A DNA stretch of 64,000 nucleotides. Origin: Herminiimonas contaminans (GTDB lineage Bacteria > Pseudomonadota > Gammaproteobacteria > Burkholderiales > Burkholderiaceae_D). The notes under the pieces are model-generated. The model had not been told where the DNA came from, made no database searches, and saw only the letters and a list, made by a program, of their open reading frames with translations. The position numbers were made by a program, and so were the translations under genes. Within the stretch, counting starts at the first letter, position 1. The number at the start of each line of letters is the position of its first letter. The stretch lies in NCBI RefSeq assembly GCF_015645465.1, contig NZ_JADOEL010000007.1, positions 62,001 through 126,000 on the forward strand. The letters run 5' to 3'. Positions 1 through 64,000 of this stretch are shown in pieces.

Positions 1-271
1 CTGCCGGTGCGGCAGGAGCGGCCGGATCTGTCGTTTCTACAGGTTTAGGCTGCTTTTTACCGTACAGAGGTTTGTTCGGATCGGACAGGTCGTTGGTCGC
101 TGGCGGCAGCTGTGTCGAACGTTCCGGCTGCGCGCCGGTTTTGTTGGTGAACGGCAGCGGCGTTTTGGAAATCATCAAGGCCACACCGACCGCAATACCC
201 AAACCGATAATGAGGCCGAGGATGAGGCCGAGCAAGGTACCGCCAGCCTGTTTTTTTAAATCTTTAGTCAT
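1..271 (-). CDS. FtsN-like SPOR-domain protein, N-terminal part (runs off left edge)
   Basis: Only the first 90 codons are in the window, starting at the ATG at 271 and reading leftwards. The product starts with a short basic cytoplasmic stretch (MTKDLKKQ), then one glycine/leucine/isoleucine-rich membrane segment at about residues 10-35, then a proline/threonine/alanine-rich linker. This is the build of FtsN-like cell-division proteins, which carry a periplasmic peptidoglycan-binding SPOR domain at the C-terminus; that part lies outside the window. The gene follows argS with a 10-bp gap, and argS followed by a SPOR-domain gene is common in Burkholderiales. The family call rests on architecture and neighbourhood, since the SPOR domain itself cannot be seen. 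Confidence 0.75.
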   Translation of the reverse strand, partial: MTKDLKKQAGGTLLGLILGLIIGLGIAVGVALMISKTPLPFTNKTGAQPERSTQLPPATNDLSDPNKPLYGKKQPKPVETTDPAAPAAPA

Positions 272-281
272 AAATATCCTG

Positions 282-2015
282 TTACATGCGCGCCGGTGCC
301 GAAACACCGATCAGGGCTAGGCCGTTACGCAATACTTGTCGTGTTGCACTCATGAGGGCGATACGCGCCATCTTCAGTGCTTCATCATCTACCAATACAC
401 GTTCTGCATTGTAGTAGCTATGCAATTCGCCTGCTAAGTCGCGCAGGTAGAAAGCGACCTGGTGCGGGCCGAGTTCTTCCAGTGCTTTTTGCAGGGTTTC
501 CGGATATTCGGCGAGCTTGGCCAGCAGCGCGGCTTCGCGCGGTGCGGTCAGCGGCGACAGATCCACATTCGTCAGGCTGGCTTCATCGCCGTCTGTCCAT
601 TGTGCGAGTACCGAGCAGATACGCGCATGGGCGTACTGCACGTAGTAGACCGGGTTTTCATCGCCTTGCGTCAATGCGATATCAACGTCGAATACGAATT
701 CGGTATCGGCCTTGCGCGAGATGAGGAAGAAACGGACAGCGTCGCGACCACGGGTCAGGTCACGAACTTCGCCCTCTACCGTTTCACCATTCGACCATTC
801 GATCAGGTCGCGCAGTGTGACGTAAGAACCAGCACGCTTGGAAATTTTGACTTCCTCGCCATTACGCATGACGGTCACCATTTTGTGCAGCACGTAGTCG
901 GGATAGCCCTGAGGAATACCGATGTCGAGTGCCTGCAAGCCAGCGCGCACACGTGCGATGGTGCCGTGGTGGTCGCTGCCCTGGACGTTGATCGCTTGCG
1001 TAAAGCCGCGTTGCCATTTGACGGTGTGGTAGGCGACGTCCGGTACGAAGTAGGTATAGGTACCGTCGGATTTTTTCATTACGCGATCTTTGTCATCGCG
1101 GTAATCGGTAGTGCGCAACCACAGTGCGCCATCCTGTTCGTAGGTCTTGTCGGCCTTGATCAGCGCCTGCACGGTTTTTTCTACCTTGCCGTCAGCGTAG
1201 AGCGAGGACTCGAGGTAGTAGTTGTCGAACTTGACGCCGAAAGCCTGCAAGTCCAGATCCTGTTCGCGACGCAGATAGGTCACCGAGAACTGGCGTATCG
1301 ATTCGATGTCGTTGATGTCGCCGCTGGCGGTGACCGGCTCGCCATTGCTGGCGGAGACTGTCTTCTTCGCCAGGAAGTCGTTTGCGATGTCCTGGATGTA
1401 GTCGCCGTTGTAGGCTGATTCCGGCCAGCCTTCGACACCCGGTTTCAAACCACGGCCGCGTGCCTGTACCGAAGTAGCCAGGGTCGCGATCTGCACACCG
1501 GCATCGTTGTAATAGAACTCGCGGGTAATGTCATAGCCTTGCGCCTGAAACAGCGAAGACAAGGCATCGCCCAATGCACCCTGGCGACCGTGGCCGACGT
1601 GCAGCGGACCGGTCGGGTTGGCGGAGACGAATTCGATGATGACTTTTTTGTTATTACCCAGATTGCTTTTGCCGAACTCGGCACCTTGCTGCAATACGGT
1701 TTTCACCACAGCCTGGCGCGACGCTGCGGTCAGGCGCAGGTTGATGAAACCCGGACCGGCGATGTCAGCCGATTCGATCAAGTCACGGTTGGCCGGATTA
1801 TCGAGCAGGGCGGCGACCAGCGCCTGCGCTACTTCGCGTGGATTTTTCTTGAGCGGTTTGGCAATTTGCATCGCCAGGTTGCAGGCGACATCGCCGTGGC
1901 TGGGGTCGCGCGGACGTTCCAGCGTGATGTTCGGCTGCAAATCGGTACCGGCCACCAACGGTGCGACGGCGGCTTGGAAGAGTTCGGTGAGGCGTTGTTT
2001 TTGTGCTGCGAGCAT
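282..2015 (-). CDS. argS: Arginyl-tRNA synthetase
   Basis: Class I aminoacyl-tRNA synthetase of 577 residues, the normal length for bacterial ArgRS, that charges tRNA-Arg in the cytoplasm. The N-terminal ArgRS-specific domain is followed by the ATP-binding signature HVGHG (about residues 139-143, the HIGH motif) within a strongly conserved [13 protein letters not shown] stretch. The KMSKS-equivalent reads KISKR in the second half, and an anticodon-binding DALR domain ends the protein. It opens the minus-strand pair with the SPOR gene. Nothing unusual is visible. Confidence 0.97.
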
Positions 2016-2092
2016 GGAGTTGTTTCTGACGGTACAAGACCGAATATTGAATTGGAATAAACGTAGACGGAATTATACTGGCTAGCCAGCCC

Positions 2093-2491
2093 TCATCCGC
2101 CCATTTTGTCGCTGCAATACGTCCCTATGAAACGCGACATCTGGAAAGCCTGCGGCTCCCACGGCAAGCTGGAAAGACGCTGCTCAGCCAAAAAGATGTA
2201 AGTACACGCTATCAAGGTTTCGCCTGATTCTATTACAACATCGACATTTTGGCGGCGATATTCGCTGCCTTCAAACTGATCCAGCGCGGCCACGTCCTGC
2301 GGCGTCACATCATAGTAAATTACGCCTTGCACCACCGCATCCGCCTGCGCCACCATGCCGGGATAGGTGTCGTCGGCCAGCGCATAGCGGGCGTGATCGC
2401 TGAGCGTTGCTGTTGCCGAAAGGTAATTGCCGCGCACGACCCGCTGCCAGATTTCCGGAAACATCAGCGAGCCGTAGGTAAATATATGCAT
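2093..2491 (-). CDS. Gamma-glutamylcyclotransferase-like (AIG2-like) protein
   Basis: A 132-residue protein that starts MHIFTYGSLM. The YGSLM loop is the substrate/nucleotide-like binding signature of the gamma-glutamylcyclotransferase/AIG2 superfamily. The expected acidic catalytic position lies in the segment ALDQFEGSEYRR. Such enzymes cyclise gamma-glutamylamines or gamma-glutamyl amino acids to 5-oxoproline, but the substrate here is unknown. It lies between the terminator of the malonate operon and argS and is probably transcribed alone. The superfamily is clear; the reaction is inferred. Confidence 0.8.
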   Translation of the reverse strand: MHIFTYGSLMFPEIWQRVVRGNYLSATATLSDHARYALADDTYPGMVAQADAVVQGVIYYDVTPQDVAALDQFEGSEYRRQNVDVVIESGETLIACTYIFLAEQRLSSLPWEPQAFQMSRFIGTYCSDKMGG

Positions 2492-2589
2492 AGGGGCGAA
2501 TAAGCAGGACAGTTAAGCGGGCAGGATATGCCGCCGACTTTCGACCAGATATTCTAAGGGAAGTGCCCTACTGCAGTGTGACAGCGGGA

Positions 2590-2634
2590 GAGAAATGAAA
2601 CGGCAGGCCATACGGCTGATCCGCACGGCCTGCC
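2590..2634 (-). terminator. Probable terminator of the malonate operon
   Basis: A perfect 8-bp stem (GGCAGGCC at 2602-2609 with GGCCTGCC at 2627-2634) lies just after the FCD regulator. On the minus strand it is followed by a T-rich stretch (GTTTCATTTC). The T run is interrupted, so termination may be imperfect. Confidence 0.5.
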
Positions 2635-2656
2635 TGGCCAACCAATTACTTAATGC

Positions 2657-3433
2657 TTAATGCGCGGACGGATCAGCCGCGATGGCGTCATGTTCATCCA
2701 GCACACCTTGCTGCGCCGCCACTTTACGCGCCAGCGCTTCCGCACTATCAACCAGGCGTTCGGTCGCCTCGCTCACCAGGTTCACATTGCCATACGCAAT
2801 CGCTTCCGCCACCCCGGCGTGCAGCAAGGCCGTGACCGACAGGTAATCGAAGCTGTTGTAATGACAAAACCAGAAGCGCCGTGACAAGCCCTGGATGGAA
2901 CGCAGGCTGTCGGTGAGGAATTCATTGCGTGCGCAGTTGAGGCACAGTTCATTGAACTCTTTATCGTTACGGATGAAGAGCATTTTGTCATTCGCCGCAG
3001 AAGCTCGGCGGAAGTTGTCACCCAGCAGCGCAAACTGGCGGCGCTGCTCAGGCGTGGCACGCCGCGCCGCATGCCGGAATACCAGCCGGTCTATTTCACG
3101 ACGCACTTCCAGCAGGCGCAGCTGCGCGACCGGATCGACTTCGGTCACAAAGATGCCGCGCTTGGGCTTCACTACCAGTAAGTGTTCGAAGCACAGCTTG
3201 CGCACAGCCTCACGTACCGGTGTGCGGCCAAAGCCAGCGACATCGCTGAGAAAGGCTTCGTTTACATCGGTGCCCGGCTGGATTTCCATCGTGACGATGG
3301 CTTCCTCTATGCGCAGATAGGCGCGTTCAGACGAGCTCGCGACGGATGGTCGCGGCGAGGGTAAAGGTTGTCGGGTCGGCTTGAGTTCCGGCCCGATGGA
3401 TACTGGTTTGACTGCAATACGGTTAGTCGCCAT
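2657..3433 (-). CDS. GntR family (FCD subfamily) regulator, last gene of the malonate operon
   Basis: A 258-residue regulator with an N-terminal winged helix-turn-helix (about residues 40-95, containing GRTPVREAVRKL, typical of FadR/GntR proteins) and a C-terminal all-helical FCD ligand-binding domain. The reading frame stays open upstream into mdcH, but I chose the ATG at 3433: the upstream extension is out-of-frame mdcH sequence and unlike the family. The gene follows mdcH after 26 bp. A GntR/FadR-type repressor (MdcY) controls the mdc operon of Acinetobacter, so this protein is probably a malonate- or malonyl-CoA-responsive repressor of its own operon. It is clearly a paralogue of the regulator at 21286. 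Confidence 0.88.
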   Translation of the reverse strand: MATNRIAVKPVSIGPELKPTRQPLPSPRPSVASSSERAYLRIEEAIVTMEIQPGTDVNEAFLSDVAGFGRTPVREAVRKLCFEHLLVVKPKRGIFVTEVDPVAQLRLLEVRREIDRLVFRHAARRATPEQRRQFALLGDNFRRASAANDKMLFIRNDKEFNELCLNCARNEFLTDSLRSIQGLSRRFWFCHYNSFDYLSVTALLHAGVAEAIAYGNVNLVSEATERLVDSAEALARKVAAQQGVLDEHDAIAADPSAH

Positions 3434-3459
3434 AAATATTTTTCTCTTTGTTTCTATGT

Positions 3460-4374
3460 TCAGGCTAGTCTGGTCTCCACCCATTTGACGATGCCGTCGA
3501 GGGTACGAAAATCTTCTGCCGAGCGCGCCTCCACCGTCGCGCCCAGTTCGTCGAACATGCGGCTCAGCGCGCGGCCGGGCCCCAGTTCCAGTACGACAGT
3601 GACGCCGCGTTCCAGCGTCGTCTCCATACAATCCTGCCAACGCACCGGCTCCGCGATCTGCGCCGACAAGGTATTCGCTATCGTCGCTTCCGCACCAGCG
3701 AGGCCATTGATGCCAGCCAGCACCGGCGCTGTCAGCGTGCGCGCAGGCACTGTCGTCAGCAAATGGCGGAAGGGTGGCACCGCCGCCCGCATCACCGAGG
3801 TATGCGAGGGTATCGCCACATCCAGCGCCTTGCACCAGTGACCGGCGGCTGTAATTTCCGCTGCTGCCGACTCAATATCGTCACGCACACCGCCGAGCAC
3901 AAAGTGATCATCTGCATTGATGATTGCCAACTCAAGGTTGTAACATTTGCAGATGTCATCCAGCGCTGTCGCTGCCAGTCCTTTGACTGCCAGCATACCC
4001 GCATGAGCTGGTGCGACCTGATCCATCAGCAATGCACGCTGCGGCACCAACAAGCCCAGCTCCTTCACGTTCCACGCCCCGGCACAGCCATAGGCCGCCA
4101 GTTCACCCACGCTGTAACCGATGAATACTTCCGGTTGTGGCAAGCGTTCCTGCAATGCAGTCCAGGTCGCGATCTCGGCACCACAGATCAGCAATTGCGC
4201 GTTGCGGTTGCTGAATAAATTCTCACCGCTGGCAGCCAGCGCAACGACATCCACGCCAGTGGTTGCGGAATAGACTTTCAGCCAGTCGCGCGCTGCTTCC
4301 GATTGCAGCGCGAGATCGAACATCTTAGTATGCTGCGCACCCTGCCCCGGACACGCGATCGCCAGGCCGCTCAT
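3460..4374 (-). CDS. mdcH: Malonate decarboxylase epsilon subunit (malonyl-CoA:ACP transacylase)
   Basis: A 304-residue FabD-like acyltransferase. It shows the N-terminal CPGQGAQ oxyanion-hole motif and the nucleophile elbow GYSVGE with the active-site serine at about residue 88. In malonate decarboxylase systems MdcH loads malonyl from malonyl-CoA onto the mature acyl carrier subunit MdcC to start the catalytic cycle. Its ATG overlaps the stop of mdcB by 4 bp (ATGA), so the two are probably translationally coupled. Position and neighbours distinguish it from housekeeping FabD. Confidence 0.92.
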   Translation of the reverse strand: MSGLAIACPGQGAQHTKMFDLALQSEAARDWLKVYSATTGVDVVALAASGENLFSNRNAQLLICGAEIATWTALQERLPQPEVFIGYSVGELAAYGCAGAWNVKELGLLVPQRALLMDQVAPAHAGMLAVKGLAATALDDICKCYNLELAIINADDHFVLGGVRDDIESAAAEITAAGHWCKALDVAIPSHTSVMRAAVPPFRHLLTTVPARTLTAPVLAGINGLAGAEATIANTLSAQIAEPVRWQDCMETTLERGVTVVLELGPGRALSRMFDELGATVEARSAEDFRTLDGIVKWVETRLA

Positions 4375-5243
4375 ATCACCGCCGTCCGCTCAGTCAACGC
4401 TGCAATGAATAAAGTCGCTGCCAGCAAGTCGGCTGAACCACCCGGACTCAAACGACGCGCGACGAATACCTGATGGATGTGCTTCGCACGTTGCAACCAG
4501 TTCGCCGCGAACACGCCGCCTTCGGCCAGGAAGGAAATCGCTGAAGTGCGTGCATAGTGCAAACCATCGGCTCCGGCCCTATGCAATAGATTGGTATCTT
4601 CCAGCGCCGCCATGATGGCAAAGAAGGATTGGCAACGCGCAGCCACGGCATTGCCACCGGCCTGATGGATCGCCACCAGGGTTGGCAAACCTATCTTGAA
4701 CACATGCGGAAAACCGGCCGCCGCTTCACCACGCGCACCACCGACCGCATATTTGCGGCACACCAGGTTGCCATGACTGGAACTCATATCCTTGCTGTCG
4801 GCCAGCTTGATGTCTGCACCCCAGCTATCGATCACAATTTGCGCAAGATCAGCATTAGGCAAAGCGGCGGCATCCGCCTTGCCTAATGCCGCGCACAACA
4901 AACCAAGATTGAAGATGGCACCGCGATGCGTGTTCACACCTGCAGTCGCACGCAACATGGTCGCTTCCGCCGCGATGCCTAGCCGCGTCAGTTCAGCGAA
5001 ATCTGCATCGCGCGTACCCGCCTGATAAATCGCTGCGAAGTAATGGCGCAGGCTGAACAGGCTTTTGATAAAGGTGGCAGCCTGCATGTCATCGTGACTG
5101 CCGTTATCCGTTTTGCTGACCAGCCCCGGCTTCGGATACAGACACATCTCGTCATACAAGGCACGCACCGCCGCCCGCGCCACCTGTTGCGTGCGGAGTC
5201 TGTACACAGTGCTTGCGATCAATGCCATGCCGATTGCTTCCAT
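4371..5243 (-). CDS. mdcB: Triphosphoribosyl-dephospho-CoA synthase
   Basis: A 290-residue CitG/MdcB family enzyme. It makes 2'-(5''-triphosphoribosyl)-3'-dephospho-CoA from ATP and dephospho-CoA, the precursor of the unusual prosthetic group carried by MdcC. Family features seen are the segment EMCLYPKPGLVS near the N-terminus, the SHDDM motif and a glycine-rich ARGEAAAGFP loop. The annotated start overlaps mdcG by 25 bp. A second in-frame ATG five codons on (at 5228) would shorten the overlap, so the exact start is open. Confidence 0.92.
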   Translation of the reverse strand: MEAIGMALIASTVYRLRTQQVARAAVRALYDEMCLYPKPGLVSKTDNGSHDDMQAATFIKSLFSLRHYFAAIYQAGTRDADFAELTRLGIAAEATMLRATAGVNTHRGAIFNLGLLCAALGKADAAALPNADLAQIVIDSWGADIKLADSKDMSSSHGNLVCRKYAVGGARGEAAAGFPHVFKIGLPTLVAIHQAGGNAVAARCQSFFAIMAALEDTNLLHRAGADGLHYARTSAISFLAEGGVFAANWLQRAKHIHQVFVARRLSPGGSADLLAATLFIAALTERTAVI

Positions 5244-5905
5244 ACTGATTCCAGTGTTGCCAGTGCAACGCCTTCATTACTTTTGACCATGACCAGTCGT
5301 GTGTTCGCCAGCAACTCTTTCCAGGCGACGGCACGACCATCCGGGAAAATCATTTCACCATCGAGGCGCACGCGACCTTCTTTTTCCACCGCATCCAGCA
5401 AGCGCAAACCGGCATGCGCCTGCTCCAGCGTAGCCGGTGCCAGCAACAAATCGACATCCGAGTTGTCCGCTAGGTAGGGCGTACCGGTCACGCATTGCCA
5501 GGCCAGCGAACCATAGATACGCAAGGTCAGGCCTAGCTTAGCCGCATCCGTCTGCAGATGTATCAGCGTGTCATACCAGCCGGCTGGCAACGGTGTTTGC
5601 TGCAGCAGGGCTTCCGACAAAGTCATCGCATCACTCGCTTCGCGCACCACCGATGCCGGCACGCAAAATGCCAGTGAACGCTGGTCGGTGGTACGCGGCA
5701 GGCGCAAGCCCAGTTGCACCATATCGAGCCGGTCACCGGGTTGACGACTGCGCGCGACGAAGGGCAAGCCACGCGCCGCGTGCTGATGTATCGCAGCGGC
5801 CTGCACGCCATCCCGCACATGCATGCGTTCGGCGGCTTCCGGCCAGTTTAGCCAGACGCGTGAATGACGCTTGAATACGAAAGACGATGATTGCGGCGCG
5901 ATCAT
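5219..5905 (-). CDS. mdcG: Phosphoribosyl-dephospho-CoA transferase (holo-ACP synthase of malonate decarboxylase)
   Basis: A 228-residue MdcG protein that transfers the prosthetic group made by MdcB onto the serine of apo-MdcC, giving active acyl carrier protein. A nucleotidyltransferase-like core is visible in the C-terminal half, with GSLAWQ followed by NSDVDLLLAP (the paired aspartates expected to bind metal). The open frame extends upstream to 6034 inside mdcE, but the ATG at 5905 places the start 11 bp after the mdcE stop and matches the usual family length. Confidence 0.9.
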   Translation of the reverse strand: MIAPQSSSFVFKRHSRVWLNWPEAAERMHVRDGVQAAAIHQHAARGLPFVARSRQPGDRLDMVQLGLRLPRTTDQRSLAFCVPASVVREASDAMTLSEALLQQTPLPAGWYDTLIHLQTDAAKLGLTLRIYGSLAWQCVTGTPYLADNSDVDLLLAPATLEQAHAGLRLLDAVEKEGRVRLDGEMIFPDGRAVAWKELLANTRLVMVKSNEGVALATLESVWKQSAWH

Positions 5906-5916
5906 GTCAGCCTCCG

Positions 5917-6618
5917 TCAGTATTCGCGCACCAGTTGCGCCACCCGTGCAGCACCGGTGCGGCCACCGCGACTGGCACCCAGGGCGCGCCGCTGGTCCAG
6001 TCGGTTCTTGCTGGAAAGCGCGTTCAGCAAACACTGATCCAGCGGACCTTCCCAGATTTCTTCGACGGCACCGAGTGCGACGAAGTTATGTGCGCCCGGA
6101 CCAAGTATGGGTGAGGTACGGCACAAAGCTTCCAGCTCTTCCAGCGGCAACTTGGTGATGCGTGACATTGCAGGCAGCGCCATCACGCGTATCTGTGCAC
6201 CGGGTACCGCATAGGTTTCATCTGCAATCATGCCGAGCGAGAGGAAACCGCCACTGACTGCTTCGCTATAGACCACGCTAAGCAACTGATGACCACGCGT
6301 ACGCGCCACCGCGAAGCATTTCGCCAGGTGCGCGAGGAAAGGACTATTGCCCAATAATTCATCACGGCGCGACAACTGCTGTCCCTGCGTATCGACCAGC
6401 ATCAGGATAGGCATGCGTGGCTGATCGTTCATGATGGCGATCACGGCCTCGGACAATTGCAGCGCGATATCAACACCAATAGCGGCGTGATCCAGCGTGC
6501 CTACCACCGCGACCATTACATCGCCTACACGACCCTGTCCGGTCAGCACCTGGCCACTGGCCGTGACCGTATGTCCTTGCGGGAACAACTGATCACATAA
6601 TTCTTTCCACTCAAGCAT
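5917..6618 (-). CDS. mdcE: Malonate decarboxylase gamma subunit
   Basis: A 233-residue carboxyltransferase-type (crotonase-fold) subunit. With MdcD it decarboxylates malonyl-S-ACP to acetyl-S-ACP without biotin. The segment VDTQGQQLSRRDELLG and the SGGFLSLGMIAD stretch are characteristic of MdcE. The start overlaps the mdcD stop by 8 bp, which fits tight coupling of the two halves of the decarboxylase. Confidence 0.92.
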   Translation of the reverse strand: MLEWKELCDQLFPQGHTVTASGQVLTGQGRVGDVMVAVVGTLDHAAIGVDIALQLSEAVIAIMNDQPRMPILMLVDTQGQQLSRRDELLGNSPFLAHLAKCFAVARTRGHQLLSVVYSEAVSGGFLSLGMIADETYAVPGAQIRVMALPAMSRITKLPLEELEALCRTSPILGPGAHNFVALGAVEEIWEGPLDQCLLNALSSKNRLDQRRALGASRGGRTGAARVAQLVREY

Positions 6619-7510
6619 GTTCTTCCCTCCGCACGTGTGCGCTCATTTCCAGGAACTCGGGTATCTCTGCCAGCGGCACATTCTTCGCATCGGCCACACC
6701 CAGCGCCTGCCAGATTTGCGTCGCATCGGCGCAATCAGAGAAACGCTGCATGCGATTCTTCAAGGCCGCGTGTTCCTGCGTGACGCTTTCCAGCGTGAGC
6801 GGGCGTGAAGCACCGAGCAGGCTAACAGCAGCATCACGGAACGCCGCGATGTCATCCGGCACGATCAGATCGGCATCTCCCATCAGGTAGCGATGCTTGC
6901 CACCCATGGTGCGCCACACCAGCGCGCGATCACGGGCGTCGAATTCTTCCACGCCTTTGGCAGCTTCTATGACTTCAGGGCCGGAGACAGAAAGACGACC
7001 TTCTTCCGAGATGATCATGTGATCACAGCATTTGGCGACGATGCCTATGCCGCCATAACAACCGTTGGAGCCGCCTATCATGACGATGACCGGAATACCG
7101 GCATGCCGGACTTCGAATACCGCGCGCTGGATTTCAGAGATCGCGATCAAACCTGCATTCGCTTCATGCAAACGCACGCCACCGGTATCGAGCAGCAGCA
7201 ATACTGCAGCCGGACGCTGTTCTACTGCGCGCTCCAATATGCCGGTCAGCTTGGCACCGTGAATCTCACCGACCGAGCCACCCATGAAGGCCGGTTCCTG
7301 CGCAGCGATCAAGACTTTGGCACCACTCAGCAAACCGGAACCAATCACGATGCCATCGTCAAATGCGACCGGCTGCCCCAGCACTGGCAAGTGCGGACTG
7401 AAGTGACGTTCTGCAGGTGGCAGGATTTCTGCAAAACTGCCGGCATCCAGCAAGTCGGCAATACGCTGGCGTGCAGTGCGTTCGAGGAAACTTTTATGTG
7501 CGCCGCTCAT
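6611..7510 (-). CDS. mdcD: Malonate decarboxylase beta subunit
   Basis: A 299-residue carboxyltransferase-domain protein that forms the malonyl-S-ACP decarboxylase with MdcE. Glycine-rich oxyanion elements (GGSVGEIHGAKL, GGSNGCYGG) and the segment LLLLDTGGVRLHEANAG are typical of acyl-CoA carboxyltransferase beta chains and of MdcD. Its ATG overlaps the mdcC stop by 4 bp. The length is normal and no key residue seems missing. Confidence 0.94.
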   Translation of the reverse strand: MSGAHKSFLERTARQRIADLLDAGSFAEILPPAERHFSPHLPVLGQPVAFDDGIVIGSGLLSGAKVLIAAQEPAFMGGSVGEIHGAKLTGILERAVEQRPAAVLLLLDTGGVRLHEANAGLIAISEIQRAVFEVRHAGIPVIVMIGGSNGCYGGIGIVAKCCDHMIISEEGRLSVSGPEVIEAAKGVEEFDARDRALVWRTMGGKHRYLMGDADLIVPDDIAAFRDAAVSLLGASRPLTLESVTQEHAALKNRMQRFSDCADATQIWQALGVADAKNVPLAEIPEFLEMSAHVRREEHA

Positions 7511-7821
7511 GCGTTACCTCGGAATTCTTCGACTGCCTGCATCAGGCGCAGACTGACGACGGCCGGAGTTGCACCCGCATCGTTGATGGTAATGACGAGG
7601 TTGGCGAGGCGATAGCGTTCGGCGCAGGTGCGCGTAACAGCACGCCAGGTTTCATCGAAACCATGCACCGAGGTTTCGATCACGAACTTTACCTTGTCGT
7701 CGAGTTCTGCCGGTTCAAACAGCACTTCCAGATTGCCAGAGCCGACGACGCCGACCAGGCCGCTGCCTATGTTGCGATCAGGGTTGGCACAAGGGCCAAC
7801 TTCAAATTCAAGTGTTTGCAT
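7507..7821 (-). CDS. mdcC: Malonate decarboxylase acyl carrier protein (delta subunit)
   Basis: A 104-residue acyl carrier subunit that holds acetyl and malonyl groups as thioesters on a covalently bound 2'-(5''-phosphoribosyl)-3'-dephospho-CoA. The likely attachment serine is Ser28 in the segment VGSGNLEVL, matching the GSGDLEV context of characterised MdcC proteins. It sits 6 bp after mdcA and overlaps mdcD. MdcB and MdcG, both encoded downstream, supply and attach the prosthetic group. Confidence 0.93.
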   Translation of the reverse strand: MQTLEFEVGPCANPDRNIGSGLVGVVGSGNLEVLFEPAELDDKVKFVIETSVHGFDETWRAVTRTCAERYRLANLVITINDAGATPAVVSLRLMQAVEEFRGNA

Positions 7822-7827
7822 GGGTGC

Positions 7828-9486
7828 CTACCAGTTTCTGAATCTGTTTGGTGGTTGATAGAGATTGCCTGACCATCTGACCAAATCCTTCATGGATTTG
7901 GCGGCCAGCAAATCGCGCGTCGCCAGTGATACATCGACGCCTATGTCTTCCGGCCGCTGGATCACGCCACGGTCGCGCAGATTGTCGACGACACGCTGGT
8001 CGCGCTTGAGGCCAACTGCAGTAAAGCCAGCCACACCACGTACTGCCTGCTCACGTTCCTGCGGGTTGCTGCATTTATGCAGATGCGCGATGCCTTCTTC
8101 AGTCACGATTTGTGTGACGTCGTCGCCATACACCATGACCGGTGGCAGTTCCAGCGAGAGGTCTTCCATCAGTTGCCATGCATCCAGCTTTTCTGTGAAA
8201 GTCGGGCTCATTTTTTCGCGGAAGGATTCGACCATCTGCACTACCAGCTTGCGACCGCGCGGCATGGTCGCACCGGTCGCCTGCGCCGCTTCCTGTCCCG
8301 CCTTCAGCCATGGATAGCTGACATGACGACGCGCCCGTGACTCGGAACCGAAGTTGGGTGCACCGCCGAAACCGGTGATGCGGTTGAGGGTGGCGGTCGA
8401 GCTATTGCCTTGCGTATCGACTTGCAGGGTCGAACCTATGAACAGATCCGAGTAGTGACCGGCGATCTGGCAAAACACGCGATTCGAACGCATGCTGCCA
8501 TCCGGCCCGTTGAAGAAGACGTCAGGGCGCGCCCGCACATACTCTTCCATGCCGAGCTCGGAACCGGCGCAATGTATGCCTTTGACGAAGCCGGATTCAA
8601 TCGCCGGGATCAGCGTAGGGCATGGGTTGACCGTCATGTAATTACAGATCTTGCCGCGCAGGCCGAGCGACTCAGCGTAAGTCGGCAGGATCAGCTCTAT
8701 CGCAGCCGTGTCAAAACCGATGCCGTGGTTCAGGCGGGTAACGCCATACGGGGCGTACAAGCCCTTGATGACCATCATCGCCATCAGGATCTGGGTTTCA
8801 GTGATCTGTGCCGGATCGCGCGTGAAGATAGGTTCTATGTAATGCGGCTTCGGTGCCTGCACCACATACGAGACCCAGTCACCCGGTACGTCTACGCGCG
8901 GTACGGTGTCTACGATTTCGTTGACCTGCGCGATGATGATGCCGTTCTTGAAGGCAGTGCCTTCCGCGACTGCTGGCGTGTCTTCGGTATTCGGCCCCGT
9001 GTAGAGATTGCCGTTGGCATCTGCACTTTGCGCCGCGATCAATGACACGCGCGGCGTCAGATCCATGAAGTAGCGACCATACAACTCTAGGTAAGTATGG
9101 ATCGCACCGACATTAATCTTGCCCGCCTTGATCAGGCGTGCGAGGCGCACACCCTGATCGCCGGAGTAGCAAAAGTCCAGACGTGACGCGACGCCACGTT
9201 CGAAGACATCCAAATGCGCAGCCAGTGCCAGGTTGGATTGGATGATGTGCAGGTCATGCACCAGATTCGCATCCATCTTGGACAAAGCCGTAGCAAGGAA
9301 GTCGGCATGCTTCTGATTGTTGCCTTCGACGCATACACGGTCACCGGATTCAATCACCGCATGCAGCAGGGCGGCGATGTTTTCGGCGGCGACTACTTTG
9401 CCGTTGGCGTGCGACGCACCGCGCTTGAGGCGCGCCGCAGTGTTACGGGCCAGCGTATCCCAGTGGAAGTCCGGCGACATTTTCAT
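7828..9486 (-). CDS. mdcA: Malonate decarboxylase alpha subunit (acetyl-S-ACP:malonate ACP transferase)
   Basis: A 552-residue CoA-transferase-family subunit that exchanges acetyl for malonate on MdcC, releasing acetate and making malonyl-S-ACP. The full-length MdcA signature is present: VCVEGNNQKHADFLA near the N-terminus, the GFGGAPNFG loop, and the C-terminal GVAGFTAVGLKRDQRV segment. The start codon overlaps the stop of the TctA-like permease by 4 bp, which ties the transporter and the decarboxylase into one transcript. Confidence 0.95.
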   Translation of the reverse strand: MKMSPDFHWDTLARNTAARLKRGASHANGKVVAAENIAALLHAVIESGDRVCVEGNNQKHADFLATALSKMDANLVHDLHIIQSNLALAAHLDVFERGVASRLDFCYSGDQGVRLARLIKAGKINVGAIHTYLELYGRYFMDLTPRVSLIAAQSADANGNLYTGPNTEDTPAVAEGTAFKNGIIIAQVNEIVDTVPRVDVPGDWVSYVVQAPKPHYIEPIFTRDPAQITETQILMAMMVIKGLYAPYGVTRLNHGIGFDTAAIELILPTYAESLGLRGKICNYMTVNPCPTLIPAIESGFVKGIHCAGSELGMEEYVRARPDVFFNGPDGSMRSNRVFCQIAGHYSDLFIGSTLQVDTQGNSSTATLNRITGFGGAPNFGSESRARRHVSYPWLKAGQEAAQATGATMPRGRKLVVQMVESFREKMSPTFTEKLDAWQLMEDLSLELPPVMVYGDDVTQIVTEEGIAHLHKCSNPQEREQAVRGVAGFTAVGLKRDQRVVDNLRDRGVIQRPEDIGVDVSLATRDLLAAKSMKDLVRWSGNLYQPPNRFRNW

Positions 9487-10991
9487 GCTGCCACCTCCAC
9501 TGCTTTAGTACGCTTGCTGAAAATCCCCGAGATGACTGGCCACATCAGCGTAATCAATGCCAGCGTGGTGATGGAACCGACCAGGTAGTTGGACCAGAAG
9601 ATTTCCATGCCGCCATGCGACAACAACATGGTTTGACGGAACGCGTCTTCTGCCTTGTCGCCCAGTACCATCGCCAGCACCAGCGGAGCCAGCGGGTAGT
9701 CGAGTTTCTTCAAGACATAACCAACAATGCCGAACACGACCATCAGCCAGACATCGAACATCGCACCGTGCACGGTGTAAGCACCGATCGCACACAGCAG
9801 GATGATGACAGGTGCAACTATGGTGAACGGTACTCGCAAGATGGCAGCGAAGAATGGCACGGTACTCAGCACCACGATCAGGCCGACGATATTACCGAGG
9901 TACATACTGGCAATCAGGCCCCAGACGAAATCCTTTTGCTCAACGAAGAGCATAGGGCCCGGTTGCAAACCCCACACCATCAGACCACCCAGCAAAACCG
10001 CAGCGGTAGCCGAACCCGGAATGCCGAGTGCCAGCATAGGCAGCAAGGCCGTCGTACCGGATGCATGTGCCGCTGTTTCCGGTGCGATCACACCTTCCAG
10101 GCTACCTTTACCGAAGTGCTCTTTCTCTTTCGAGAAGCGACGTGCGATGCCGTAGCCCATGAAGGAAGCAGCAGTTGCACCGCCAGGTGTCACACCCATC
10201 CATGCGCCGACCACGAAGCTGCGTACCAGCGATGCCCAGTAACGCGGCAGTTGACGCCAGGTTTGCAATACCACTTTCAGATTGATGCCGGCTTGCTTGC
10301 CACGGAAGGCCAGACCTTCTTCCATCGTCAGCAGGATTTCACCGATACCGAACAAGCCGATGACGACGATCAGGAAGTCGACACCGCGCAACAATTCGTC
10401 GAAACCGAAAGTCATGCGTAAGCCGCCGGTGATGGTGTCCATACCGATGGTGGCGAGACCGAAGCCCAGCATCATCACGAGTATGGTTTTGAATGGCGAA
10501 CCACCGCCCATGCCAACGAAGCTGCAGAAAGTCAGCAAGTACACCGCAAAGAATTCCGGCGGACCGAATTTCAGTGCGAACGACGCCACCAGCGGTGCCA
10601 GGAAGGTAATCAGCATCACCGAGAAAAACGCACCTATGAAGGAACCGCTGAAAGCAGCCGTCAACGCTTCCCCGGCCTTGCCTTTCTGCGCCATCGGATA
10701 ACCATCGAAGGTCGTCGCGACCGACCACGGCTCACCCGGGATGTTGAACAGGATGGAGGTAATCGCACCGCCGAACAAAGCGCCCCAGTACAGGCAGGAC
10801 AAGAGGATGATGCCGGCGGTCGGCTCCATCGAGAATGTCAGTGGCAACAGGATCGCCACGCCGTTCGGCCCGCCCAGTCCCGGCAGTACGCCGATCAGGA
10901 TGCCCAGCGTGACGCCTATGAACATCATTAAAATATGCTGTCCCGTAAGGGCGACAGAAAACCCATGCATCAAATAACCCAGCTCTTCCAT
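9483..10991 (-). CDS. Tripartite tricarboxylate transporter large permease (TctA family), likely malonate uptake
   Basis: A 502-residue integral membrane protein with about 12 hydrophobic segments. It shows the TctA hallmarks GVLPGLGGPNGVAILLPLTF near the N-terminus and the related VTPGGATAASFMGYG repeat in the middle. TctA proteins are the large membrane subunits of secondary, binding-protein-dependent carboxylate importers. The stop overlaps mdcA by 4 bp, so malonate (or a close analogue) is the likely substrate. That assignment is inference from context. Confidence 0.92.
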   Translation of the reverse strand: MEELGYLMHGFSVALTGQHILMMFIGVTLGILIGVLPGLGGPNGVAILLPLTFSMEPTAGIILLSCLYWGALFGGAITSILFNIPGEPWSVATTFDGYPMAQKGKAGEALTAAFSGSFIGAFFSVMLITFLAPLVASFALKFGPPEFFAVYLLTFCSFVGMGGGSPFKTILVMMLGFGLATIGMDTITGGLRMTFGFDELLRGVDFLIVVIGLFGIGEILLTMEEGLAFRGKQAGINLKVVLQTWRQLPRYWASLVRSFVVGAWMGVTPGGATAASFMGYGIARRFSKEKEHFGKGSLEGVIAPETAAHASGTTALLPMLALGIPGSATAAVLLGGLMVWGLQPGPMLFVEQKDFVWGLIASMYLGNIVGLIVVLSTVPFFAAILRVPFTIVAPVIILLCAIGAYTVHGAMFDVWLMVVFGIVGYVLKKLDYPLAPLVLAMVLGDKAEDAFRQTMLLSHGGMEIFWSNYLVGSITTLALITLMWPVISGIFSKRTKAVEVAA

Positions 10992-11028
10992 GAATGTCTC
11001 CTTCTATGGATTTTTTTATTAGCGAGAT

Positions 11029-11535
11029 TCAGTAGCCGAATGCCGCTTCAAGCGGGCCCTTGATCAACGGAACCATGAATTGAATTTCAAACAGCCAGAA
11101 CACAACTGCTACCACCGACAAACCTACCGTCAGTGATTTCAACCAACTGTATTTACCTAGTACACGCATAAAGCCTGCGATGAGTGCCAGTGCCGCGATG
11201 TACATGCCGAGGAATTGCGCGATCGCGACAAAGCCGAGTATCGGTGCCAGCACTTGCAGTACTGGCTTGAGTTCACCACGTGTGACAAACGACGAAGCGT
11301 TAATCGCTTTGCTGCGGGTCGCGTTAAACATTACGACCGCAGCAGCGATGCACATGATGATGCCGATGCGGAACGGGAAGTAACCGGACTTCGGTCCGGC
11401 ACTCCCCCAGCCTGCGCCCCGGTGGTAGCTGTCCCAGATCAGCAAACCACCGGCAATCATGAATGCCAGGGCGCAGGCGAACTCCGCCACACCGTGCTTG
11501 ACTAAGACACGGTCTTCTTTTTGATTGCTATCCAT
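11029..11535 (-). CDS. Tripartite tricarboxylate transporter small permease (TctB family)
   Basis: A 168-residue membrane protein with four hydrophobic segments at about residues 15-33, 50-67, 90-125 and 135-155, the standard TctB topology. It includes the family-typical GPKSGYFPFRIG stretch between the first two segments. It lies 13 bp after the TctC-like binding protein gene and 37 bp before the TctA-like gene. TctB is the small membrane partner of TctA. Confidence 0.88.
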   Translation of the reverse strand: MDSNQKEDRVLVKHGVAEFACALAFMIAGGLLIWDSYHRGAGWGSAGPKSGYFPFRIGIIMCIAAAVVMFNATRSKAINASSFVTRGELKPVLQVLAPILGFVAIAQFLGMYIAALALIAGFMRVLGKYSWLKSLTVGLSVVAVVFWLFEIQFMVPLIKGPLEAAFGY

Positions 11536-11548
11536 GTTGCTGCTCCGT

Positions 11549-12553
11549 TTATTTACCAGCGGCCAGGAAGCCAGCTTTTTTCAGCAAGTCGTAGTGCATA
11601 TCGGCATCGGTTTGCAGGAATTTCTGCAGCGCTGGGCCGGTCAGGAAGGCGTCCTTGAATGCATTGCGATTGGAGAATTCTTTCCACTCCGGTGTCGCTA
11701 CGATTTTCTGCATTTGATCGACGTAGTAAGCGACTTGATCAGGCTTGACACCTGTAGGCAGGAACACACTGCGTTGCATCAGGTAAGTAACGTTGAGGCC
11801 TTGCGATTTGCAGGTAGGAATGCTGGACCAGGATTCGGTCGTCGTGACTTTTTCGGTTTGTGCCATCGGCTTGTCGTCGAATACGCACAGTGGGCGCAGC
11901 TGACCGGCACGCCATTGTGATACTGCTTCTACCGGATTGTTGACCGAAACGTCGATGTGATTGCCGACCAGCTGGGTAGCGACATCACCGCCGCCTTTGT
12001 ATGGAATGTAATTGAACTTCACACCTGCCGCTTGTTCAACGGCTGCAAACAACAGATTGTCTTCACGTTTGGAGCCTGCACCACCGGCACGGATCTGGCC
12101 TGGTTGCGCTTTTGCTGCTGCCAGCAGTTCAGCCGCTGTTTTGTATGGTGAAGCTGCATTCACCCACAGCACGAATTCATCCATCACCAGGTTGGCGACT
12201 GGCGTCATGTCTTTCCACGAGAACGGAACATCAGCCGTCAGCGGCAACATATACATGTGCGATGCGGAGATCAGGATTTTGTGCGGATTGCCCGGCGAGG
12301 TTTTGAGATCAATGAAGCCTTCGGCACCGCCGGCACCACCTTTAGGGGTAACGATGTAAGGCTTCTTTGCCAGGCTGTGCTTGACCACAATGCTGGACAT
12401 CAGGCGCGCCATTTGATCAGTACCGCTGCCACTACCGGATGGCAACACCATTTCTACAGCTTTGCTTGGTTCCCACGCATAGGCCGGTGCACAGAGCATG
12501 GCGGCGGCGACGACAGATAGCGACGCGCGTGCGACGTTAAGGCGATTCAACAT
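11549..12553 (-). CDS. TctC/Bug-family periplasmic binding protein, first gene of the malonate operon
   Basis: A 334-residue solute-binding protein with a Sec signal peptide (cleavage expected after CAPAYA, about residue 26). It has the Bug/TctC fold signatures PSGSGSGTDQMARL, TPKGGAGGAEGF and YIPYKGGGDVATQL. Bug proteins bind carboxylates in the periplasm and deliver them to TctAB. The gene leads the mdc transcription unit, with GGAGA eight bases upstream of its ATG as ribosome binding site. Bug genes are very numerous in Burkholderiales and many are orphans; this one has its own TctAB pair and an obvious catabolic partner. Confidence 0.92.
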   Translation of the reverse strand: MLNRLNVARASLSVVAAAMLCAPAYAWEPSKAVEMVLPSGSGSGTDQMARLMSSIVVKHSLAKKPYIVTPKGGAGGAEGFIDLKTSPGNPHKILISASHMYMLPLTADVPFSWKDMTPVANLVMDEFVLWVNAASPYKTAAELLAAAKAQPGQIRAGGAGSKREDNLLFAAVEQAAGVKFNYIPYKGGGDVATQLVGNHIDVSVNNPVEAVSQWRAGQLRPLCVFDDKPMAQTEKVTTTESWSSIPTCKSQGLNVTYLMQRSVFLPTGVKPDQVAYYVDQMQKIVATPEWKEFSNRNAFKDAFLTGPALQKFLQTDADMHYDLLKKAGFLAAGK

Positions 12554-13072
12554 TTTTGTCTCCTAGTTTTTCTTAACTTCGTTTTTAGCCGCGCAAACTC
12601 GTGATGCACGGTCTGGTTGGTGGCGCTTTTTTGCACCTGATTGATATATTCTTCTCATATATTAGTTGTGTCAATCAATTTTGCAGAAAATTTTAATTTA
12701 TTGACGCGCGAGCAAAATACGACAAGTATCTGGAGTACGGATTTGCACTTCAAAACGGGCATCAACGGCGCCACAACCGCACCAGGACTGGGCATCTGGC
12801 GGATGACGCATAAAGTTGACGGGTGTTGCGGGAACGCCGCAACACAAAGTGTGCAGGTAGCGGGGACGATATTTGCAGTGACAAACAGGGTAGTGAGAGC
12901 GCTCACACTCTGCGGAAAACCGTTAAATTACGGGCTGAAAGATGGTTTCCACATAGCAATAATTTAACGCAATCATCAAATAAATCGCGCAAAGAAATAT
13001 TTGTGATATCTTAGATGCACATAATTAATATATAAAACGTTCTGAGACCCAACCCCATCCCCGGAGGAGACT
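12554..13072. promoter_or_regulatory. Divergent promoter region between the malonate operon and the Liv-type ABC operon
   Basis: A 519-bp non-coding stretch. Near the mdc side is an AT-rich block with two ATATATT units 14 bp apart (12644-12664), flanked by the inverted pair TGATTGA (12638-12644) and TCAATCA (12671-12677); this could be the operator of the FCD regulator. Near the ABC side a weak promoter (TTGTGA at 13001 and an AT-rich -10 near 13024-13031) precedes a strong ribosome binding site GGAGGAG (13062-13068). ORFs across the middle lack family resemblance and ribosome binding sites, and I consider them spurious. Confidence 0.5.
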
Positions 13073-14383
13073 ATGAAAAAGCCCGCTTCATCAGTTGAAG
13101 TTTCATCAGTTAAGGTTCCATCTATCCAACGTCGTACCGTACTCAAAGCTGCCGGTGCAGGTATCGCTACCGGCTTGCTCGGTATGCCGGCGTTCGCACA
13201 AAACAAACCTTTGCGTGTCGGCGTCATCGCACCACGCGGCGGCGTCGCCGGCACTATCGGTGAATGCGGCTTGCGTGGTGTCGAGTGGACCACTGCCCGC
13301 ATCAATGCTGCCGGCGGTATCGGCGGTCGCAAGGTCGAGCTGGTGATCCAGGAAGAGACTTCGCCTAAAGACACCATCGATCGCTTCCGCAAACTGGTGC
13401 TGCAGGAAAAAGTGGATTGCGTACAAGGCATCGTGTCCTCCGGCGTCAGCCTAGCGCTGGCACCAGCTGCTGAAGATTCGCGCATGCCGACCATCTTCTG
13501 GGATGGCACCACACAGGACGGCGTGAAAGAAACCATGCCTAAGCCTAAGTATGTGTTCCGCAGCACGGATAACGAGTGCGAAGCCGTGATGGCCTCGCTG
13601 CTGGCGATCAAACACTTCAAAGGCAAGTTCAAACGCATCGCCTGCGTCAACCCTGATTATTCATATGGCCGCAATACCTGGACCGCATTCCAGGCACTGC
13701 TGAAAAAATACGGCATCGAACACGAAGTCGTGTCCGAACAATGGTCGAAGATCGGCAACCTCGATCTGACCGCCAACGTCGCCGCACTGAAGGCCGCCAA
13801 ACCTGATCTGATTTTCTCGTCGCTGCTGTTTGCCGATTTGCCGGTCTTCATGAAGCAGGCGCACAACGCCGGCCTGACCGAAGGTACGCGCTTCGTCCTG
13901 CCTGCAGCCGGTTGGCAACACACCGCGATGAAGAAAGAGTTCACACCTGAAGGCATCGTCTGGGGTCACAACACGATGTACTTCGATGATCCGAAAGCAT
14001 CGGCGACACAGAAGGAATTCGTCAAATGGTATGCCGACAAGTACAAGGATTATCCGCACTGGGAAGCTGACCGTGCGTATTTCTCGATGATGGTCTACAA
14101 GGCTGGCGTAGAGAAAGCACTAGCAGCGAAAAAATCCTGGCCGACCGCGGAAGAAATCTGTCTGGCCATCCCGGGTGTGCAGGTCGAATCACTCGGCGGT
14201 AAAGGTGCGATGCGCGCCGACCATATCGCCAACCAGACTTTCCACCAGGGCTTGTCGACCAATAAGAATAACTACGACTTCCCGACGCTGGCATCAGTCG
14301 AGACCATGTATTCCGACCAATTGCAGAAACCGACAGGCGCGGATTTCTGGGAATGGCTGAATACCGCGAACTTCAAGATCTAA
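13073..14383 (+). CDS. ABC transporter substrate-binding protein (branched-chain amino acid/amide type)
   Basis: A 436-residue periplasmic binding protein of the LivK/Peripla_BP_6 superfamily. The N-terminus carries a twin-arginine-like signal (QRRTVLK followed by a hydrophobic alanine/glycine stretch and a site after MPAFA), suggesting Tat rather than Sec export. The mature part opens with LRVGVIAPRGGVAG and contains NPDYSYGRNTW, typical of this fold. It heads a five-gene operon (SBP, LivH, LivM, LivG, LivF). The family transports amino acids, amides, urea or aromatic acids, so the substrate cannot be named from sequence. Confidence 0.9.
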   Translation: MKKPASSVEVSSVKVPSIQRRTVLKAAGAGIATGLLGMPAFAQNKPLRVGVIAPRGGVAGTIGECGLRGVEWTTARINAAGGIGGRKVELVIQEETSPKDTIDRFRKLVLQEKVDCVQGIVSSGVSLALAPAAEDSRMPTIFWDGTTQDGVKETMPKPKYVFRSTDNECEAVMASLLAIKHFKGKFKRIACVNPDYSYGRNTWTAFQALLKKYGIEHEVVSEQWSKIGNLDLTANVAALKAAKPDLIFSSLLFADLPVFMKQAHNAGLTEGTRFVLPAAGWQHTAMKKEFTPEGIVWGHNTMYFDDPKASATQKEFVKWYADKYKDYPHWEADRAYFSMMVYKAGVEKALAAKKSWPTAEEICLAIPGVQVESLGGKGAMRADHIANQTFHQGLSTNKNNYDFPTLASVETMYSDQLQKPTGADFWEWLNTANFKI

Positions 14384-14404
14384 CACCTGACACAAAGGAG
14401 GGAA

Positions 14405-14445
14405 CTTCCCTGGTGGATACTTAGCAATTCGTATCAGCCAGGGAG
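14405..14445 (+). other. Intercistronic stem-loop between the binding-protein gene and livH
   Basis: The strands at 14405-14420 and 14431-14445 (core CCTGGTGGATAC with GTATCAGCCAGG) can pair with a small bulge. No T run follows, so it is not a classical terminator. Its 3' arm runs into the purine-rich ribosome binding site of livH (GGGAGGGG, about 14441-14447). Hairpins here usually keep binding-protein levels above permease levels. Confidence 0.5.
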
Positions 14446-14455
14446 GGGTGTATCT

Positions 14456-15337
14456 ATGGCTCCGTTTTTCAATATCCTTTTGGCCGGTGTATTCCAGGCA
14501 GCTGTCCTGTTCCTGGTAGCGTCCGGCTTGCAACTGATCTTTGGCGTACAGCGCATCATCAACCTGGCGTGCGGTTCGATCTATGCGCTCGGCGCATACT
14601 TCGGCATCTTCGTCACGTCGTGGGCGCTGAGCAAAGGTTTACCCGTACACCTGTTTCCACTGGTACTGCTAGCCGCCGGTATTGTCATCGGCCTGATCGG
14701 ACTGCCACTGGAACGACTGATACGCACTATCTATAACCGTCCGGAATCATTCCAGTTGCTGCTGACGTTTGCAGTGATGCTGATGTTCCAGGACGTACTG
14801 CGTTTCTTCTGGGGTGCCGACCCGCAGCAATTGCCTAACGTCTCCATGACCTTCGGCACCATGTCTGCCTTCGGTGTCAGCATGCCGACGTATAACGTGA
14901 TGGTGATCGCCGTCGCCATCGCACTCGCGATCGGCATGGCGTACTTCCTCGGCAAAACCAAGACCGGCAAAATCCTGCGCGCAACCGCAGAGAATCGTGA
15001 AACCAGCGCCGCGATGGGCATTAACGTGACCCGCGTCTACGTGATGGTGTTCACCCTCGGCACCATGCTCGGCACGATCGGTGGCGCACTCGTCATCCCG
15101 AATGCAGCAGCATCGCTGGAGATGGGCGTCGAACTGGTGGTTGAGGCGTTTGCGGTGGTGGTGATCGGCGGCCTCGGCAGCATGAAAGGCGCAGCAGTCG
15201 GCGCCCTCATCGTCGGCCTGATCCGCGCACTCAGCGCCATGTATTACCCGGAAGCTGAAATCCTGGCTATCTATGCAATTGTGTTGGCGGTCCTGATCTG
15301 GAAGCCGGCAGGTCTCTACGGAAAGGCTGAAGCATGA
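14456..15337 (+). CDS. livH: Branched-chain-type ABC transporter permease LivH
   Basis: A 293-residue inner-membrane permease with about eight hydrophobic segments. It has the LivH-typical start (GLQLIFGVQRIINLACGSIYALGAYFG segment) and the coupling motif in RATAENRETSAAMGINVTRVY that contacts the ATPase. It is the first membrane component after the binding protein and overlaps livM by 4 bp. Transport specificity is set by the partner binding protein and remains unknown. Confidence 0.9.
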   Translation: MAPFFNILLAGVFQAAVLFLVASGLQLIFGVQRIINLACGSIYALGAYFGIFVTSWALSKGLPVHLFPLVLLAAGIVIGLIGLPLERLIRTIYNRPESFQLLLTFAVMLMFQDVLRFFWGADPQQLPNVSMTFGTMSAFGVSMPTYNVMVIAVAIALAIGMAYFLGKTKTGKILRATAENRETSAAMGINVTRVYVMVFTLGTMLGTIGGALVIPNAAASLEMGVELVVEAFAVVVIGGLGSMKGAAVGALIVGLIRALSAMYYPEAEILAIYAIVLAVLIWKPAGLYGKAEA

Positions 15338-16365
15338 GAACCGATACCGTACACAGCGCGCCTATTACCGCGCCGGAGGAACTGGAATTTGTCGCGCCAC
15401 CTCCGATCTCTCGCGCCAAACTGATAGCCGGTGGTCTGGTGCTGGCCGTGCTGGCAGTCGCACCGCTGGTGATCAGCCAGTACTACATGACGCTGCTGAT
15501 TCCTTTCTTTGCCTATGCCGTGATTCTGCTCGGCTTTAACCTGCTGTTTGGTTATGGCGGTCTGCTTTCTTTCGGCCACGCCCTGTTCGTTGCGATCGGT
15601 GCCTATGCCGCAGCGGCCATGGTATCGAAGACGGGCATGGTTTCATTCGAGATGATGTTGCTGACAGCCGTCGTCGCTTCCTTCGTGATTTCTATCCCGA
15701 TTGCATGGCTGGCGAGTCGCTTTACCGGCATCTTCTTCGGCATGCTGACCTTGTCTTTCGGTATGTTGTTCCACTCCTTCCTGAACAAGTTCTACTACAT
15801 CACGGGTGGCGACAGCGGCATGCGTGTGCCACGTCCTAGCCTGTTCGGTATGGAGCTGGATCAGTTCGACAAGACGGCTTTCCTCGGCGGCCCGTTCTAT
15901 TACTACTGCCTGGTGATGGTGCTGCTGCTGACCTGGATCATGTGGCGCATCGTGCGTTCACCTTACGGCATCCACCTGATGGCTTCGCGTGACAATGCGG
16001 TCAAGGCGCTGTATCTCGGCGTCAAGGTACGCAGCGTACGTGCCATCGCCTTCGTGGTGTCGGCCGTATATGCATCCATCGGCGGCGTGATCCTCGGTGT
16101 CAACACTGGCCTGGCTGATCCGGAGCTGGCTTACTGGACGCACTCCGGTCATCTGGTCTTCATGGCGGTGCTCGGTGGCTATCAGGAATTCCTCGGCCCT
16201 GTGCTCGGTGCTTTCGTCTTCATCCTGCTGCAGGATGAGCTGTCGTCGCTGACCCAATACTGGCGCTTTTTCCTCGGTGCCATCCTGGCGATCCTGGTGA
16301 TCGTGCTGCCGGGCGGCATCATGGGTGCCATCCGTAAATTCAAATCCAAAGGAGAGCAAGCATGA
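15334..16365 (+). CDS. livM: Branched-chain-type ABC transporter permease LivM
   Basis: A 343-residue second permease of the Liv-type importer. It shows the LivM signature NLLFGYGGLLSFGHALFVAIGAYAAA and the loop SRDNAVKALYLGVKVRSVRAIAF that docks on the ATP-binding proteins. It has about ten hydrophobic segments. Overlaps of 4 bp on both sides (with livH and livG) indicate one translationally coupled operon. Confidence 0.9.
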   Translation: MRTDTVHSAPITAPEELEFVAPPPISRAKLIAGGLVLAVLAVAPLVISQYYMTLLIPFFAYAVILLGFNLLFGYGGLLSFGHALFVAIGAYAAAAMVSKTGMVSFEMMLLTAVVASFVISIPIAWLASRFTGIFFGMLTLSFGMLFHSFLNKFYYITGGDSGMRVPRPSLFGMELDQFDKTAFLGGPFYYYCLVMVLLLTWIMWRIVRSPYGIHLMASRDNAVKALYLGVKVRSVRAIAFVVSAVYASIGGVILGVNTGLADPELAYWTHSGHLVFMAVLGGYQEFLGPVLGAFVFILLQDELSSLTQYWRFFLGAILAILVIVLPGGIMGAIRKFKSKGEQA

Positions 16366-17129
16366 GTAGCACTGATGTATTGCTCCGCGCAGAACAGATT
16401 TCACGCCACTACGGCGACTTCATCGCGCTGCAGAATGTAGATCTGTCCGTCTCACGCGGTGAGTTTGTTTCTGTGGTCGGGCCGAATGGTGCAGGCAAGA
16501 CCACACTGGTCAACGTACTGACAGGCTTGCATCAGCCAACCACTGGCCATGTCAATTTCAATGGCTCGAATATTGCCGGTGTCGGTGCAGTCGACCTCGC
16601 CACGCGCGGCCTCGCGCGCGCCTTCCAGCTCACCAGTATTTTCCCTGAGCTGACAGTGCGCGAGACTATCGCCGTATCGGCCTGTTCCTACCTGAACCAG
16701 CGCTGGAATGGCTTTGGTCATCTATTCGGCAGTCGCAAGATCAATGACATCGTGGTGCGCACCGCTGATGCATTCGGCTTGTCACCGTGGCTGGATACCA
16801 AGGGTGGCTCACTGCCACATGGCCGACGCAAGCTGCTCGACGTCGCCAGTGCCTTCGCACTGCATCCGAAAGTGATGCTGCTGGATGAACCGACTGCTGG
16901 TGTATCCACCGCTGACAAACACGGCGTCATGGAAACCCTGTTGCGTGCCGCCAAACATATGGGAATAGAAGCCATCATGCTGGTAGAACACGATATGGAT
17001 CTGGTATCGCGTTATTCGACACGCATCGTTGCGATGCAGGCTGGCAAGAAAATCGCCGACTTGCCGCGCGATGAGTTTTTTGCCAATGAAGAAGTGGTGT
17101 CCATCGTCGTCGGCAAAGGAGCGCACTAA
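16362..17129 (+). CDS. livG: Branched-chain-type ABC transporter ATP-binding protein LivG
   Basis: A 255-residue ATPase. The Walker A motif is GPNGAGKTT (about residues 41-49) and the Walker B region reads VMLLDEPTAG. The canonical LSGGQ signature is degenerate here: the equivalent position reads SLPHGRRKLLDVA, as in many LivG proteins where the motif is LxxGxxxxLExA. The switch histidine is present in LVEHDMDLV. Its stop shares a base with the livF start. Confidence 0.9.
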   Translation: MSSTDVLLRAEQISRHYGDFIALQNVDLSVSRGEFVSVVGPNGAGKTTLVNVLTGLHQPTTGHVNFNGSNIAGVGAVDLATRGLARAFQLTSIFPELTVRETIAVSACSYLNQRWNGFGHLFGSRKINDIVVRTADAFGLSPWLDTKGGSLPHGRRKLLDVASAFALHPKVMLLDEPTAGVSTADKHGVMETLLRAAKHMGIEAIMLVEHDMDLVSRYSTRIVAMQAGKKIADLPRDEFFANEEVVSIVVGKGAH

Positions 17130-17836
17130 TGTCTCTCGCACTCGATAAGGTCAATGTCACCCTGGTCGGCAATCCGGTGCTGCGCGATATTTCGATGCGT
17201 ATCAATCCGGGTGAGCTGGTGTGCCTGGTTGGTCGCAACGGCGCAGGCAAGTCCACCACCTTCCGTTCCATCATGGGTTTCCAGGCGCTGAAGTCCGGCG
17301 CGATCAACTGGAAGAACAAGGCGATCAACGGCATGCAAACGCACAAGATCGTGGAACTCGGCCTCGGCTATACCCCGGAAGGCAGCGATGTGTTCGGCGA
17401 CCTCACGGTCGAAGACAATATCGCGCTGCCGACCTGGACGCGCAAATCAGCGCGCAGCGCACAGGAACGCATAGATGAAGCGTATGCCGTCTTCCCCAAG
17501 CTCAAGCAGTATTTGCATAGGGGCGGGCAGCAACTATCCGGCGGTGAGCGCAAGATGGTATCGATCGCACGTGCACTCGCGCTGGACCCTGAGCTGCTGT
17601 TGCTGGATGAAGCATTCGAAGGCTTGTCGCCTGCCATCATCCCGACCATCAGCGAAGGTTTGCAAAGCATTCTGAAGCAGGGACGCGGTGTGCTGCTGGC
17701 CGAATCCAACTTCTATCACCTGCCGCCATTTGCTGATCGGCTGTACGTGATAGAGCGCGGCGAGATTGTGTTTGAAGGAACGCTGGCGCAAGCCGAAGCA
17801 GATACCGCAACGATGAAAATCATCAAGGGTACTTAA
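17129..17836 (+). CDS. livF: Branched-chain-type ABC transporter ATP-binding protein LivF
   Basis: A 235-residue ATPase with Walker A GRNGAGKST, an ABC signature QQLSGGERKM and Walker B ELLLLDEAFEGLSP. The family's usual switch histidine region is replaced by LLAESNFYHLPPFADR, an unusual feature: many LivF proteins read VEQN at this point, and here it is AESN. It completes the five-gene operon. The last 4 bp overlap the end of the convergent MFS gene. Confidence 0.9.
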   Translation: MSLALDKVNVTLVGNPVLRDISMRINPGELVCLVGRNGAGKSTTFRSIMGFQALKSGAINWKNKAINGMQTHKIVELGLGYTPEGSDVFGDLTVEDNIALPTWTRKSARSAQERIDEAYAVFPKLKQYLHRGGQQLSGGERKMVSIARALALDPELLLLDEAFEGLSPAIIPTISEGLQSILKQGRGVLLAESNFYHLPPFADRLYVIERGEIVFEGTLAQAEADTATMKIIKGT

Positions 17837-18987
17837 GGCTTGCGCTTCAATTCATTTTTCAAATAAGGCAAGACACTCAGCAAACCGGCTATGGCCAGCG
17901 CAAACCCAAGCCACAAGGGAGCGCGCAGGCCATAGCCAGCTGCGATGCCGATACCACCCAGCCAGGACCCCAGACCCAATCCCATATTGATCACCGATGA
18001 ATGCATGGTGTGCACCAGCGCACCCGGATGCGCAGTTTTCATAATGCGCGCAATCATCGCCGGATTCAGCGCCACACCGATCAGGCCGATCACAATCAAG
18101 GCCACTACGCTGATGATCTGCTTGTGCGCAAAGTATGCGAACACCGCGAGCGCGGTAGCCAGACCCGCCTGGCCCCAGGCCAGGATAGGGAAAGTGTATT
18201 TGTCAGCGTAACGACCTATCACCATATTGCCGACCACGTTCGCGACACCATACAAGCCGAGCAACCATGGTATCGCCGCAGCGCTGAAACCACTGAGCTC
18301 GGTCAGGATGGGAGCGAAATAACTGAAGGCCGCAAACGCAGCGCCTATGATGCAGCCACTGGTGAGATAAGCCGCCCACAGGTCACGGTTTTTAAACTCC
18401 GCCAATTCGGTATCCAGGCTGCGTGCCGCTGCTGCCTGCGAGCGCGGCACCAGGAAAATAATCAGCAGGGCGCACAAGGCAACCAGCATCACCACCAGCC
18501 AGAAACTGGCGCGCCAACCCCAGTGCTGGTCGATCGCAGTCGCGGCTGGTACACCCGTTACATTCGCCAGCATCAAACCGCCAACCACGATGGACGCTGC
18601 ACGCGCGCGCGATCCCATCGCAACCACCTCACCACAAATCGCCAGCGATGCACCAAAGCAGGCGGCCGCCGCCACTCCGGTGACAAAGCGCGCACTCGCC
18701 ATGACGTCGTAACTATTGGATGCGGCTGCCACGGCCTGCGCGCAGGCGTAGAGCAGCAACAGGCAGAGCAATGCTTTCTTGTTCGAGACACGCAGCTTGA
18801 GCAAGGCCACCGTCAGCACTGGCCCGCCTATCACCATACCTATCGCGTAGTAGGAAATCAGATAACCGACTTGCGTTACCGAGACGCCGAAAGCCTGGGT
18901 CAGCGAAGGCATCATGCCTGCCACCATGAATTCGGAAGTGGTCAACGAAAAGATCGTCAGCCCGAGGATATAAACGACTAAAGGCAT
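17833..18987 (-). CDS. MFS transporter (AraJ-like drug/sugar efflux type)
   Basis: A 384-residue major facilitator protein with twelve predicted membrane segments and the family start TTSEFMVAGMMPSLTQAFGVS typical of AraJ/NepI-like DHA1 efflux permeases. The second half contains GLYGVANVVGNMVIGRYADK, the second copy of the MFS loop 2-3 motif. It converges on livF with a 4-bp overlap and lies downstream of the alcohol dehydrogenase, separated by 160 bp with two hairpins. The substrate is unknown. Confidence 0.88.
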   Translation of the reverse strand: MPLVVYILGLTIFSLTTSEFMVAGMMPSLTQAFGVSVTQVGYLISYYAIGMVIGGPVLTVALLKLRVSNKKALLCLLLLYACAQAVAAASNSYDVMASARFVTGVAAAACFGASLAICGEVVAMGSRARAASIVVGGLMLANVTGVPAATAIDQHWGWRASFWLVVMLVALCALLIIFLVPRSQAAAARSLDTELAEFKNRDLWAAYLTSGCIIGAAFAAFSYFAPILTELSGFSAAAIPWLLGLYGVANVVGNMVIGRYADKYTFPILAWGQAGLATALAVFAYFAHKQIISVVALIVIGLIGVALNPAMIARIMKTAHPGALVHTMHSSVINMGLGLGSWLGGIGIAAGYGLRAPLWLGFALAIAGLLSVLPYLKNELKRKP

Positions 18988-19039
18988 GTGTATAAGGATT
19001 CCAGGTAAACAGCCTGTGAAATCCTAACACCATGAACAA

Positions 19040-19113
19040 GGGGCAAGGCAGCATGTTGCTGGCTTGCCCCGCTTACTCACTATATGCCTGGCGTGCTAGT
19101 TTTTACGCCAGCA
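19040..19113 (-). other. Two hairpins between the alcohol dehydrogenase and MFS genes
   Basis: GGGGCAAG (19040-19047) pairs with CTTGCCCC (19063-19070), and CTGGCGT/ACGCCAG flank a second loop around 19087-19113. Neither is followed by a good T run. They may weakly terminate the ADH transcript or protect its 3' end. Confidence 0.35.
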
Positions 19114-19147
19114 TGCATTACAATTTATGCCCCTTATGCAAAGGGAT

Positions 19148-20386
19148 TCAATCTCCCAGCTTGCCATGCCATGCGGCATCGATGATGCGCGCATAGGTAG
19201 CAGGCACATCCGCCACCGGGAATGCTTTCGCCAGGCGTACAACTGCCAGGGCATCACGTGTCAGGTCACCCAGATGTTCACGGCCCACACCAAAATCACG
19301 CAAATTGGTCGGGATACCAAGCTCACCGATCAAATCACGTATCACCACCGGCACCTGCGCCACCGCAGCAGCAGGATCTTGGGTATCTATGCCGAACAGG
19401 CGTGCCACTTCCAGCATCTCGGTCGGACGTTCAGTACGCAAGGCATCCAGCACGTACGGCAACATCACGGCATTGGTACTGCCATGTGTCGCATGTGTGA
19501 GTCCGGCCACTGCGTAGGCTATCCCGTGCACTGCGTTCAGGCCCGCACCGCCGTATGACAGTGCTGCGTAGTGACTGGCGTAAGCCATACCTATGCGTGC
19601 TTCGGTATCCGCACCATCCTTATAAGTACGCATCAGGAAACGCGCGCACAGATCGATAGCTTCACGTGCAAACAACATGGTCAGCGAAGAGCGACCACTA
19701 TAGCCCGGATCAACCTGGCCACCGCGATCAAACTCGGCGGAGTCCAACGTCAGGTAAGACTCAACTGCATGTGTCAGCGCATCGATGCCTGAATCCGCGG
19801 TCACACGTGGCGGGCAAGTGTAGGTAAATTCAGGATCGATCAATGCAATGACAGGACGCAGCACGTTATCCATCACCGCCACCTTGGTCGCATTCGACGG
19901 ATCGATCAGGATCGCGCCCGGCGTTGCCTCCGAGCCGGTACCGGCAGTAGTCGGCAGGGCGATCAGCGGCAGGGCCTTAGGTGCGGCAGGCAGCGCGCCG
20001 ATGAAATTTTTCACCGGCAAACCGTCAGGAATGGTGACGCACAGGGCTTTGGCCAGGTCGATATTGCTGCCGCCACCCAGCGCAATGATGTGATCCGGTT
20101 GCTGCGCGCCGATTTGCGCACGTATCAGTTTGGTCGCATCGTCACACAGCGTGGTGGTCGGATCGGCTGCGCCACCATCAAACACGATGGTGGAAATGCC
20201 CAGCGCTTCGGCGGCTGCGATGTATTCACGCACCCACGGTGTTTGTTTACTGAAAAAGGTATCGGTAACCAGCACGCCGGATTTGTATCCGAGGCGCTCC
20301 AGCAAGGCAGGCAGTTGCGCACGGCTGCCGCAACCGAGTACAACCCGTGCAGGCGGACAAAAATGGATGACATCATTACTTCTCAT
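19148..20386 (-). CDS. Iron-containing alcohol dehydrogenase
   Basis: A 412-residue group III alcohol dehydrogenase. It shows the NAD(P)-binding GGGSNIDLAK motif, TTAGTGSEATP, and the metal-site segments GIDALTHAVESYL and HGIAYAVAGLTHATHGSTNAVMLP, which supply the aspartate and histidines for Fe2+. I chose the ATG at 20386 over the one at 20440 because the extra N-terminal 18 residues have no family counterpart. The start overlaps the end of the alpha/beta hydrolase gene by 11 bp, so both are in one operon. The substrate is unknown. Confidence 0.9.
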   Translation of the reverse strand: MRSNDVIHFCPPARVVLGCGSRAQLPALLERLGYKSGVLVTDTFFSKQTPWVREYIAAAEALGISTIVFDGGAADPTTTLCDDATKLIRAQIGAQQPDHIIALGGGSNIDLAKALCVTIPDGLPVKNFIGALPAAPKALPLIALPTTAGTGSEATPGAILIDPSNATKVAVMDNVLRPVIALIDPEFTYTCPPRVTADSGIDALTHAVESYLTLDSAEFDRGGQVDPGYSGRSSLTMLFAREAIDLCARFLMRTYKDGADTEARIGMAYASHYAALSYGGAGLNAVHGIAYAVAGLTHATHGSTNAVMLPYVLDALRTERPTEMLEVARLFGIDTQDPAAAVAQVPVVIRDLIGELGIPTNLRDFGVGREHLGDLTRDALAVVRLAKAFPVADVPATYARIIDAAWHGKLGD

Positions 20387-21176
20387 AGGGACTCCGCAGG
20401 GTAGGAATATCAGAAAGAAAAACGCGCATTTCTTCGGCAACGCGCGCCGTGTTTTGCGTCAATATGCTGTGCATCGCATGTTCTATCGTGCACAGCCTGG
20501 CGTGCGGCAAACCCTGCTCCAGCAATTGCGCATGCGCATAGGGTGAATCTTCATCATCGCTGCCGTGCACTATCAGCACCGGCAAGTCCATCTCCGGCAA
20601 CAGTGAGCGTTGATCGCTGCGGCTGATGCTTTGCCAGGTCCAGGCCACCGCATCCCGATCTGCCGCATCACGCAAACCGAGACGCTGCTCACGCGCGGTA
20701 ATTTCTTCCAGCAGCGCGCCATGTTCGGTTGCGTGGAACCAGCTGGTCTGTTGTAGTACCGGGCTGCCCGACATCAGGATCAGCGCTTGCGGCAAGGGCA
20801 CGCCTTGTTTGCGTAATAAATCCATGGTTGCCAGCGTAACTGATACACCCATACTCCAGCCCGCCAGCACATAGCGCGGCGTCGTCACGTAACAAGCGAT
20901 TACTTTGGCGATTTCGGCGGCGAAGGCTTCCAGGCTGTAGTCATCGCTGCCATGGCCGCGAAAAGCCTGCGCCCGGCCGCGCAAATTCGGCAAAACCCAG
21001 CGCACCTGCTCACCCAGCGCCTCGGTCAACGACTGCCAACTGGCGCGCGTGCCCTGGATCCCGTGCACCGCAACGATCGTTATTCCGCCGCCACCGCGAC
21101 AAACCACGTCCATCGCATCTCCCTGCGTATTTTCTTGTTGTTGCGCAAGCTTATTGAAATTGTTCATACTAGCCAT
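20376..21176 (-). CDS. Alpha/beta hydrolase
   Basis: A 266-residue alpha/beta-hydrolase-fold protein. The oxyanion segment VAVHGIQGTRASW is followed by the nucleophile elbow GWSMGVS (serine at about residue 107). The acid is in VHGSDDEDSP and the catalytic histidine in IEHAMHSIL near the C-terminus. The family includes esterases, lactonases and C-C hydrolases; nothing here selects among them. It is the first gene of the hydrolase-dehydrogenase operon and diverges from an FCD regulator 109 bp away. Confidence 0.87.
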   Translation of the reverse strand: MASMNNFNKLAQQQENTQGDAMDVVCRGGGGITIVAVHGIQGTRASWQSLTEALGEQVRWVLPNLRGRAQAFRGHGSDDYSLEAFAAEIAKVIACYVTTPRYVLAGWSMGVSVTLATMDLLRKQGVPLPQALILMSGSPVLQQTSWFHATEHGALLEEITAREQRLGLRDAADRDAVAWTWQSISRSDQRSLLPEMDLPVLIVHGSDDEDSPYAHAQLLEQGLPHARLCTIEHAMHSILTQNTARVAEEMRVFLSDIPTLRSPYEK

Positions 21177-21285
21177 ATATAAGATGAATTACAGTAGGCA
21201 AAACGACTTTTTAAAACCATAATTGCAGACATGTACAACGCACTGCATCTTTCATCCAGACTGACCACAACCATTTGATCGCCCC
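21177..21285. promoter_or_regulatory. Divergent promoter region, hydrolase/ADH operon and FCD regulator
   Basis: A short AT-rich gap that includes CATATATAAGATG at 21174-21186, just at the start of the hydrolase gene. The core ATATATAAGA resembles the block upstream of the malonate operon (reverse strand of 12651-12665). Because the two operons have paralogous FCD regulators, similar operators are plausible, but AT-rich promoter sequence alone could also explain the match. Confidence 0.35.
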
Positions 21286-22032
21286 ATGACAGCTACTAAA
21301 AAAGCGCCACGCAAATCAGGTGCCACAAAAACTGCGAAGCAGGCAAAAATGCCCTCTCCTCAATCTGCGATACAAGATATGGCCGAACCCAAGGTAAAGC
21401 TGACCGATATCGCTTACGAGCAAATCGAAGAAGCCATCATTACCCTGCGCATACCGCCGGGTTCGGTCATCTCCGAACTGACCCTGAGCGAAATGCTCAA
21501 CATCGGCCGCACCCCGATCCGCGAAGCCATCCAGCGCCTGGCGCGCGAACATTTGCTGCTGGTCTTGCCGCAACGTGGTTTGCTGGTTCCCGAGATTGAT
21601 CTCAGGAAGCAACTCAAGCTGCTGGAAACACGCCGCGAAGTGGAGCGCCTGATCTGCAAGAGCGCTGCCCGTCGTGCCTTGCCGGAAGAACGTGAACGCT
21701 TTGCTCGCCTGCACGACGAGTTCATCCATGCTGCCGCGACTGACGATGACGTTGCTTTCCTGCGCTCCGACCGCGAGTTCAACGAACTGTCGCTGGTTGC
21801 AGCACGCAATGAATTTGCCGAAGGTGCGATGCGCCTGATGCATGGTCTGTCACGTCGCTTCTGGTATTTCCACTATAAGCAGGCTGCCGACGTTCCTGAA
21901 ATGGCCCGTCTGCATGCCGCGGTCGCTGGTGCCATTGCCAAAGGTGATGTGAATGCAGCGGGTGAAACACTGGATCTGCTGCTGGATAACATCGAAACCT
22001 TTACCAAAGCCACCCTGATGTCCGATATGTAA
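21286..22032 (+). CDS. GntR family (FCD subfamily) regulator
   Basis: A 248-residue regulator with a lysine/alanine-rich N-terminal extension (about 30 residues), a winged helix-turn-helix containing GRTPIREAIQRL, and an FCD ligand-binding domain with the metal-binding acidic and histidine positions (LRSDREFNELSL, HGLSRRFWYFHY, RLHAAV). It diverges from the hydrolase/ADH operon, which it probably controls together with itself. It shares long identical blocks with the regulator at 2657-3433 (for example NIGRTP/GFGRTP, DREFNEL/DKEFNEL, GLSRRFW), so the two arose by duplication. Confidence 0.88.
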   Translation: MTATKKAPRKSGATKTAKQAKMPSPQSAIQDMAEPKVKLTDIAYEQIEEAIITLRIPPGSVISELTLSEMLNIGRTPIREAIQRLAREHLLLVLPQRGLLVPEIDLRKQLKLLETRREVERLICKSAARRALPEERERFARLHDEFIHAAATDDDVAFLRSDREFNELSLVAARNEFAEGAMRLMHGLSRRFWYFHYKQAADVPEMARLHAAVAGAIAKGDVNAAGETLDLLLDNIETFTKATLMSDM

Positions 22033-22090
22033 TCAAAAACTTTTCCCGCCGCGCCGCTACTACTAATGCGACGGGAAACAGAGCAAAAAG

Positions 22091-22115
22091 CGCCGGGTTA
22101 TACCCGGCGTTTTTT
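22091..22115. terminator. Bidirectional Rho-independent terminator
   Basis: A perfect 8-bp stem CGCCGGGT/ACCCGGCG with a 3-base loop, followed by six T on the plus strand and preceded by five A, so it can serve both convergent genes (FCD regulator and hydroxylase). Confidence 0.9.
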
Positions 22116-22119
22116 ATAG

Positions 22120-22938
22120 TCAGATTACGAGACCGCGATCAATGCTCGCTTCTTCTTCCTTGGTCAGCTCCGGGCCGTCCAGCGTCACGCGGGAATCATC
22201 GTAACGGAAGCGTTTGATAATGGGCTTGAGCTCTTCCTTGATGTGCTCTTCGCTGTAGCCGTTGAACAGGTGGCCGATCAGACCGCGATCCAGATCGGTG
22301 CTGCCCATGACCCAGTCAGCAATCGGGAAGGTCAGGTTCATGTTGTACTTCATCATGATGCCCTGATTGTGATGCGCAGTATGGTGGCGACGTATCGTAT
22401 TGATGAAAGGCATGTTACGAACGAACCAGTTTTCGCGCACGTGGCAGCAATAGTGGAAGGTTTCATAAATCAGGTATTGCGCCACCATCGTAATGAACAG
22501 GATGTAACCGGCATTCGTATTAATCAGTACCGATGCCAGGTAACCCAGGGTCAGACCACCCACACCCAGCGTAATTAATACGCGCCAAGGGAAGAACACA
22601 ATACGGAATTCACGCGTGGTATCGATAGTTGCTTCATTGTCGGTGAAGTACTGATGATGCTGACGCGTATGGCGATCGTAAATCGCGCGCAAGGCAAATA
22701 CGTCTATCTTGCGATGCATGACGAAACGGTGCATGCCCCATTCAACAAAATTCCCTGCCAAAAACACCGGGATGACGATCAGCCATTCCCAGCCTGAATT
22801 CTGCAACTGCGACACGCAGTACCAGATAGCCGCGATCCCGCTCGCATACATCACTGCGATGTGCAGCAAACCGTTGTACAGCGGGCTGATGTCCGCCTTG
22901 TATTGTTCGCGGAATTTCCGCTGGCGTTCACTCATCAT
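22120..22938 (-). CDS. Fatty acid hydroxylase/sterol desaturase family membrane protein
   Basis: A 272-residue integral membrane di-iron oxygenase. The histidine boxes that bind the two irons are all present: HRFVMH, HTRQHH, HYCCH and RRHHTAHH. Four hydrophobic segments hold the active site at the cytoplasmic face. The family hydroxylates or desaturates fatty acyl chains, sterols or carotenoids; the lipid substrate cannot be told from the sequence. It appears to be a single-gene unit ending at the shared terminator. Confidence 0.88.
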   Translation of the reverse strand: MMSERQRKFREQYKADISPLYNGLLHIAVMYASGIAAIWYCVSQLQNSGWEWLIVIPVFLAGNFVEWGMHRFVMHRKIDVFALRAIYDRHTRQHHQYFTDNEATIDTTREFRIVFFPWRVLITLGVGGLTLGYLASVLINTNAGYILFITMVAQYLIYETFHYCCHVRENWFVRNMPFINTIRRHHTAHHNQGIMMKYNMNLTFPIADWVMGSTDLDRGLIGHLFNGYSEEHIKEELKPIIKRFRYDDSRVTLDGPELTKEEEASIDRGLVI

Positions 22939-23244
22939 GATAAATCTCCTGAAGTAGATGAATTATTCTTATTGTGTATGACTGACATATTAGTAGTATC
23001 CGAAAGCACTGTCAAGCGCGCTTTTGGGATTCTGTTGGCGCGACGGCTTTTACCTGCTAATGTGCAAATGCATGGTCAATATGCAAACAGGCAACATAAG
23101 AGACAGGCAGTGCTGGCGCGCTTTTCCGCAGCTAAGGGCCGAACCGGGGCAGGCAGCGGATGAGGTCAGCCCACGCCAAAAAAACAACAGATTCCATACA
23201 GAAACCAGGGTGCTTCCCTTACCCAAAGTCATTGGAGACTTGCC
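22939..23244. other. Intergenic region without a recognisable gene
   Basis: A 306-bp divergent gap between the hydroxylase and TerC genes. I looked for a yybP-ykoY (Mn2+) riboswitch, often found before TerC-family genes, and do not see its conserved GGGGAGUA core. A 68-codon open frame around 22960-23163 has no ribosome binding site and no family features. A purine-rich GGAGA about nine bases before the TerC ATG is the ribosome binding site. Confidence 0.5.
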
Positions 23245-24012
23245 ATGCTTGAACTCATTTCAGACCCACAAATCTGGTTAGCCTTCATCACCCTCACCGC
23301 ACTTGAACTGGTGCTGGGCATAGACAACATCATTTTTATTTCCATCCTGGTCGACAAGTTGCCGGTCGAGCGCCGCGAATTCGCCCGCAAACTGGGGCTG
23401 TTCATCGCCATGTTCATGCGCATAGGTTTGCTGATGGTATTGGCCTGGATAGTGGGGCTGACAGCACCGTTGTTTACAGTGCTGGGGCAGGAAATCTCAG
23501 GGCGAGACCTGATACTGATAGGCGGCGGGCTGTTCCTGATATGGAAAAGCACCGGCGAGATCCATCAATCACTGGAAGGTGAAGAAGGGCATGCTTCCAG
23601 CGCAGTGAAGGCGACTTTCACCGCCGTCATCCTGCAAATCATGGTGGTGGATATGGTGTTTTCGCTGGACTCCATCATCACCGCAGTCGGCATGGTGGAT
23701 CAGATCGAAGTGATGGTGGCCGCCGTGATCGTCTCGGTCGCACTGATGATGCTGTTCGCCGGTCCTATCGGCCGCTTCGTCTCGCGCCATCCATCGATCA
23801 AGATACTGGCGCTGGCCTTCCTGGTCGCGATCGGCGTCATCCTGATAGCGGAAGGCTTCGACCATCACATCCCGAAAGCATATATCTACTGCGCGATGGG
23901 CTTTGCGCTGGTGGTGGAAATGATCAACATCCGCATGCGTTCACGCACCGCGAAACCGGTGCACCTGCATGCGCAGTACGCCAACGACGAAACTGCGCCT
24001 GACAATAAATAA
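23245..24012 (+). CDS. TerC family membrane protein
   Basis: A 255-residue protein with seven to eight hydrophobic segments. It has the TerC/YkoY family motifs ELVLGIDNIIFISIL (residues about 20-34) and VDMVFSLDSIITAVGM (about 136-151), in which buried aspartates in two antiparallel repeats are expected to form a metal site. Members are linked to Mn2+ export or tellurite resistance. There is no CBS/CorC extension here. It converges on the SulP gene. Confidence 0.88.
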   Translation: MLELISDPQIWLAFITLTALELVLGIDNIIFISILVDKLPVERREFARKLGLFIAMFMRIGLLMVLAWIVGLTAPLFTVLGQEISGRDLILIGGGLFLIWKSTGEIHQSLEGEEGHASSAVKATFTAVILQIMVVDMVFSLDSIITAVGMVDQIEVMVAAVIVSVALMMLFAGPIGRFVSRHPSIKILALAFLVAIGVILIAEGFDHHIPKAYIYCAMGFALVVEMINIRMRSRTAKPVHLHAQYANDETAPDNK

Positions 24013-24020
24013 GGAAGGAT

Positions 24021-24056
24021 ATGGTGTGACTGCAGCACGCGCTGTGGTCACACCAT
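24021..24056. terminator. Hairpin between convergent TerC and SulP genes
   Basis: A 10-bp perfect stem ATGGTGTGAC/GTCACACCAT with an inner CAGC/GCTG helix. No T run on either side, so it may be a transcript-end structure instead of a self-sufficient terminator. Confidence 0.45.
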
Positions 24057-24063
24057 CACTGGC

Positions 24064-25746
24064 TCAGGCCAGCTTGCGCATCGCGAGGATAGCTTCGTGG
24101 TCGGTCATGAAAATATGATCATCACCCAATGCCTTGATCCAGCCTGCATGATCCAGCACATCCCACACCTGCTTTTTGATATTCGATGCATACAGCTCTA
24201 TGCCCAGCCCCTGCAAGGTAATCTGCAGGGACTCCAGGGTTTCCACACCGGTCGCGTCTATATCATTGACCGCGCCTACACATAGCAGGACGTGGCGTAT
24301 ATCGTGATCGCTGCCGCATTGCGTCACGATGAAACGCTCCAGCGCAGACCCAGTCAGGAAATTGAGTGCCGCATCTATGCGCACCGCCAGCACACCCGGC
24401 GCCAGTCGCGGCAAATCGAAGCGCTGGCTATCGCGCAAGGTACCATCGCCATGCTCGCTGACTTCGATAATGCGCGGCTGCATATGGCGGTACAGATAAG
24501 ACACCATGGTTAGCGTAATACCTGCCACCACGCCCCAGTGCAGACGCGGCATGGCAACTATCGTGACGACAAAGGTAACGATGGCGATCGCCGCATCATC
24601 GCGCGAGATCGCGAACAAACGCTTGAACGCAGAGAAATCGAACAGGCCAAATACCGGGATGATAATCAGCGCTGCCAGTACCGAACGCGGCAGGTAGTAC
24701 AGTAAATCTGCCAGGAAGATCAGGCTGAACAATACGCACAGCGCGCTGAACAAAGTCGACCACGCACTGGTTGCACCTGCATACAGATTCAGTGCCGAAC
24801 GTGAGAAGGAGCCGCTGACCGGGAACGCGCCACTCAAACCGCTGGCCGCCTTGGCCAGACCCTGGCCTATCAACTCCTGGTTTTCATCCCAGCGTTCACG
24901 GCGTTTACGCGCCAGCACACGGCAGCTCGACATCGCTTCGGTAAAACTGATAAGCGCCAATACCAGTGCCGCCGACCACAGCTCACGATGATGCTCAAAC
25001 GGAATCGCCGCAGGCAAAGCCAAAGGCGGCAAACCCTTGTCAATATCACCGACAATGGCGGCACCGGTCGCAGCATAGCCGACCAGCCAGCTCAAAAAAG
25101 TACCGAGTATGGTCACCAGCAAAATGCCGGGGAAGCGCGGGAACAAACGCTTGATAACAACCAGCAAGATCAGCGTCCCGAAACCAAAGGCACTCGTCAT
25201 CAGCATGATGGACGGTGCATCTATGACGCGCTGGATTACCTTGCCGATATCAGCAACGAACAAATCCGGCACGCCTATCAGCGCAGGCAGTTGCGACATC
25301 ATGATGATGATGGCCGCTGCATTGATAAAACCGATGATGACCGGTTGCGACACCAGATTGGACAAGCGACCAAGCCGGAACGCACCCAGCATAAACTGGA
25401 TCACGCCGGTATATATAGAGAGCCAGATCGCCAGCGTCACCCACTGCATGCTGGCCGGAGCCGCCATAGGCGACAGCGAGCCAAACACCAGCAAGCTGGT
25501 CAGCGCCGCCGGACCCACTGCCAGCAAGGCAGACGAACCCCACAAAATCCCGATGACGCTAGGCAATAGTGCCGCGTACAAGCCAGTCGCCGCCGGCATA
25601 CCAGCCAGCGTCGCATATGCCACCGCCTGTGGAATCAAGACCAGGCCGACACTGATACCCGCCCAGGCATCGCTTTTCAGGGATGCCATCGTAGGCCGCG
25701 GCCAATTCAGGAAAGGGAAGAAACGCTTGATATCGAATGCACTCAT
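24064..25746 (-). CDS. SulP family anion permease with C-terminal STAS domain
   Basis: A 560-residue SulP/SLC26 transporter. The N-terminal membrane part carries the SulP signature (GLVLIPQAVAYATLAGMPAATGLYAA) and has 10-14 hydrophobic segments. The last 120 residues form a cytoplasmic STAS domain (VNDIDATGVETLESL, with the conserved D-x-T/S-G-V loop). The family moves sulfate, bicarbonate or dicarboxylates; the ion is not predictable here. I chose the ATG at 25746 instead of the upstream in-frame start at 25797, because SulP proteins begin close to the FDIKRFFPFLNW stretch. Confidence 0.9.
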   Translation of the reverse strand: MSAFDIKRFFPFLNWPRPTMASLKSDAWAGISVGLVLIPQAVAYATLAGMPAATGLYAALLPSVIGILWGSSALLAVGPAALTSLLVFGSLSPMAAPASMQWVTLAIWLSIYTGVIQFMLGAFRLGRLSNLVSQPVIIGFINAAAIIIMMSQLPALIGVPDLFVADIGKVIQRVIDAPSIMLMTSAFGFGTLILLVVIKRLFPRFPGILLVTILGTFLSWLVGYAATGAAIVGDIDKGLPPLALPAAIPFEHHRELWSAALVLALISFTEAMSSCRVLARKRRERWDENQELIGQGLAKAASGLSGAFPVSGSFSRSALNLYAGATSAWSTLFSALCVLFSLIFLADLLYYLPRSVLAALIIIPVFGLFDFSAFKRLFAISRDDAAIAIVTFVVTIVAMPRLHWGVVAGITLTMVSYLYRHMQPRIIEVSEHGDGTLRDSQRFDLPRLAPGVLAVRIDAALNFLTGSALERFIVTQCGSDHDIRHVLLCVGAVNDIDATGVETLESLQITLQGLGIELYASNIKKQVWDVLDHAGWIKALGDDHIFMTDHEAILAMRKLA

Positions 25747-25878
25747 GGAATCGCAAGGCCAGGCAAAGGGATGCAGAAGGGCATAGTTTACTCGCATTGC
25801 ATTTGCCCCAGTGCAAAGCTGGGCAGCAACTTTTTACACCTGCTTACCGCCACAGCTGTGCGAGCGTACAATGAGGCG

Positions 25879-26097
25879 ATGGACATCACCCTAGCCGACC
25901 TCGAACAAGCCATTAATCACTGGCGTCACCGACGTCCCTCCACCGGGGAAGAGCGGGCCTTGTCGCCTGAGGTCAACATCCTGGCCAAAGTCTATGCGCT
26001 GATGATCTTCCATCAGCAAAAGAGTATCGCGCTGGAAACCATCGAACCGGCTGCACGCCAGTTAATCGAGGCCTGGCAGCAACAACTGGCCGCTTGA
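25879..26097 (+). CDS. DUF3717 small protein
   Basis: A 72-residue soluble protein that starts MDITLADLEQAINHWR and contains RRPSTGEERALSPEV and KVYALMIFHQ, the conserved blocks of the DUF3717 family known from Burkholderiales. The frame is open upstream, but this ATG gives the family length and the upstream codons overlap the SulP promoter. It converges on the radical SAM gene with one base between the stops. No function is known. Confidence 0.8.
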   Translation: MDITLADLEQAINHWRHRRPSTGEERALSPEVNILAKVYALMIFHQQKSIALETIEPAARQLIEAWQQQLAA

Positions 26098-26098
26098 A

Positions 26099-27634
26099 TT
26101 ACGAAGCCATATGCCGCGCCTGCCGCCGCGTAAGGCTGGACAGGGCGTCCTGCAGCACAGCTTGTTTCTCTTCTTTAACGGCCTGCTTGTGCACGGCCTC
26201 GGTCTTTAACTTGGTATTGGCTTGTCCCGCATAATCGCTGCGCACGACTTCGGCTGCCGCTTCTTCATCCATACCTTCCAGCACCAACCATTGCCGCACC
26301 AGTACCGCCAGACGCTCCAGCGCAATCCGATTGGTCGCATCGGTAGTCGAGTAGAGCCAGTTCGATAAGCGCATGAAGTTGGCGAACGGCGTCTCGCGCA
26401 AGATCAGCGGCAAGGTATGTGCGAAACGGCCGGAGTTGGCGATCAGATCCCAGTAACGCGCAAAGCGCACCAGCTGCTGCATTTCATTGAAGTCTATGCG
26501 ATCCGTCGCGAGGATCGTATAAGGCGGATAAGGATCGAACACCAGGCCGTAGTCCTGCGTATGACGAATGATAGGCGTGCCGCGCAAACGCTTGAGGATA
26601 CCGAACTGAATTTCATGCGGCCCCAGCTCCAGCAGGCGATCAAAGCCACACGCAAAGCTGGCCACATCTTCACCCGGCAAACCCGCGATCAGATCGACGT
26701 GCAAATGCGCGTGCGAGTTCTCGCATAGCCAGCGAATATTCTCGGCGGCTTTTTCATTATTCTGCTTACGGCTGACCAGGGTCTGCACTTCCGGGTTGAA
26801 ACTCTGGATGCCGATTTCAAACTGCAAGGTACCCGCCGGGAATTTCTTGATACCTTCTTTCAAGGCGTCGGGCAAATGATCCGGCACGACTTCAAAGTGT
26901 GCATAGACCGGATCTTCCGGATGTGCTTCCAGCTTGTCGAGGAAGAACTGCATGATCTTCAGGCTGGATTTGATATTCAGGTTGAAGGTACGGTCGACGA
27001 ATTTGAACAGACGTGCACCACGTGCATGCAGCGTTTCCAGTTCACCGAGGAAGAGGTCGAGGTCGTAAGGCCAGGCCGTCTTGTCCAGCGCCGACAGGCA
27101 GAACTCGCATTTGAACGGGCAGCCACGCGACGCTTCCACATACAGCGTGCGGTTCTTGATGTCTTCATCTGAATACAGGCTGTAAGGCATGGTCAGCTCG
27201 GCCAGTGGCGGCTGCACACCTGCGTGTATCTTCATCAACGGCTTCGGGCCGTGCAGTATCTGTTTGCACACTTGCGGGAAGGTCACATCGCCCCAGCCGG
27301 TAATCAGGTAATCGGCCAGCTGCACGATGGTCTGCTCGGACGACTCATACGACACTTCCGGCCCACCCAGCACGATCACCACTTCCGGTGCCACCCGCTT
27401 GAGCAGGGCGACCAGTTTGGTGGTTTCTTCCACGTTCCAGATATAGACACCGAAACCGATGATGCGCGGCTTGCTTTGCAACAGCTTCTCCGCCATATCG
27501 GTGGTGCGCGCGCCGATCACGAATTCCTGTATCTGCGTGACGTCCTGCAAATCGCCCATGTTCGCCAGCAGATAGCGCAAACCGAGGGAGGCATGCGTGT
27601 AACGGGCGTTTAGCGTGGAAAGCAGTATGGTCAT
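26099..27634 (-). CDS. B12-binding-domain radical SAM protein with DUF4080-like C-terminus
   Basis: A 511-residue protein. An N-terminal cobalamin-binding Rossmann domain (about residues 1-140, including GFGVYIWNVEETTKL and VLGGPEVSYES) is followed by a radical SAM core with the cluster motif CPFKCEFC (CxxxCxxC) at about residue 178. A further C-terminal domain has many charged residues. Members of this class are predicted methyltransferases or related modifying enzymes using SAM, a [4Fe-4S] cluster and possibly cobalamin. No neighbouring genes reveal the substrate, and a structured repeat occupies its upstream region. Confidence 0.88.
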   Translation of the reverse strand: MTILLSTLNARYTHASLGLRYLLANMGDLQDVTQIQEFVIGARTTDMAEKLLQSKPRIIGFGVYIWNVEETTKLVALLKRVAPEVVIVLGGPEVSYESSEQTIVQLADYLITGWGDVTFPQVCKQILHGPKPLMKIHAGVQPPLAELTMPYSLYSDEDIKNRTLYVEASRGCPFKCEFCLSALDKTAWPYDLDLFLGELETLHARGARLFKFVDRTFNLNIKSSLKIMQFFLDKLEAHPEDPVYAHFEVVPDHLPDALKEGIKKFPAGTLQFEIGIQSFNPEVQTLVSRKQNNEKAAENIRWLCENSHAHLHVDLIAGLPGEDVASFACGFDRLLELGPHEIQFGILKRLRGTPIIRHTQDYGLVFDPYPPYTILATDRIDFNEMQQLVRFARYWDLIANSGRFAHTLPLILRETPFANFMRLSNWLYSTTDATNRIALERLAVLVRQWLVLEGMDEEAAAEVVRSDYAGQANTKLKTEAVHKQAVKEEKQAVLQDALSSLTRRQARHMAS

Positions 27635-27713
27635 GAGGCGAGGACAGGCGAAAACTACGGCGAAGCGGCCATTTTACGCTGCCCTGATGGAAACCAGCGC
27701 GGAATTGGTATGA

Positions 27714-27985
27714 CTAGAACTCATTTCACAAATATCCGTGAGATGCGTTCTTACCAAAAGCGGTGCTGGCAAGGCGTGCGACGCGTCGCATAGCGGGGCT
27801 ATGCGCAAGGAGCACAACGCGGCCAGCGCCGCTTTTGGTAAGAACCCGAAGGGAACGGGCTATTTGGGCGTATTGCTGCGTTGCGCCACTTGCCAAGGGG
27901 ACCACCCTTGGCGGCGCGACACGCCTTGCACTACCTCCCAAATAGCCGCGTTCGCACTCGCGGATATTTGTGAAATGAGTTCTAG
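27714..27985. repeat. 272-bp composite palindromic element with nested inverted repeats
   Basis: Outer arms of 25 bp (27714-27738 and 27961-27985) are perfect inverted copies, beginning CTAGAACTCAT and ending ATATCCG. Inside are nested inverted repeats: 24-bp arms at 27747-27770 and 27822-27845 (one G-T type difference), GGCTATTTGGG/CCCAAATAGCC at 27858-27868 and 27937-27947, and GCCAAGGG/CCCTTGGC at 27892-27899 and 27905-27912. It lies between the divergent radical SAM and M15 peptidase genes and has no coding capacity of note. It looks like a non-autonomous mobile or REPIN-like element that would fold into a strong structure. A relative made only of the outer arms is at 41691-41745. Confidence 0.85.
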
Positions 27986-28011
27986 CAACATGCTGCCCAT
28001 ATAATGAGTCT

Positions 28012-28839
28012 ATGACCACATTCCCGCTATACCAACGCTACTTCGCGGCCATTTTGCTAAGCATCGCAGCGACCGCCCATGCCGGATCATCCATCTCCGA
28101 AGTCAGTCCTGCCGCCTGCAACAGCATGCGCCAGCAAGGCGTCATGCAAAAAGATGCACCGGTTACCTGCGCGCAATTGCGCATCGTGCATTTCTCTTAC
28201 CTCGATTTCGACGGCAAGCTGCGCAACGATGGCGAGATCATGGTGCTGGCTGCGGTCGCCGAGCATGTACAAGCCATTTTCGATACGCTGCTGCAACGTA
28301 AGTTCGCCATCGCCAGCGCGCGCCTGATGGATCACTATCGCGGTAATGATGTGGCCTCCATGCGCGACAACAATAGCTCGGCTTTTAACGACAGGCGCAT
28401 CACCAATGGCAAAGCGCCATCGCTGCATGCCTACGGCGTCGCCATCGATATCAATCCCTTGCAGAATCCCTACGTGCAGTTTGAAGCTGACGGCAAAGCA
28501 CTTTACAGTCCGCCCGGCGGCAGCAAGTATGCGAACCGCCTTGCGGTGCGACCTGGCAAGCCTGCACGGCAGGGCATGGCGGAAGAAGTGGTCGAAGTCT
28601 TTGCCCAGCATGGCTTCCTCGGCTGGGGTGGCAACTGGGATGCGCCGATCGACTACCAGCACTTCCAGGTCAACCGCGCGCTGGCCTTGCGCATGATCGC
28701 CTTGCCGGTGCCCGAGGCACGCAGCTTGTTCAACGCTTATGTAGAACGTTATCGCCAGTGCGTACAGGGCAGCAAGGAAGCTAAGCGCGCCAGCGTGCAA
28801 GCCAGCTGTGCAACTTCAGTGGAACGCGGCGGTCAATAA
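28012..28839 (+). CDS. M15 family peptidase (D-alanyl-D-alanine carboxypeptidase-like), secreted
   Basis: A 275-residue protein with a Sec signal peptide (cleavage expected after ATAHA, about residue 24). The C-terminal zinc peptidase domain has the M15 pattern: SLHAYGVAIDINPLQNP gives the metal-binding histidine and aspartate, and DYQHFQ gives the third ligand. M15 enzymes trim peptidoglycan stem peptides in the periplasm (L-Ala-D-Glu or D-Ala-D-Ala bonds). The ATG at 28012 lies only 27 bp from the palindromic element, so the element may carry or disturb the promoter. Confidence 0.85.
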   Translation: MTTFPLYQRYFAAILLSIAATAHAGSSISEVSPAACNSMRQQGVMQKDAPVTCAQLRIVHFSYLDFDGKLRNDGEIMVLAAVAEHVQAIFDTLLQRKFAIASARLMDHYRGNDVASMRDNNSSAFNDRRITNGKAPSLHAYGVAIDINPLQNPYVQFEADGKALYSPPGGSKYANRLAVRPGKPARQGMAEEVVEVFAQHGFLGWGGNWDAPIDYQHFQVNRALALRMIALPVPEARSLFNAYVERYRQCVQGSKEAKRASVQASCATSVERGGQ

Positions 28840-28940
28840 TCAAACACGGCCTGCATGGAAAGCTTGACGGAGCGACACAGTGAGTGTGTACTCTCAGCTA
28901 AACACAAGAACAAGCGGCCCCAATTTCGGAGACTTTATAC

Positions 28941-29906
28941 ATGCTCATCAACTGCGTCGTCTATCAGGACGGCAATAAACTATCCGACATCCCTATTGAT
29001 GAAATCAGCGACTACCTGGTACGTCCGGATTGCTTTGTCTGGGTTGCGCTGAAGGACGCCGAGCCGGCTGAACTGGCGCAGATGCAGGAAGAGTTCAATC
29101 TGCATGAACTCGCGGTCGAAGATGCACGCAACGGCCATCAGCGTCCCAAGATAGAAGAGTACGGTGACTCACTGTTCACAGTCGTGAAGACTGCAGAAAT
29201 GGTGGATGGCGAATTGCACATAGGCGAAATCGATATCTTTACCGGCAAGAACTACGTGCTGTCGGTACGTAATCGCAGCAACCAGGGCTTCCTCGGCGTA
29301 CGCGCACGCTGCGAACAGGAACCGGAGCAATTGCGCAAAGGCTCGGCCTTCGTGCTGTATGCATTGATGGATGCAGTCGTCGATCGCTACTTCCCGGTGG
29401 TGGAAAGTCTGGAAGCGGAGCTGGAAACCATTGAAGGCAAGATCTTCGACAAAGGGCTGGCACGCCTCAACATCGAACGCTTATACGACCTGAAGCGCCA
29501 GGTCGTGATGCTCAAGCACGTGGTCGCACCGCTGATGGAAGCGGTCGGCAAACTCTCAGGCGGACGTGTACCGGCACTGTGCGAAAGCACGCGTGATTAC
29601 TTCCGTGACGTCGGCGATCATCTGTACCGCATCAATGCGCTGACCGATGCGATCCGGGATACGGTCGCCACCGCGATCCAGGTGAACCTATCGATGGTAA
29701 CGATTGAAGAAAGTGAAGTGAATAAGCGGCTCGCTGCATGGGCCGCTATCTTTGCGGTAGCCACTGCCTTCTTCGGCTTGTGGGGCATGAACTTCAAGTT
29801 CATGCCCGAACTCGACTGGAAGTATGGCTACCCGGCTTCGGTACTGCTGGTGGTCTGTGTCTGCGGCTATCTCTACTACCGCTTCAAGAAGTCCGGCTGG
29901 TTATAA
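28941..29906 (+). CDS. corA: CorA family divalent cation channel
   Basis: A 321-residue CorA/MIT family protein. A large cytoplasmic alpha/beta domain and long stalk helices are followed by two C-terminal membrane segments. The selectivity signature GMNFKFMPEL follows the first of these, at about residue 283, and the protein ends in the basic YRFKKSGWL expected on the cytoplasmic side. It imports Mg2+ (possibly Co2+/Ni2+) down the membrane potential. A purine-rich stretch (CGGAGAC) precedes the ATG. Confidence 0.93.
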   Translation: MLINCVVYQDGNKLSDIPIDEISDYLVRPDCFVWVALKDAEPAELAQMQEEFNLHELAVEDARNGHQRPKIEEYGDSLFTVVKTAEMVDGELHIGEIDIFTGKNYVLSVRNRSNQGFLGVRARCEQEPEQLRKGSAFVLYALMDAVVDRYFPVVESLEAELETIEGKIFDKGLARLNIERLYDLKRQVVMLKHVVAPLMEAVGKLSGGRVPALCESTRDYFRDVGDHLYRINALTDAIRDTVATAIQVNLSMVTIEESEVNKRLAAWAAIFAVATAFFGLWGMNFKFMPELDWKYGYPASVLLVVCVCGYLYYRFKKSGWL

Positions 29907-29927
29907 GCAATAAGCGGTCGGCGCTAC

Positions 29928-31625
29928 TCAGAACTGCTCCCACTCATCACCCACCGGTGTCGCACCGTTAGCCCTAAGTTTAGGCTGCGGTGCCGGTACC
30001 GGAACTCCGGACGATTTCGTAGCGCTCTTGCCTAGCTGAACCACGCTCGCTGCACGCGGTGCAAACGCTGCTTGCGCATCGCTGAGTTTGAACGCACCCA
30101 CCACTTGTCCCAGCTTCCGTGCCTGATCCTGCATGGATTCCGCAGCAGCCGCAGCTTCTTCCACCAGCGATGCATTCTGCTGGGTGACATGATCCATCTG
30201 GCCTATGGCCTGGTTGATTTGCTCGATCCCGGCGCTCTGTTCCTGGCTGGCGGCCGTGATCTCGCCCATGATGTCGGTGACACGACGTATGCTGCTAACG
30301 ATTTCATCCATGGTCGCGCCAGCTTCGGTGACCAGCTTGTTGCCGGTATCAACCTTGCCTACCGAATCCCCGATCAGCGCCTTGATTTCCTTGGCAGCAC
30401 TGGCAGAGCGTTGTGCCAGACTGCGCACTTCGGTCGCCACCACCGCAAAGCCACGCCCCTGCTCACCTGCACGTGCAGCTTCGACCGCTGCATTCAGCGC
30501 AAGGATATTGGTCTGGAAGGCGATGCCATCGATGACGCTGATGATGTCGACGATCTTGCGCGAGGATTCATTGATGGAACTCATGGTCTCGACCACTTGC
30601 GATACAACCTCGCCACCCTTGGTCGCGACTTCGGATGCCGACGCTGCGAGTTGATTCGCCTGCCGTGCATTATCTGCATTTTGCTTGACGGTCGAGGTCA
30701 GCTCTTCCATAGACGAAGCAGTTTCTTCCAATGAACTGGCTTGCTGTTCGGTGCGGGAAGAGAGATCCATATTACCTGCGGCGATCTCGTTGGATGCAGT
30801 GGTAATCGCATCAGTACCCAGACGGACTTCACCGACTATGCGTTGCAGGCCGTCGTTCATGTCTTTCAACGCTGCTAGCAATTGGCCGCACTCATCTTTG
30901 GATTCAGCCTTGATGTCATTCGTGAGGTCACCACCGGCCACACGCCGCGCTGCGTCGACAGCTGTTTTCAACGGACGTGTAATGCCTATGGTCAGACGCC
31001 ATGCGCAAAACATGCCGAATGCCAGCACCAGTGCAGACAACAGCATCAGCTGGCGTGCACTCGCTGCTTCCACTTCACTCAGCTGGGCAGTACCGGCATC
31101 CATCTGCTTGCGTTCCAGTTCGACAAATTCGGTGAAGTGATTCTTAAAGCTATCTGCGGCAGGCAGGAAAGTCGCATCGAAATATTTCGCTGCTTCTGCT
31201 TCCTTGCCTTCGGTCTTCAGCTTCATCACGCCTTCACGCCCCGCGAGGAAGGTTTTACGGACGTCGAGGATTTTTGCGTACAACGCTTTTTCCTGTTCGG
31301 TATTCAGCAGAGGCTCCAGCTTCTGGATGATCTCCATCGACTGCTTGCTGTCATCAGCCGCAAACTTCGCCGAGAACTGTGCCAGTGAAGGATCAGCACT
31401 TTTTGCCACGCTGATGGTGCGCGTGATGCTGGCCTTGGTGATCGCTGACCAGTCACTGACCATGCGTTCCTTGGCGATCGGCATCTCCAGCATGCTGCGT
31501 GTGATATCGGATACCGCGTGCAACTGGTGTATGCCGTCTGCTGCAATCGCGATGGACAAGGCCAGGACCACGCCAAACCCCAGCATCAGTCGTGTACCTA
31601 TTTTCATGTTTGAGAAATTGATCAT
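29928..31625 (-). CDS. Methyl-accepting chemotaxis protein (four-helix-bundle type)
   Basis: A 565-residue chemoreceptor of the Tar/Tsr class. It has a first membrane segment at about residues 10-30, a periplasmic four-helix-bundle sensor of about 160 residues, a second membrane segment near 190-210, a HAMP domain and a signalling domain whose hairpin tip contains the conserved [20 protein letters not shown] region. The C-terminus ends EWEQF, a match to the xWxxF pentapeptide that tethers CheR and CheB. The ligand is unknown. It is about 80 % alike over the signalling part to the receptor at 34522 by eye. Confidence 0.93.
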
Positions 31626-31771
31626 TCTTTATCCCTTAGGTGGTGGATCTTGTTACGACCAGCCAGGCGGATAACTTGATGCAACTTGAGGCCACGCAGG
31701 CAAATACGCACTATTCACAAAAATGATAGTGAGCGGTCATGCACTGCAGAGCGAAGAGTGACGCGCCGTGA

Positions 31772-31787
31772 CGTGTGTTTACACACG
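31772..31787. other. Palindrome upstream of the chemoreceptor gene
   Basis: CGTGTGTTTACACACG, a 16-bp near-perfect inverted repeat, sits in the 192-bp gap that must hold the promoter of the minus-strand chemoreceptor. It might be an operator or a hairpin at the end of the FAD oxidoreductase region. No sigma-28 promoter could be recognised. Confidence 0.35.
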
Positions 31788-31817
31788 CACGGGCAGGACT
31801 ACGAAATGGACAAATAT

Positions 31818-33443
31818 TTAACGCGTGGTGCCGCGGCTGACGCCGTCCAGCATGCTAAGTGCGACCGCTTCCGCCACGCGTATGCCGTCTATCGCCGCCG
31901 ACATAATGCCACCAGCATAACCAGCGCCTTCACCGGCCGGGAACAGGCCACGTGTGTTCAGGCTTTGCAAATCGTTGTCATTGCGCTTGATGCGGATAGG
32001 CGATGAGGTGCGGGTTTCGATACCGGTCAGTACCGCGTCGGCCATCGAGAAGCCTTTGATCTGTTTATCGAAAGCAGGCAAGGCTTCACGGATTGCGGCG
32101 ATCGCATAGTCAGGCAGGGATGGATTCAGGTCGCCCAGTTTGACGCCTGGCTTATAGGAAGGCAGTACCGAACCGAAAGCTGTCGATGGACGGTTCGCGA
32201 TGAAGTCGCCGACCAACTGGCCCGGCGCATCGTAGTTACTGCCGCCGAGTTCATAGGCACGTGATTCCCACTGTCGCTGGAATTCCATACCGGCCAAAGC
32301 ATGACCCGGATAATCAGCTGGCGTGATGCCGACCACGATACCGGCATTCGCATTGCGTTCGTTACGCGAGTACTGGCTCATACCATTGGTCACGACGCGC
32401 CCCGGCTCCGAAGTCGCTGCCACCACAGTACCGCCCGGGCACATACAGAAGCTGTAGACCGAACGGCCGTTGCTGGCGTGATGCACCAGTTTGTAATCGG
32501 CGGCACCGAGGATTTCATTGCCCGCATTCGGACCGAAACGGCAGCGATCGATCAGCGATTGCGGATGTTCGATGCGGAAGCCCATGGAGAATGGTTTCGG
32601 CTCTATATAAATACCGCGTGCATGCAGCATCTGGAACGTGTCGCGTGCGCTATGGCCGATGGCCAACACGATGTGATCTGTTTCAATGTGTGTACCGTCG
32701 GCCAGCTTCAGGCCGCGTACCTGGCCGTTTTCGACTTCGATATCGTCGACCTTGCTCTCGAAACGGAATTCACCACCCAGTTCTTCGATAGACGCACGCA
32801 TCAGCTCCACCATCTTCACCAGACGGAAGGTGCCAATGTGCGGCTTGCTGACGTACATGATTTCTTCCGGCGCATCGGCTTTGACGAATTCGGTCAAAAC
32901 CTTGCGACCATAATGCTTGGGATCCTTGACCTGGCTCCACAGCTTACCGTCCGAGAAAGTACCGGCACCGCCTTCGCCAAACTGCACATTCGATTCCGGA
33001 TGCAGCTCGCGCTTGCGCCACAGGCCGAAGGTATCTTTGGTGCGTTCACGTACGGCTTTGCCGCGTTCAAGGATGATAGGGTTGAAGCCCATCTGTGCCA
33101 GGATCAATCCGGCAAAAATACCGCAAGGGCCGGTACCGATGACGACCGGACGCGTTTTCAGACCCGCCGGGGCCTGTGCCACGAAGTGGTAACTGGTGTC
33201 CGGGGTCAGGCCGACATGACGATTGCCCGCCAGGCGCTTTTGCACCTTGGCTTCATTTTTTACTTCCACATCCAGTGTGTAGACAAGTGTGATCGCGCTC
33301 TTTTTGCGCGCGTCATAGCCACGACGAAATATCGTGTAGGCAATCAAATCATCTGCAGCAATACCCAGCCGCGCGAGGATCGCGGCTTTGAGATCTTCTT
33401 CTTGATGGTCGAGTGGGAGTTGAACGTCGGTCAATCGCAACAT
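31818..33443 (-). CDS. FAD-dependent oxidoreductase (COG2509-type)
   Basis: A 541-residue flavoprotein. An N-terminal alpha/beta extension of about 90 residues precedes the dinucleotide-binding motif PVVIGTGPCGIFAGLILAQMG, and the FAD motif continues with ILERGKAVRERTKDTF. A later GEGAGYAGGIMSAAIDGIRVAEA stretch closes the FAD site. It resembles the uncharacterised FAD-dependent dehydrogenases of COG2509; no substrate has been assigned. It is a single-gene unit. Confidence 0.85.
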   Translation of the reverse strand: MLRLTDVQLPLDHQEEDLKAAILARLGIAADDLIAYTIFRRGYDARKKSAITLVYTLDVEVKNEAKVQKRLAGNRHVGLTPDTSYHFVAQAPAGLKTRPVVIGTGPCGIFAGLILAQMGFNPIILERGKAVRERTKDTFGLWRKRELHPESNVQFGEGGAGTFSDGKLWSQVKDPKHYGRKVLTEFVKADAPEEIMYVSKPHIGTFRLVKMVELMRASIEELGGEFRFESKVDDIEVENGQVRGLKLADGTHIETDHIVLAIGHSARDTFQMLHARGIYIEPKPFSMGFRIEHPQSLIDRCRFGPNAGNEILGAADYKLVHHASNGRSVYSFCMCPGGTVVAATSEPGRVVTNGMSQYSRNERNANAGIVVGITPADYPGHALAGMEFQRQWESRAYELGGSNYDAPGQLVGDFIANRPSTAFGSVLPSYKPGVKLGDLNPSLPDYAIAAIREALPAFDKQIKGFSMADAVLTGIETRTSSPIRIKRNDNDLQSLNTRGLFPAGEGAGYAGGIMSAAIDGIRVAEAVALSMLDGVSRGTTR

Positions 33444-33914
33444 GCTTGTTTCCAGCCAGGCCCTGTAAAAAACTGTGCTGCCGCCAGGGTCGTGTCGGTC
33501 GGCAGGGCGCTATTTTACTCCAGCTAGACCGTGCGACCACGATGCATATCGGCGCTATCAGGCCGCATACATAGGGTGCGGAGACCGTCATTCCTGCTGG
33601 CTCCTGACTTATTTAACAATCTTTTGCCTTCCGGCCCGACATCGACGGGGGCTAGCTATACACGCATGACATGCGCACATCCTCCTATGACAAAGCCTGT
33701 CGGCACCTGCAAATGATGCCCGATTTACGGCTCTCCCCGCACCAGATCTGGCCTCCAGCCTTGTTGACGCAAGGAAACTAATTGTTTAAGGTGGCTGTGC
33801 AAGGCTGCAGCAGCTAGTTTGGTCTTGTGGCAATCGCTCTACATCCATTAAAAAATCGACGTTAAAAATTAGACGTTCACAGAACGCTTAACAGAGACCG
33901 CAAGGAGGGTGCAC
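33444..33914. other. Intergenic region upstream of cheW
   Basis: A 471-bp gap between the divergent FAD oxidoreductase and cheW genes. Short open frames across 33475-33716 have no ribosome binding site or recognisable product. I searched the cheW side for a flagellar sigma-28 promoter (TAAA and GCCGATAA) and saw none. Only the strong AAGGAGG at 33902-33908 before cheW can be supported. Confidence 0.5.
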
Positions 33915-34409
33915 ATGGCCACACTTAGCACGCAATCCGCCAATTCCAGTCATGGCGAAACACTCGAGTACCTGGCATTCACGCTAGGCCAGGAAGAGTA
34001 CGGCGTTTCCATCCAGAAGGTGCAAGAACTGCGCGGCTACGATGCCGTCACGCAAATTGCCAATGCCCCCGAGTTCATCAAGGGCGTCGTCAACCTGCGC
34101 GGCATCATCGTGCCCATCATCGATATGCGCATCAAGTTCAATCTCGGCACCCCGACCTATGACCAGTTCACGGTTGTTGTCATCCTCAATATCAACAATC
34201 GTGTCGTTGGTATGGTGGTCGACAGCGTGTCGGATGTCATCACGCTGACACCAGAGCAAATCAAACCGGCACCGGAAATGGGTGGCGCAGTCGACACCAA
34301 TTACCTGGTCGGCCTCGGCACCGTCGATGAACGCATGCTGATCCTGGTTGATATCGACCGCCTGATGTCCAGCAACGAGATGGGCCTGATCCAGCAACAC
34401 GCGGCCTGA
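33915..34409 (+). CDS. cheW: Chemotaxis coupling protein CheW
   Basis: A 164-residue CheW protein that links chemoreceptors to the CheA kinase. It carries the family segments LAFTLGQEEYGVSIQKVQELRG, VVNLRGIIVPIIDMR and VVDSVSDVITL. I start at the ATG at 33915, six bases after AAGGAGG, and not at the in-frame GTG two codons earlier. The next gene is a chemoreceptor on the same strand 112 bp downstream, so the two are probably co-transcribed. No cheA is in the window. Confidence 0.94.
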   Translation: MATLSTQSANSSHGETLEYLAFTLGQEEYGVSIQKVQELRGYDAVTQIANAPEFIKGVVNLRGIIVPIIDMRIKFNLGTPTYDQFTVVVILNINNRVVGMVVDSVSDVITLTPEQIKPAPEMGGAVDTNYLVGLGTVDERMLILVDIDRLMSSNEMGLIQQHAA

Positions 34410-34448
34410 ACCCAGCCCGCCCTTACTCCTTGTCCGTCCGTGAGGATG

Positions 34449-34468
34449 GGCGTGCGCCTGTGCACGCC
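34449..34468 (+). other. Hairpin between cheW and the downstream chemoreceptor
   Basis: GGCGTGC (34449-34455) can pair with GCACGCC (34462-34468). A short broken T stretch follows after 14 bases, so it may attenuate read-through into the receptor gene. Confidence 0.35.
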
Positions 34469-34521
34469 TAAGCGGCAAGTTTTCTTCCATTCCTGTCGCA
34501 ATTCACTTGTCCGAGAGCATC

Positions 34522-36228
34522 ATGTTGAAGAATCTAACGATCAAATCCCTGCTCCTGTCCGTCATGGGCATACTCTCCTTGCTGCTGGTCGGTACCGGCA
34601 TACTGGGCCTGACTTCCTTATCCGTCACCAACAACGCGCTGAAAACGGTGTACGAAGACCGCACCACGGCGCTGGGTGAATTGAATACCGTCATCACATT
34701 GCTAACCATCAATCAGCTTGATCTCGCCACTTCGATTTACGGCGATCCCAACCTGGTCCTGCCGAAAATGGATGCCATTGAAAAGCGCGCGAAAAAAATA
34801 GAAAGCACCTTCGCCGCTTACTCGCAAACCGAAGCTACCGCCGATGAAAAAGCACTCACGGATAAATTCCGTACCGATTACAAAACATTTGTCGACAAGG
34901 CGCTGATCCCGGCGATTGCAGCATCACGCGGCGGCAATGTGCTGCGCGTCACTGAAATCGTGAATGAAACCATGGAAGGGCTGATCACACCGGTGCGCAA
35001 TGACGTCTCCGCACTGATCGATATCCAGCTGCAAGAAGCAAAGCATGCGTTCGAAGCATCGCAGACGCGCTTCACCTTCGTGCGCGGCATTTCCATCGCC
35101 GCAATTATTTTTGGCGTGCTACTGGCAGGCTTCATGGCGTTCTGGCTGCTGCGACTGATTGTGCGTCCATTGCGTGAAGCAGTCGGCGTCGCCCGCAGCG
35201 TGGCGGCAGGCGACCTGACCCAGCAAATCCAGGTACGCTCCGGCAATGAAACCGGGCAACTGCTGCAAGCCATCAAGGACATGAACGACAGCCTGGCGCA
35301 AACCGTCAGCGCAGTACGTCACGGCACCGAAACCATCACGCTCGCATCCGGCGAGATAGCATCCGGCAATGCCGACCTTTCCAGCCGCACCGAAGCACAA
35401 GCCGGTTCGCTGGAAGAAACGGCGAGTTCGATGGAAGAGCTGACGTCAACCGTGCGCCAGAATGCGGACAATGCACGCCAGGCCAATCAGTTGGCCGCCT
35501 CGGCTTCCGAAGTTGCAGTCAAAGGCGGCGTCGTAGTGTCAGAAGTGGTGCAGACCATGAGTTCAATCCAGGATAGCTCGCGCAAAATCGTCGACATCAT
35601 AGGTGTAATCGACGGCATCGCTTTCCAGACCAACATCCTGGCGCTGAATGCCGCAGTCGAGGCAGCACGTGCCGGTGAGCAAGGACGCGGCTTCGCGGTC
35701 GTCGCAGCCGAGGTGCGTAACCTGGCGCAACGTTCAGCTGCCGCTGCCAAGGAAATCAAAATCCTGATCGGCGATTCAGTCGATAAAGTGGAAGCGGGCA
35801 GCAAGCAGGTGAGCCAGGCCGGTACCACCATGGATGAGATAGTCAGCAGCGTGCGACGCGTGACCGACATCATGGCCGAGATTACTGCAGCCAGCCAGGA
35901 ACAGACTTCCGGCATCGAGCAAATCAACCAGGCCATCACGCAAATGGATGAAATGACCCAGCAAAATGCGGCGCTGGTCGAACAAGCTGCGGCTGCGGCT
36001 GCTTCACTGCAACAGCAGGCAGATGGCTTGTCACAGGTGGTCGGCACATTCAAGCTGAATGGCGGTGGACCCGGTCTGATGAGTGAAGTGCGTCACTACA
36101 CACCTGAGCCGCAAGCGCAGATAGCAGGCAGACCCAGCCACCAGGCGCTGCCAGCCAGGAGTAGTAGCGCCCCGGCACAGAAAGCCATCGCCAGCGATAA
36201 GGCTGGCGACGGCTGGGAAGAGTTTTAG
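34522..36228 (+). CDS. Methyl-accepting chemotaxis protein (four-helix-bundle type)
   Basis: A 568-residue chemoreceptor. Membrane segment 1 is at about residues 7-28, followed by a helical periplasmic sensor to about residue 185, membrane segment 2 ([18 protein letters not shown]), HAMP, and a signalling domain with [20 protein letters not shown] at the tip. The extreme C-terminus is GWEEF, the CheR-docking pentapeptide, after a flexible proline/alanine-rich tether. A TTG start five codons upstream is possible; I prefer the ATG. It lies downstream of cheW. The sensor differs from the receptor at 29928, so the ligands probably differ. Confidence 0.93.
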
Positions 36229-36478
36229 CAGTAGCTACAAATTGGCTGCGCGTGCAATGCGCGCAGCCAGCTTTTATTCATCCTGTCATACGCTTGTCAT
36301 CTCAGTGTTTTTACACTGACTCTGTAGCGTATCTGCACTAATCTCCCGATAAAGCTATGCGCTCAATTGTTCTTGCACGCGTATTGATGGACAATAGCGC
36401 GCGTAGCAAGTGGAACGCTACTTGCAGATTATTGTCGGACTCAAGCAAGCCTGAAAAACTCTTCCCTTTAGATTCAAC

Positions 36479-37009
36479 ATGACCAAATCGAGCAAGACCC
36501 CAACTGCGGCATCCTCAGATAAACCTGCATTCCTCGTCAGAAATTCACCGGTACACGGCCGCGGTGTTTTCGCGACACGCAATATCAAGGCTGATTCGAT
36601 GCTGCTGGAGTATGAAGGCGAGCGCATCAGCGACAAGGAAGCACTCAAGCGTCACGGCACTGATCCGGAAAATCCGTACCACACCTTTTTCTTCAGCCTC
36701 GAAAGCGGAAAAATGATCGATGGTGGTGCAGACGGCAGCGATGCGCGCTGGATCAACCACGCTTGCGAACCTAACTGCGAAGCACGCGAAGAAAAAGGGC
36801 GCGTCTTTATCTACACACTGCGCGATATCAAACGCGGAGAAGAATTCAATTACGACTACGGCCTGATCGTCGAAGACCGTCAGACCAAGGCTTTGAAAAA
36901 AGCTTACGAATGCCGTTGTGGCGCGGAAAGCTGCCGCGGCACCATGCTGGCGCCGAAAGAAAAGAAATCCGGCAAGAAGAAAAAGAAGAGCAAAAAGAAA
37001 GACAAATAA
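36479..37009 (+). CDS. SET-domain protein lysine methyltransferase with lysine-rich tail
   Basis: A 176-residue bacterial SET-domain protein. SAM-dependent methyltransferase motifs are complete: HGRGVFA (residues 26-32), the pseudoknot strand INHACEPNCEA (92-102), EEFNYDYG with the likely catalytic Tyr127, and a post-SET cysteine triad CRCGAESC (Cys145, 147, 152) that could bind zinc with the cysteine of the NHACEPNC segment. The last 17 residues are almost all lysine, an arrangement that could bind nucleic acid or mimic its own substrate. Targets of such enzymes in betaproteobacteria are unknown. It stands alone and ends at a strong terminator. Confidence 0.9.
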   Translation: MTKSSKTPTAASSDKPAFLVRNSPVHGRGVFATRNIKADSMLLEYEGERISDKEALKRHGTDPENPYHTFFFSLESGKMIDGGADGSDARWINHACEPNCEAREEKGRVFIYTLRDIKRGEEFNYDYGLIVEDRQTKALKKAYECRCGAESCRGTMLAPKEKKSGKKKKKSKKKDK

Positions 37010-37013
37010 AAAA

Positions 37014-37037
37014 ACGGAGCCATGCGCTCCGTTTTTT
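37014..37037. terminator. Bidirectional Rho-independent terminator
   Basis: A 7-bp stem ACGGAGC/GCTCCGT with a 5-base loop, followed by six T on the plus strand and preceded by a run of A, so it serves both the SET gene and the convergent gdx gene. Confidence 0.9.
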
Positions 37038-37054
37038 ATTAGTGCATCAACTAT

Positions 37055-37369
37055 TTAGCTGAAGTACTTCAGACCGGCGATGCCGGAAACAATCAGCATG
37101 ATGCAGAGTATGCGCACCACGGTGACCGCGTCACCCAGCAGGATCATGCCGAGGATGACCGTGCCAACGGTACCGATACCGGTCCAGACTGCATAAGCAG
37201 TTCCTACCGGCAGCGTTTTCATCGCCACGCCCAGCAAGGCGACACTGATCACCATCGCCAGTACCGTACCAACGGTAGGCCAGAGCCGGGTAAAGCCCTC
37301 GGTGTATTTCAGGCCGATCGCCCAGCCAATTTCAAACAAACCCGCAATAACCAGAATAGTCCAAGACAT
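37055..37369 (-). CDS. gdx: Guanidinium exporter (SMR family, SugE/Gdx)
   Basis: A 104-residue four-helix small multidrug resistance protein. Glu13 in the first helix ([12 protein letters not shown]) is the universally conserved proton/substrate-binding residue, and the [14 protein letters not shown] continuation is typical of the SugE/Gdx subgroup, not the EmrE subgroup. Gdx proteins work as antiparallel dimers that expel guanidinium in exchange for protons. The guanidine-II riboswitch in its leader independently supports the guanidinium substrate. Confidence 0.93.
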
Positions 37370-37390
37370 AGTGCTACTTCCTATAGTGTC

Positions 37391-37434
37391 GAGGCCGTCC
37401 TCAATTGATGATGGAGCGGTGGGGTCGTCCCCAC
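37391..37434 (-). ncRNA. Guanidine-II (mini-ykkC) riboswitch
   Basis: On the minus strand, 22 bases or more before the gdx start, are two short hairpins with ACGR tetraloops: GUGGGG-ACGA-CCCCAC (37434-37419) and GAGG-ACGG-CCUC (37402-37391), joined by a 16-base linker. Paired ACGR-loop hairpins define the mini-ykkC class, in which guanidinium makes the two loops dock and frees the ribosome binding site downstream. The purine-rich AGGAAG near 37377-37384 is the ribosome binding site. Everything matches: class, order, spacing and downstream gene. Confidence 0.9.
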
Positions 37435-37728
37435 TTCCTTATATGTAACGGCCCGGCACCTGAACCAGGTAGCGGCACCTGCAACGATGCAACAAACGGG
37501 ATCGTTTTGAATCAGCCAGCGGATATTAGCAAATTTTTTAAAAGTGCACCGGATGCGAAAAATGCGTTTCGGCTAGTGAAATGATGGGGGGCTGACATAT
37601 CTAGGAGGCTTTTAGCCCGCGGAACGCTACAAAGATAGAGACAGTATGTGAGCAGTTACTGTGATTTAGAGAAAGGCTGTAAGGGACTTTAGAGGCAAAA
37701 AGTTGCCATATATGAATATTCTATAACT

Positions 37729-37847
37729 GATATCAGAAAAGGAAAGTGGCCTCCAGGCGCGCCCATCCATATACTTCAGTTGTCTCCTCTATGTCTCCTC
37801 CTTTGATATAGATTTAGCCCGCCACCTGCGCGGGCTTTTTTTTTGCC
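37729..37847 (+). ncRNA. Candidate small RNA gene, copy 1 of a tandem pair
   Basis: A 119-bp unit repeated 217 bp downstream. It contains a conserved upstream block GATATCAGAAAAGGAAAGT (37729-37747), a -10-like TATACT (37770-37775), then two GUCUCCUC motifs (37782-37789 and 37793-37800), and a Rho-independent terminator (AGCCCGC 37816-37822 with GCGGGCT 37830-37836, nine T to 37844). The predicted transcript runs from about 37781 to 37844, roughly 64 nt. CUCCUCC is complementary to a Shine-Dalgarno sequence, so it probably acts by pairing with mRNA ribosome binding sites. No -35 box is obvious. Confidence 0.75.
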
Positions 37848-37945
37848 CAAGAATAAGCGATCTGCCAACTTCTCGCAATTTCTTGCAGCACTTCACTGAC
37901 ATATCAAAATAGCTATTTTCATTGTTATTCGCATTGTGAATATCG

Positions 37946-38066
37946 GATATCAGAAAAGGAAAGTAGCCTGCAAGCACAGCCATCCATATACTTCAGTTGT
38001 CTCCTCTATGTCTCCTCCTTTGATATAGATTCAGCCCGCCTTCTTTGAGCGGGCTTTTTTTTTGCC
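37946..38066 (+). ncRNA. Candidate small RNA gene, copy 2 of a tandem pair
   Basis: The second unit has the same upstream block (37946-37964), TATACT (37987-37992), the two GUCUCCUC motifs (37999-38006 and 38010-38017) and a terminator (AGCCCGC 38033-38039 with GCGGGCT 38049-38055, nine T). The region from CCATCCA before the -10 to the start of the terminator stem is nearly identical to copy 1. The terminator loop differs (CTTCTTTGA against CACCTGC) and so does the spacer just upstream of the -10, which shows what selection keeps. Predicted transcript about 37998-38063. Confidence 0.75.
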
Positions 38067-38104
38067 TGTCGTTCGCGCAAGTCCCAGCGGGCCTGGCTTA
38101 CACC

Positions 38105-38674
38105 CTATTTCTTCCCCTTGTAGCAAAAGCAGTCGACCGTGTGATCGTCGACCATGCCTATCGCCTGCATATATGCATACATAATTGTCGATCCGACAAA
38201 CTTGAACCCGCGTTTCGCCAGATCCTTGGACAATTGATCCGATATAGCCGTCTTTACCGGCGCATCCTTGATGGTTGCCCAACGGTTTTTGATTGGCTTG
38301 CCACCCACATATGCCCACAGATAAGGATCCAGGCCGCCGACTTCGTCGCGCAGGCGCAGATATGCCTTTGCATTGCCTATGGTGGCAGCAACCTTGAGCT
38401 TGTTGCGAATAATGCCCGGATTGGCCAGTAACTCTGCAACCTTCTTGTCATCGTAGCGTGCGATTTTCTCCGCATCCCACTGGTCGAAGGCAGCACGATA
38501 ACTTTCGCGCTTGTTCAGTACGGTCAGCCAGCTGAGACCGGCTTGCGCACCTTCGAGGTTCAGCATTTCAAACAGGCGGGTTTCATCATGGCAGGGTATG
38601 CCCCACTCTTCGTCGTGGTAAGCCACATAAAGCGGACTGTCGAGATTGACCCAGCTGCAACGTGTACGTGTCAT
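38105..38674 (-). CDS. tag: DNA-3-methyladenine glycosylase I
   Basis: A 189-residue Tag protein that removes 3-methyladenine from alkylated DNA, leaving an abasic site. The zinc 'snap' residues are in place: Cys6 and His20 at the N-terminus (RCSWVN, AYHDEEWG) and His178 and Cys182 at the C-terminus (DDHTVDCFC), with the same His-to-Cys spacing as the E. coli enzyme. The helix-hairpin-helix-like region and ALL of the core (EMLNLEGAQAGLSW) are normal. It is probably transcribed alone. Confidence 0.95.
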   Translation of the reverse strand: MTRTRCSWVNLDSPLYVAYHDEEWGIPCHDETRLFEMLNLEGAQAGLSWLTVLNKRESYRAAFDQWDAEKIARYDDKKVAELLANPGIIRNKLKVAATIGNAKAYLRLRDEVGGLDPYLWAYVGGKPIKNRWATIKDAPVKTAISDQLSKDLAKRGFKFVGSTIMYAYMQAIGMVDDHTVDCFCYKGKK

Positions 38675-38903
38675 GATGGCTTCCTATAGCTTGCAATGAA
38701 TTGATGTCAGACGCGCATTATCGCCGATAGCGAATATTTAACTTATTGAATACTTGAGCTTGAGAAAAATCCGCCCATGATCAAGAATGGCGCCTTCGCG
38801 GCTGCGAGCAATTGCACCAGCCTTCATCCGACACCAGACTCCATGTACACAGCCGCTTACCATCTGATCCGCAACACTCCGTCCTTGTTGAAAGGGTGTG
38901 CAG

Positions 38904-40145
38904 ATGCCTGAGCTGCAGAAATATACCGTCGCCATCATCGGCGGTGGCCCTGCCGGATTGATGGCGGCCGAAGTATTGATCGCACAAGGCGTGCAAGTCG
39001 ATTTGTACGACGCGATGCCATCGGTAGGGCGCAAATTCCTGCTGGCAGGCAAAGGCGGCATGAACCTCACGCATACCGAAGCTGAACCAGCCTTCGTCGC
39101 ACGCTACGGCGCACGCGCCGAACAAATCGCGCCCATGCTGCAAGACTTCAATCCGGAAGCCCTGCGCGCATGGGTACACAAACTGGGGATACCCACCTTC
39201 GTTGGTACATCCGGGCGCGTATTCCCGACCGATATGAAAGCCGCACCTCTGTTGCGTGCCTGGCTTAAACGTCTGCGCGATGCGGGCGTGCGCTTCCATA
39301 TGCGACACCGCTGGCTGGGCTGGGATGATGCAGGGCACTTGCATTTCAGCACGCCCGAACAGGAACTGCATATCAAACCCGATGCTGTCGTGCTGGCGCT
39401 GGGCGGAGCTAGCTGGGCGCGCTTAGGTTCTGATGGCAAATGGCTGGCAACGCTGGAACAGCAGGGCATACACAGTGCGCCACTACAGCCAGCGAATTGC
39501 GGTTTCGAGGTCGCGTGGAGTACACACTTCCGCGAGCGCTATGCGGGCCAGCCCATCAAGCCCGTGATCGCCACTTATCTCGACCAGCAAGGGCAGTTAC
39601 AACAAAGACAGGGCGAGTTCGTCATCAGCGAGAGCGGTGTCGAAGGTAGTCTGATCTATGCCTTGTCGTCTGCGTTGCGCGAACAAATCAATAGCACCGG
39701 TAGCGCCACACTCACGCTGGACCTCGCTCCCGGCAAGTCAGCCGAACGCGTACTGGAAGAAGTGTCGCATCCGCGTGGCTCACGTTCCATGGCCAGCCAT
39801 TTGCAAAGCAAGGTCGGCATCGCCGGCGTGAAGGCAGGCTTGCTGCATGAATATCTGTCTAAGGAAGAGTACACACAGCCGGCCAAACTGGCTGCAGCGA
39901 TCAAGGCTGTACCGCTGCAACTGCTGGCAGCGCGTCCGATAGACGAAGCCATCAGCAGTGCTGGTGGTGTGTTGTTTGAAGCGCTCGATGCGCAACTGAT
40001 GGCACGCAGCAAACCCGGCGTATTCTGCGCCGGTGAAATGCTGGACTGGGAAGCACCTACCGGCGGCTATCTGCTGACTGCCTGCTTCGCCAGCGGTCGC
40101 ATTGCAGGCCAGGGCGCGCTGGACTGGCTGCGCGCGCAAGCCTGA
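38904..40145 (+). CDS. HI0933-like (BaiN/RdsA family) flavoprotein
   Basis: A 413-residue NAD(P)/FAD-dependent oxidoreductase. The N-terminal FAD motif is VAIIGGGPAGLMAAEVL, followed by the family-specific VGRKFLLAGKGGMNLTHTE. The C-terminal SSAGGVLFEALDAQL and FCAGEMLDWEAPTGGYLLTACFASGRIAG close the FAD site and define the HI0933/YhiN group. The reaction is not established for this branch. I use the ATG at 38904, which has AAAGGG seven bases upstream, over the in-frame GTG at 38898. It converges on the AI-2E gene with a 4-bp gap. Confidence 0.87.
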   Translation: MPELQKYTVAIIGGGPAGLMAAEVLIAQGVQVDLYDAMPSVGRKFLLAGKGGMNLTHTEAEPAFVARYGARAEQIAPMLQDFNPEALRAWVHKLGIPTFVGTSGRVFPTDMKAAPLLRAWLKRLRDAGVRFHMRHRWLGWDDAGHLHFSTPEQELHIKPDAVVLALGGASWARLGSDGKWLATLEQQGIHSAPLQPANCGFEVAWSTHFRERYAGQPIKPVIATYLDQQGQLQQRQGEFVISESGVEGSLIYALSSALREQINSTGSATLTLDLAPGKSAERVLEEVSHPRGSRSMASHLQSKVGIAGVKAGLLHEYLSKEEYTQPAKLAAAIKAVPLQLLAARPIDEAISSAGGVLFEALDAQLMARSKPGVFCAGEMLDWEAPTGGYLLTACFASGRIAGQGALDWLRAQA

Positions 40146-40149
40146 GTCT

Positions 40150-41163
40150 TTACACCAGACCTCTATCCATCAATTCTTTTTTGACATAGGCATAGAACAC
40201 CGGCGCGGCTATCACGCCGGGTATGCCGAATATCGATTCCATCACCAGCATCGCCGTCAGCAATTCCCAGGTACGCGCATTGATATGTGTACCGATGATC
40301 TTCGCATTCAGGAAATACTCGAGCTTGTGTATCACCATCATGAACACCAGCGAGCTCAATGCGACATACACCGAGTGCGACAGTGCGATGACGACCAGTA
40401 TCGTATTTGAAATCAAATTACCGATCACCGGCAGCAAGCCGACAATGAAAGTCACCACCACCATGGTTTTGCGCAAGGGCAGGTCCACCCCGGCCAATGG
40501 CAATATCACGATCAGGTAAATACCTGTCAACAGTGCATTGATGGCAGCGATGCGCACCTGCGCAAAGACGACATTCCGGAATGAAGCATGCAGCGCGATC
40601 ATGCGTTCATGCAGAGCCGCTGCCAACGGTTGATACACCCGTGTGGTAGTGGTGTCGTACAAGCCTGCCATCGCGCCTATGATCATGCCGATCAGGATAT
40701 GCGCCAGAATGCGCCCCGCCTCGCTACCCATGGTGCGCGCTTCCAGCGCATGCGTGTGCAGCCAGCCTGTGATCATGCTACGCAAGGCTTCCGCATCCAC
40801 CGGTACATAGGCAGCAATCCAGGCCGGAATCTGGCTGCGCGTCGCCTCCAGGATATCGGCCATCTTTTGCAGCAACACCGACAATCTGCCAACGTCACTG
40901 CGGAAGAAGGCAACTGAGCCCCAGACCAGCGCAAACAGGATGATGACGATCAGCGCACTGAGTAAAGCGACGGCAGCAACCTTGCCCTTTTGTCCGACCA
41001 GCTTGCGGCCCAATCTCGGTGCCAGCATCTGCACCAGTGAATACACCAGCAAGCCGGAAAACAGGGCTGCCAGCAAACCCCGATGCATCACCAGCAGCAG
41101 GGCGAACGCAGCCAGGAAATAGGAAGCGGTGACTACATGGGAATTCTTGATCGGCGTGGACAT
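40150..41163 (-). CDS. AI-2E family membrane protein (UPF0118)
   Basis: A 337-residue protein with seven to eight hydrophobic segments arranged as two N-terminal pairs, a soluble helical insert of about 100 residues, and a C-terminal group containing VGLLPVIGNLISNTILVVIALS, the conserved P-x-x-G segment of the family. Members export small molecules or Na+/H+; the AI-2 export name comes from E. coli TqsA. It probably shares a transcript with creA just upstream. Confidence 0.82.
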   Translation of the reverse strand: MSTPIKNSHVVTASYFLAAFALLLVMHRGLLAALFSGLLVYSLVQMLAPRLGRKLVGQKGKVAAVALLSALIVIILFALVWGSVAFFRSDVGRLSVLLQKMADILEATRSQIPAWIAAYVPVDAEALRSMITGWLHTHALEARTMGSEAGRILAHILIGMIIGAMAGLYDTTTTRVYQPLAAALHERMIALHASFRNVVFAQVRIAAINALLTGIYLIVILPLAGVDLPLRKTMVVVTFIVGLLPVIGNLISNTILVVIALSHSVYVALSSLVFMMVIHKLEYFLNAKIIGTHINARTWELLTAMLVMESIFGIPGVIAAPVFYAYVKKELMDRGLV

Positions 41164-41184
41164 GGTGCTCCGCGTGGTGATGGC

Positions 41185-41664
41185 TTACTTGATAGGAATC
41201 GGATTGCTGCGCGGCACCGGCACCGCGGTCACGCCATTTTTCGGACTGCCGTCTATCAACTTATCGGAGTAGGTCAGGTAGACCAGGGTGTTGCGTACCG
41301 GATCAACGATGCGCACGATATGCAGGCGTTTAAACAGTATCGACTGCCGCTCGGAGAATACATCTTCCTGTTTGGGTAATTTGCCCTTAAATGTCAGGAC
41401 GTCGCCGACCTGACGACAGGCGATAGACGCGTCCGCCGTGTCTTCAGCCAGACCCACCGTGCCGCTGACACCACCAGTGCGCGCACGGGATACAAAGCAG
41501 GAAACGCCCGTCACCTTGGGATCGTCATAGGCTTCAATCACGATACGGTCATTCTTGCCGAGGAAGCGGAAGGCGGTACTGACTTCACCTATTTGCTGCG
41601 CATGCAGCGGCAGCGCTGCCATCGCACTGCCTGCCAACATCAGGCCAACCAGAATTCTTCGCAT
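41185..41664 (-). CDS. creA: CreA family periplasmic protein
   Basis: A 159-residue protein with a Sec signal peptide (cleavage expected after LPLHA). The conserved CreA segments are present: NDRIVIEAYDDPKVTGVSCFVSRA, FKRLHIVRIVDPVRNTLVYLTYSDKLIDGSPKN. Function is unknown; a conserved cysteine pair (in VSCFVS and IACRQV) may form a disulfide. I start at the ATG at 41664; the longer frame reaches back into the palindrome at 41691, which is not coding. It precedes the AI-2E gene with a 21-bp gap. Confidence 0.87.
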   Translation of the reverse strand: MRRILVGLMLAGSAMAALPLHAQQIGEVSTAFRFLGKNDRIVIEAYDDPKVTGVSCFVSRARTGGVSGTVGLAEDTADASIACRQVGDVLTFKGKLPKQEDVFSERQSILFKRLHIVRIVDPVRNTLVYLTYSDKLIDGSPKNGVTAVPVPRSNPIPIK

Positions 41665-41690
41665 ACTTGTTCCTCTCGTGTAATTCATAT

Positions 41691-41745
41691 TAGAACTCAT
41701 GTCATGAATATCCGCATCTCACGGATATTCATGACATGAGTTCTA
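41691..41745. repeat. 55-bp perfect palindrome related to the 272-bp element
   Basis: Two 24-bp arms (41691-41714 and 41722-41745) are exact inverted copies around a 7-base loop CATCTCA. The arms start TAGAACTCAT and end ATATCCG like the outer arms of the element at 27714, and the loop is the reverse complement of TGAGATG found just inside the left arm of that element. Three positions in the arm differ between the two elements, and each change is matched on the opposite arm. It lies between the divergent creA and monooxygenase genes. Confidence 0.9.
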
Positions 41746-41868
41746 AGCTTACGCACATCGCTGCTGGCTGAACAGTAGCCGCGCCGGTATGGAAAACAGC
41801 GAAGTGATGCAGCCCACCGGGCAAAATGTAATAATTCCGCATTCACCACACTATTACAGGAAGCAAAC

Positions 41869-42171
41869 ATGATTCTCGAACTCGTCGATATCCGCATCCA
41901 GCCTGGCCAACAAGCTGAATTTGACGCTGCCGTACAGCGCGGCCTGGAACAAGTGATAGGCAAGGCGACGGGCTATCAATCGCACGTCATCAACAAATGC
42001 ATAGAAACACCAGAGCGCTACGTCATCCAGATTTACTGGGCGACACTGGAGAATCATACCGTTGATTTCCGTGGCTCACCTGCCTTCCTCGAATGGCGCG
42101 GCATCGTCGGCCCATTCTTCGCTTCGCCGCCAGTCGTGGAACACTTCAACATCCTGTCGAAATCGGCCTGA
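41869..42171 (+). CDS. Antibiotic biosynthesis monooxygenase (ABM) domain protein
   Basis: A 100-residue ferredoxin-like-fold protein of the ABM/YgiN-like superfamily. It has VDIRIQPGQQAEFDAAVQRGLEQV at the N-terminus and ERYVIQIYWATLENHTVDFRGSPAFLEWR with the conserved histidine. Such proteins are small dimeric cofactor-free oxygenases or heme/quinone-related enzymes; the substrate is unknown. A good ribosome binding site (AGGAAG) lies seven bases upstream. It ends at a strong terminator. Confidence 0.82.
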   Translation: MILELVDIRIQPGQQAEFDAAVQRGLEQVIGKATGYQSHVINKCIETPERYVIQIYWATLENHTVDFRGSPAFLEWRGIVGPFFASPPVVEHFNILSKSA

Positions 42172-42196
42172 GCCATTCCCGACCAGACACAAAAAA

Positions 42197-42231
42197 GCCT
42201 CGCTGCTGTTTAACAGGGCGAGGCTTTTTTT
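42197..42231. terminator. Bidirectional Rho-independent terminator
   Basis: Stem GCCTCGC/GCGAGGC with an inner CTGTT/AACAG helix, seven T after it and six A before it. It serves the monooxygenase gene and the convergent DUF3144 gene. Confidence 0.9.
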
Positions 42232-42257
42232 ATCAGTGCATGGCTGGCTGCTTAAAC

Positions 42258-42596
42258 TCAGCTTTTTTCCGGGTGATAGCTTTTGAAGTTCTCAGCATAA
42301 TCACGGAAGTTTTCACGCAACATCTTTTCAAACTCGGTACGGAAGTAAGCAACTGCAGGATCCGCTTCGGATTTGAAAACTGCGCCGCTCGGTGCATCAA
42401 CTGAAGCGGTAAACGCGTTGAAACGTGCCGCAGCATACATCATCGCTGCACAAACCTGGCCGCGCTCTGCACCCTTGCAGTTTTCATTGGCAAGGTGGAT
42501 GAAGGTGTCTGCGATATCCCAGAATTTGGCATTAGGATCCGGTGCTTTGGTGCTAGGACGGGTAACGTCCCGTGCATTGAAATTGTCGTCGCTCAT
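42258..42596 (-). CDS. DUF3144-like small protein
   Basis: A 112-residue soluble, mostly helical protein. The block FWDIADTFIHLANE followed by MYAAARFNAF and a C-terminal amphipathic helix (AYFRTEFEKMLRENFRDYAENF) matches what I know of DUF3144. No enzymatic motif is visible. The gene is alone on the minus strand between a terminator and a 170-bp gap in which I see nothing. Confidence 0.75.
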   Translation of the reverse strand: MSDDNFNARDVTRPSTKAPDPNAKFWDIADTFIHLANENCKGAERGQVCAAMMYAAARFNAFTASVDAPSGAVFKSEADPAVAYFRTEFEKMLRENFRDYAENFKSYHPEKS

Positions 42597-42766
42597 GATT
42601 TAAAAGTGATATCTGATTGTAAATATTGCGTATTCATCTGCAGGAAAATGGGCTTTTTTACTGGGCTGGAAGCACTACCCGGGATATGCTGATTTCTTGC
42701 GTGTGCAGCACTATAGCCTAAAAACGGACAGACGCTGAGCGCGGTGCAGGCTGTCTACAGCCATTA

Positions 42767-43219
42767 TCAGGGCGCTTCCGGTGCCAGCGCGACGAATTCC
42801 CCGTGCAATTTGCCGGCTTGCTGCCCCTGGAATTCCAGCACCGAACTGACTGAAATCCGCGCCCGGCCCTTGCGCGCCAGCGTACGCAGGAAACGCGGCC
42901 AGTCGGCATCCGGCTCCAGATAGGAGCGCGCGGTAAAACTACCGGCGATGGGTAATTCATACTGCATGGTGTTGCTCTGGATAACCAGGCGACTACTGAT
43001 GCCCTGATGCTGCAAGCGTACATGCAGCAAGGACCACGCTGCCAGTATCGCTACCGCAGAGGCGCTGCCGCCGAATATCGTTTCCTGGTGATTGATGTTG
43101 GGCGGCAAGGGCGCGGTGAGCAGCACGCCATCCGGCTGGGCGCTGAGTACTTCGACCTGCATCGCCTGTGACAGGGGGATGTGATCGTATAAATATTGCC
43201 GCAAGATACCCGGATCCAC
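42767..43219 (-). CDS. Thioesterase (YiiD C-terminal-like, hot-dog fold)
   Basis: A 150-residue protein. LLTAPLPPNINHQETIFGGSASAVAILAAWSLLHVRL corresponds to the central helix and loop of the hot-dog thioesterase family found at the C-terminus of E. coli YiiD. The asparagine-histidine NHQETIFGGS segment is the likely acyl-CoA site. The substrate is unknown. There is no N-acetyltransferase domain as in YiiD, so this is the stand-alone form. It is 54 bp upstream of the VOC gene on the same strand. Confidence 0.82.
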   Translation of the reverse strand: MDPGILRQYLYDHIPLSQAMQVEVLSAQPDGVLLTAPLPPNINHQETIFGGSASAVAILAAWSLLHVRLQHQGISSRLVIQSNTMQYELPIAGSFTARSYLEPDADWPRFLRTLARKGRARISVSSVLEFQGQQAGKLHGEFVALAPEAP

Positions 43220-43273
43220 ATTCAGCCCCTGTTTGTCATATTGCGTTAGTCGGAAGAATACTGATGCAGCACA

Positions 43274-43702
43274 TCATTGCCACGGGTCGTAAGTGCCGAC
43301 ACTCCACAAACGACCTTCGAGATCGCGGCAACTGAAACCGCGTCCGCCGTAATCTTCAAATTTGATATCGATGACGATCTCTGCGTCGCGCTTCAGTGCA
43401 CGCTCGTAAACCTGATCTGCATCCGCCACCACCAGATACGGACTTTGCGTTTCATCACCGCCGATATCATCCGGCTGGCGTATCAGTTTGCCCCACTCGC
43501 TATCGGCCACCACCGATCCGATCATGAGCATGCCACCGCCCAAAGTCAGCTGCGCATGGGCCACGCTGCCATCCGGATTGGTATACACCGCCTGCTTTTC
43601 AAAACCAAAGACTTCGCACAACCAGTCTATTGCTGCCAACGCATCGCGATAACGCAGGCATGGAATGATAGTGGATTTCGTTGCTACCGCAAATTTGCTC
43701 AT
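43274..43702 (-). CDS. VOC superfamily (glyoxalase/PhnB-like) protein
   Basis: A 142-residue two-repeat beta-alpha-beta-beta-beta protein. PCLRYRDALAAIDWLCEVFGFEKQAVYTNPDGSVAHAQLTLGGGMLMIGS is the first repeat, and VADADQVYERALKRDAEIVIDIKFEDYGGRGFSCRDLEGRLWSVGTYDPW the second, with the usual D-x-x-G-R-x-F-S-x-x-D-x-E-G end. Metal-binding positions (histidine in VAHAQL, glutamate in DLEG) are present. The reaction is unknown. It is followed by the thioesterase gene. Confidence 0.83.
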   Translation of the reverse strand: MSKFAVATKSTIIPCLRYRDALAAIDWLCEVFGFEKQAVYTNPDGSVAHAQLTLGGGMLMIGSVVADSEWGKLIRQPDDIGGDETQSPYLVVADADQVYERALKRDAEIVIDIKFEDYGGRGFSCRDLEGRLWSVGTYDPWQ

Positions 43703-43759
43703 GATGATCTCCTCAGCTCAGGACGAAAACAGATGACAACATCAGCTTGCCACAGTTCC

Positions 43760-44401
43760 TCAGTGAGGACTGATCATGCGGTCGATCTGTCTGTCATGCC
43801 ATCTGGCAAGCAGGATAACGGCTATCATCGCGCCGAAGAAAGCCATGCACATATCCGACTGCGTATCCCACTGGTCACCTTGCGTACCGAGGAATTCATC
43901 CGCGCCTTGCCCCATGATGACGGCGGCCCACCACTCGATCAGTTCATACCAGGCACTGATAGCCATCGCCACGCAGATGGCGAGGAAGGCGACCATCTTC
44001 TTGCCGCTGACAAACTGCCCACGCACGAATATCTCCTTCGCCACCAATGCCGGTACCAGTCCTTGCCACAGGTGTCCCAGCTTGTCGTAAGGATTGCGCG
44101 CCAGCCCAAACAAATCCTGCACCCAAAAACCGACAGGTACGTGCGCATAGGTATAGGTTCCGCCGACTATCAGGATCAGCGCATGCAGGAAAATCAGGAA
44201 GTACAACAATGGCGTCAGCGGAAAGCGCTGATAAGTGAAACCCAGCAAAGGCAGGGCGATCAATACCGGCATAACTTCCATCAACCAGGTCAGGCGGTCA
44301 TGCGGATTGATAAAAGAGATGGCCAGCGCCAGCACGATCAGTGCACCTGCGGTCAGCAGGTAGCGCGGAGATAACTGCGGAGATGAAGGCAGTGTAGGCA
44401 T
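43760..44401 (-). CDS. DUF2238 (YjdF-like) inner membrane protein
   Basis: A 213-residue protein with six hydrophobic segments and the DUF2238 core: LIVGGTYTYAHVPVG, NPYDKLGHLWQGLVPALVAKEIF and WYELIEWWAAVIMGQGADEFLGTQGDQWDTQSDMCMAFFGA. The many conserved acidic and histidine residues near the membrane faces suggest an enzyme or metal-related role, but none is known. It diverges from the copper operon. Confidence 0.82.
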   Translation of the reverse strand: MPTLPSSPQLSPRYLLTAGALIVLALAISFINPHDRLTWLMEVMPVLIALPLLGFTYQRFPLTPLLYFLIFLHALILIVGGTYTYAHVPVGFWVQDLFGLARNPYDKLGHLWQGLVPALVAKEIFVRGQFVSGKKMVAFLAICVAMAISAWYELIEWWAAVIMGQGADEFLGTQGDQWDTQSDMCMAFFGAMIAVILLARWHDRQIDRMISPH

Positions 44402-44721
44402 GTATGGGTATGGTTAATGAGCCAGCATCAACCATACCTTTTTTGTTCCGTTACTGCATGTCTGAGGCGTTATTCCACATTTCTGTGTAACCGCTGGCAC
44501 TTCAGTGCAAGGAATTCAAACGACAAACAAAATTATTATTTTCACAAGTGAACATGCATATAACACGCAATTCCAGCGTATATATGTGCGCACATCCAAC
44601 ATGATTTATAGCGCCGCCACTATCGCTTTCATTCGAAGCACGGCTATAATCAGCCGCGATAAGTCGCCAACCGTCAACAAGATGGTTGTCCAAATTTCCC
44701 TTTTTCCTTGATGCCCGCGCC
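44402..44721. promoter_or_regulatory. Divergent promoter region upstream of the cruR copper operon
   Basis: A 320-bp gap. A perfect -10-like TATAAT lies at 44645-44650 on the plus strand, with no good -35 at the expected distance. The leader would then be about 65 nt to the cruR ATG. Copper regulation is expected to act after initiation, through translation of cruR itself. I could not recognise a CueR or Fur operator. Confidence 0.45.
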
Positions 44722-45120
44722 ATGCGAATGACGAAAGCCAAGCATAGATGGACCACCTGGATCGCATGTTTTGCGATCCTGCTGGCGTCGCTTGCACCGT
44801 CGATCTCGCATGCAGTTGCTGCCGCCAAAGGTGCGCCAAATGCCTGGGTTGAAATTTGTACGGTAGACGGTAGCAAGATGATGATGGTCGACCAGGACCA
44901 GAATTCACAGGCACCGAAACCTGCTGAAAGAGCCATACACTTTGAACACTGTGCGTTTTGTATGACGCACGCAGGCTCGGTAGGCTTGCCGCCTCCGGCC
45001 GATTTCGTGATGCCGGTAGTCAGCGGCGATCACGTCCTTCCTCCACTGTATTACCAGGCATCGCGCCCACTGTTCGCCTGGGCCGTTGCACAACCCCGCG
45101 CTCCCCCGGCTTTTTCCTGA
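44722..45120 (+). CDS. cruR: CruR-type (DUF2946) copper-responsive regulatory upstream ORF
   Basis: A 132-residue DUF2946 protein. It has an N-terminal membrane/export segment (residues 11-33), a CXXC motif HCAFC (Cys77, Cys80) flanked by histidines, and the C-terminal sequence PRAPPAFS with the RAPP motif at residues 126-129. In Bordetella pertussis the DUF2946 protein CruR is a regulatory ORF: without copper the nascent chain stalls at RAPP and downstream genes are expressed; copper bound by the CXXC of the nascent chain relieves the stall and lets Rho terminate transcription. Both key motifs and the downstream operon type match. I start at the ATG at 44722; an upstream in-frame start at 44686 is less likely. 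Confidence 0.9.
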   Translation: MRMTKAKHRWTTWIACFAILLASLAPSISHAVAAAKGAPNAWVEICTVDGSKMMMVDQDQNSQAPKPAERAIHFEHCAFCMTHAGSVGLPPPADFVMPVVSGDHVLPPLYYQASRPLFAWAVAQPRAPPAFS

Positions 45121-45141
45121 TCGTTGCTGAGTACCGTTAGC

Positions 45142-45163
45142 ACGTACGCCCGTAGGCGTGCGT
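45142..45163 (+). other. Hairpin just downstream of cruR
   Basis: Bases 45142-45150 can pair with 45155-45163 around a CGTA loop (core ACGCC/GGCGT, one T-G pair). No T run follows. It lies in the 84-bp gap where Rho-dependent termination or stall-dependent anti-termination would be expected in a CruR system. Confidence 0.5.
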
Positions 45164-45204
45164 CTGTCTGGCGGTGTGTCTTCATCTCGAAACAGGAGTT
45201 CGCC

Positions 45205-45438
45205 ATGTCAACTCGCCGTAAATTCGTCATCACCCTCAATCTGATTGCGCTCGTGATCGTTGCGCTGCTCGTCAGCATCCAGCGTCATGCTTCTGTCGCT
45301 GCATCGACGGCTGAAAATCCAGCCGTTGAAATGCAACTGGTCGCACTGCCGATATTGGCCAGCGCCAGCCAGTGCGGCGCTTCCTGCGTCGTTACCAGTC
45401 GCGCTGCGCTTGGCATATCAACACAAATCGCGCAGTAA
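45205..45438 (+). CDS. Small membrane-anchored protein with CxxxC motif, copper operon
   Basis: A 77-residue protein that I do not recognise. It has a basic N-terminus (MSTRRK), one hydrophobic segment at about residues 8-25, and a periplasmic part that ends in QCGASC (Cys57, Cys61). A ribosome binding site (CAGGAG) lies six bases upstream of the ATG. Its place between cruR and the PCuAC chaperone and its two cysteines suggest a metal or disulfide role, but this is inference. Confidence 0.7.
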   Translation: MSTRRKFVITLNLIALVIVALLVSIQRHASVAASTAENPAVEMQLVALPILASASQCGASCVVTSRAALGISTQIAQ

Positions 45439-45470
45439 TCCGCATCCATCTTCCATCAGAGGAAATCCAT

Positions 45471-45908
45471 ATGAACAAGTTCTTACTCGCTTCATTGCTG
45501 AGTCTCGCCTGCGCGTCGTCTTTTGCTCAAGTAACGGTCAGCGACGCCTGGGTACGCGCCACCGTGCCACAACAAAAAGCCACCGGCGCCTTCATGCAAC
45601 TAAACAGCGCCAAAGGCACACGTCTGGTAGATGCACAGTCACCTGTTGCACGCGCAGAAATCCATGAAATGGCGGTGCAAGACCACGTCATGCGCATGCG
45701 TCAGATCAGCAGCCTGGATCTGCCAGCAGGCCAGAACGTGATGCTCAAACCGGGTGGCTATCACATCATGTTTTTCGATCTGAAGCAGCCAGTCAAAGAG
45801 GGGGATGTGATTCCGCTCACGTTGACATTTGCAGACAAAGACAAGAAGCGCGAAACGCTGGAATTGCAAGTCCCAGCGCGCGCACTCAACACCGCGCATA
45901 AACACTAA
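45471..45908 (+). CDS. PCuAC (DUF461) periplasmic copper chaperone
   Basis: A 145-residue protein with a Sec signal peptide (cleavage after SSFAQ, about residue 20). The Cu(I) site is formed by the pattern H-x-M (His65, Met67), further methionines (Met74, Met76) and H-x-M (His98, Met100 in GGYHIMF). PCuAC proteins carry copper in the periplasm, in the best-known cases to cytochrome c oxidase. The ATG follows AGAGGAAA. It is the third gene of the copper operon. Confidence 0.92.
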   Translation: MNKFLLASLLSLACASSFAQVTVSDAWVRATVPQQKATGAFMQLNSAKGTRLVDAQSPVARAEIHEMAVQDHVMRMRQISSLDLPAGQNVMLKPGGYHIMFFDLKQPVKEGDVIPLTLTFADKDKKRETLELQVPARALNTAHKH

Positions 45909-45937
45909 GCGCCCTTCAGACTACTTTTGGATCAACA

Positions 45938-48100
45938 ATGAAACTCGTATTTGAAAACCACACGCTGCCACGTCGACTGGCACACGCTGTTTTGTACACG
46001 CATTGCACACTGGGATGTCTGCTGGCGATGCACTCTGCATCGGCGGCTGACACCACCACCTTGCCCAGCATCTCGGTCAGCCCGGAACCAGCCGGCACCT
46101 TAAAATCGCCAGCCTCTACCGGCTCCAACCTGGACCTCACACCATTCCAGACACCGGCCAGCGTCAGTGTCATCACACGTGAGCAATTGGAACAGCGCGG
46201 CGATGCCAATCTGGTCGACGCCATTACCCGCAGTGCAGGCATCAGCGGCATGGGACATCCAGGCAATAGCGGCTCCTCGCTTTCCGCTCGCGGCTTTACC
46301 GATACCACGTCTGTCATGCGCCTGTATGACGGCACGCGTCAGTACGGTGGCGTTGGCGTGTCCTTTCCGTTCGACACCTGGTCCATTGATCGCATCGAAG
46401 TATTGCGCGGACCGGCTTCCGTAATCTATGGCGATGGCGCTATTGGTGCGGTGGTAAATGTGATACCGAAAAAGCCAACTCGTGGCGCGATACAAAATGA
46501 AGTGCAAGCCACCATAGGCACCGACAACACGCAACGCCTGGGCTTCGGCAGCGGCGGCGCGATCAATGACAAGCTGTCATATCGCGTCGATCTCAGTGGT
46601 GATCGTTCCGATGGCTGGGTTGATATGGGCGACTCACGCAACCTGAGTTTTTCCGGCGCATTGCAACTCGACGTCTCGGCCGACTTCCGTCTGAAGCTCA
46701 GCTATGCACAAGGTCGGCAAGAACCAATGCGCTACTTCGGCACGCCATTGGTCAACGGCCAGCAACTGGAAGCCCTGCGCAAAAAGAACTACAACGTCAG
46801 CGATAGCAAAATCCAGTATGACGATCGCTGGACTGAATTGTCCGCTGAGTGGACACCGAATGCGGATACGACGGTGCGCAGCAAGTTGTATTACATAGAC
46901 AGCAAGCGTCAGTGGCGCAATGCGGAAAACTATGTCTACGATCCCGCGCAAGCAAAAATTGTTCGGTCCGGTGATACAGGGATCATGCATGATCAAACTC
47001 AGATCGGAAACACCACCGACGCAACTTTCCGAGGCAAGCTCTTCGGTCTAAAGAATCAGGTGTCGATTGGTTTTGACGTAAGCTCAAGTTCATTCCAGCG
47101 TACTAGTAACTCGATAGCTAGCTCGCCAAATCCGGCCGTAGTCGATCCGTACAACCCAATCGCCGGCAACTATGTCAGCGCCGCCGATTACATCCCGCGC
47201 TACCGCAACAAGGCAGACCAGTACTCCGTATTCGCTGAGAACCGGTTGGAACTGAACGATAAGTGGTCAGTACTAGCTGGCTTACGTTACGACCACGCCG
47301 ATATATCGCGCACCGATCTGTTAAGCAATACGTCCGCATTCGATCAAAAGTATTCCAACGTGGGCTGGCGTCTCGGCACTGTCTACAACATCGAACCAGA
47401 TACTGCACTTTACGCGCAATATTCTGAGGCGGCTGATCCGGTTGGTGGCTTGCTGATGATTACGGCTGCCAACAGCAAGTTCGACCTGTCTACCGGCAAG
47501 CAAATCGAAATCGGCGTCAAACAGGCCTTCTGGGGCAAGAAGGGGGAATGGACGCTGGCCGCTTACAACATCAAGAAAAATAATCTGCTCAGCCGCGATC
47601 CGAATGACTTCAATGCAAGGATACAAGTCGGTCAACAATCATCTACCGGACTGGAAGGAACATTGGCGCTGGCCTTTGCTCCGGGCTGGCAACTCGATGC
47701 AAACGCCGCCATCCTGCGTGCCAAGTTTGATGACTTCCTTGATCCGGTAGGCAGCCCAGCAACGGGCACAGTATCGCGCGCCGGCAACGTCCCGCCGAAC
47801 GTCGCCGAACGCCTGGCCAATGTCTGGCTGAGCTGGAACTTCATTCCCGACTGGACTGCCAGCGGTGGCCTGCGTTACGTCGGCAAACGCTATGCAGACA
47901 ATGCCAATACTTTGGTCATGCCTGCGTACACCACGACTGACCTAGCACTGCAATGGAAAGCATCACGCGATACCACGGTGACGCTGCGTGGCTTCAATGT
48001 GTTCGACAAGCAGTACTTCACCACTGCTTACTACTCCGGCACGCAATGGTTTAACGGTCCGGGACGTCGTATCGAGTTGACCGCCAACTATCGCTTCTGA
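45938..48100 (+). CDS. TonB-dependent outer-membrane receptor, probably for copper
   Basis: A 720-residue receptor. The signal peptide (cleavage after SASAA, about residue 37) is followed by a plug domain with PASVSVITREQLEQRGDANLVDAI and IEVLRGPASVIYGDGAIGAVVNV, then a 22-strand barrel ending in the outer-membrane C-terminal phenylalanine (NYRF). By family it resembles siderophore receptors of the FhuA/FecA class. Its place after cruR and PCuAC makes it the counterpart of BfrG in the Bordetella CruR operon, so copper or a copper chelate is the likely ligand. It lacks a FecR-type signalling extension. Confidence 0.92.
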   Translation: MKLVFENHTLPRRLAHAVLYTHCTLGCLLAMHSASAADTTTLPSISVSPEPAGTLKSPASTGSNLDLTPFQTPASVSVITREQLEQRGDANLVDAITRSAGISGMGHPGNSGSSLSARGFTDTTSVMRLYDGTRQYGGVGVSFPFDTWSIDRIEVLRGPASVIYGDGAIGAVVNVIPKKPTRGAIQNEVQATIGTDNTQRLGFGSGGAINDKLSYRVDLSGDRSDGWVDMGDSRNLSFSGALQLDVSADFRLKLSYAQGRQEPMRYFGTPLVNGQQLEALRKKNYNVSDSKIQYDDRWTELSAEWTPNADTTVRSKLYYIDSKRQWRNAENYVYDPAQAKIVRSGDTGIMHDQTQIGNTTDATFRGKLFGLKNQVSIGFDVSSSSFQRTSNSIASSPNPAVVDPYNPIAGNYVSAADYIPRYRNKADQYSVFAENRLELNDKWSVLAGLRYDHADISRTDLLSNTSAFDQKYSNVGWRLGTVYNIEPDTALYAQYSEAADPVGGLLMITAANSKFDLSTGKQIEIGVKQAFWGKKGEWTLAAYNIKKNNLLSRDPNDFNARIQVGQQSSTGLEGTLALAFAPGWQLDANAAILRAKFDDFLDPVGSPATGTVSRAGNVPPNVAERLANVWLSWNFIPDWTASGGLRYVGKRYADNANTLVMPAYTTTDLALQWKASRDTTVTLRGFNVFDKQYFTTAYYSGTQWFNGPGRRIELTANYRF

Positions 48101-48108
48101 GTCGTAGT

Positions 48109-49629
48109 ATGAATCTGTCCGCACGCGCCAAACGCCTGACTTACCTGATCCATCGCTGGACAGGTGTGGCCGCGTGCGTGCTGATGGCTTTGTGGTTTGT
48201 CAGTGGCATCGTGATGCTGTTCATCGGTTACCCGAAGCTGACGCCATGGGAGAGATTGCAGGCTATGCCTGCATTGCAGGTACAGCAGTGCTGTGTGTCG
48301 CTGCATCAGGTACTGACACATAGCACCGCGCCGGACAAGGTGCAGGAGATCGTGCTCACGTCTGTCCGCAACCAGCCGTATTACCGTTTGCGTGAAGGCA
48401 AAGGAAATTATTTGCTGGTCGATGCACGCAGCGGTGCGCTGGCTCCGGCGATGAACGAGCAACTGGCACTAGCCGGTGCTCATGCCTTTGTCGCTGATGC
48501 TGATGCACATTATCTCGGCACCGTTCACGAAGACAGATGGACACATGCACGCTCACTCGATCAGCATAGGCCACTGCATCTGGTGCAAATGGATGATGCA
48601 GACCATACCTTGCTGTATCTGTCGGATCGCACCGGACAAGTTGTGATGGATGCGCCGCGTGCACAACGCATGTGGAACTATGTCGGCGCGTGGTTGCACT
48701 GGCTGTATATGTTTCGTGACAAACCGGTTGATCCGGTCTGGAGCTGGATAGTGATCGTGCTGTCTGCGTTCGGCACGCTGACTGCAGTCACCGGTACGCT
48801 GGCAGGTATCTGGCGCTGGCGTTTTCGCGGACGCTATAAATCCGGTGCGCGCACGCCGTATCGCGAAACCTATTTGCACTGGCATCACATCATCGGCTTG
48901 ACCTTTGCCGCGATTATCTTCACCTGGATCTTCAGCGGCCTGATGTCGATGAATCCGCTCGGCATCTTTGATGCACGCGGTGAGAAACCAAATAGCGCAG
49001 CCTATCGTGGGACGACTCCTGGCATCACGTACTTGTCACTGGACGCGACGCAGGCTATCCATTTATTGAATGATGCAGGGTTCCGTGCAAATGAAATCGA
49101 ATGGCGCGTATTGCATGGGCGTCCTTATCTGCTGGCACGCAACGCCGCCAATGCGACACGTTTGATCATCGAAGACGGCGGACGCTATCAAGTGCGGGAA
49201 CGGTGGAGTGATGCCGAGTTGTTGCAGGCCGCAACGCAATTGATGTATGCACCAATACGCGATCATCAGGTGCTAACACAGTACGACACTTATTACTACG
49301 GACGACAGCAGGAAGCGATGATGGGAGCCGCGGAACGACGCCTGCCCGCATTGCGCATACGCTTTGATGAACCGCATCAAACCTGGGTACACCTCGATCC
49401 GTTTACAGGTGATGTAGAAAGCAGTTCGGATCAGGCGCAGCGCACAGGACGCTGGTTGTTCAGCTTTTTGCATAGCTGGGATTTGCCAGTGATGCTGCAA
49501 GCCGGTGCATGGCGCGACGCGATACTGATACTACTCAGCCTCGGCGGCCTGGCGCTTAGCCTGACCGGCATCGTCATCGGCTGGCGTCGCCTGCGCGTCT
49601 GGCTCGGCCAACATCATCGCGCACATTGA
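48109..49629 (+). CDS. PepSY-domain inner membrane protein (possible metal reductase)
   Basis: A 506-residue protein that starts with LTYLIHRWTGVAACVLMALWFVSGIVMLF, the first of four to five membrane segments. Two periplasmic PepSY-like domains lie between them, and HHIIGLTFAAIIFTWIFSGLMSMNP and LHSWDLPVMLQAG are typical of PepSY_TM proteins, with histidines that could bind heme. Such proteins often accompany TonB receptors and are thought to reduce metals in the periplasm. It starts 8 bp after the receptor stop and ends the operon, matching the third gene of the Bordetella cruR operon. Confidence 0.9.
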   Translation: MNLSARAKRLTYLIHRWTGVAACVLMALWFVSGIVMLFIGYPKLTPWERLQAMPALQVQQCCVSLHQVLTHSTAPDKVQEIVLTSVRNQPYYRLREGKGNYLLVDARSGALAPAMNEQLALAGAHAFVADADAHYLGTVHEDRWTHARSLDQHRPLHLVQMDDADHTLLYLSDRTGQVVMDAPRAQRMWNYVGAWLHWLYMFRDKPVDPVWSWIVIVLSAFGTLTAVTGTLAGIWRWRFRGRYKSGARTPYRETYLHWHHIIGLTFAAIIFTWIFSGLMSMNPLGIFDARGEKPNSAAYRGTTPGITYLSLDATQAIHLLNDAGFRANEIEWRVLHGRPYLLARNAANATRLIIEDGGRYQVRERWSDAELLQAATQLMYAPIRDHQVLTQYDTYYYGRQQEAMMGAAERRLPALRIRFDEPHQTWVHLDPFTGDVESSSDQAQRTGRWLFSFLHSWDLPVMLQAGAWRDAILILLSLGGLALSLTGIVIGWRRLRVWLGQHHRAH

Positions 49630-49801
49630 CATATCAAGCCGCTGGCACAGATAGATCAGTTCGTACAAATCATGGTGTTACTATTACGCAAGTTCTCGTA
49701 TCAGCTCATAGCAAAGCACGGCAGGATCACAGCCAGTTCACGATAAACCGGTGTCAACAGATTGATATCGGTGATGCGCCAGCATCGAATCCGGGAGGCT
49801 T

Positions 49802-50614
49802 ATGACGATAGTTACCGTATTCAACCAGAAAGGCGGGGTGGGTAAAACCACGACAGCCCTGAATCTCGCCGCTGCATTGGCACGGCGCGGTTGCCAACCC
49901 TACGGTATCGACCTCGACCCACAAGCCCATTTAAGCGCCATTGCCGGTTTCACCGCGCAATCGGGTGATGACACCATACTCAGCATGTTCCAGCGCGATC
50001 GGCCATTGAAGGAGCTGGTACAACGTTCATCGACCAGTAGCCTGGGTCTGATCCCGTCACATATGGAATTGTCCAAGGTGGATACCTTGTTCGGCAAAGG
50101 CTATGACGTCGTCAATCGACTCAATGCCAACCTGCGGGCAGAAAAATTCAACACAGAAAACACACCGGTGATGATTGATTGCTGCCCGCTGATAGGGGTG
50201 CTGTCACTCAATGCGATTTTTGCGTGCGACTGCATCATCGTGCCGGTATCGGCCGATCATTTGTCCGCCAAGGGTGCGATGCAAATCGAAAAAACCCTGC
50301 GCGCGCTGGAGCCCGTACTAAAACGACGCGTGAACCGTCGCTACCTGCTGACGCGCTTCGACGGGCGACGCAGTATGGCGTGGGAAGTACTTAAAGTGCT
50401 GGAAGAGAAATTCGGTGCCGATGTATGTCGCACACGCATCGCAGAGAACGTCAGTCTCGCGGAAAGTCCTGCTCACAATAAAACGATATTCGAACATGCG
50501 CCCAACAGTCGCGGCGCTCAGGACTATGAAACCTTGCTCGATGAATTACTGGCTGACGGCTTTATCCAGCAACCGGCATTAACGCGAGATGAGCGAGAGG
50601 ATATCGTCAACTGA
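49802..50614 (+). CDS. Orphan ParA/Soj family ATPase
   Basis: A 270-residue deviant Walker ATPase. KGGVGKTT (about residues 10-17) is the Walker A motif with the signature lysine, IDLDPQAHLS is motif A', and MIDCCPLIGVL takes the place of the usual DTPP motif. There is no parB next to it, so it may position a large complex or a pole-related machine and not a chromosome. It begins 172 bp after the copper operon with GGGAGG as ribosome binding site. Its last 36 bp overlap the convergent small gene. Confidence 0.87.
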   Translation: MTIVTVFNQKGGVGKTTTALNLAAALARRGCQPYGIDLDPQAHLSAIAGFTAQSGDDTILSMFQRDRPLKELVQRSSTSSLGLIPSHMELSKVDTLFGKGYDVVNRLNANLRAEKFNTENTPVMIDCCPLIGVLSLNAIFACDCIIVPVSADHLSAKGAMQIEKTLRALEPVLKRRVNRRYLLTRFDGRRSMAWEVLKVLEEKFGADVCRTRIAENVSLAESPAHNKTIFEHAPNSRGAQDYETLLDELLADGFIQQPALTRDEREDIVN

Positions 50615-50788
50615 GTGCGCAATGCCGGGACGCTGCACCGCACCTTTGATATCACAACGCAGTATTTCGCAATGCCGATACATCTGTCGTAGCTTGCGCT
50701 CCGCATCACTACGATCCATACCGCCGATAACGATGCTTTCCAGCCTTTGGCCTTCGCGCGTTTTCACAGAAAAATCATATTTCAACAT
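50579..50788 (-). CDS. Small protein of unknown function
   Basis: A 69-residue basic, cytoplasmic protein (MLKYDFSVKTREGQ at the start, then alternating charged residues and DRSDAERKLRQMYRHCEIL). I recognise no family. The start is set by a strong GAGGAGG ribosome binding site six bases upstream of the ATG at 50788. Its end overlaps the end of the orphan parA by 36 bp on the opposite strand, which is unusual and would couple the two transcripts. Confidence 0.65.
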   Translation of the reverse strand: MLKYDFSVKTREGQRLESIVIGGMDRSDAERKLRQMYRHCEILRCDIKGAVQRPGIAHSVDDILSLISR

Positions 50789-51129
50789 GAGCACCTCCTC
50801 TACACTGCACAAATGGAGCAGTCCGCATTGCGCTATAAAGGGGCGCAACGAATTGGCAGATTAGCACGCGTTAACAAATTTGGTTGCCAAAACGTAACAC
50901 CAGGCAATAAAAATGGGCTTATTTTGTGCAAAAAAGCCACTAACTACGCCTAAAACCCCGATTTACAGCCCGCCACCGCCAAAAAGTCTTACGAAAAGCT
51001 TAACTGGAGGAAATCCATAGCAAATATCACGCCATCGTCCTGCTTTTAGATCGGCTATGCTGATGACGCAACCTTTGTAGTGAAGCCTGGTCACAAAAGA
51101 CCTTACCCTCATTTTTCCAAGGACTTGTC
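50789..51129. other. Intergenic region without a recognisable gene
   Basis: A 341-bp stretch, AT-richer than its surroundings. No tRNA, terminator with a clear T run, or good promoter stands out. A purine-rich site (CAAGGAC) precedes the next ATG. Confidence 0.4.
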
Positions 51130-51378
51130 ATGCGCATAGATATATATCGAAGAGCTGAAAATGCAGGCCACTTTTCTTACCTCGCTGTACCTGAAGGTAA
51201 GCTGCTACCGGAAGAAGTCGTCAACACTGACTGGGAACCAACCGACCGCAGCGTCGACTTGGCAGATGATGCGAAACACCTGGCGGATTTTGCGATTGAT
51301 GATCCTTTCGAACAAATCAATGCCAAAGGGTATGCCATCACCAGTGTAAAAAATCTCGCGAACGAACCACCGCGCTAA
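51130..51378 (+). CDS. Small conserved protein of unknown function (DUF6139-like)
   Basis: An 82-residue acidic soluble protein (MRIDIYRRAENAGHFSYLAVPEGKLLPEE at the start). It resembles a short family I associate with Burkholderiales, possibly DUF6139, but I am not certain. There is no membrane segment or enzyme motif. CAAGGAC about seven bases upstream serves as ribosome binding site. A hairpin terminator follows at 51485. Confidence 0.65.
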   Translation: MRIDIYRRAENAGHFSYLAVPEGKLLPEEVVNTDWEPTDRSVDLADDAKHLADFAIDDPFEQINAKGYAITSVKNLANEPPR

Positions 51379-51484
51379 AAATAAAAGAATACTGAAACCG
51401 GACCGGTGACCCGGCCTGGTTATAGATCAGCCCCTGCCGCGGAATATCACTTCCCCGCTGATCTTAGAGTTGATATAAGCTATC

Positions 51485-51510
51485 CCGCCCGGCATGTACC
51501 GGGCGGTTTT
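51485..51510 (+). terminator. Rho-independent terminator
   Basis: Stem CCGCCCGG/CCGGGCGG with a 6-base loop followed by four T, downstream of the 82-residue protein gene and just before the sugar dehydrogenase gene. Confidence 0.65.
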
Positions 51511-51536
51511 CAAATCCAACTTGCGCAGAGGCCTGT

Positions 51537-52676
51537 ATGCATATTCCATCCATCAGCACTCATCTCCTCGCCGCCGCACTCCTACTCACATCCGTCTGCG
51601 CATATGCGCAAAACACCGCTCAGCTACGTACTGAATTACTGGCAGAAGGCCTCGACCATCCATGGGCACTCGCCTTCATCGGCAATGGGCGCATCCTGCT
51701 GACCGAGCGCTCAGGAGATATGCGCGTGTTCCAGCCTGGCGCGCCACTGTCTGCACCGCTGACTGGCTTACCCAGGATAGAAGTCGGCGGGCAGGGCGGT
51801 TTGCTGGATGTCATTACCGATAGCAAATTCTCCGAGAACCGCATGATTTATTTTTGCTATAGCGAAGAAGCAAATGCCCGCACCGGCGGCAGCGGCAACT
51901 CAACTGCGCTGGCATCGGCGCGCCTGTCGAGCGATTTGAAAAAACTGGAACAAGTCAAAGTACTGTTCAGCCAGCAACCTAAATTTGCCAGCCGCGCACA
52001 CTTCGGCTGCCGCATCGTCGAGCGCCCGGACGGCACCCTGTTCCTGACGCTGGGCGATCGTTACAGCCGCATGCAGGATGCGCAGACACTGGACAACCAT
52101 CACGGCAAAGTCATACGCATACGCAAGGATGGCACTGCACCACCGGACAATCCCTACGTCGGCAAAGCAGGTGCACTGCCGGAGATCTGGAGCATAGGAC
52201 ATCGCAACTCGCAAGGTGCAACGCTGGGTGCAGACGGCAGATTATGGATGCATGAACACGGGCCGCAAGGCGGCGATGAAATCAACCGGCCGGAAGCAGG
52301 CAAGAACTACGGCTGGCCCGTTATTACCTACGGTGAAAACTACGGCGGCGGAAAAATCGGTGCCGGGCTAACCGCACAAGCAGGCATGGAGCAACCGCTG
52401 TATCAGTGGACACCATCGATAGCACCGTCCGGCATGACTTTCCTGCGCAGCACGCGTTATGGCAAAGCATGGCAGGGCAATCTGTTCGTCGGCTCGCTCA
52501 AATTCCGCTACCTGGCGCGACTGGAACTCAAGGATGGCAAAGTCGTGCGCGAAGAACGCCTGCTACCCGATCTGGAACAACGTGTACGCGATGTACGTGA
52601 AGGACCGGATGGCTTGCTGTACATCCTGACTGATGAAGGCAACGGGCAACTGATACGCTTGCTGCCGCCGCAATAA
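51537..52676 (+). CDS. PQQ-dependent sugar dehydrogenase (soluble aldose dehydrogenase type), secreted
   Basis: A 379-residue six-bladed beta-propeller. The signal peptide ends after SVCAYA (about residue 23). Conserved parts include LDHPWALAFIGNGRILLTERSG at the start of the propeller, RAHFGCRIVERPDGTLFLTLGDR (metal and PQQ site), WSIGHRNSQGATLGADGRLWMHEHGPQGGDEIN and NYGWPVITYGENY. The family oxidises aldoses in the periplasm using PQQ and Ca2+. No PQQ synthesis genes are in the window. It probably forms its own unit. Confidence 0.9.
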   Translation: MHIPSISTHLLAAALLLTSVCAYAQNTAQLRTELLAEGLDHPWALAFIGNGRILLTERSGDMRVFQPGAPLSAPLTGLPRIEVGGQGGLLDVITDSKFSENRMIYFCYSEEANARTGGSGNSTALASARLSSDLKKLEQVKVLFSQQPKFASRAHFGCRIVERPDGTLFLTLGDRYSRMQDAQTLDNHHGKVIRIRKDGTAPPDNPYVGKAGALPEIWSIGHRNSQGATLGADGRLWMHEHGPQGGDEINRPEAGKNYGWPVITYGENYGGGKIGAGLTAQAGMEQPLYQWTPSIAPSGMTFLRSTRYGKAWQGNLFVGSLKFRYLARLELKDGKVVREERLLPDLEQRVRDVREGPDGLLYILTDEGNGQLIRLLPPQ

Positions 52677-52742
52677 AACTGCACGCATCCCCTGAGCACG
52701 GCCTTACTCACTTACAATAGCGACTCTATAAATGGAGTTACT

Positions 52743-53021
52743 ATGTTTTCAAGTAAATCGCTGGACGAACTGTTGGCGCAAAAGAAGGTCAGGCTCGCAC
52801 TCACCGCGCTGTGCACTTACTTCGCAGTCATGGGTGTTTATCAATTACTCACAGGCGTGAACCAGGTGGACTGGTTGCGCGGTGGCGGCAATTTGCTGGT
52901 GTGGGGTGGATTTGCGGTGTCAAATGCAATGAAAGCGTATGGCCGTACGCAGCCCGGCATCAACATTCCTATCAATATCGGCGTCGTGCTGGTGGTCGCG
53001 AGCTGGATCGTCCGCATGTAA
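52743..53021 (+). CDS. Small inner membrane protein of unknown function
   Basis: A 92-residue protein with two to three hydrophobic segments (about residues 17-37, 47-60 and 72-91) and a basic N-terminus. I recognise no family. It has a good ribosome binding site (GGAG) and is followed after 13 bp by a DUF1653 gene, so the two are probably co-transcribed. Confidence 0.7.
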   Translation: MFSSKSLDELLAQKKVRLALTALCTYFAVMGVYQLLTGVNQVDWLRGGGNLLVWGGFAVSNAMKAYGRTQPGINIPINIGVVLVVASWIVRM

Positions 53022-53034
53022 GCTGGGAGTCATC

Positions 53035-53229
53035 ATGCAATTCAGACATTTCAAAGGCGGCATCTACGATTTCGTGTGCGCCGCCAAACTGGAGTCCGAT
53101 CCGACGGTCACCATGATTGTGTACACGGCTGCCGACGGCTCCTACTGGACACGTCCGGAGAGCGTGTTCTTTGAGAAAATCGAACACAATGGACAGACGG
53201 TGCAACGCTTCACGCCCATAGACGAGTAA
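53035..53229 (+). CDS. DUF1653 family small protein
   Basis: A 64-residue protein with the DUF1653 pattern: FRHFKGGIYDFV at the start, VYTAADGSYWTRPESVFFEKIE in the middle and QRFTPIDE at the end. Function is unknown. I start at the ATG at 53035 because upstream codons belong to another frame of the preceding gene. GGGAG lies six bases upstream. Confidence 0.8.
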   Translation: MQFRHFKGGIYDFVCAAKLESDPTVTMIVYTAADGSYWTRPESVFFEKIEHNGQTVQRFTPIDE

Positions 53230-53326
53230 GTAACCCAGGCTTGCATTTCCACTCGTGGTACAGGGCAGGCTACAATCACTGCACACCGTTACGATTCCCA
53301 ACCAGCAGGCAGACCGAGAAGAACAC

Positions 53327-54010
53327 GTGTACGCACTGATCATCGAAGATAATCCCGATATCGTCGCCAATCTGTACGGCTTCCTGGAGCCATTGGGTTA
53401 CACGCTGGATGTCGCACTGAGCGGCACTGCCGGCGTCACCCGCGCCACCAGCGCGCACTACGATGTAATCGTACTCGACCTCGAATTGCCAGGACTGGAC
53501 GGGGTCGAAGTCTGTCGCCAGTTACGCAAGGAACAACGCCTGGCAACCCCCATCCTGATGCTGACCGCACGCGACACAGTGAAAGACAAACTGGTCGGCT
53601 TTGAAGTCGGCGCTGATGATTATCTGGTCAAACCTTTTTCGCTGGTTGAACTGGAAGCCCGGCTCAAAGCACTGGTTCGACGTGCCCGCAATGAAACGGT
53701 GGAACACATCCTGGAATTCGGCGAGCTGCGCCTGGACCTTAGCCGCAACGAAGCCACCCGCGCCGGACACAAGCTGGCACTTACACCGACCGGCTATAAA
53801 TTGCTGGAAGCATTGATGCGCAAAGCACCTGCCTTAATTACAAGAGATGAAATACTGCGCGAGATATGGGGTGACGATCCGCCGGACAGCGATGCCTTGC
53901 GTACTCACATTCATGCACTGCGCCAGGCGATGGATAGATCTTTTGCCCAACCCATGTTGCGTACCCTGCCGGGTAGCGGTTATCGCCTGATCAATAACGA
54001 TGAAAGCTAG
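53327..54010 (+). CDS. OmpR/PmrA family response regulator
   Basis: A 227-residue regulator: receiver domain with acidic pocket Glu7/Asp8, phosphoacceptor Asp51 in VIVLDLELPG and the lysine in LVKPFSL, followed by an OmpR-type winged helix DNA-binding domain (LTPTGYKLLEALM, LRTHIHALRQAM, LPGSGYRL). I start at the GTG at 53327 because it gives the standard length and has GAGAAG upstream; the longer frame adds residues with no family match. It overlaps the sensor kinase gene by 11 bp. Its neighbour eptA suggests a PmrA-like role. Confidence 0.9.
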   Translation: MYALIIEDNPDIVANLYGFLEPLGYTLDVALSGTAGVTRATSAHYDVIVLDLELPGLDGVEVCRQLRKEQRLATPILMLTARDTVKDKLVGFEVGADDYLVKPFSLVELEARLKALVRRARNETVEHILEFGELRLDLSRNEATRAGHKLALTPTGYKLLEALMRKAPALITRDEILREIWGDDPPDSDALRTHIHALRQAMDRSFAQPMLRTLPGSGYRLINNDES

Positions 54011-55244
54011 TCAATCACTCAAGAACCGTATAGCCGGTTCCTTCGTCTTGCTCGCTTTCGTACTATGCAGCTTCTTTACGCTGGCTGCCTATACTGCGGT
54101 CGAGCTGGCCGAGTCACAACTGATAGATCATAACCTGGATAAGCTGGCGACCAATCTGATTACCCAGCACATCAACAAGATCACGTTGGAGTTACCGCCG
54201 GATATCAGCTTCTACGTCAACGAAGAAATCCCGCCAACCTTCCGTAACCTGCCAGTCGGCATACATGAAATAGAAACCGGCGAAACCGAAGCGCATCTGG
54301 TGGTACGCAAGGTCGGCGATCAACATTTCGTGGTGGTCGATGACACCAGCGACTTTGAAGAAACGGAACTGCTGATCTTTATCTCACTGGGCGTTGGTTT
54401 CGTCACCAGCATCCTGCTTTCGATCGCATTGGGCGTGACCTCGGCCAAACGTCTGGTGGCACCGGTGACGGCATTGGCCGAAGCAGTCGAACGCAACGAC
54501 GCACCCGGTGATCTGCCGTCGCTGGATAAAGAAAACGAGATAGGCATCCTGGCGCGTGCATTTGCCAAACGCACCGATGAATTGCAGCGCTTCCTTGCGG
54601 ATGAAAAATTGTTTACAGGCGATGTCAGCCATGAACTGCGCACACCGCTGACCATCATGCTGGGCGCTTCCGAGCTTTTGAAAACGAAACTGGCCAATGC
54701 ACCGGATGAGCTGGAGGTGGCCGAACGCATACGTCGCGTCGCGAGCGAAGCTTCTGAGCGGGTTGGTGCCTTGCTGCTGCTATCCCAGTCGCCGGATATG
54801 CTGGGTGGTTCACAGCTGTCGCTGACGCACCTGATAGACCGTGAGATCGAGCGCTGCCAGCAAATCCTGGGCGATAAGCCAGTCACACTGCAGTTCCATG
54901 CCGCACAGGATGTCTGGGTCCATGCCCGCACTGAACTGGCCGGGATCGCGATAGGCAACCTGCTGCGCAATGCCTGCCAATACACGGAACAAGGCACGGT
55001 CCAGGTCTGGCTGACCCCTGATGATTTAACAATTGAAGATGACGGCCCCGGCATTCCGGAAAATGTACGTACGCGTTTGTTCGATCGCTTCGTTCGTGGA
55101 CACGACAATCAGCACGTCGGTTCCGGCCTGGGACTGGCAATTGTTAAACGGGTCATCGATCACATGGGCTGGGACATACGCTACGAAACACCTATCGGTG
55201 GCGGTAGTCGTTTCATTGTTACATTTGCAAGCGCTCTTCAATAA
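54000..55244 (+). CDS. Sensor histidine kinase, PmrB-like
   Basis: A 414-residue kinase. Membrane segments at about residues 12-35 and 123-147 enclose a periplasmic sensor of about 85 residues; a HAMP domain, the HisKA motif DVSHELRTP (phosphorylated His211) and an ATPase domain (RNACQY, DDGPGIP, GSGLGLAIVKR) follow. It should phosphorylate the regulator encoded just upstream. The periplasmic sensor is rich in acidic residues (for example TGETEAH, DDTSDFEETE), as expected for a metal- or peptide-sensing PmrB-like domain, but this is inference. Confidence 0.9.
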   Translation: MKASQSLKNRIAGSFVLLAFVLCSFFTLAAYTAVELAESQLIDHNLDKLATNLITQHINKITLELPPDISFYVNEEIPPTFRNLPVGIHEIETGETEAHLVVRKVGDQHFVVVDDTSDFEETELLIFISLGVGFVTSILLSIALGVTSAKRLVAPVTALAEAVERNDAPGDLPSLDKENEIGILARAFAKRTDELQRFLADEKLFTGDVSHELRTPLTIMLGASELLKTKLANAPDELEVAERIRRVASEASERVGALLLLSQSPDMLGGSQLSLTHLIDREIERCQQILGDKPVTLQFHAAQDVWVHARTELAGIAIGNLLRNACQYTEQGTVQVWLTPDDLTIEDDGPGIPENVRTRLFDRFVRGHDNQHVGSGLGLAIVKRVIDHMGWDIRYETPIGGGSRFIVTFASALQ

Positions 55245-55284
55245 CCAAATAACAACCTGATGTAATCAGCAAGCATTTCCTGGT

Positions 55285-55301
55285 CTTAACGCGGCATTAA
55301 C
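55285..55301 (+). promoter_or_regulatory. PmrA-box-like direct repeat upstream of eptA
   Basis: CTTAAC-GCGGC-ATTAAC: two TTAA half-sites 11 bp apart, which matches the layout of the PmrA box (CTTAAT-N5-CTTAAT). It lies in the 88-bp gap between the kinase and eptA, the right place for control by the adjacent regulator. Confidence 0.5.
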
Positions 55302-55332
55302 GGCGCTCTCGATAGCGTAGCGGCTTCATTCC

Positions 55333-57051
55333 TTGAAGTCGGTGCTCGCCTTGAAACTTCCTCTAGCTGCCGGTACTCCCGGTGCAGTATTAGAAATCCG
55401 TGGCCCTCGCTCTTACGTTAGCGCGTTCTTTAGCCGCCTGCCTGCAATCCGGGTCGAATGGCTGGCCATACTCGCGAGCCTGTTCTTCTCGTTGAGCTGC
55501 AATTATTTATTCTTCGCTGCCGCACTAGCCAACCGTGACTGGAGCAGCCCGTCTTCGTGGTTATTTGGTGCGGGCCTGTTTGTTTCCATCACCGCACTGC
55601 AAGCGATCGGTCTATTGGTGCTGCTGAATCGCTGGACCAGCAAACCTTTGCTGACGGTACTGTTCCTCGTGACCGCAGCGGCTACCTACTATATGAATAA
55701 GTACACCGTGTTCTTCAACACGGAAATGGTCAGGAACATCCTGCGTACCGACGTCAAGGAAGCGAGCGAACTATTCTCGTTTAATTTCTGCGTACACATG
55801 CTGGTCTTTGGCATCCTGCCTAGCGTACTGGTATGGAAGCTCCGTCTGCGCACCACGCCTCTGCGTCGCGCGATCCCGATCCGCCTCTTATATATAGTCG
55901 GCGCTATCGTGGTCGCGGCTGGTTCGACCATGCTGATCTTCCAGGATTTCTCTTCATTGATGCGCAATCAAAAAGAAGTCCGCTTCCTGATCACACCTAG
56001 CAATTACCTGTTTTCCCTGTCACGTGTAGTCGCTGCGGATACCGCCCAGGCCAATACCCCACGGATCAAAATCAGCGATGATGCCAAACTGGCTGCAGGC
56101 TGGGGTGGTCGCACCAAACCAATGCTGTTTGTACTGGTCGTCGGAGAAACCACACGCGCTGCCAACTGGGGCCTGAACGGTTACGAACACCAGACCACGC
56201 CACAGCTCAGCAAGCTGGACGTCGTCAATTTCCCGCACGCGACTTCATGCGGCACCAATACCGAAGTCTCGGTACCTTGCATGTTCTCCATCTATGGCCG
56301 TCACGACTATGACGAAGCAAAGATACGCGGCCATGAATCGCTGCTGCACATCATAGACAAAGTCGGCATCAACACCGTGTGGCGCGACAATCAATCTGGT
56401 TGCAAAGGAGTGTGTGACGGACTGGAAGAACAAATGCTGGGTGCCAGCAAGGATCCGAAGCTGTGCGACGGCGAACGCTGCCTGGATGAGATCATGCTGG
56501 AAAATATGGATGGCGTGATACAGAAAGCCAAGAACGGCAATCTCTTCGTCGTCATGCATCAACTCGGCAATCACGGTCCGGCCTACTACCGTCGCTATCC
56601 GGCGGCGATGCGTACCTTCACGCCGACTTGCGATACCTCAGACCTGAGCAAATGCACACGCGAACAGATTACCAATAGCTACGACAACGGCGTGCTCTAC
56701 ACCGATCACTTCCTGGCCAAAACGATAGCCTTCCTGAAAACGCAAAGTGATTCGTATGACACCGCGATGCTGTATCTGTCCGACCATGGCGAATCGCTGG
56801 GTGAACGTGGCATCTACCTGCATGGTTTGCCATATTCGATCGCACCAAAAGAGCAGACTGAAGTGCCTATGGTGATGTGGATGTCATCCGGCTTTGCATC
56901 CAGCTTCGGCGTCAACAAGGACTGCATGCAACGTCGCGCCGGTAATGCAGTCAGCCAGGACAATCTGTTCCACTCGATACTCGGTATGCTGCAAATCGAA
57001 TCCAAGTACTACGATAAAGCCCTGGATATGACTGCAGGCTGCCGTATCTGA
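55333..57051 (+). CDS. eptA: Lipid A phosphoethanolamine transferase
   Basis: A 572-residue EptA/MCR family enzyme. Five membrane segments occupy the first 210 residues; a periplasmic alkaline-phosphatase-fold domain follows. The nucleophile is Thr310 in CGTNTEVSVPCMF, and metal-binding blocks are VVGETTRAANW and YLSDHGESLGERG with the C-terminal histidines. It transfers phosphoethanolamine from phosphatidylethanolamine to lipid A, lowering negative charge and polymyxin binding. No ATG exists near the N-terminus: the start is a TTG at 55333, or alternatively a GTG at 55342. It follows a PmrAB-like pair. Confidence 0.92.
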   Translation: MKSVLALKLPLAAGTPGAVLEIRGPRSYVSAFFSRLPAIRVEWLAILASLFFSLSCNYLFFAAALANRDWSSPSSWLFGAGLFVSITALQAIGLLVLLNRWTSKPLLTVLFLVTAAATYYMNKYTVFFNTEMVRNILRTDVKEASELFSFNFCVHMLVFGILPSVLVWKLRLRTTPLRRAIPIRLLYIVGAIVVAAGSTMLIFQDFSSLMRNQKEVRFLITPSNYLFSLSRVVAADTAQANTPRIKISDDAKLAAGWGGRTKPMLFVLVVGETTRAANWGLNGYEHQTTPQLSKLDVVNFPHATSCGTNTEVSVPCMFSIYGRHDYDEAKIRGHESLLHIIDKVGINTVWRDNQSGCKGVCDGLEEQMLGASKDPKLCDGERCLDEIMLENMDGVIQKAKNGNLFVVMHQLGNHGPAYYRRYPAAMRTFTPTCDTSDLSKCTREQITNSYDNGVLYTDHFLAKTIAFLKTQSDSYDTAMLYLSDHGESLGERGIYLHGLPYSIAPKEQTEVPMVMWMSSGFASSFGVNKDCMQRRAGNAVSQDNLFHSILGMLQIESKYYDKALDMTAGCRI

Positions 57052-57055
57052 ACGA

Positions 57056-58156
57056 TCAGCTAATCTGGTGGGCGACTATTATGCCGCCGACCAGGAAACC
57101 GGTCGGTGCCAGCAAGCGCTTCTTGCTGCCCGGCCGGTTCTCTACCCAGCGGAACAACAAAGCACCACCGCCTATGCTGATGCATACCGCGATCAGCATG
57201 CCGATAATGTTAGCAATCGGCTGCTGCGGGAAGAAGTGAAAGAACACTGCATTCACGAGCATGCACAAAGGGAAATGTATCAGGAAGACTGAATACGAAA
57301 TGCGCCCGAGGTAAGTCAGGAAGCCCGGCATCATCCAGCGCTCCAATGCACCAGATTGACGCGCCACACCCAACAGCAGCATCACGCAACCCGCCACCAG
57401 GATGCGGCCACGGAACTCCACCAGCAACGCGGCCAATACCACCGCGCACAGTACGGCCAGCCATGCCATGCCCTTAGGTCGGCGCGTCGCCCAGTATGCC
57501 AATGCACCGAGGCCATAAGAGCCAAAGAAATACAGGGCGGTTTCGTCCAGTCCCTGATTACGGTTAAACACAAATAGCGAAGCCAGCGTCAGCAACGTGA
57601 TGAACAGTGGTCCGAGTATGCTCAGGCGCGGATAGTGCGCTTCGATTTTCCCTGCCAGCCACAAGAGCAGGGCAGCCAATGCAAACAACTGAAAATCGAT
57701 GGCGACATACCAGACCCCTGCCGACAGCGCTTCCTGGTCCAGCAAATCCTGCAACAGGAAAATATGCGGCAACAATTGTGCAAAGCTGGGTGCATCCGGA
57801 ATCGAATCATTGCTTACCCACTCACGTGCCAGCGCGGCGCACACAATGGCAAACACCAACGCCACCAGGTAGGGGATGACCAGACGCAGATAGCGCTGGT
57901 AAATCGCATTCAGCGGACGACTCACAGTGGCCGCACCTTCCGGTGCAAATTTGGTCGCCAGCAGGAAACCGGCGATCACAAAGAAGGCTTGCACTGCCAT
58001 CCGGCCATATTGATACAGCAGGTCTATCACAGTTGGCATGAGCGGATAAGCGATATCCGACATAGGACCGTAAAACGCGAGGTGATGAAAAACAATCAAT
58101 AAGCAGGCAACGGCCTTGAGTGCATCGACGCAAGGCATTCTTGAAACAGTGGACAT
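57056..58156 (-). CDS. Acyltransferase 3 family membrane protein
   Basis: A 366-residue protein with ten hydrophobic segments. The family start VDALKAVACLLIVFHHLAF contains the conserved arginine/histidine position, and RMAVQAFFVIAGFLLA and SYSVFLIHFPL are typical. Such enzymes acetylate or succinylate surface polysaccharides or lipids. I use the ATG at 58156, since codons before it overlap the promoter and look non-coding. It converges on eptA with a 4-bp gap; a role in surface modification would suit the neighbourhood, but the substrate is unknown. Confidence 0.87.
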   Translation of the reverse strand: MSTVSRMPCVDALKAVACLLIVFHHLAFYGPMSDIAYPLMPTVIDLLYQYGRMAVQAFFVIAGFLLATKFAPEGAATVSRPLNAIYQRYLRLVIPYLVALVFAIVCAALAREWVSNDSIPDAPSFAQLLPHIFLLQDLLDQEALSAGVWYVAIDFQLFALAALLLWLAGKIEAHYPRLSILGPLFITLLTLASLFVFNRNQGLDETALYFFGSYGLGALAYWATRRPKGMAWLAVLCAVVLAALLVEFRGRILVAGCVMLLLGVARQSGALERWMMPGFLTYLGRISYSVFLIHFPLCMLVNAVFFHFFPQQPIANIIGMLIAVCISIGGGALLFRWVENRPGSKKRLLAPTGFLVGGIIVAHQIS

Positions 58157-58354
58157 GAACTCTGACTTGGTGGAATTTAATCTTGGTGCAGGCGCGCCAT
58201 CCGGGGATGGGCGACGGGCAGCGGAAAAGCGCCGCAAGGGCGCAAGTCTACACGCTGTGAGGCTTTTTTGCAGCGGAGCCTGGTCTCACAGCGGCAGCGG
58301 AAGCCAATACCAACTATGATATGCACCCCGGTAGCCAACCATAAAAGATTGCAG

Positions 58355-58840
58355 ATGTACAACGAAGACGCAGAACACGACGCCCCTATCAATGAGCCAC
58401 GCCTGTGGCGCGACAACGGCTGGACCGCGCGCGTCATCAAGAATGAAGATGACGAAGGCTGGGCGGTAGAAATGATCAAGGATGGCGAATCCGAACCGGC
58501 GCTGGTCGGACCGTGGACCATGGGACGCGATAAAAAGAATCCGAAACCGCTGGATACACCCGCGTTCCACACCCTGGTCAAAACTGCATCCGAAGTCTTG
58601 CGCCGCCACGAACAACAATTGCACGCAGACCTGCACAAGAGCGTGATCATCAACACGGCGACCGCCAGCATCACGGTAAAACTCGATATCGTGCCGGATG
58701 AAGATGATCCTTATGCGACCTTGAGCGCGGTCGACGAGGACGGTGAACCGATCGCCGAGGTACGCGTCGCACCCCACTTTAAATTGACGCGCAGCAGTGC
58801 GGCGGACTGGATCGCAGCGGAATACCGCAGGCCACGCTAA
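58355..58840 (+). CDS. Conserved hypothetical protein
   Basis: A 161-residue acidic soluble protein (MYNEDAEHDAPINEPRLW at the start). The middle contains WTARVIKNEDDEGWAVEMIKDGESEPALVGPWTMGRDKKNPKPLD, then a helix, then a C-terminal sheet region. I recognise no family. The ATG at 58355 lies in a better start context than the upstream in-frame one, and no membrane segment is present. It seems to be a lone gene. Confidence 0.7.
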   Translation: MYNEDAEHDAPINEPRLWRDNGWTARVIKNEDDEGWAVEMIKDGESEPALVGPWTMGRDKKNPKPLDTPAFHTLVKTASEVLRRHEQQLHADLHKSVIINTATASITVKLDIVPDEDDPYATLSAVDEDGEPIAEVRVAPHFKLTRSSAADWIAAEYRRPR

Positions 58841-58870
58841 GGCCGGATAGAGAGCTACCGAGGGGAAGGA

Positions 58871-59101
58871 TTACAGGCGGCTATACAAGCGCTGAAATTC
58901 TTCTTCCAGCGTATTTTTAGGCAGGCTGCTATTGCCACGGCCATACCAGTAACGTGCATTGCCGAGGTCGCCTTCAACCCGGTGCAGATAGCCGTGGATC
59001 TGACACGAGAACTCATCCGAGTGCACTTGTACCAAAGCATGTGCTTCTTCCCAGTTTCCCGCTTTTTCCAGATCCAGCACTTTTTTGTGATCGCAAGCCA
59101 T
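58871..59101 (-). CDS. Small protein of unknown function, end of RND operon
   Basis: A 76-residue protein (MACDHKKVLDLEKAGNWEEAHALVQVHSDEFSCQIHGYLHRVEGDLGNARYWYGRG and so on) with an all-helical, TPR-like look: the WEEAH and NARYWYGRG turns suggest one to two tetratrico-type helices. The ATG at 59101 starts one base after the stop of the PIG-L gene; GGAAAG inside the end of that gene is its ribosome binding site. It is therefore coupled to PIG-L. Function unknown. Confidence 0.72.
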   Translation of the reverse strand: MACDHKKVLDLEKAGNWEEAHALVQVHSDEFSCQIHGYLHRVEGDLGNARYWYGRGNSSLPKNTLEEEFQRLYSRL

Positions 59102-59102
59102 T

Positions 59103-59858
59103 TCAATTCTTTCCTGTTGTTTCATGTTCCGGTCCGTAACGCTCCAGTTCAAAGGCCTCCGCATACGCTGCGTTAAGACCTGACCCGGTACGACGATTCA
59201 CGGCCAGCACGCGCTCATCAAAACCTTGCGCGCGTGTATTCAAATTCCGTTGATGCTGTGATGCATGCAAACGCAGCAACTCAGCCTTCCACTCTGCATC
59301 CGCTGTGCCAAACGGCGTGTACAAATCCGTGCGCATCGCCACTGTCTTGGCATCCTGATTCAGTACTGCCCACAGCTTCCATTGCTCGGCCAAGGCAACA
59401 GCGCGAAACAAGGCATACGTACGCTGGTGCGTGACATTGCTGTCATTACCATGCGGCATGAAGACCAGGTCGGGCTGACGTGCCGCCAGGTAATCACGTA
59501 TGCATCGCTGATTCACCTCATCCAGTCGCGGATTACCTTTTTCATCCGGTGGCAGGCGCAGGAAACTCAATCGCTCCGGCGGCAAACCAAAGAATGCGCA
59601 ACTCGCCGCCTGTTCCTTTTCACGCAAAGCCGCCTTGTCATCAGCAGTATACGCTTCACCGTAACCATCTTCCACACCGCTGGCACCGGTCGTCAGCACC
59701 GCCAGATGTATGGCGTCGCCACGCTGATGGAAATAACGCAGCGTGATAGCAATCGCATCGAAGTCATCCGGATGCGGTGCCAGCACCACCAGTGTCAGTG
59801 GCGCTGGCAACACTAACTGCGCTAACTGTAGTGGACGTTCAGCAGGCAAGTGCAACAT
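59103..59858 (-). CDS. PIG-L family (LmbE-like) deacetylase
   Basis: A 251-residue zinc deacetylase. The metal motif APHPDDFD matches the family's AHPDDE, and the third ligand is in PHGNDSNVTHQ. Enzymes of this family remove N-acetyl groups from sugars such as GlcNAc-inositol or diacetylchitobiose. The ATG at 59858 shares its first base with the last base of the RND permease stop (TGATG), so translation is coupled. Finding it in an RND operon is unusual, and its substrate is unknown. Confidence 0.87.
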   Translation of the reverse strand: MLHLPAERPLQLAQLVLPAPLTLVVLAPHPDDFDAIAITLRYFHQRGDAIHLAVLTTGASGVEDGYGEAYTADDKAALREKEQAASCAFFGLPPERLSFLRLPPDEKGNPRLDEVNQRCIRDYLAARQPDLVFMPHGNDSNVTHQRTYALFRAVALAEQWKLWAVLNQDAKTVAMRTDLYTPFGTADAEWKAELLRLHASQHQRNLNTRAQGFDERVLAVNRRTGSGLNAAYAEAFELERYGPEHETTGKN

Positions 59859-62800
59859 CAATGTTTCTCCGTACCCAGTTGCTCTGCAGGCTTGGCTACG
59901 TCATGCGCATCGTGATGCGTCATCCCGCGCGCCTTGCGCATCATGCGCTTCAGCCAGTGCTCCAGATCATCGATATAAGTAAACACCGCAGGCACCACCA
60001 GCAGACTCAACAGCGTCGACGTAATCAAACCACCGATCACGGTAATCGCCATCGGCGAGCGGAAGCTGGGATCGGCACCCCAGCCCAGCGCCAGCGGCAT
60101 CATGCCTGCACCCATCGCGATCGTCGTCATGATAATCGGACGACTACGCTTATGACAGGCGTCAACCAATGCATCGAAGCGATTCATCCCTTGCTGGCGC
60201 GCCATGATGGCGTAGTCGACCAGCAGAATCGAGTTCTTGGTCACGATACCCATCAGCATGATCAGGCCGATCATCGACGGCATCGATAAGGCACGGCCAG
60301 TGATCAGCAGCGCGACAAAAGCACCACCGATGGAAAGTGGCAGGGCAGCCAGAATCGTGATCGGTTGCATGAAGTCCTTGAACAGCAGAACCAGCACGCA
60401 GTAGATACACAAGACACCAATCGCCATCGCCAGGCCAAAGCTGTTGAACAACAGCATCATCTCTTGTGCATCACCCAGTTCCGCGATCTTCACCGCAGGC
60501 GGCAAATTGCGCATGGATGGCAAGGCACGTGCTTCGGTATTCAATTCGCCCAACGAGCGTGAACCGAGTTCCACATCCAGCGTGACGTTACGGCTGCGAT
60601 TCAGCCTATCGATCTGCGCCGGACCGCTATCCATATAGACAGACGCCACATTACCCAGCATCACCGGGCCATTGCGGCCTGGTACTGTCAGGCGCTCGAT
60701 TGCAGCCAGGTCGGCACGCATATTGTCCGGCAACTTGACGCGTATCGGCACCTGGCGTTCGGACAGATTCATCTTCGGTAGATTCATATCATAATCACCG
60801 GCCGTCGCCACGCGCACTGTTTCACCGATGGCTGAGGTAGTCACGCCGAGATCACCGGCACGTGCCGGATCCGGACGCACGATGATTTCCGGACGCACCA
60901 GCGAGGCGCTGGAAGTCACATTACCTATGCCTTTCAGGCCACGCAGTTCACGTTCCACTTTCTTCGCTGCTTCCGACAAGGCCAATGGATCTTCACTGCG
61001 CAAGACCAGTTGCATCTTGACGCCGGTATCCGGTGTGCCGACAGTAAAACGTGCACCAGGAATGTTCGCTATGCGCTCACGTATCTTGGCTTCGATATCC
61101 GAGATCTTTTCCTTGCGCTCGCTGCGATGTACGGTCGTCAGCGTCATCACGGCACGACGTGCTTCCGCCGATGCGCCCGGTGCAAATGCATCACCGCTGG
61201 AACCGCCACCTATCGAGCTGAAAATGCTGATGATGTTTTTATCCTGCGCCACCGCCAGACGTACCCGCTCGGTGACCGCCATCGTTTCCTTCAGCGTACT
61301 ACCCGGCGGCAATTCAATATTGATTTGCGTCTGTGCACGATCAGTAGGCGGCACGAAGCCGGTCGGCAGCAAAGGCACCAGCATGATGGAACCGATAAAA
61401 AACACACCGGAAGCAATCGCGGTTTTCAGGCGGTTGGTCAGACACCAGCGCATTACTTTGATGTAACGCTGCATCAGCCAGCCATCTTCCTGCTCTTTGT
61501 GCTTCTTCGGCTTCAGGATGTAAGCCGCCATCATAGGTGTCAGCAATCGTGCGACGACCAGCGAGGCCAGTACCGCCAGCACCGCTGTCCAGCCAAACTG
61601 CTTGAAGAACAGACCCGGAATACCCGCCATGAATGCAGTCGGCAGGAACACGGCAACCAGTGCAAAGGTCGTCGCGATCACCGCCATACCAATTTCATCA
61701 GCGGCTTCCATCGCTGCCTGCATAGGCGTCTTGCCCATGCTCAGGTGGCGTTCGATATTTTCAATTTCCACAATCGCATCATCGACCAGCACACCCACCA
61801 CCAGCGCCAGCGATAGCAGGGTCACCATATTCAGCGTGTAGCCGAAGTAAGCAAGGCCGAGGAAAGTCGGGATCACGGATAAAGGCAAAGCGGCAGATGC
61901 CACCAGCGTCGCACGCCAGTCACGCAGGAACCACCACACCACCAGCACAGCCAGCAATGCGCCTTCGTACAGCAAGGACATGGAACCATCAAAGTCTTCC
62001 TTGATCGGCTTGGCGTTATCGATGGCTTCCTTGAAGACGATATTGCTATTGTTCTTTTGCAGTTCGGCTACCGCTTCTTTCGCGCCTTTGGCGACAGCCA
62101 GTTCACTCGCGCCCTTGGTACGGAATACTTCGAAACCGACCACAGTCCGGCCATCCTGCGATGCCGAGGTACGGCGCTCAGCGATGGTATCCGTCACGGT
62201 TGCCACCTGCTCCAGGCGGATGTGATGACCATCGGTCAGCGGGATATCCATCTTCGACAATTCGGCAGCGGTCTTCACGGTCGCGATGGTACGCACTGCT
62301 TGCTCCGCACCACTGACATCGCCACGTCCACCCGGTGCTTCCTGCTGTACCTGACGCAAACGACGCGAGACATCAACCGCCGCCACATTCAGCGCTGACA
62401 TCTTGGCCGGATCAAGTTCTATCCGGACTTCACGCGTCACGCCGCCGACACGTTTGACCGAACCGACACCAGGCACCGCCAGCAAACGTTTGGAGACCGT
62501 GTTGTCCACGAACCAGCTGAGTTCCTGTTCATCGACGAAGCTGCCCGGAGCAGCTGCTGCGGTGAAGGTAGTGATCACTCGTCCGGCGGTAGATACCTTG
62601 GTAACCGACGGATCGCGCAAATCGGCAGGCATGTCTGCACGTACCAATGCGACTGCATCGCGCACATCATTGACTGCGTCTGAAATATTTTTTTCCAGGA
62701 TGAACTCCACCGTCACGGTGACCGTGCCGTCGAGTACCTTGGTATAGATATTTTTAATGCCTTGCAGCGTTGCAACCGAGTTCTCTATCTTGCGCGCCAC

Positions 62801-62986
62801 TTCCGTTTCCAGCTGCGCCGGTGCAGCACCAGGCAAGGAAGCGTTGACGATGACGATAGGCAGTTCGATATCAGGGAAGTCCTGTACCGCACTCGATTTG
62901 AACGCGAGCAAGCCTCCGAGTCCCAGCAAAAAGAACAACATAATTGCCGGGATCGGGTTCTTGATGGAAAGCGAGGAAAAATTCAC
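59858..62986 (-). CDS. RND efflux transporter permease (AcrB/MdtB-like)
   Basis: A 1042-residue RND transporter, normal for the family. It has twelve membrane segments and two large periplasmic loops; N-terminal ...FFLLGLGGLLAFKSSAVQDFPDIELPIVIVNASLPGAAPAQLETEV is typical. The proton-relay region in segment 4 reads ALVVGVLVDDAIVEIENIERH with the paired aspartates, so this is a proton-driven pump. It resembles the heavy-metal-independent, multidrug (HAE) group. The adaptor gene lies upstream and PIG-L downstream; no outer-membrane factor is in the window. Confidence 0.94.
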   Translation of the reverse strand: MNFSSLSIKNPIPAIMLFFLLGLGGLLAFKSSAVQDFPDIELPIVIVNASLPGAAPAQLETEVARKIENSVATLQGIKNIYTKVLDGTVTVTVEFILEKNISDAVNDVRDAVALVRADMPADLRDPSVTKVSTAGRVITTFTAAAAPGSFVDEQELSWFVDNTVSKRLLAVPGVGSVKRVGGVTREVRIELDPAKMSALNVAAVDVSRRLRQVQQEAPGGRGDVSGAEQAVRTIATVKTAAELSKMDIPLTDGHHIRLEQVATVTDTIAERRTSASQDGRTVVGFEVFRTKGASELAVAKGAKEAVAELQKNNSNIVFKEAIDNAKPIKEDFDGSMSLLYEGALLAVLVVWWFLRDWRATLVASAALPLSVIPTFLGLAYFGYTLNMVTLLSLALVVGVLVDDAIVEIENIERHLSMGKTPMQAAMEAADEIGMAVIATTFALVAVFLPTAFMAGIPGLFFKQFGWTAVLAVLASLVVARLLTPMMAAYILKPKKHKEQEDGWLMQRYIKVMRWCLTNRLKTAIASGVFFIGSIMLVPLLPTGFVPPTDRAQTQINIELPPGSTLKETMAVTERVRLAVAQDKNIISIFSSIGGGSSGDAFAPGASAEARRAVMTLTTVHRSERKEKISDIEAKIRERIANIPGARFTVGTPDTGVKMQLVLRSEDPLALSEAAKKVERELRGLKGIGNVTSSASLVRPEIIVRPDPARAGDLGVTTSAIGETVRVATAGDYDMNLPKMNLSERQVPIRVKLPDNMRADLAAIERLTVPGRNGPVMLGNVASVYMDSGPAQIDRLNRSRNVTLDVELGSRSLGELNTEARALPSMRNLPPAVKIAELGDAQEMMLLFNSFGLAMAIGVLCIYCVLVLLFKDFMQPITILAALPLSIGGAFVALLITGRALSMPSMIGLIMLMGIVTKNSILLVDYAIMARQQGMNRFDALVDACHKRSRPIIMTTIAMGAGMMPLALGWGADPSFRSPMAITVIGGLITSTLLSLLVVPAVFTYIDDLEHWLKRMMRKARGMTHHDAHDVAKPAEQLGTEKH

Positions 62987-62994
62987 GCGTGCTC

Positions 62995-64000
62995 CTATTT
63001 GGTCGCAGCGGTCGCGCCCACTGGCGGCGTCGCTACTTTTTGTTCTTTAGTGCTGTCTGCGGTTGCAGGCGTATCCACGACGACTTTCACCAGATCGCCA
63101 TCGTTCAGGAAGCCTGCGCCATTAGCCACCAGCACTGCATCCGTCGGCACACCGGAGATGATCTCGATGCGATCCGCCAAACGACGTCCCGGCTGCACCT
63201 TGATCTGCGTCACACGGTTATCCGGATTCATGCGAAACACATAGCTGAAGCCGTCGCGTATCACGATGGTCTGCTGCGGTACCGTCACCGCGGTCGAGTT
63301 GCCCAGATCAAACTGACCTGTCGCAAACATACCGGCACGTACCGGCGCCACATCCGCTGCGGTTGGCGCGAGATCGACATACACTAGCGCCGCGCGATTC
63401 TGTGCATCCACGGTCGGCGCAATCATGCGCACCTTGCCTTTGACTTGTGTGCCGTTGGCAGCGGTAATCAGAGCGACTGTGCCGGTTTTAATACGGCCAA
63501 GCTCAGCCGACGTCACTTCTGCACGCCACTCCAGGCGTCCTTGTCGTATCAGGCGGAACAATTCGGTACCGGCGCTGACGACGGCACCCACCGTCGCGCT
63601 GCGTGCAGAAATCACACCATCATCCGATGCCACAACCTGGGTCTGCGACAAGCGGACTTCCTGCACTGCCAGCAATGCTTTCGCTGCTTCAGCCTTGGCC
63701 TTGGCGGTTTGCTCGGTGGTCAGGTATTGGTTGATCTGTTGCGTGCTCAACGCACCAGTGGTTTCCAGTGTGCGTGCACGCTCTGCATTGTTCTTCGCAT
63801 CAGCCGCATTTGCTTCGGCTTCCATCAGGCTGGCACGTGCTTGCGCCAACTCGGCGTTCACTGATGCAACCGAGAAGGTCGCCAGTACCTGACCGCGCTT
63901 CACGACGTCACCGACGTTGACCCGCACATCGGTCAGCTTCAGGCCGTTCGACTCACTGCCTATGATGGCTTCCTGCCACGCCGTCACGGTGCCGTTCGCC
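62995..64000 (-). CDS. RND efflux periplasmic adaptor protein, C-terminal part (runs off right edge)
   Basis: The frame is open to the right edge, and the visible part starts inside the lipoyl-like segment ANGTVTAWQEAIIGSES. Then come the coiled-coil hairpin (repeated A/E/N-rich helices around LAQARASLMEAEANAADAKNNAERARTLE and a second helix), the second lipoyl half (VASDDGVISARSATVGAVVSAGTELF) and the beta-barrel and membrane-proximal domains. The signal or lipid anchor is outside the window. Its stop lies 8 bp before the permease start. An in-frame GTG at 63987 is not the start. Confidence 0.9.
   Translation of the reverse strand, partial: ANGTVTAWQEAIIGSESNGLKLTDVRVNVGDVVKRGQVLATFSVASVNAELAQARASLMEAEANAADAKNNAERARTLETTGALSTQQINQYLTTEQTAKAKAEAAKALLAVQEVRLSQTQVVASDDGVISARSATVGAVVSAGTELFRLIRQGRLEWRAEVTSAELGRIKTGTVALITAANGTQVKGKVRMIAPTVDAQNRAALVYVDLAPTAADVAPVRAGMFATGQFDLGNSTAVTVPQQTIVIRDGFSYVFRMNPDNRVTQIKVQPGRRLADRIEIISGVPTDAVLVANGAGFLNDGDLVKVVVDTPATADSTKEQKVATPPVGATAATK

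Follow-up and report, generated by a model that had tools for sequence, protein, structure and literature searches.

Between a SET-domain protein gene and the tag gene on a contig of Herminiimonas contaminans lie two nearly identical short units in tandem, which raises the question of what they encode, how their products might act and why two of them stand side by side. All coordinates below refer to the window, the whole stretch of 64,000 nucleotides that was analysed (positions 62,001 to 126,000 of contig NZ_JADOEL010000007.1), unless a genome and contig are named.

Architecture of the tandem locus

A repeat search within 37300-38500 revealed one direct-repeat family, comprising two units of 122 nt (37723-37844 and 37940-38061) on the plus strand with 85% identity and a start-to-start distance of 217 bp. 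The arrangement proposed by a sequence-only reading of this DNA, with a shared block, TATACT, paired motifs and a GC hairpin with nine T, is directly visible: the block GATATCAGAAAAGGAAAGT begins at 37729 in copy 1 and at 37946 in copy 2, and each unit contains UGUCUCCUC and UCUCCUCC followed by the GC hairpin and the nine T. As read by eye, each unit has its own upstream box, weak -35 element, 18-nt spacer and TATACT, preceding a predicted RNA of about 65 nt. Between the two predicted RNAs, the only differences are in the terminator loop and at one linker base. The features are as follows.

36479..37009, plus strand: SET-domain protein gene (PF00856), a neighbour outside the sRNA unit
37729..37751, plus strand: upstream box GATATCAGAAAAGGAAAGT and weak -35 (GTGGCC, 37746-37751) of copy 1, conserved in 26 units of 13 genomes
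37770..37775, plus strand: putative -10 box TATACT of copy 1, after an 18-nt spacer, consensus match by eye
37781..37843, plus strand: sRNA copy 1, RF02278 match (67.4 bits, fold z-score -4.9)
37781..37787, plus strand: single-stranded anti-Shine-Dalgarno tail UGUCUCC of copy 1, from the predicted structure
37788..37812, plus strand: hairpin 1 of copy 1 with loop UCCUCCUUU at 37796-37804, from the fold and compensatory changes
37816..37844, plus strand: intrinsic terminator of copy 1, from sequence and terminator scan
37946..37968, plus strand: upstream box and weak -35 (GTAGCC, 37963-37968) of copy 2, from sequence, alignment and box pattern
37987..37992, plus strand: putative -10 box TATACT of copy 2, from sequence and alignment
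37998..38062, plus strand: sRNA copy 2, RF02278 match (70.4 bits, fold z-score -5.4)
37998..38004, plus strand: anti-Shine-Dalgarno tail of copy 2, from the predicted structure
38005..38029, plus strand: hairpin 1 of copy 2 with loop at 38013-38021, from the predicted structure
38033..38055, plus strand: terminator hairpin of copy 2, then nine T, from sequence and fold
38105..38674, minus strand: tag, methyladenine DNA glycosylase gene (PF03352), a neighbour outside the sRNA unit

The terminator scan listed copy 1 and not copy 2, and a generic sigma-70 scan listed neither promoter of the pair (one site elsewhere versus 2.3 expected by shuffling); we attribute the missing promoter calls to the weakness of the -35 elements. 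Near the pair, a gene for a small multidrug resistance (SMR) protein (37055-37369, minus strand, PF00893) is found with a Guanidine-II riboswitch (RF01068, 45.3 bits, 37390-37436, minus strand) just upstream of it, and together (37055-37436) they look like a guanidine-export unit adjoining the pair.

Both units are members of the RF02278 family

Using the covariance models of Rfam release 15, both units were found to match RF02278 (Betaproteobacteria toxic sRNA) over model positions 1-64 of 64, with 67.4 bits for copy 1 (E 2e-11) and 70.4 bits for copy 2 (E 3.5e-12), against a gathering cut-off of 50 bits. Since both scores are well above this cut-off over the full model, the pair belongs to an already named sRNA family and a new-family reading was rejected. 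The supposition that no named family covers these units hence does not hold, and expression, toxicity and target work has been published on relatives; the finding is in this manner given a name and a mechanism to work with, and is placed beside published relatives. Other features of the family are present as well, namely two hairpins of which the second is the terminator, CU-rich unpaired anti-Shine-Dalgarno stretches and several copies per genome in Burkholderiales. The H. contaminans genome contains four matches at E <= 0.001, three of them above the cut-off, the other two residing on contig C2 (58.7 bits) and on contig C4 (41.7 bits, below the cut-off). The latter (L004, G000:C4:18819-18883) is a divergent fourth member with TCCTCCTCC in its 5' part and an altered hairpin loop.

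None of 200 shuffled sequences folds as well as either RNA, giving the z-scores of -4.9 and -5.4 listed above. The predicted fold consists of the unpaired UGUCUCC tail, a hairpin with the 9-nt loop UCCUCCUUU and the terminator hairpin. The 3' region of the H. contaminans 16S rRNA reads GGATCACCTCCTTTCTAGA (one match in the assembly), and therefore the loop shares CCUCCUUU with the ribosomal anti-Shine-Dalgarno. The family scores, the folds and the presence of the pair in all 13 genomes of the host genus searched show that the units are no product of chance and agree with the earlier view of small RNA genes, while the identity of the units and the predicted unpaired tail and loop bear out that they are siblings with anti-Shine-Dalgarno motifs.

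Conservation of the RNA and its promoter

Alignment of the 26 tandem units from 13 genomes showed that a 32-nt core, TGTCTCCTCTATGTCTCCTCCTTTGATATAGA, is invariant in 26/26, and it is also retained in 30 of the 49 distinct units overall. The -10 region is nearly invariant in this alignment, and the upstream region TATTCA...ATAtCtGATAT..GAAAnGGAAATTGG is strongly conserved, with little information left in the -35/-10 spacer and in the terminator loop. Selection on both the RNA and its promoter, as had been proposed, is borne out by this pattern of an invariant core with a drifting spacer and terminator loop. The accompanying claim, which confines divergence to the terminator loop and to the part preceding the -10 box, stands in essence for the 26 units, except that the upstream box is also variable in its final bases, reading AAATTGG in many units and AAAGTGG and AAAGTAG in H. 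contaminans.

Support for the fold comes from 46 distinct RNAs, obtained from the 49 distinct units by dropping one that was cut short and merging identical RNAs. At none of the 11 consensus pairs does any row show a non-standard combination, and changes on both sides occur at five of them (10-30, 12-28, 38-62, 42-58 and 43-57). The count leans towards structure, since the rows were chosen by a CU-motif pattern from the best-scoring loci and also served to derive the structure itself; by the same selection, divergent members such as L004 lie outside it. Hairpin 1 exists in the subtypes CUAU/AUAG, CCAU/AUGG, CCAC/GUGG and CCAA/UUGG, which keep the same fold with different letters.

The name 'toxic sRNA' might suggest one half of a toxin-antitoxin system or a coding element, the more so as the RNA contains a six-codon frame (AUG UCU CCU CCU UUG AUA UAG) in 30/49 distinct units. 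However, this frame is absent from the remaining 19/49, including the CCACC/GGUGG subtype, and no Shine-Dalgarno precedes it, on which ground the coding reading was rejected; the antisense frames adjoining the sites encode 20 and 34 aa, and it is frames of this size that the argument covers. Taken as a whole, such an explanation is hardly tenable.

As concerns the promoter, the box pattern GATATNNNAAANNGRAAKTNGC with at most one mismatch has two matches in the 4.04 Mb H. contaminans genome, both at the pair, and the reversed pattern has none in this genome. The box as a regulon motif was therefore rejected: its restriction to the pair means that no wider regulon was found in the H. contaminans genome and that no regulator can be named. 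We infer that the upstream box controls the pair.

Distribution of the family and origin of the pair

A survey of 100 genomes (H. contaminans and 99 relatives) at E <= 0.001 found RF02278 in 82, with scores above the cut-off in 68 and a single match in 27, whereas no match at this threshold was obtained in the other 18 genomes or in any of 14 control genomes. A degenerate core pattern retrieved 19 stretches of named records, assigned to Herminiimonas, Oxalicibacterium, Paucimonas and Lacisediminimonas or labelled only as Oxalobacteraceae, Burkholderiales or Proteobacteria. Units identical to the letter connect several genomes of the host genus with Herminiimonas or Oxalicibacterium records, among them G011 with Herminiimonas sp. 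KBW02, G010 with H. fonticola and G005 with O. faecigallinarum. The host thus groups with Herminiimonas/Oxalicibacterium, and as the NCBI family of both genera is Oxalobacteraceae, the family in which homologues had been expected, this expectation was justified.

The tandem pair is present in 13/13 host-genus genomes searched (H. contaminans included), with a distance of 206-228 bp. In the fetched stretches of about 3 kb per locus, homologues of tag, of the SET-domain gene and of a FAD-dependent oxidoreductase gene (HI0933-like) are located beside the pair in 13/13 and a homologue of the SMR gene in 9/13. Outside the genus, six distinct loci (L010, L011, L017, L019, L027 and L040) have one unit near a SET-domain gene, three of them (L017, L019 and L027) also with tag, and none of the four neighbour genes was seen at the remaining fetched single-unit loci; only the best-scoring loci were fetched, and the frequency of single copies at other places cannot be read from them. 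Judged from these neighbours, the six single copies look as if they occupy the same place as the pair.

In a tree of 26 tandem and four single units, copies cluster mostly by position and not by genome, with three position changes for copy 1 and two for copy 2, compared to means of about 10 after shuffling and none of 500 shuffles as low. With the six single copies at apparently the same place, the simplest reading would be that the locus was duplicated once, long ago, in the common ancestor of the genus Herminiimonas/Oxalicibacterium. Support is good for only 2 of the 27 inner branches, L006 and L007 have their copy 1 placed among copy 2, and the four rows from single-copy loci are scattered among both groups, so that a single duplication is not proven by this tree.

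The six outside-genus loci with one copy at apparently the same place, together with the near-identity of the two RNAs, could also be expected if one gene suffices and the second is a redundant relic retained by chance, a mere buffer of copy number. Against this, the core, the promoter box and the terminator are kept in both copies in 13/13 genomes with diverging flanks, and a relic would decay; we regard retention by chance as quite improbable. The reading we prefer for the second copy is a raised dosage, with near-identical RNAs placed behind similar, drifting promoters.

Several other arrangements of RF02278 matches were noticed. Five matches lie within about 15 kb in G017 (L068, G017:C113:124000-143000) and five within about 27 kb in G059 (L069 and L070, G059:C1, two stretches within 4176500-4206000); these two genomes are from one related genus, several neighbouring frames look common to both clusters, in which a simple pattern recovered no more than 2 and 3 units. 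The related genome G034 has 19 matches, G026 has three in tandem with 185-bp steps (G026:C1:961093-961529), and at L073 (G027:C2:416669-416950) two matches on opposite strands face each other with starts about 215 bp apart.

Candidate targets and proposed mode of action

Most of the above is accounted for if the pair encodes two independently transcribed, trans-acting RF02278 sRNAs of about 65 nt, which repress mRNAs for transport and catabolism at their ribosome binding sites and which arose by one duplication that raised their dosage, and we consider this very probable. The pair is presumably transcribed and presumably has such targets in H. contaminans, where it would repress many mRNAs. 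The UGUCUCC 5' tail and the loop UCCUCCUUU of each RNA would be exposed, mimicking the 16S anti-Shine-Dalgarno, and would pair with ribosome binding sites of mRNAs mostly concerned with transport and catabolism. Such pairing would block ribosome entry and thereby slow uptake and growth once nutrients run out. The local duplication in the Herminiimonas/Oxalicibacterium ancestor would have provided the higher dosage.

Target prediction with complements of the motifs, which had been suggested earlier, gave a mixed outcome. The 9-mer GAGGAGACA is perfectly complementary to the tail and two further bases. Besides the antisense of the pair itself, it precedes an ATG at 8 places in H. contaminans, and each of the eight starts a reading frame of 122-401 aa that matches a Pfam family (FAA hydrolase, DUF4197, TerC, BON, NMT1-like, Rieske/VanA_C, epoxide hydrolase and porin), several of these classes falling within the target classes described in the consulted part of PMC5688073. 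With a wider gap, 10 sites are found (two being the antisense of the pair) versus 6 for the reversed pattern; the corresponding counts for AAGGAGGAGA before ATG in H. contaminans are 2 versus 0, with unconvincing frames of 30 and 90 aa.

Across the 13 genomes, GAGGAGACA occurs before ATG 45 times, as compared to 18 for the permuted GAGGAGCAA and 40 for the permuted GAGGAGAAC, the counts for the reversed patterns being 8, 8 and 4, respectively. Perfect 9-nt sites are thus not clearly over-used relative to the two permuted 9-mers, and the identity of the targets is a prediction. Frames of at least 60 aa follow 31 of the 35 GAGGAGACA places examined (of 45) and 12 of 18 GAGGAGCAA places, no frames having been examined at the 40 GAGGAGAAC places. 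Recurrent among the 35 GAGGAGACA places are FAA hydrolase (5 genomes), porin (3) and five other proteins (2 each), in keeping with the target classes published for relatives. Duplex energies are circular, as the sites were chosen by their match to the tail, and the value of -52 kcal/mol for TerC ignores internal structure; they are not evidence.

The lack of a clear enrichment of perfect longer sites would also fit a general growth brake, whereby at high level the RNAs mainly compete with the 30S subunit for Shine-Dalgarno sequences at large instead of regulating chosen targets. The sharing of CCUCCUUU between the loop and the 16S tail is in line with this, as is the naming of RF02278 for growth inhibition in E. 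coli (PMC5688073, PMC4603805, as far as their consulted parts go). However, overexpressed NcS27 influences growth on certain substrates but leaves it unaffected on others, according to a passage of the review PMC10987360, and the Bordetella S17S had hardly any effect on E. coli BL21 in LB in the portion of PMC11722255 consulted. Moreover, the UGUCUCC tail, which is the same in 26/26 tandem units, extends beyond the 16S complement. A brake of this kind is accordingly unlikely, and repression of selected mRNAs is retained as the preferred mode of action.

Usage of GGAGACA, the perfect complement of the tail, before ATG was also compared with RF02278 copy number, taken relative to the permuted controls GGAGCAA and GGAGAAC. 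Spearman correlation is 0.47 over 100 genomes, 0.31 within the host family (60 genomes) and -0.003 in the other 40, versus 0.13 for the mutual ratio of the two control k-mers; the median ratio is 0.75 in the 18 genomes with no copy, 0.72 in the 27 with one and 1.32 in the 13 with seven or more. These statistics ignore phylogeny and base composition, and the copy numbers, from a search with a stricter filter, are lower bounds, so that the correlation is a lead only. It would be bold, and is in our judgement very doubtful, to suppose that RF02278 RNAs provide the cell with another anti-Shine-Dalgarno, to which ribosome binding sites across the genome have become adapted, with many-copy genomes preferring GGAGACA. 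If so, the tandem pair would mark a stage in a co-evolution of dosage and ribosome binding sites, and usage that tracks copy number would mean that an sRNA family shapes the translation signals of a genome.

Comparison with known systems

The RF02278 family as such is already known; no title or abstract among the open-licence papers searched dealt with the tandem pair in Herminiimonas/Oxalicibacterium, and the genus-wide tandem arrangement at one locus with a promoter box was not found in print in these searches. The addition made here is that the genus genomes searched all have the two copies in tandem, at one fixed locus and with a conserved promoter box. The pair offers a simple system in environmental bacteria, since both copies can be removed by one short deletion, in which to ask why such RNAs exist in multiples and what switches them on. 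CU-rich RNAs of the CcsR type from alphaproteobacteria, likewise named in the sequence-only reading, have a CU-rich loop and are cotranscribed with a protein gene.

Related RNAs are known from Burkholderia, where they are called "double-hairpin RNAs", from Herbaspirillum and, as S17, from Bordetella, by the consulted parts of PMC5688073, PMC7011215 and PMC11722255. The Burkholderia cenocepacia RNAs ncS03, ncS05, ncS27 and ncS62 (PMC5688073, PMC4603805) resemble the pair in belonging to RF02278, in their two hairpins, CU-rich anti-Shine-Dalgarno stretches, terminator and several copies, and in their shortness, with 57-67 nt for three of four; three of the four reportedly share an upstream motif. 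As far as the excerpts of PMC5688073 go, the Burkholderia members are not in tandem, whereas two of the four in H. contaminans are, as is the case across 13 genus genomes. Overexpression of ncS27 attenuates growth and its antisense raises it, and the predicted targets serve transport and the metabolism of carbohydrates, amino acids and aromatic compounds (PMC5688073, in part); NcS27 is placed in metabolic shutdown under nutrient deprivation (review PMC10987360, in part). Herbaspirillum seropedicae, with Hsnc059, Hsnc063, Hsnc086 and Hsnc107, has four RF02278 copies like H. contaminans, no tandem arrangement being mentioned for them there (PMC7011215, in part).

In Bordetella pertussis, the 5' region of S17 has 2 mismatches to bdhR1 of RF02278, S17 is Hfq-dependent, and S17S directly represses one target, a sigma-54 activator, in an RBS-directed manner (PMC11722255, in part). 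Its short form is processed from a transcript of about 190 nt for which that account gives no identifiable promoter of its own, in contrast to the promoter-like element at each copy of the pair. In the same account, S17S does not impair E. coli BL21 during exponential growth in LB, and hence not every member of the wider group is toxic.

The likeness to the Neisseria sibling sRNAs, drawn in the sequence-only reading, is likewise drawn in the consulted part of PMC5688073. NmsRA and NmsRB of Neisseria meningitidis are tandem siblings with anti-Shine-Dalgarno motifs that act on metabolic mRNAs, with targets such as prpB, prpC, gltA and sucC and a reported control by RelA, and slower growth of E. 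coli vanished on mutation of the anti-Shine-Dalgarno, by the authors' data not shown (PMC5362039, in part). These siblings are 70% identical versus 85% for the units of the pair, and the likeness concerns the features as described in that paper. Near-identical tandem sRNAs have a further precedent in the iron-related PrrF1 and PrrF2 of Pseudomonas aeruginosa, which lie 95 nt apart and resemble the pair in arrangement (PMC6321483, in part).
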